Positions 1 through 5,432 of a stretch of DNA of 5,432 nucleotides are shown here, piece by piece. Both the position numbers and the translations under genes were made by a program. This DNA comes from Candidatus Anstonellales archaeon (GTDB lineage: Archaea > Micrarchaeota > Micrarchaeia > Anstonellales > CG1-02-47-40). The stretch covers positions 1-5,432 of the forward strand of contig JAWCQO010000015.1 of the NCBI GenBank assembly GCA_038869735.1, given 5' to 3'. Position 1 is the first letter of the stretch. The number at the start of each line of letters is the position of its first letter. The notes under the pieces are model-generated. The model was not told where the DNA came from. It saw only the letters and a list, made by a program, of their open reading frames with translations, and searched no databases.

Positions 1-2394
1 CTGCTCAGAGGCATGCTCGAAAAAAACAGGCTTCTAGATATAGTAAGAAACTTCATTGTTTTTGAAAAAGATAAAGAAACAAAAAAGAAACTAGCAGCGT
101 ATCATCAATATTGGGCGACAAATAAAGCACTCGAATCAACTTTGCAGGCAAAAAGGACAAACAGAAAAGCGGGCATTGTCTGGCATACCCAGGGTTCTGG
201 AAAAAGTTTAACAATGATTTTTTACGCTGGAAAAATTATTAGAGAACTGGATAATCCTACGATTGTTGTTCTCACAGACAGAAATGATCTTGATGACCAG
301 CTATTTGGAACTTTTAGCAAGTGTCAAGATATATTAAGACAAAAACCAGTTCAGGCAAACACAAGAAAAGAACTGATGGAGTTGCTTAAAGTTTCTTCTG
401 GCGGAGTTGTCTTTACAACAATTCAAAAATTCTTTCCTGAAGAGGATAGAGAAAAATACCCGGTACTATCAGAGCGAGATAATATTATTGTAATAGCTGA
501 TGAAGCTCATAGAAGCCAGTATGGATTTCCTGCAAAAATATTAAAAAAAGAGGATAAAGCACTTATAACATATGGTTATGCAAAGTATTTGAGAGACGCT
601 TTACCAAATGCTTCATTCATCGGCTTTACTGGAACCCCGATAGAAAAAGCAGATAGATCAACGCCAGCGGTTTTTGGAAAATATGTTGATGTTTATGATA
701 TAGAACAAGCAGTAAACGATGGTGCAACTGTAAGAATATTTTATGAAAGTAGATTAGCAAAGCTTGAGTTAAAACCAGAAGAAAGACCAAAAATAGACCC
801 GGAATTTGAGGAGGTAACAGAAGGCGAAGAAGTAGAACATAAAGAAAAGCTAAAAAGCAAATGGGCAAGATTGGAAAAGATTGCTGGCGCTCCAAAAAGA
901 ATAAAAAGAATTGCAAAAGATATCGTGAATCATTTTGAGCAAAGGCTTTCTATCCTTAATGGAAAAGGAATGATTGTTTGTATGTCAAGAAGAATATGCA
1001 TTGACCTTTATAATGAGATAATAAAACTAAGGCCAGAGTGGCACAATGAAGATGATGATAAAGGATTTATCAAAGTCGTAATAACAGGCTCTGCATCTGA
1101 TCCAAAAGAATGGCAGCAGCATATAAGAAACAAAGTCAGAAGAAAGAAAATAGGTGATAACTTCAAGGATCCGAAACATGAAACTAAATTGCTTATTGTA
1201 AGAGATATGTTCTTGACAGGTTTTGATGCACCAAGTTTACATACAATGTATCTTGACAAACCGATAAAAGGACATACTTTGATGCAGGCGATAGCAAGAG
1301 TGAACAGGGTTTATCCTGGAAAAGAAGGCGGTTTAGTTGTCGACTATATAGGCGTTGGTGCTGAATTGAAAAAAGCCCTGATGGAATACACAGAAAGTGG
1401 GGGTAAAGGAAAACCAACGCTTGACCAAGAGCAAGCCATCAGATTAATGTTAGAGAAATATGAGATTGTAAAAGATATGTTTTATGGATTTAATTATAGA
1501 AAATTCTTTGAGCTTTCGCCAAAAGAAAGATTAACTTTCATGCCCAATGCAATAGAACACATACTAAAAGAAAAAGGGAAAAAGGAAAGATTTGAAAAAG
1601 AAGCCACTGCTCTTGTTAAAGCATTCTCTTTGGCAGTTCCTCATGAAAAAGCCATGAAGATTAAGGAAGAAGTTGGCTTTTTCCAAGCATTAAAATCAAC
1701 AATATCAAAAACAATCGAAACCAAAAAAGATGTAAAGGAACAATACGAAACAGCAATCAAACAGATTATCTCAAAAGCAGTAATCTCTGATAGAATTATA
1801 GATATATTTGAGGCTGCTGGAATTCAAAAACCAGAACTTTCTATTCTATCAGAGGGCTTTTTAGCCGACGTAAAAGAGATGCCTCAGAAAAACTTGGCGT
1901 TTGAAGCTCTAAAAAAATTATTGAACGATGAGATTAAGATAATTTCAAAAAGAAATCTTGTTCAAGGTAAATCTTTCATGGAGATGCTAGACAGAACAAT
2001 AAAAAAATATACAAATAGGGCTGTAGAGGCTGCGCAAGTTATAGAAGAATTAATAGAGTTAGCAAGAAAAGTTAGAGAAGAAAAAAACAGGGGAAAAGAG
2101 CTTGGAATGAGCGAAGATGAACTTGCATTTTATGATGCACTTGAAGTCAATGATAGCGCAGTTAAAATACTTGGCGATGAGACTTTACGAAAAATAGCGC
2201 TCGAACTAACACAAATGATAAGAAAAAGCGTTACAATAGACTGGACACAAAGAGAGAGCGTTCAAGCAGAGTTGCGCCTCAAAGTAAAGAAAATACTAAG
2301 AAAATATGGCTATCCACCTGATAAAGAGAAAAAGGCAACAGAAACAGTTTTAAAACAGGCGGAGTTAGTTGCCGGAAATTTACTTGCTCTTTGA
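1..2394 (+). CDS. hsdR: Type I restriction enzyme R subunit (HsdR), 5'-truncated by the window edge
   Basis: This is the ATP-dependent translocase/endonuclease subunit of a type I restriction-modification complex, which works with HsdM and HsdS. The frame is open from base 1 and reads [18 protein letters not shown], a typical internal HsdR stretch, so the ATG at 13 is not the start. The visible 797 residues show superfamily 2 helicase motifs in order: Walker A HTQGSGKS (residues 62-69), Walker B DEAH (167-170), FTGTP (about 209-213), then [18 protein letters not shown] and QAIARVNRV (motifs V-VI, about 405-440). The C-terminal HsdR domain (DUF3387-like) follows, with [18 protein letters not shown] and KYGYPPD near the end. 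The N-terminal PD-(D/E)XK nuclease domain, roughly 200-250 residues, is outside the window. HsdM and HsdS are not visible and presumably lie upstream. No frameshift is seen. The last residues (GNLLAL) differ from the tail I expect for the family and overlap the next frame by 26 nt, possibly a recombination junction. Confidence 0.96.
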
Positions 2395-2782
2395 ATATGC
2401 ACAAAAAATAGATGCTTGGATCAAGTCTGTTGACAGAGGATTTTATGATGTTCCTTATACTTATAGAGTTGGTAGTCCAAGCTCACTTGCTCGTGGTGGA
2501 GGCCATCAGAAATGGGCAAAATTCAATCCAGACTTCTTTATCAGGATAGGAAAGGATATTCTAGTTGTAGAGATAAAATCTGACGAAGATATCACTGAAG
2601 AAAATAAAGCCAAATTGAAATATGCCAGAATACACTTCGAAGAGTTGAATAAAAAGCAGAAGAAATTCAAATATTATTTTAAGTTCTTTTCTCCACAAGA
2701 TTTTCCACAGTTTTTTGAAGCTATAAAATCTGGAAATTACGCGAAATACACTAGTAATCTTGAAGCTGAATTAAAGGGTTAG
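2369..2782 (+). CDS. Orphan PD-(D/E)XK nuclease domain, resembling the C-terminal end of a type III Res-like helicase-nuclease (possible gene fragment)
   Basis: The 137-residue product carries a clear restriction-endonuclease-fold signature. [10 protein letters not shown] supplies the acidic D55, and ILVVEIKSD supplies E68-x-K70, giving PD-x12-ExK. The preceding [17 protein letters not shown] and following [17 protein letters not shown] resemble the C-terminal nuclease domain of Res-like DEAD/DEAH helicase-nucleases, where several hundred helicase residues normally precede it. Here the frame is closed by a TAG at 2366-2368. The only early start is the TTG at 2369 right after it, with GGAG at 2361-2364 as a possible ribosome site. 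The frame overlaps the hsdR 3' end by 26 nt, so translation could be coupled. Two readings remain: a stand-alone nuclease serving the restriction locus, or the surviving tail of a lost helicase-nuclease joined to hsdR by recombination. The intact catalytic triad slightly favours retained function. The protein assignment is from recalled family patterns, not a search. Confidence 0.68.
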
Positions 2783-2808
2783 CTCATTGCATAAACCAAG
2801 AAAACTGC

Positions 2809-2853
2809 TCATCACCCGCATTCGACTTAAGAATCATCACCCGTTATTGCGAC
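2809..2853. repeat. Imperfect 25-bp tandem direct repeat
   Basis: TCATCACCCG occurs at 2809-2818 and again at 2834-2843, exactly 25 bp apart. Each copy is followed by a related ATT...CGAC stretch (CATTCGAC and TTATTGCGAC). The repeat lies in the gene-free interval 2783-2912, between the nuclease frame and the AbrB-like promoter. It could be a binding site pair, a remnant of an element end, or a chance duplication. The interval also holds a weak interrupted stem, AGGTG at 2865-2869 against CACCT at 2887-2891. I see no gene in it. Confidence 0.5.
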
Positions 2854-2912
2854 AGAGAGAATAAAGGTGAACTGTAAAGTTAGCGACACCTATTTTGATG
2901 CAAAAAAGCCAA

Positions 2913-2957
2913 TCGGGCACCGACAACTTTAAAAACTTCGGGTTCCTAATTCATTTT
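2913..2957 (+). promoter_or_regulatory. Leaderless promoter with paired operator sites, copy 1 (AbrB-like gene)
   Basis: A TATA box TTTAAAAA (2928-2935) is flanked by TCGGGCACCGA (2913-2923) and a degenerate TCGGGTTCCTA (2938-2948). The sites start 25 bp apart. The upstream site covers the BRE position, where TFB would bind, and the downstream site lies between the TATA box and the start. The ATG at 2958 is about 26 nt from the TATA centre, so transcription should begin at or next to the start codon. The layout matches copy 2 at 3185-3229 with no gap. A protein bound here would be expected to block TBP/TFB or polymerase. Repression is inferred, not shown. Confidence 0.75.
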
Positions 2958-3116
2958 ATGAAGATTATGAAGGCTTTTGACAAGAAGGTAGGCAACACAG
3001 AATACTATAAGTATAGAATTAATTTGCCAAAAAAGATAGTAGAGGATTCTAATTTATTGGGAAAAGAAGTTAAGGTAAGACTAGTAAAGGACAAAATAAT
3101 TATCGAGAAAGAGTAA
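2958..3116 (+). CDS. Small AbrB/SpoVT-like DNA-binding protein (swapped-hairpin fold)
   Basis: The 52-residue protein starts MKIMKAFDKK. Its EYYKYRINLPKKIVEDSNLL (residues 15-34) followed by GKEVKVRLVKDKIIIEKE fits the single beta-alpha-beta hairpin repeat of AbrB/MazE/SpoVT-type transcription factors, which dimerise to bind DNA: a beta strand ending in LPKKIV, a short helix, then two strands. I chose the ATG at 2958 because the TATA box sits at leaderless distance and the transposase ATG has the identical 45-bp offset from its operator. An in-frame TTG at 2895 would place the promoter inside the gene and is unlikely. A second ATG at 2967 is possible. No toxin partner follows, which argues against a MazE-type antitoxin, and the next gene is the transposase. 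The protein is the best local candidate to bind the operators at 2913 and 3185, giving autoregulation plus transposase control (inference). Confidence 0.75.
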   Translation: MKIMKAFDKKVGNTEYYKYRINLPKKIVEDSNLLGKEVKVRLVKDKIIIEKE

Positions 3117-3184
3117 ATATTTTCTACTCAGTTAGGATTTTCTTGTTCTAAATCGACTACTAATTACCAAACCCGTTTATCTAT

Positions 3185-3229
3185 TCGGGCACCGAAAGAT
3201 TTATATACTTCGGGTACCGAATATATAGT
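3185..3229 (+). promoter_or_regulatory. Leaderless promoter with paired operator sites, copy 2 (transposase)
   Basis: A consensus archaeal TATA box TTTATATA (3200-3207) is preceded by a purine-rich BRE-like CGAAAGA. It is flanked by TCGGGCACCGA (3185-3195) and TCGGGTACCGA (3210-3220), both of the form TCGG-N3-CCGA. The ATG at 3230 is about 26 nt from the TATA centre, indicating a leaderless mRNA. No Shine-Dalgarno sequence is present. From the first operator base to the ATG this copy agrees with 2913-2960 at 37 of 48 positions without gaps. The first operator and the CT-TCGGGT stretch after the TATA box are fully conserved. Confidence 0.8.
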
Positions 3230-4093
3230 ATGCTTAGCAAGATAAAATGCATACATTGTGGAAGTGCAAACAACTGCAAGAAAGGCCGACGCAAAACCTT
3301 GTATCGAGGAAAAATACAGAAATTTTACTGCAAGGATTGCAAGAGATTTTTCACTCAAGATGACGGCTTTTATCGAATGAGAAACAAGCCCGAGATTATA
3401 ACAATGTCAATTGATATGTATGTCTCTAACCTGTCGAGCAGAAAAATGAGAAACCAATTGAAAAGGCATTTTGATCACAAGATAAGCCATGTTTCTATTT
3501 TGGATTGGGTTAGAAGATACACATTAAAAGTTCAAAAATTCATAGAGAAGCAGAGCTATAATTTAGGTGACAGGTTTTATGCTGATGAGACAACGATTGA
3601 TTGTGAATGTAGGAAAGACAGGTTTTGGTGTTGTCTTGATTGGGGTACAAGATTAATTACTGGAGTGCATTATAGCTTAGCTGCTAATCCTGTTGAAGCG
3701 CAGGAATTTCTAAAGAAAGCAATAGCGAAGGGAAAGCCAAAGTACATTCAAACAGATGCTGGAATGTTCTATCCAAGAGCATTTAGGAAAATGTTTTATT
3801 CTAATAAATTTGGTGGCTTAGTTGTAGAGCACAGAATACAAAACTATCAGGAAACAAGAATTCATAATTATAGAATTGAAACTGTATTTATGAAAATCAA
3901 AGATAGGGTTCTTGACTTCAGGGGGTTGAAGGCTCTTTGGTCTGCTCCAATCTTATTGAATGCGGTAGTTATCCAGCATAATTTTATTGAAAACCATTGC
4001 ACGACTAATGAAGTTCCTTGCGAAACGGCGGGAGTTAAATTAGGATTGGGGGAAAATAGGTGGCTGGATTTGATAAGATTGAGTAGTAGTTAG
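3230..4093 (+). CDS. DDE transposase with N-terminal zinc ribbon, IS6/IS240-like
   Basis: The 287-residue protein catalyses DNA cleavage and strand transfer for an insertion sequence. Four cysteines form a zinc ribbon: C7-x2-C10 and C34-x2-C37, the second in FYCKDCKRFF. A helix-turn-helix-like region follows at about 70-98, ending ILDWVRRY, comparable to the TIYRWV segment of IS6-type enzymes. The RNase H-fold catalytic residues are D119 (FYADETTID), D176 (YIQTDAGMF) and E217 (YRIETVFMKIK), with spacings of 57 and 41. All three are present and the frame is uninterrupted, so the enzyme may be active. Length is at or slightly above the usual IS6 range because of the zinc ribbon. The ATG at 3230 is fixed by the TATA box 26 nt upstream. 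The stop at 4091-4093 lies 10 bp from the convergent reductase stop. Family placement is from motif pattern. An IS1-like or other zinc-ribbon DDE group is the alternative. Confidence 0.9.
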   Translation: MLSKIKCIHCGSANNCKKGRRKTLYRGKIQKFYCKDCKRFFTQDDGFYRMRNKPEIITMSIDMYVSNLSSRKMRNQLKRHFDHKISHVSILDWVRRYTLKVQKFIEKQSYNLGDRFYADETTIDCECRKDRFWCCLDWGTRLITGVHYSLAANPVEAQEFLKKAIAKGKPKYIQTDAGMFYPRAFRKMFYSNKFGGLVVEHRIQNYQETRIHNYRIETVFMKIKDRVLDFRGLKALWSAPILLNAVVIQHNFIENHCTTNEVPCETAGVKLGLGENRWLDLIRLSSS

Positions 4094-4103
4094 GTGATAT
4101 ATA

Positions 4104-4721
4104 TTACACGCTTTCTGTGCGTGCTATCTTAAGCACTCTTCCCCACCAGAGAAGCTCGTTAAGGAATCTCTCCACAGGATCACCCATAGGACTTTTACGC
4201 ATTTGCTCGAACATTTCAGAACCCTGAGGACCTTTGCCCATCATTGTCGCAAAAAATATATCAACAGGAATATGAATGGAGTTTCTAATAGGTACCATTT
4301 GAAGTTCAATGGCAACTTGCCGAAGCTGTTCAACCGCGCGAGCACCTAAAGCACTGCCATAACTTACAAAACCGACTGGTTTTCTATTCCATTCCATATA
4401 TATCACATCCATTGCGTTTTTGAGAACCGCAGGATAGCCATGATTATATTCTGGAGTTACTATAATGAAAGCATCCCCATCATTAATTTTTTCTGACCAT
4501 TCCTTCACTACTTCATTTGGATATTGTCTCTTTGCCATCGAAGGTGATATTGCTTCATTAAAAAATGGCATCGGATAATCGCGCAGATCTAGGAGCTCAG
4601 CTTCCACATCTTTCAGCTTCTTTATTTCCTCAAAAATCCACTGTGCCGGTTTTTCGCTGAAACGATTTTGCCTCGTGCTACCAATAATGACTTTAATTTT
4701 AATAGTTCTCATATTATTCAT
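4104..4721 (-). CDS. NAD(P)H-dependent FMN reductase family protein (flavodoxin-like fold)
   Basis: The 205-residue cytoplasmic flavoprotein should use NAD(P)H to reduce FMN or a quinone, azo or similar acceptor. The substrate cannot be told from sequence. Evidence for the FMN_red family is the N-terminal strand KVIIGSTRQNR (G14-S-T-R-x-x-R20, the FMN phosphate loop), VTPEYNHGYPAVLKNAMD at 88-105 (flavin-ring contact region) and FVSYGSALGARAVEQLR at 118-134. The length and the C-terminal LLWWGRVLKIAR are normal, so the neighbouring element has not truncated it. The ATG at 4721 overlaps the upstream ArsR stop as ATGA, which indicates translational coupling. A second in-frame ATG at 4712 lies 11 nt from the Shine-Dalgarno core and is a possible alternative. 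It is transcribed from the ArsR promoter, so the repressor's ligand probably relates to its substrate (inference). It lacks features I would need to call it ArsH. Confidence 0.92.
   Translation of the reverse strand: MNNMRTIKIKVIIGSTRQNRFSEKPAQWIFEEIKKLKDVEAELLDLRDYPMPFFNEAISPSMAKRQYPNEVVKEWSEKINDGDAFIIVTPEYNHGYPAVLKNAMDVIYMEWNRKPVGFVSYGSALGARAVEQLRQVAIELQMVPIRNSIHIPVDIFFATMMGKGPQGSEMFEQMRKSPMGDPVERFLNELLWWGRVLKIARTESV
4107..4123. terminator. Possible bidirectional hairpin at the convergent gene ends
   Basis: CACGC (4107-4111) pairs with GCGTG (4119-4123) around a 7-nt loop. It lies in the last codons of the reductase, just beyond the transposase stop. On the minus strand it is followed by an AT-only stretch (TAATATATAT), which could help end the reductase transcript. 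The stem is only 5 bp and there is no long T-run, so this is a weak call. Confidence 0.3.
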
Positions 4722-5029
4722 TTCCTCCTTGATTTGTTGTTATAAAATTTTTGTTTTTGAACTTCCTCTGATAAATTCTTCAAAATCTTGAGCATATGCT
4801 CTGTGTTGATGGTGTAAAATATTTCTTGCCCTCTCCTTTCGTTAATCACGATATTATTGTTTTTAAGTGTTTTAAGATGCTGTGAGACTGCAGGTTGAGA
4901 CAGTCCAACTATCTTGACCAGCTCACCAACTGTTTTTTGTCCCTTAAGCAGAGCTTCTACAATTTTATAGCGGGAAGTACTACCTATACCTTTACCAAAT
5001 TTTTCTATCTCATTACAAAGATCAGTCAT
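4718..5029 (-). CDS. ArsR-family winged helix-turn-helix transcriptional repressor
   Basis: The 103-residue dimeric DNA-binding regulator starts MTDLCNEIEKFG. The wHTH is clear: SRYKIVEALLKG (19-30), TVGELVKIVG (33-42), recognition helix LSQPAVSQHLKTL (43-55), and a wing RRGQEIFYTI (65-74). The C-terminal helix is rich in lysine. The frame extends upstream to 5086, but I chose the ATG at 5029 because a TATA box (5053-5060) lies 26-27 nt before it, giving a leaderless start, and because conserved ArsR homology begins about here. The only cysteine is C5. The CxC metal-binding motif of arsenic or cadmium sensors is absent, so a metal ligand is not supported. Redox or small-molecule sensing is possible. 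The gene overlaps the FMN reductase by 4 nt (ATGA) and is the first gene of a two-gene operon, probably self-repressed through the dyad at 5035-5056. Confidence 0.93.
   Translation of the reverse strand: MTDLCNEIEKFGKGIGSTSRYKIVEALLKGQKTVGELVKIVGLSQPAVSQHLKTLKNNNIVINERRGQEIFYTINTEHMLKILKNLSEEVQKQKFYNNKSRRK
4724..4730 (-). promoter_or_regulatory. Shine-Dalgarno sequence of the FMN reductase
   Basis: AAGGAGG on the minus strand ends 2 nt before the ATG at 4721 and 11 nt before the ATG at 4712. Neither spacing is ideal. The ATGA overlap with the upstream gene favours 4721. It is the only strong ribosome site in the window and serves an operon-internal gene, as is common in archaea where the first genes are leaderless. 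Confidence 0.75.
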
Positions 5030-5066
5030 ATAATAATATAAGGATATACTTATATTTAAAAGGTTT
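5030..5066 (-). promoter_or_regulatory. Promoter and operator dyad of the ArsR-reductase operon
   Basis: On the minus strand an A-rich BRE-like AAACC precedes TTTAAATA (plus-strand 5053-5060), whose centre is 26-27 nt before the ATG at 5029. Overlapping the TATA box and the start region is a perfect inverted repeat with 8-bp arms, AATATAAG (5035-5042) and CTTATATT (5049-5056), separated by 6 bp. The size and position fit an ArsR-type operator, where dimer binding would block TBP or polymerase. Autorepression is inferred. Confidence 0.75.
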
Positions 5067-5117
5067 TCTATTCGATGAATAAACATAGGTGACGTTTACT
5101 TTACAGCTCAAATAAAG

Positions 5118-5131
5118 GGAAAATTTATAAA
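5118..5131 (+). promoter_or_regulatory. BRE/TATA promoter of the 5S rRNA gene
   Basis: GGGAAAA (BRE-like) leads into TTTATAAA (5124-5131). The TATA centre is about 26 nt before 5153, the first base of the 5S terminal stem, so the transcript appears to start at the mature 5' end. It is divergent from the ArsR promoter. The two TATA boxes are about 64 bp apart. Confidence 0.72.
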
Positions 5132-5152
5132 CATAAAAAATCCCAACTTCTT

Positions 5153-5265
<113 letters not shown>

Positions 5266-5271
5266 TAACTC

Positions 5272-5293
5272 TACCGAAATGGGGTATTTTTTT
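5272..5293 (+). terminator. T-run terminator of the 5S rRNA gene
   Basis: Seven consecutive T (5287-5293) follow a short stem, TACC (5272-5275) with GGTA (5283-5286). Archaeal RNA polymerase can stop at T-runs alone, so the weak stem is not required. It lies about 22 nt after the 5S 3' stem. Confidence 0.65.
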
Positions 5294-5315
5294 GAGAATC
5301 TTAAAAAATAAGATA

Positions 5316-5349
5316 TTAAATATTTCTTAGATTAGTAGATAATATTTAA
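5316..5349. repeat. 9-bp inverted repeat in AT-rich downstream DNA
   Basis: TTAAATATT (5316-5324) and AATATTTAA (5341-5349) are perfect inverted copies separated by 16 bp. The base composition here is extreme, so a chance origin is quite possible. The surrounding tail of the window (5294-5432) holds no frame or RNA gene that I can support. A short ATG frame at 5393 stops after five codons. Confidence 0.4.
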
Positions 5350-5432
5350 ATCGGAATTTGAAACTAAATTAGGAATTATAAAGATCAAAATTTATGAAAA
5401 ATCAAAAATAAAGATAAATACATCTTAATAAA

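Follow-up and report, generated by a model that had tools for sequence, protein, structure and literature searches.

The window, a stretch of 5,432 nucleotides that constitutes contig C15 of the genome, harbours a complete IS6-like transposon of 2243 bp (positions 2868–5110) with four genes. The element is bounded by inverted ends, TGAACTGTAAAGTTAGCGACACCT on the left (2868–2891, + strand) and TGAGCTGTAAAGTAAACGTCACCT on the right (5087–5110, read on the − strand), and by a perfect 8-bp target-site duplication, AATAAAGG, at 2860–2867 and 5111–5118. The inverted ends were not visible when the flanks of the transposase gene were aligned alone, and were identified by comparing the window with related elements (the left end is the same in L066, L067, L077, L108, and others). 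On the + strand lie the genes for a 52-residue AbrB/MazE-like DNA-binding protein, a predicted repressor (2958–3116), and for a 287-residue IS6-like DDE transposase with an N-terminal CxxC zinc-ribbon motif (3230–4093), which is single-copy in this genome. The − strand carries two cargo genes overlapping by 4 bp, one for an ArsR-family regulator (4718–5029; PF01022, 58.3 bits; start codon chosen by comparison with relatives) and one for an NADPH-dependent FMN reductase family protein (4104–4721; PF03358, 141.8 bits). A type I restriction gene region flanks the transposon on one side and a 5S rRNA gene on the other. The transposon stands immediately upstream of this 5S rRNA gene (window 5111–5266), with 33 bp separating the end of the right-hand duplication from the start of the 5S gene; the insertion therefore abuts what is likely the 5S promoter.

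Two 48-bp modules, at 2913–2960 and 3185–3232, form the promoters of the AbrB-like gene and the transposase gene inside this transposon. The first-pass annotation had read them as one regulatory module shared by two unrelated genes, which was upheld; it had missed the intact transposon around them and the wide recurrence of the arrangement described below. Direct gapless alignment again gave 37 of 48 identical positions. The same pair was recovered by a repeat search of the window and as its top-scoring pair of 48-mers on the same strand, the runner-up (34) falling in restriction-gene coding sequence. Both modules begin with TCGGGCACCGA (operator 1; 2913–2923 and 3185–3195), and the offsets reported earlier were reproduced in each: a TATA-like run 15 bp into the module (TTTAAAAA, 2928–2935, and TTTATATA, 3200–3207, both on the + strand and both supported by sequence and by relatives, the former being conserved in class-A relatives), a second site 25 bp in (operator 2; 2938–2948 and 3210–3220), and the ATG 45 bp in (2958 and 3230). 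The operator site is a palindrome, TCGG-N3-CCGA. Both sites of the transposase promoter, the second of which is TCGGGTACCGA, are perfect and were located by motif search and alignment, as was operator 1 of the AbrB promoter, which is also apparent from the sequence itself; the second AbrB-promoter site, TCGGGTTCCTA, is a degenerate palindrome, placed by the module alignment and by relatives. The motif is not scattered through the genome: exact TCGGGNACCGA occurs three times in 884,197 bp, every copy lying inside the modules. The two downstream proteins, described earlier as dissimilar, gave no alignment with each other at E ≤ 100.

The transposase contains an IS240-type DDE catalytic domain (PF13610, 39.9 bits against a cut-off of 27), and the curated NCBIfam IS6 equivalog (NF033587) was its best match among all IS families, at 80.4 bits and hence below the cut-off of 125. 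The 8-bp target-site duplication is as in the IS6 family. The ends, TGARCTGTAAAGTTAGCG, contain CTGT and AAAG behind a TG tip, where the IS6 pattern has a GG tip, cTGTt, and caaa; archaeal IS6 members are described as distant relatives whose ends are longer and in many cases lack the GG tip (Harmer and Hall, PMC6807381). According to a review of the family, IS6 elements carry one transposase gene each, only one listed member (ISDsp3) has a passenger gene, and little is known of how their expression is controlled (PMC7986276). The single-gene layout of about 0.7–0.9 kb was not found here, and with 2243 bp and four genes the element is termed IS6-like and is not filed as an IS6 member. The resemblance to the archaeal branch of IS6/IS26 consists of the DDE_Tnp_IS240 domain, the 8-bp duplication, and inverted ends that agree in part, through their CTGT motif. 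Published members comprise one gene and about 0.7–0.9 kb, whereas the elements considered here measure 2.0–4.1 kb and combine a zinc-ribbon transposase with an AbrB regulator, varied cargo, and TG in place of GG tips. Since published IS6 elements are single-gene and their regulation is little known, the arrangement is new relative to known IS6, and no description of AbrB regulators in archaeal insertion sequences was found in the open-licence literature.

The 52-residue protein matched PF04014 at 17.8 bits, under the gathering score of 24.7, and its match to TIGR01439 was also weak. Two members of its family exceeded the PF04014 gathering score (L043, 30.9 bits; L052, 26.0 bits), and 12 of 14 members matched the profile at E ≤ 0.1. 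An AlphaFold2 model predicted a hairpin–helix–hairpin (E-E-H-E-E) with a pLDDT of 90.3, for which the best Foldseek matches were MazE (probability 0.98–0.99, E only 0.04), followed by the AbrB N-domain, a modest significance for a chain this short. The predicted fold is that of the AbrB/MazE/SpoVT swapped-hairpin proteins, which include C56 of pSSVi and C68 of pSSVx from archaeal plasmids. Here, however, the protein is paired with transposases, not toxins, and has its own conserved N-terminal hairpin (K10, G12, Y16).

When an alignment combining the window transposase with its nearest relative in the phylum (G100, from a whole-genome search) was scanned against genome contigs, 50 loci were obtained, mostly in Woese-, Pace-, and other DPANN archaea and many at 55–89% identity. 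A perfect 8-bp duplication was present in ten more elements (L066, L069, L076–L079, L083, L084, L087, L094), and elements with such a duplication ranged from 2.0 to 4.1 kb in length. About 30 related DPANN elements, including almost all of the close relatives, have a site–TATA–site promoter ahead of the transposase, and nearly all of these elements possess the AbrB-like gene. The sites are spaced 25 bp apart in most cases, 26 bp in L089, and 28 bp in L081, L082, and L094. An AbrB companion was found at 27 of the fetched transposase loci, either directly upstream on the same strand (operator classes A, B, and C) or divergent (class D and its kin). The arrangement in G100 is also divergent, and its AbrB gene was matched independently when the window AbrB protein served as the query. 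A strict phylum-wide scan for the TCGG/CCGA module returned this genome only, plus one two-mismatch match in each of G086 and G277, as relatives use other operator spellings. Neither the AbrB protein, nor the transposase, nor the operator module gave a match in viral contigs, and phage records contained no transposase match.

Among seven class-A elements, pairwise identity was 100% and 97% at the two sites and 90% in the TATA stretch, against 32% in the region from −110 to −50 and 60% at third codon positions of the transposase. The flanking sites are thus no less conserved than the TATA box. Checked against the two refuting conditions of the first-pass annotation, this result and the confinement of the motif to the modules both favour its reading. 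Conservation so far above that of the upstream region and third positions suggests that the sites are under selection and do not persist through inheritance alone. Class B has a degenerate first AbrB-promoter site, and autoregulation in this class may rest on one site.

Several related elements differ in content. Their cargo includes a C5 methyltransferase with a Vsr-type endonuclease (L067), an MvaI/BcnI-type restriction enzyme with a methylase (L077), a HEPN and nucleotidyltransferase pair (L087), a ParE-like protein (L083), DsrE/DUF302/ArsR (L066), an S66 peptidase (L079), and a TrmB-like regulator with a methyltransferase (L078). Next to the left end of L087 lies a hybrid module (3911–4020); the AbrB gene is absent, and the transposase is truncated. 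The 5′ flank of the hybrid resembles the window AbrB module (74%, against 17% for the transposase module), and the 3′ part resembles the transposase module (92%, against 65% for the AbrB module); on the simple account, the AbrB gene was apparently deleted by recombination between the two direct module repeats. More distant transposases (about 30–33%; L093, L095, L104, L106) occur without this AbrB. Upstream of the transposase, a short ORF resembling a zinc ribbon is divergently placed in L093 and L095, a 45-residue ribbon-helix-helix-like ORF is present in L104, and the TATA box of L106 is flanked by perfect TTCATTATAATGAA palindromes. These features suggest that other regulators may take the role of AbrB in such elements.

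The identity of the protein that binds the operators was approached through partial rank correlations of operator, AbrB, and transposase distances across 23 elements (partial Mantel tests, which ignore phylogeny). Operator distance correlated with AbrB distance given the transposase (r = 0.45; 0 of 2000 permutations as high), and with transposase distance given AbrB at r = 0.15 (143 of 2000 permutations as high). The clearest evidence on the putative binder is provided by two natural swaps. In the first, the transposases of L070, L071, and L075 are 88–91% identical, their AbrB proteins are 31–50% identical, and their operators differ (TCGGGTTCC, TCATGTACC, and TTAGGTACC, respectively). In the second, L071 and L089 have transposases of 34% identity, AbrB proteins of 67%, and operators of 96% (class C). 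Judged from these sequence comparisons, the operator follows the AbrB protein and not the transposase. AbrB-promoter and transposase-promoter operators were also more alike within an element (0.88) than between elements (0.73; 14 of 20,000 shuffles, which likewise ignore phylogeny), a likeness that gene conversion between module copies could raise; co-inheritance of AbrB gene and operators as one block could likewise create part of the correlation. The comparative genetics supports the AbrB protein as the putative binder, in agreement with the first-pass annotation, which had proposed the 52-residue protein for this part; its sequence indeed tracks operator class. The AbrB residues that differ from class to class are at positions 4–7 and 17–20.

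Individual genomes offer further detail. The TCAGGTACCTGA operator of L098 has no AbrB gene in its vicinity; a profile search located a class-C-like AbrB with the N-terminus MKIRKVLDKRVG about 1.6 kb upstream. The complete genome AR20 contains elements of classes B, C, and D and one D-like element. Its class-B operator (one mismatch allowed) occurs solely at the class-B element, and the class-C pattern occurs at the class-C element and at scattered single sites near background. Co-resident elements differ in class in AR20, G303 (A, D), and G315 (A, C), and both are of the same class in G314; we do not claim that co-resident elements avoid a shared operator class, as discordance is expected anyway from class frequencies.

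The AbrB family is not confined to IS6-like elements. A profile search of 301 genomes of the phylum returned six strong AbrB homologues, all six adjoining a transposase gene or a transposase-like fragment. The neighbours are IS6-like in two cases (the window and G100). In G188 and G270 the AbrB gene lies divergently to the gene for an IS5-type DDE_Tnp_1 transposase, and a SWIM zinc finger was detected in the transposase of G188; the neighbour in G176 resembles the same IS5-type transposase by eye only, and that in G204 is a SWIM fragment. The IS5-type loci have several TTAGGTRCCTAA-like palindromes around TATA boxes in their shared promoter regions, and at L052 (G270) the two sites enclosing the TATA box of the transposase promoter likewise show the 25-bp spacing. 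The IS5-like transposase showed no meaningful similarity to that of the window, and the presence of the same AbrB family and sites beside it indicates that the control module is used with unrelated transposases. Elsewhere, at L047 (1501–2301), the AbrB-like domain continues into a 266-residue protein with an IS5-like transposase adjacent. Weaker AbrB homologues at L142 and L143 (E about 1e-9) are accompanied by GGTACC-type palindromes at 33-bp spacing; their neighbours are membrane and coiled-coil-like proteins, with no transposase in the vicinity.

An alternative binder would be the transposase, which might control its own expression through the paired sites in the way that some bacterial transposases bind their own promoters. 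Close relatives of the transposase gene almost all have the sites in front, and elements of the same-strand type have their AbrB-promoter sites at a distance of about 45 bp from the left end. Nevertheless, we regard this alternative as improbable: transposases of 88–91% identity have three operator classes whereas one of only 34% identity shares class C, the sites track promoters and not ends (in divergent elements they are 0.4–1.4 kb from the left end), and the same kind of sites precedes the unrelated IS5-like transposase.

It is instead very probable, on the strength of sequence and comparative evidence, that the 52-residue protein represses both its own gene and the transposase gene through the paired sites, acting as an autoregulated brake on transposition. 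The AbrB/MazE-fold protein, presumably as a dimer, would bind the TCGG-N3-CCGA palindrome. Site 1 would abut the B-recognition element, with site 2 placed downstream of the TATA box and ahead of the start, and an occupied pair would block TBP/TFB or the polymerase, shutting down the AbrB and transposase genes together. With TATA boxes that begin 30 bp ahead of the ATG, the transcripts are, given archaeal promoter geometry, probably leaderless. The sign of the regulation, repression, is read only from site positions; on another reading, the AbrB protein would act on the same sites to activate transcription or to assist transposition architecturally. This too appears unlikely to be correct, given that the second site falls between TATA and the probable start, an improbable place for an activator, and that the right end has no sites and the site-to-end distance varies among elements. 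Still less probable is an explanation without a dedicated regulator, in which the repeats are strong host-type promoter elements or a product of chance or duplication; the TATA boxes are at the right distance and the copies are direct repeats able to recombine, but the genome contains the palindromes only here, they differ from the TATA and BRE common to archaeal promoters, and their sequence changes together with AbrB. An antitoxin role for the AbrB-like protein in a toxin–antitoxin pair, as its nearest solved folds (MazE antitoxins) might imply, is very improbable, since the window contains no toxin gene to pair with it, a transposase gene stands beside it in one element after another, and its 52 residues are barely above the size of a DNA-binding domain.

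Temperate phages (cI) and regulated transposons (Tn3 TnpR) encode regulators acting on operators that overlap both their own promoter and that of the recombinase. The proposed AbrB circuit resembles these in having operators at its own and the recombinase promoter and in specificity classes that differ between related elements, but it has archaeal TATA promoters, an AbrB-fold regulator, and no known resolvase role. More tentatively, and with the balance of probability tilting slightly against it, the AbrB gene and its operators may form a portable immunity cassette, exchanged among IS6-like and unrelated IS5-like SWIM transposases, with operator classes acting like phage immunity groups. If so, elements of different classes would coexist in one cell, while newcomers of the same class would be repressed.

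The repressor–operator pair predicted here is short and open to experiment in archaea, with natural swaps that point to the binding partner, and a DNA-recognition code could be read from AbrB–operator covariation. For IS6-type transposases, whose control is little known (PMC7986276), the elements would provide a regulator of their own whose operators can be read in numerous independent copies, within a family of DPANN cargo transposons that moves restriction-modification and toxin-like genes.
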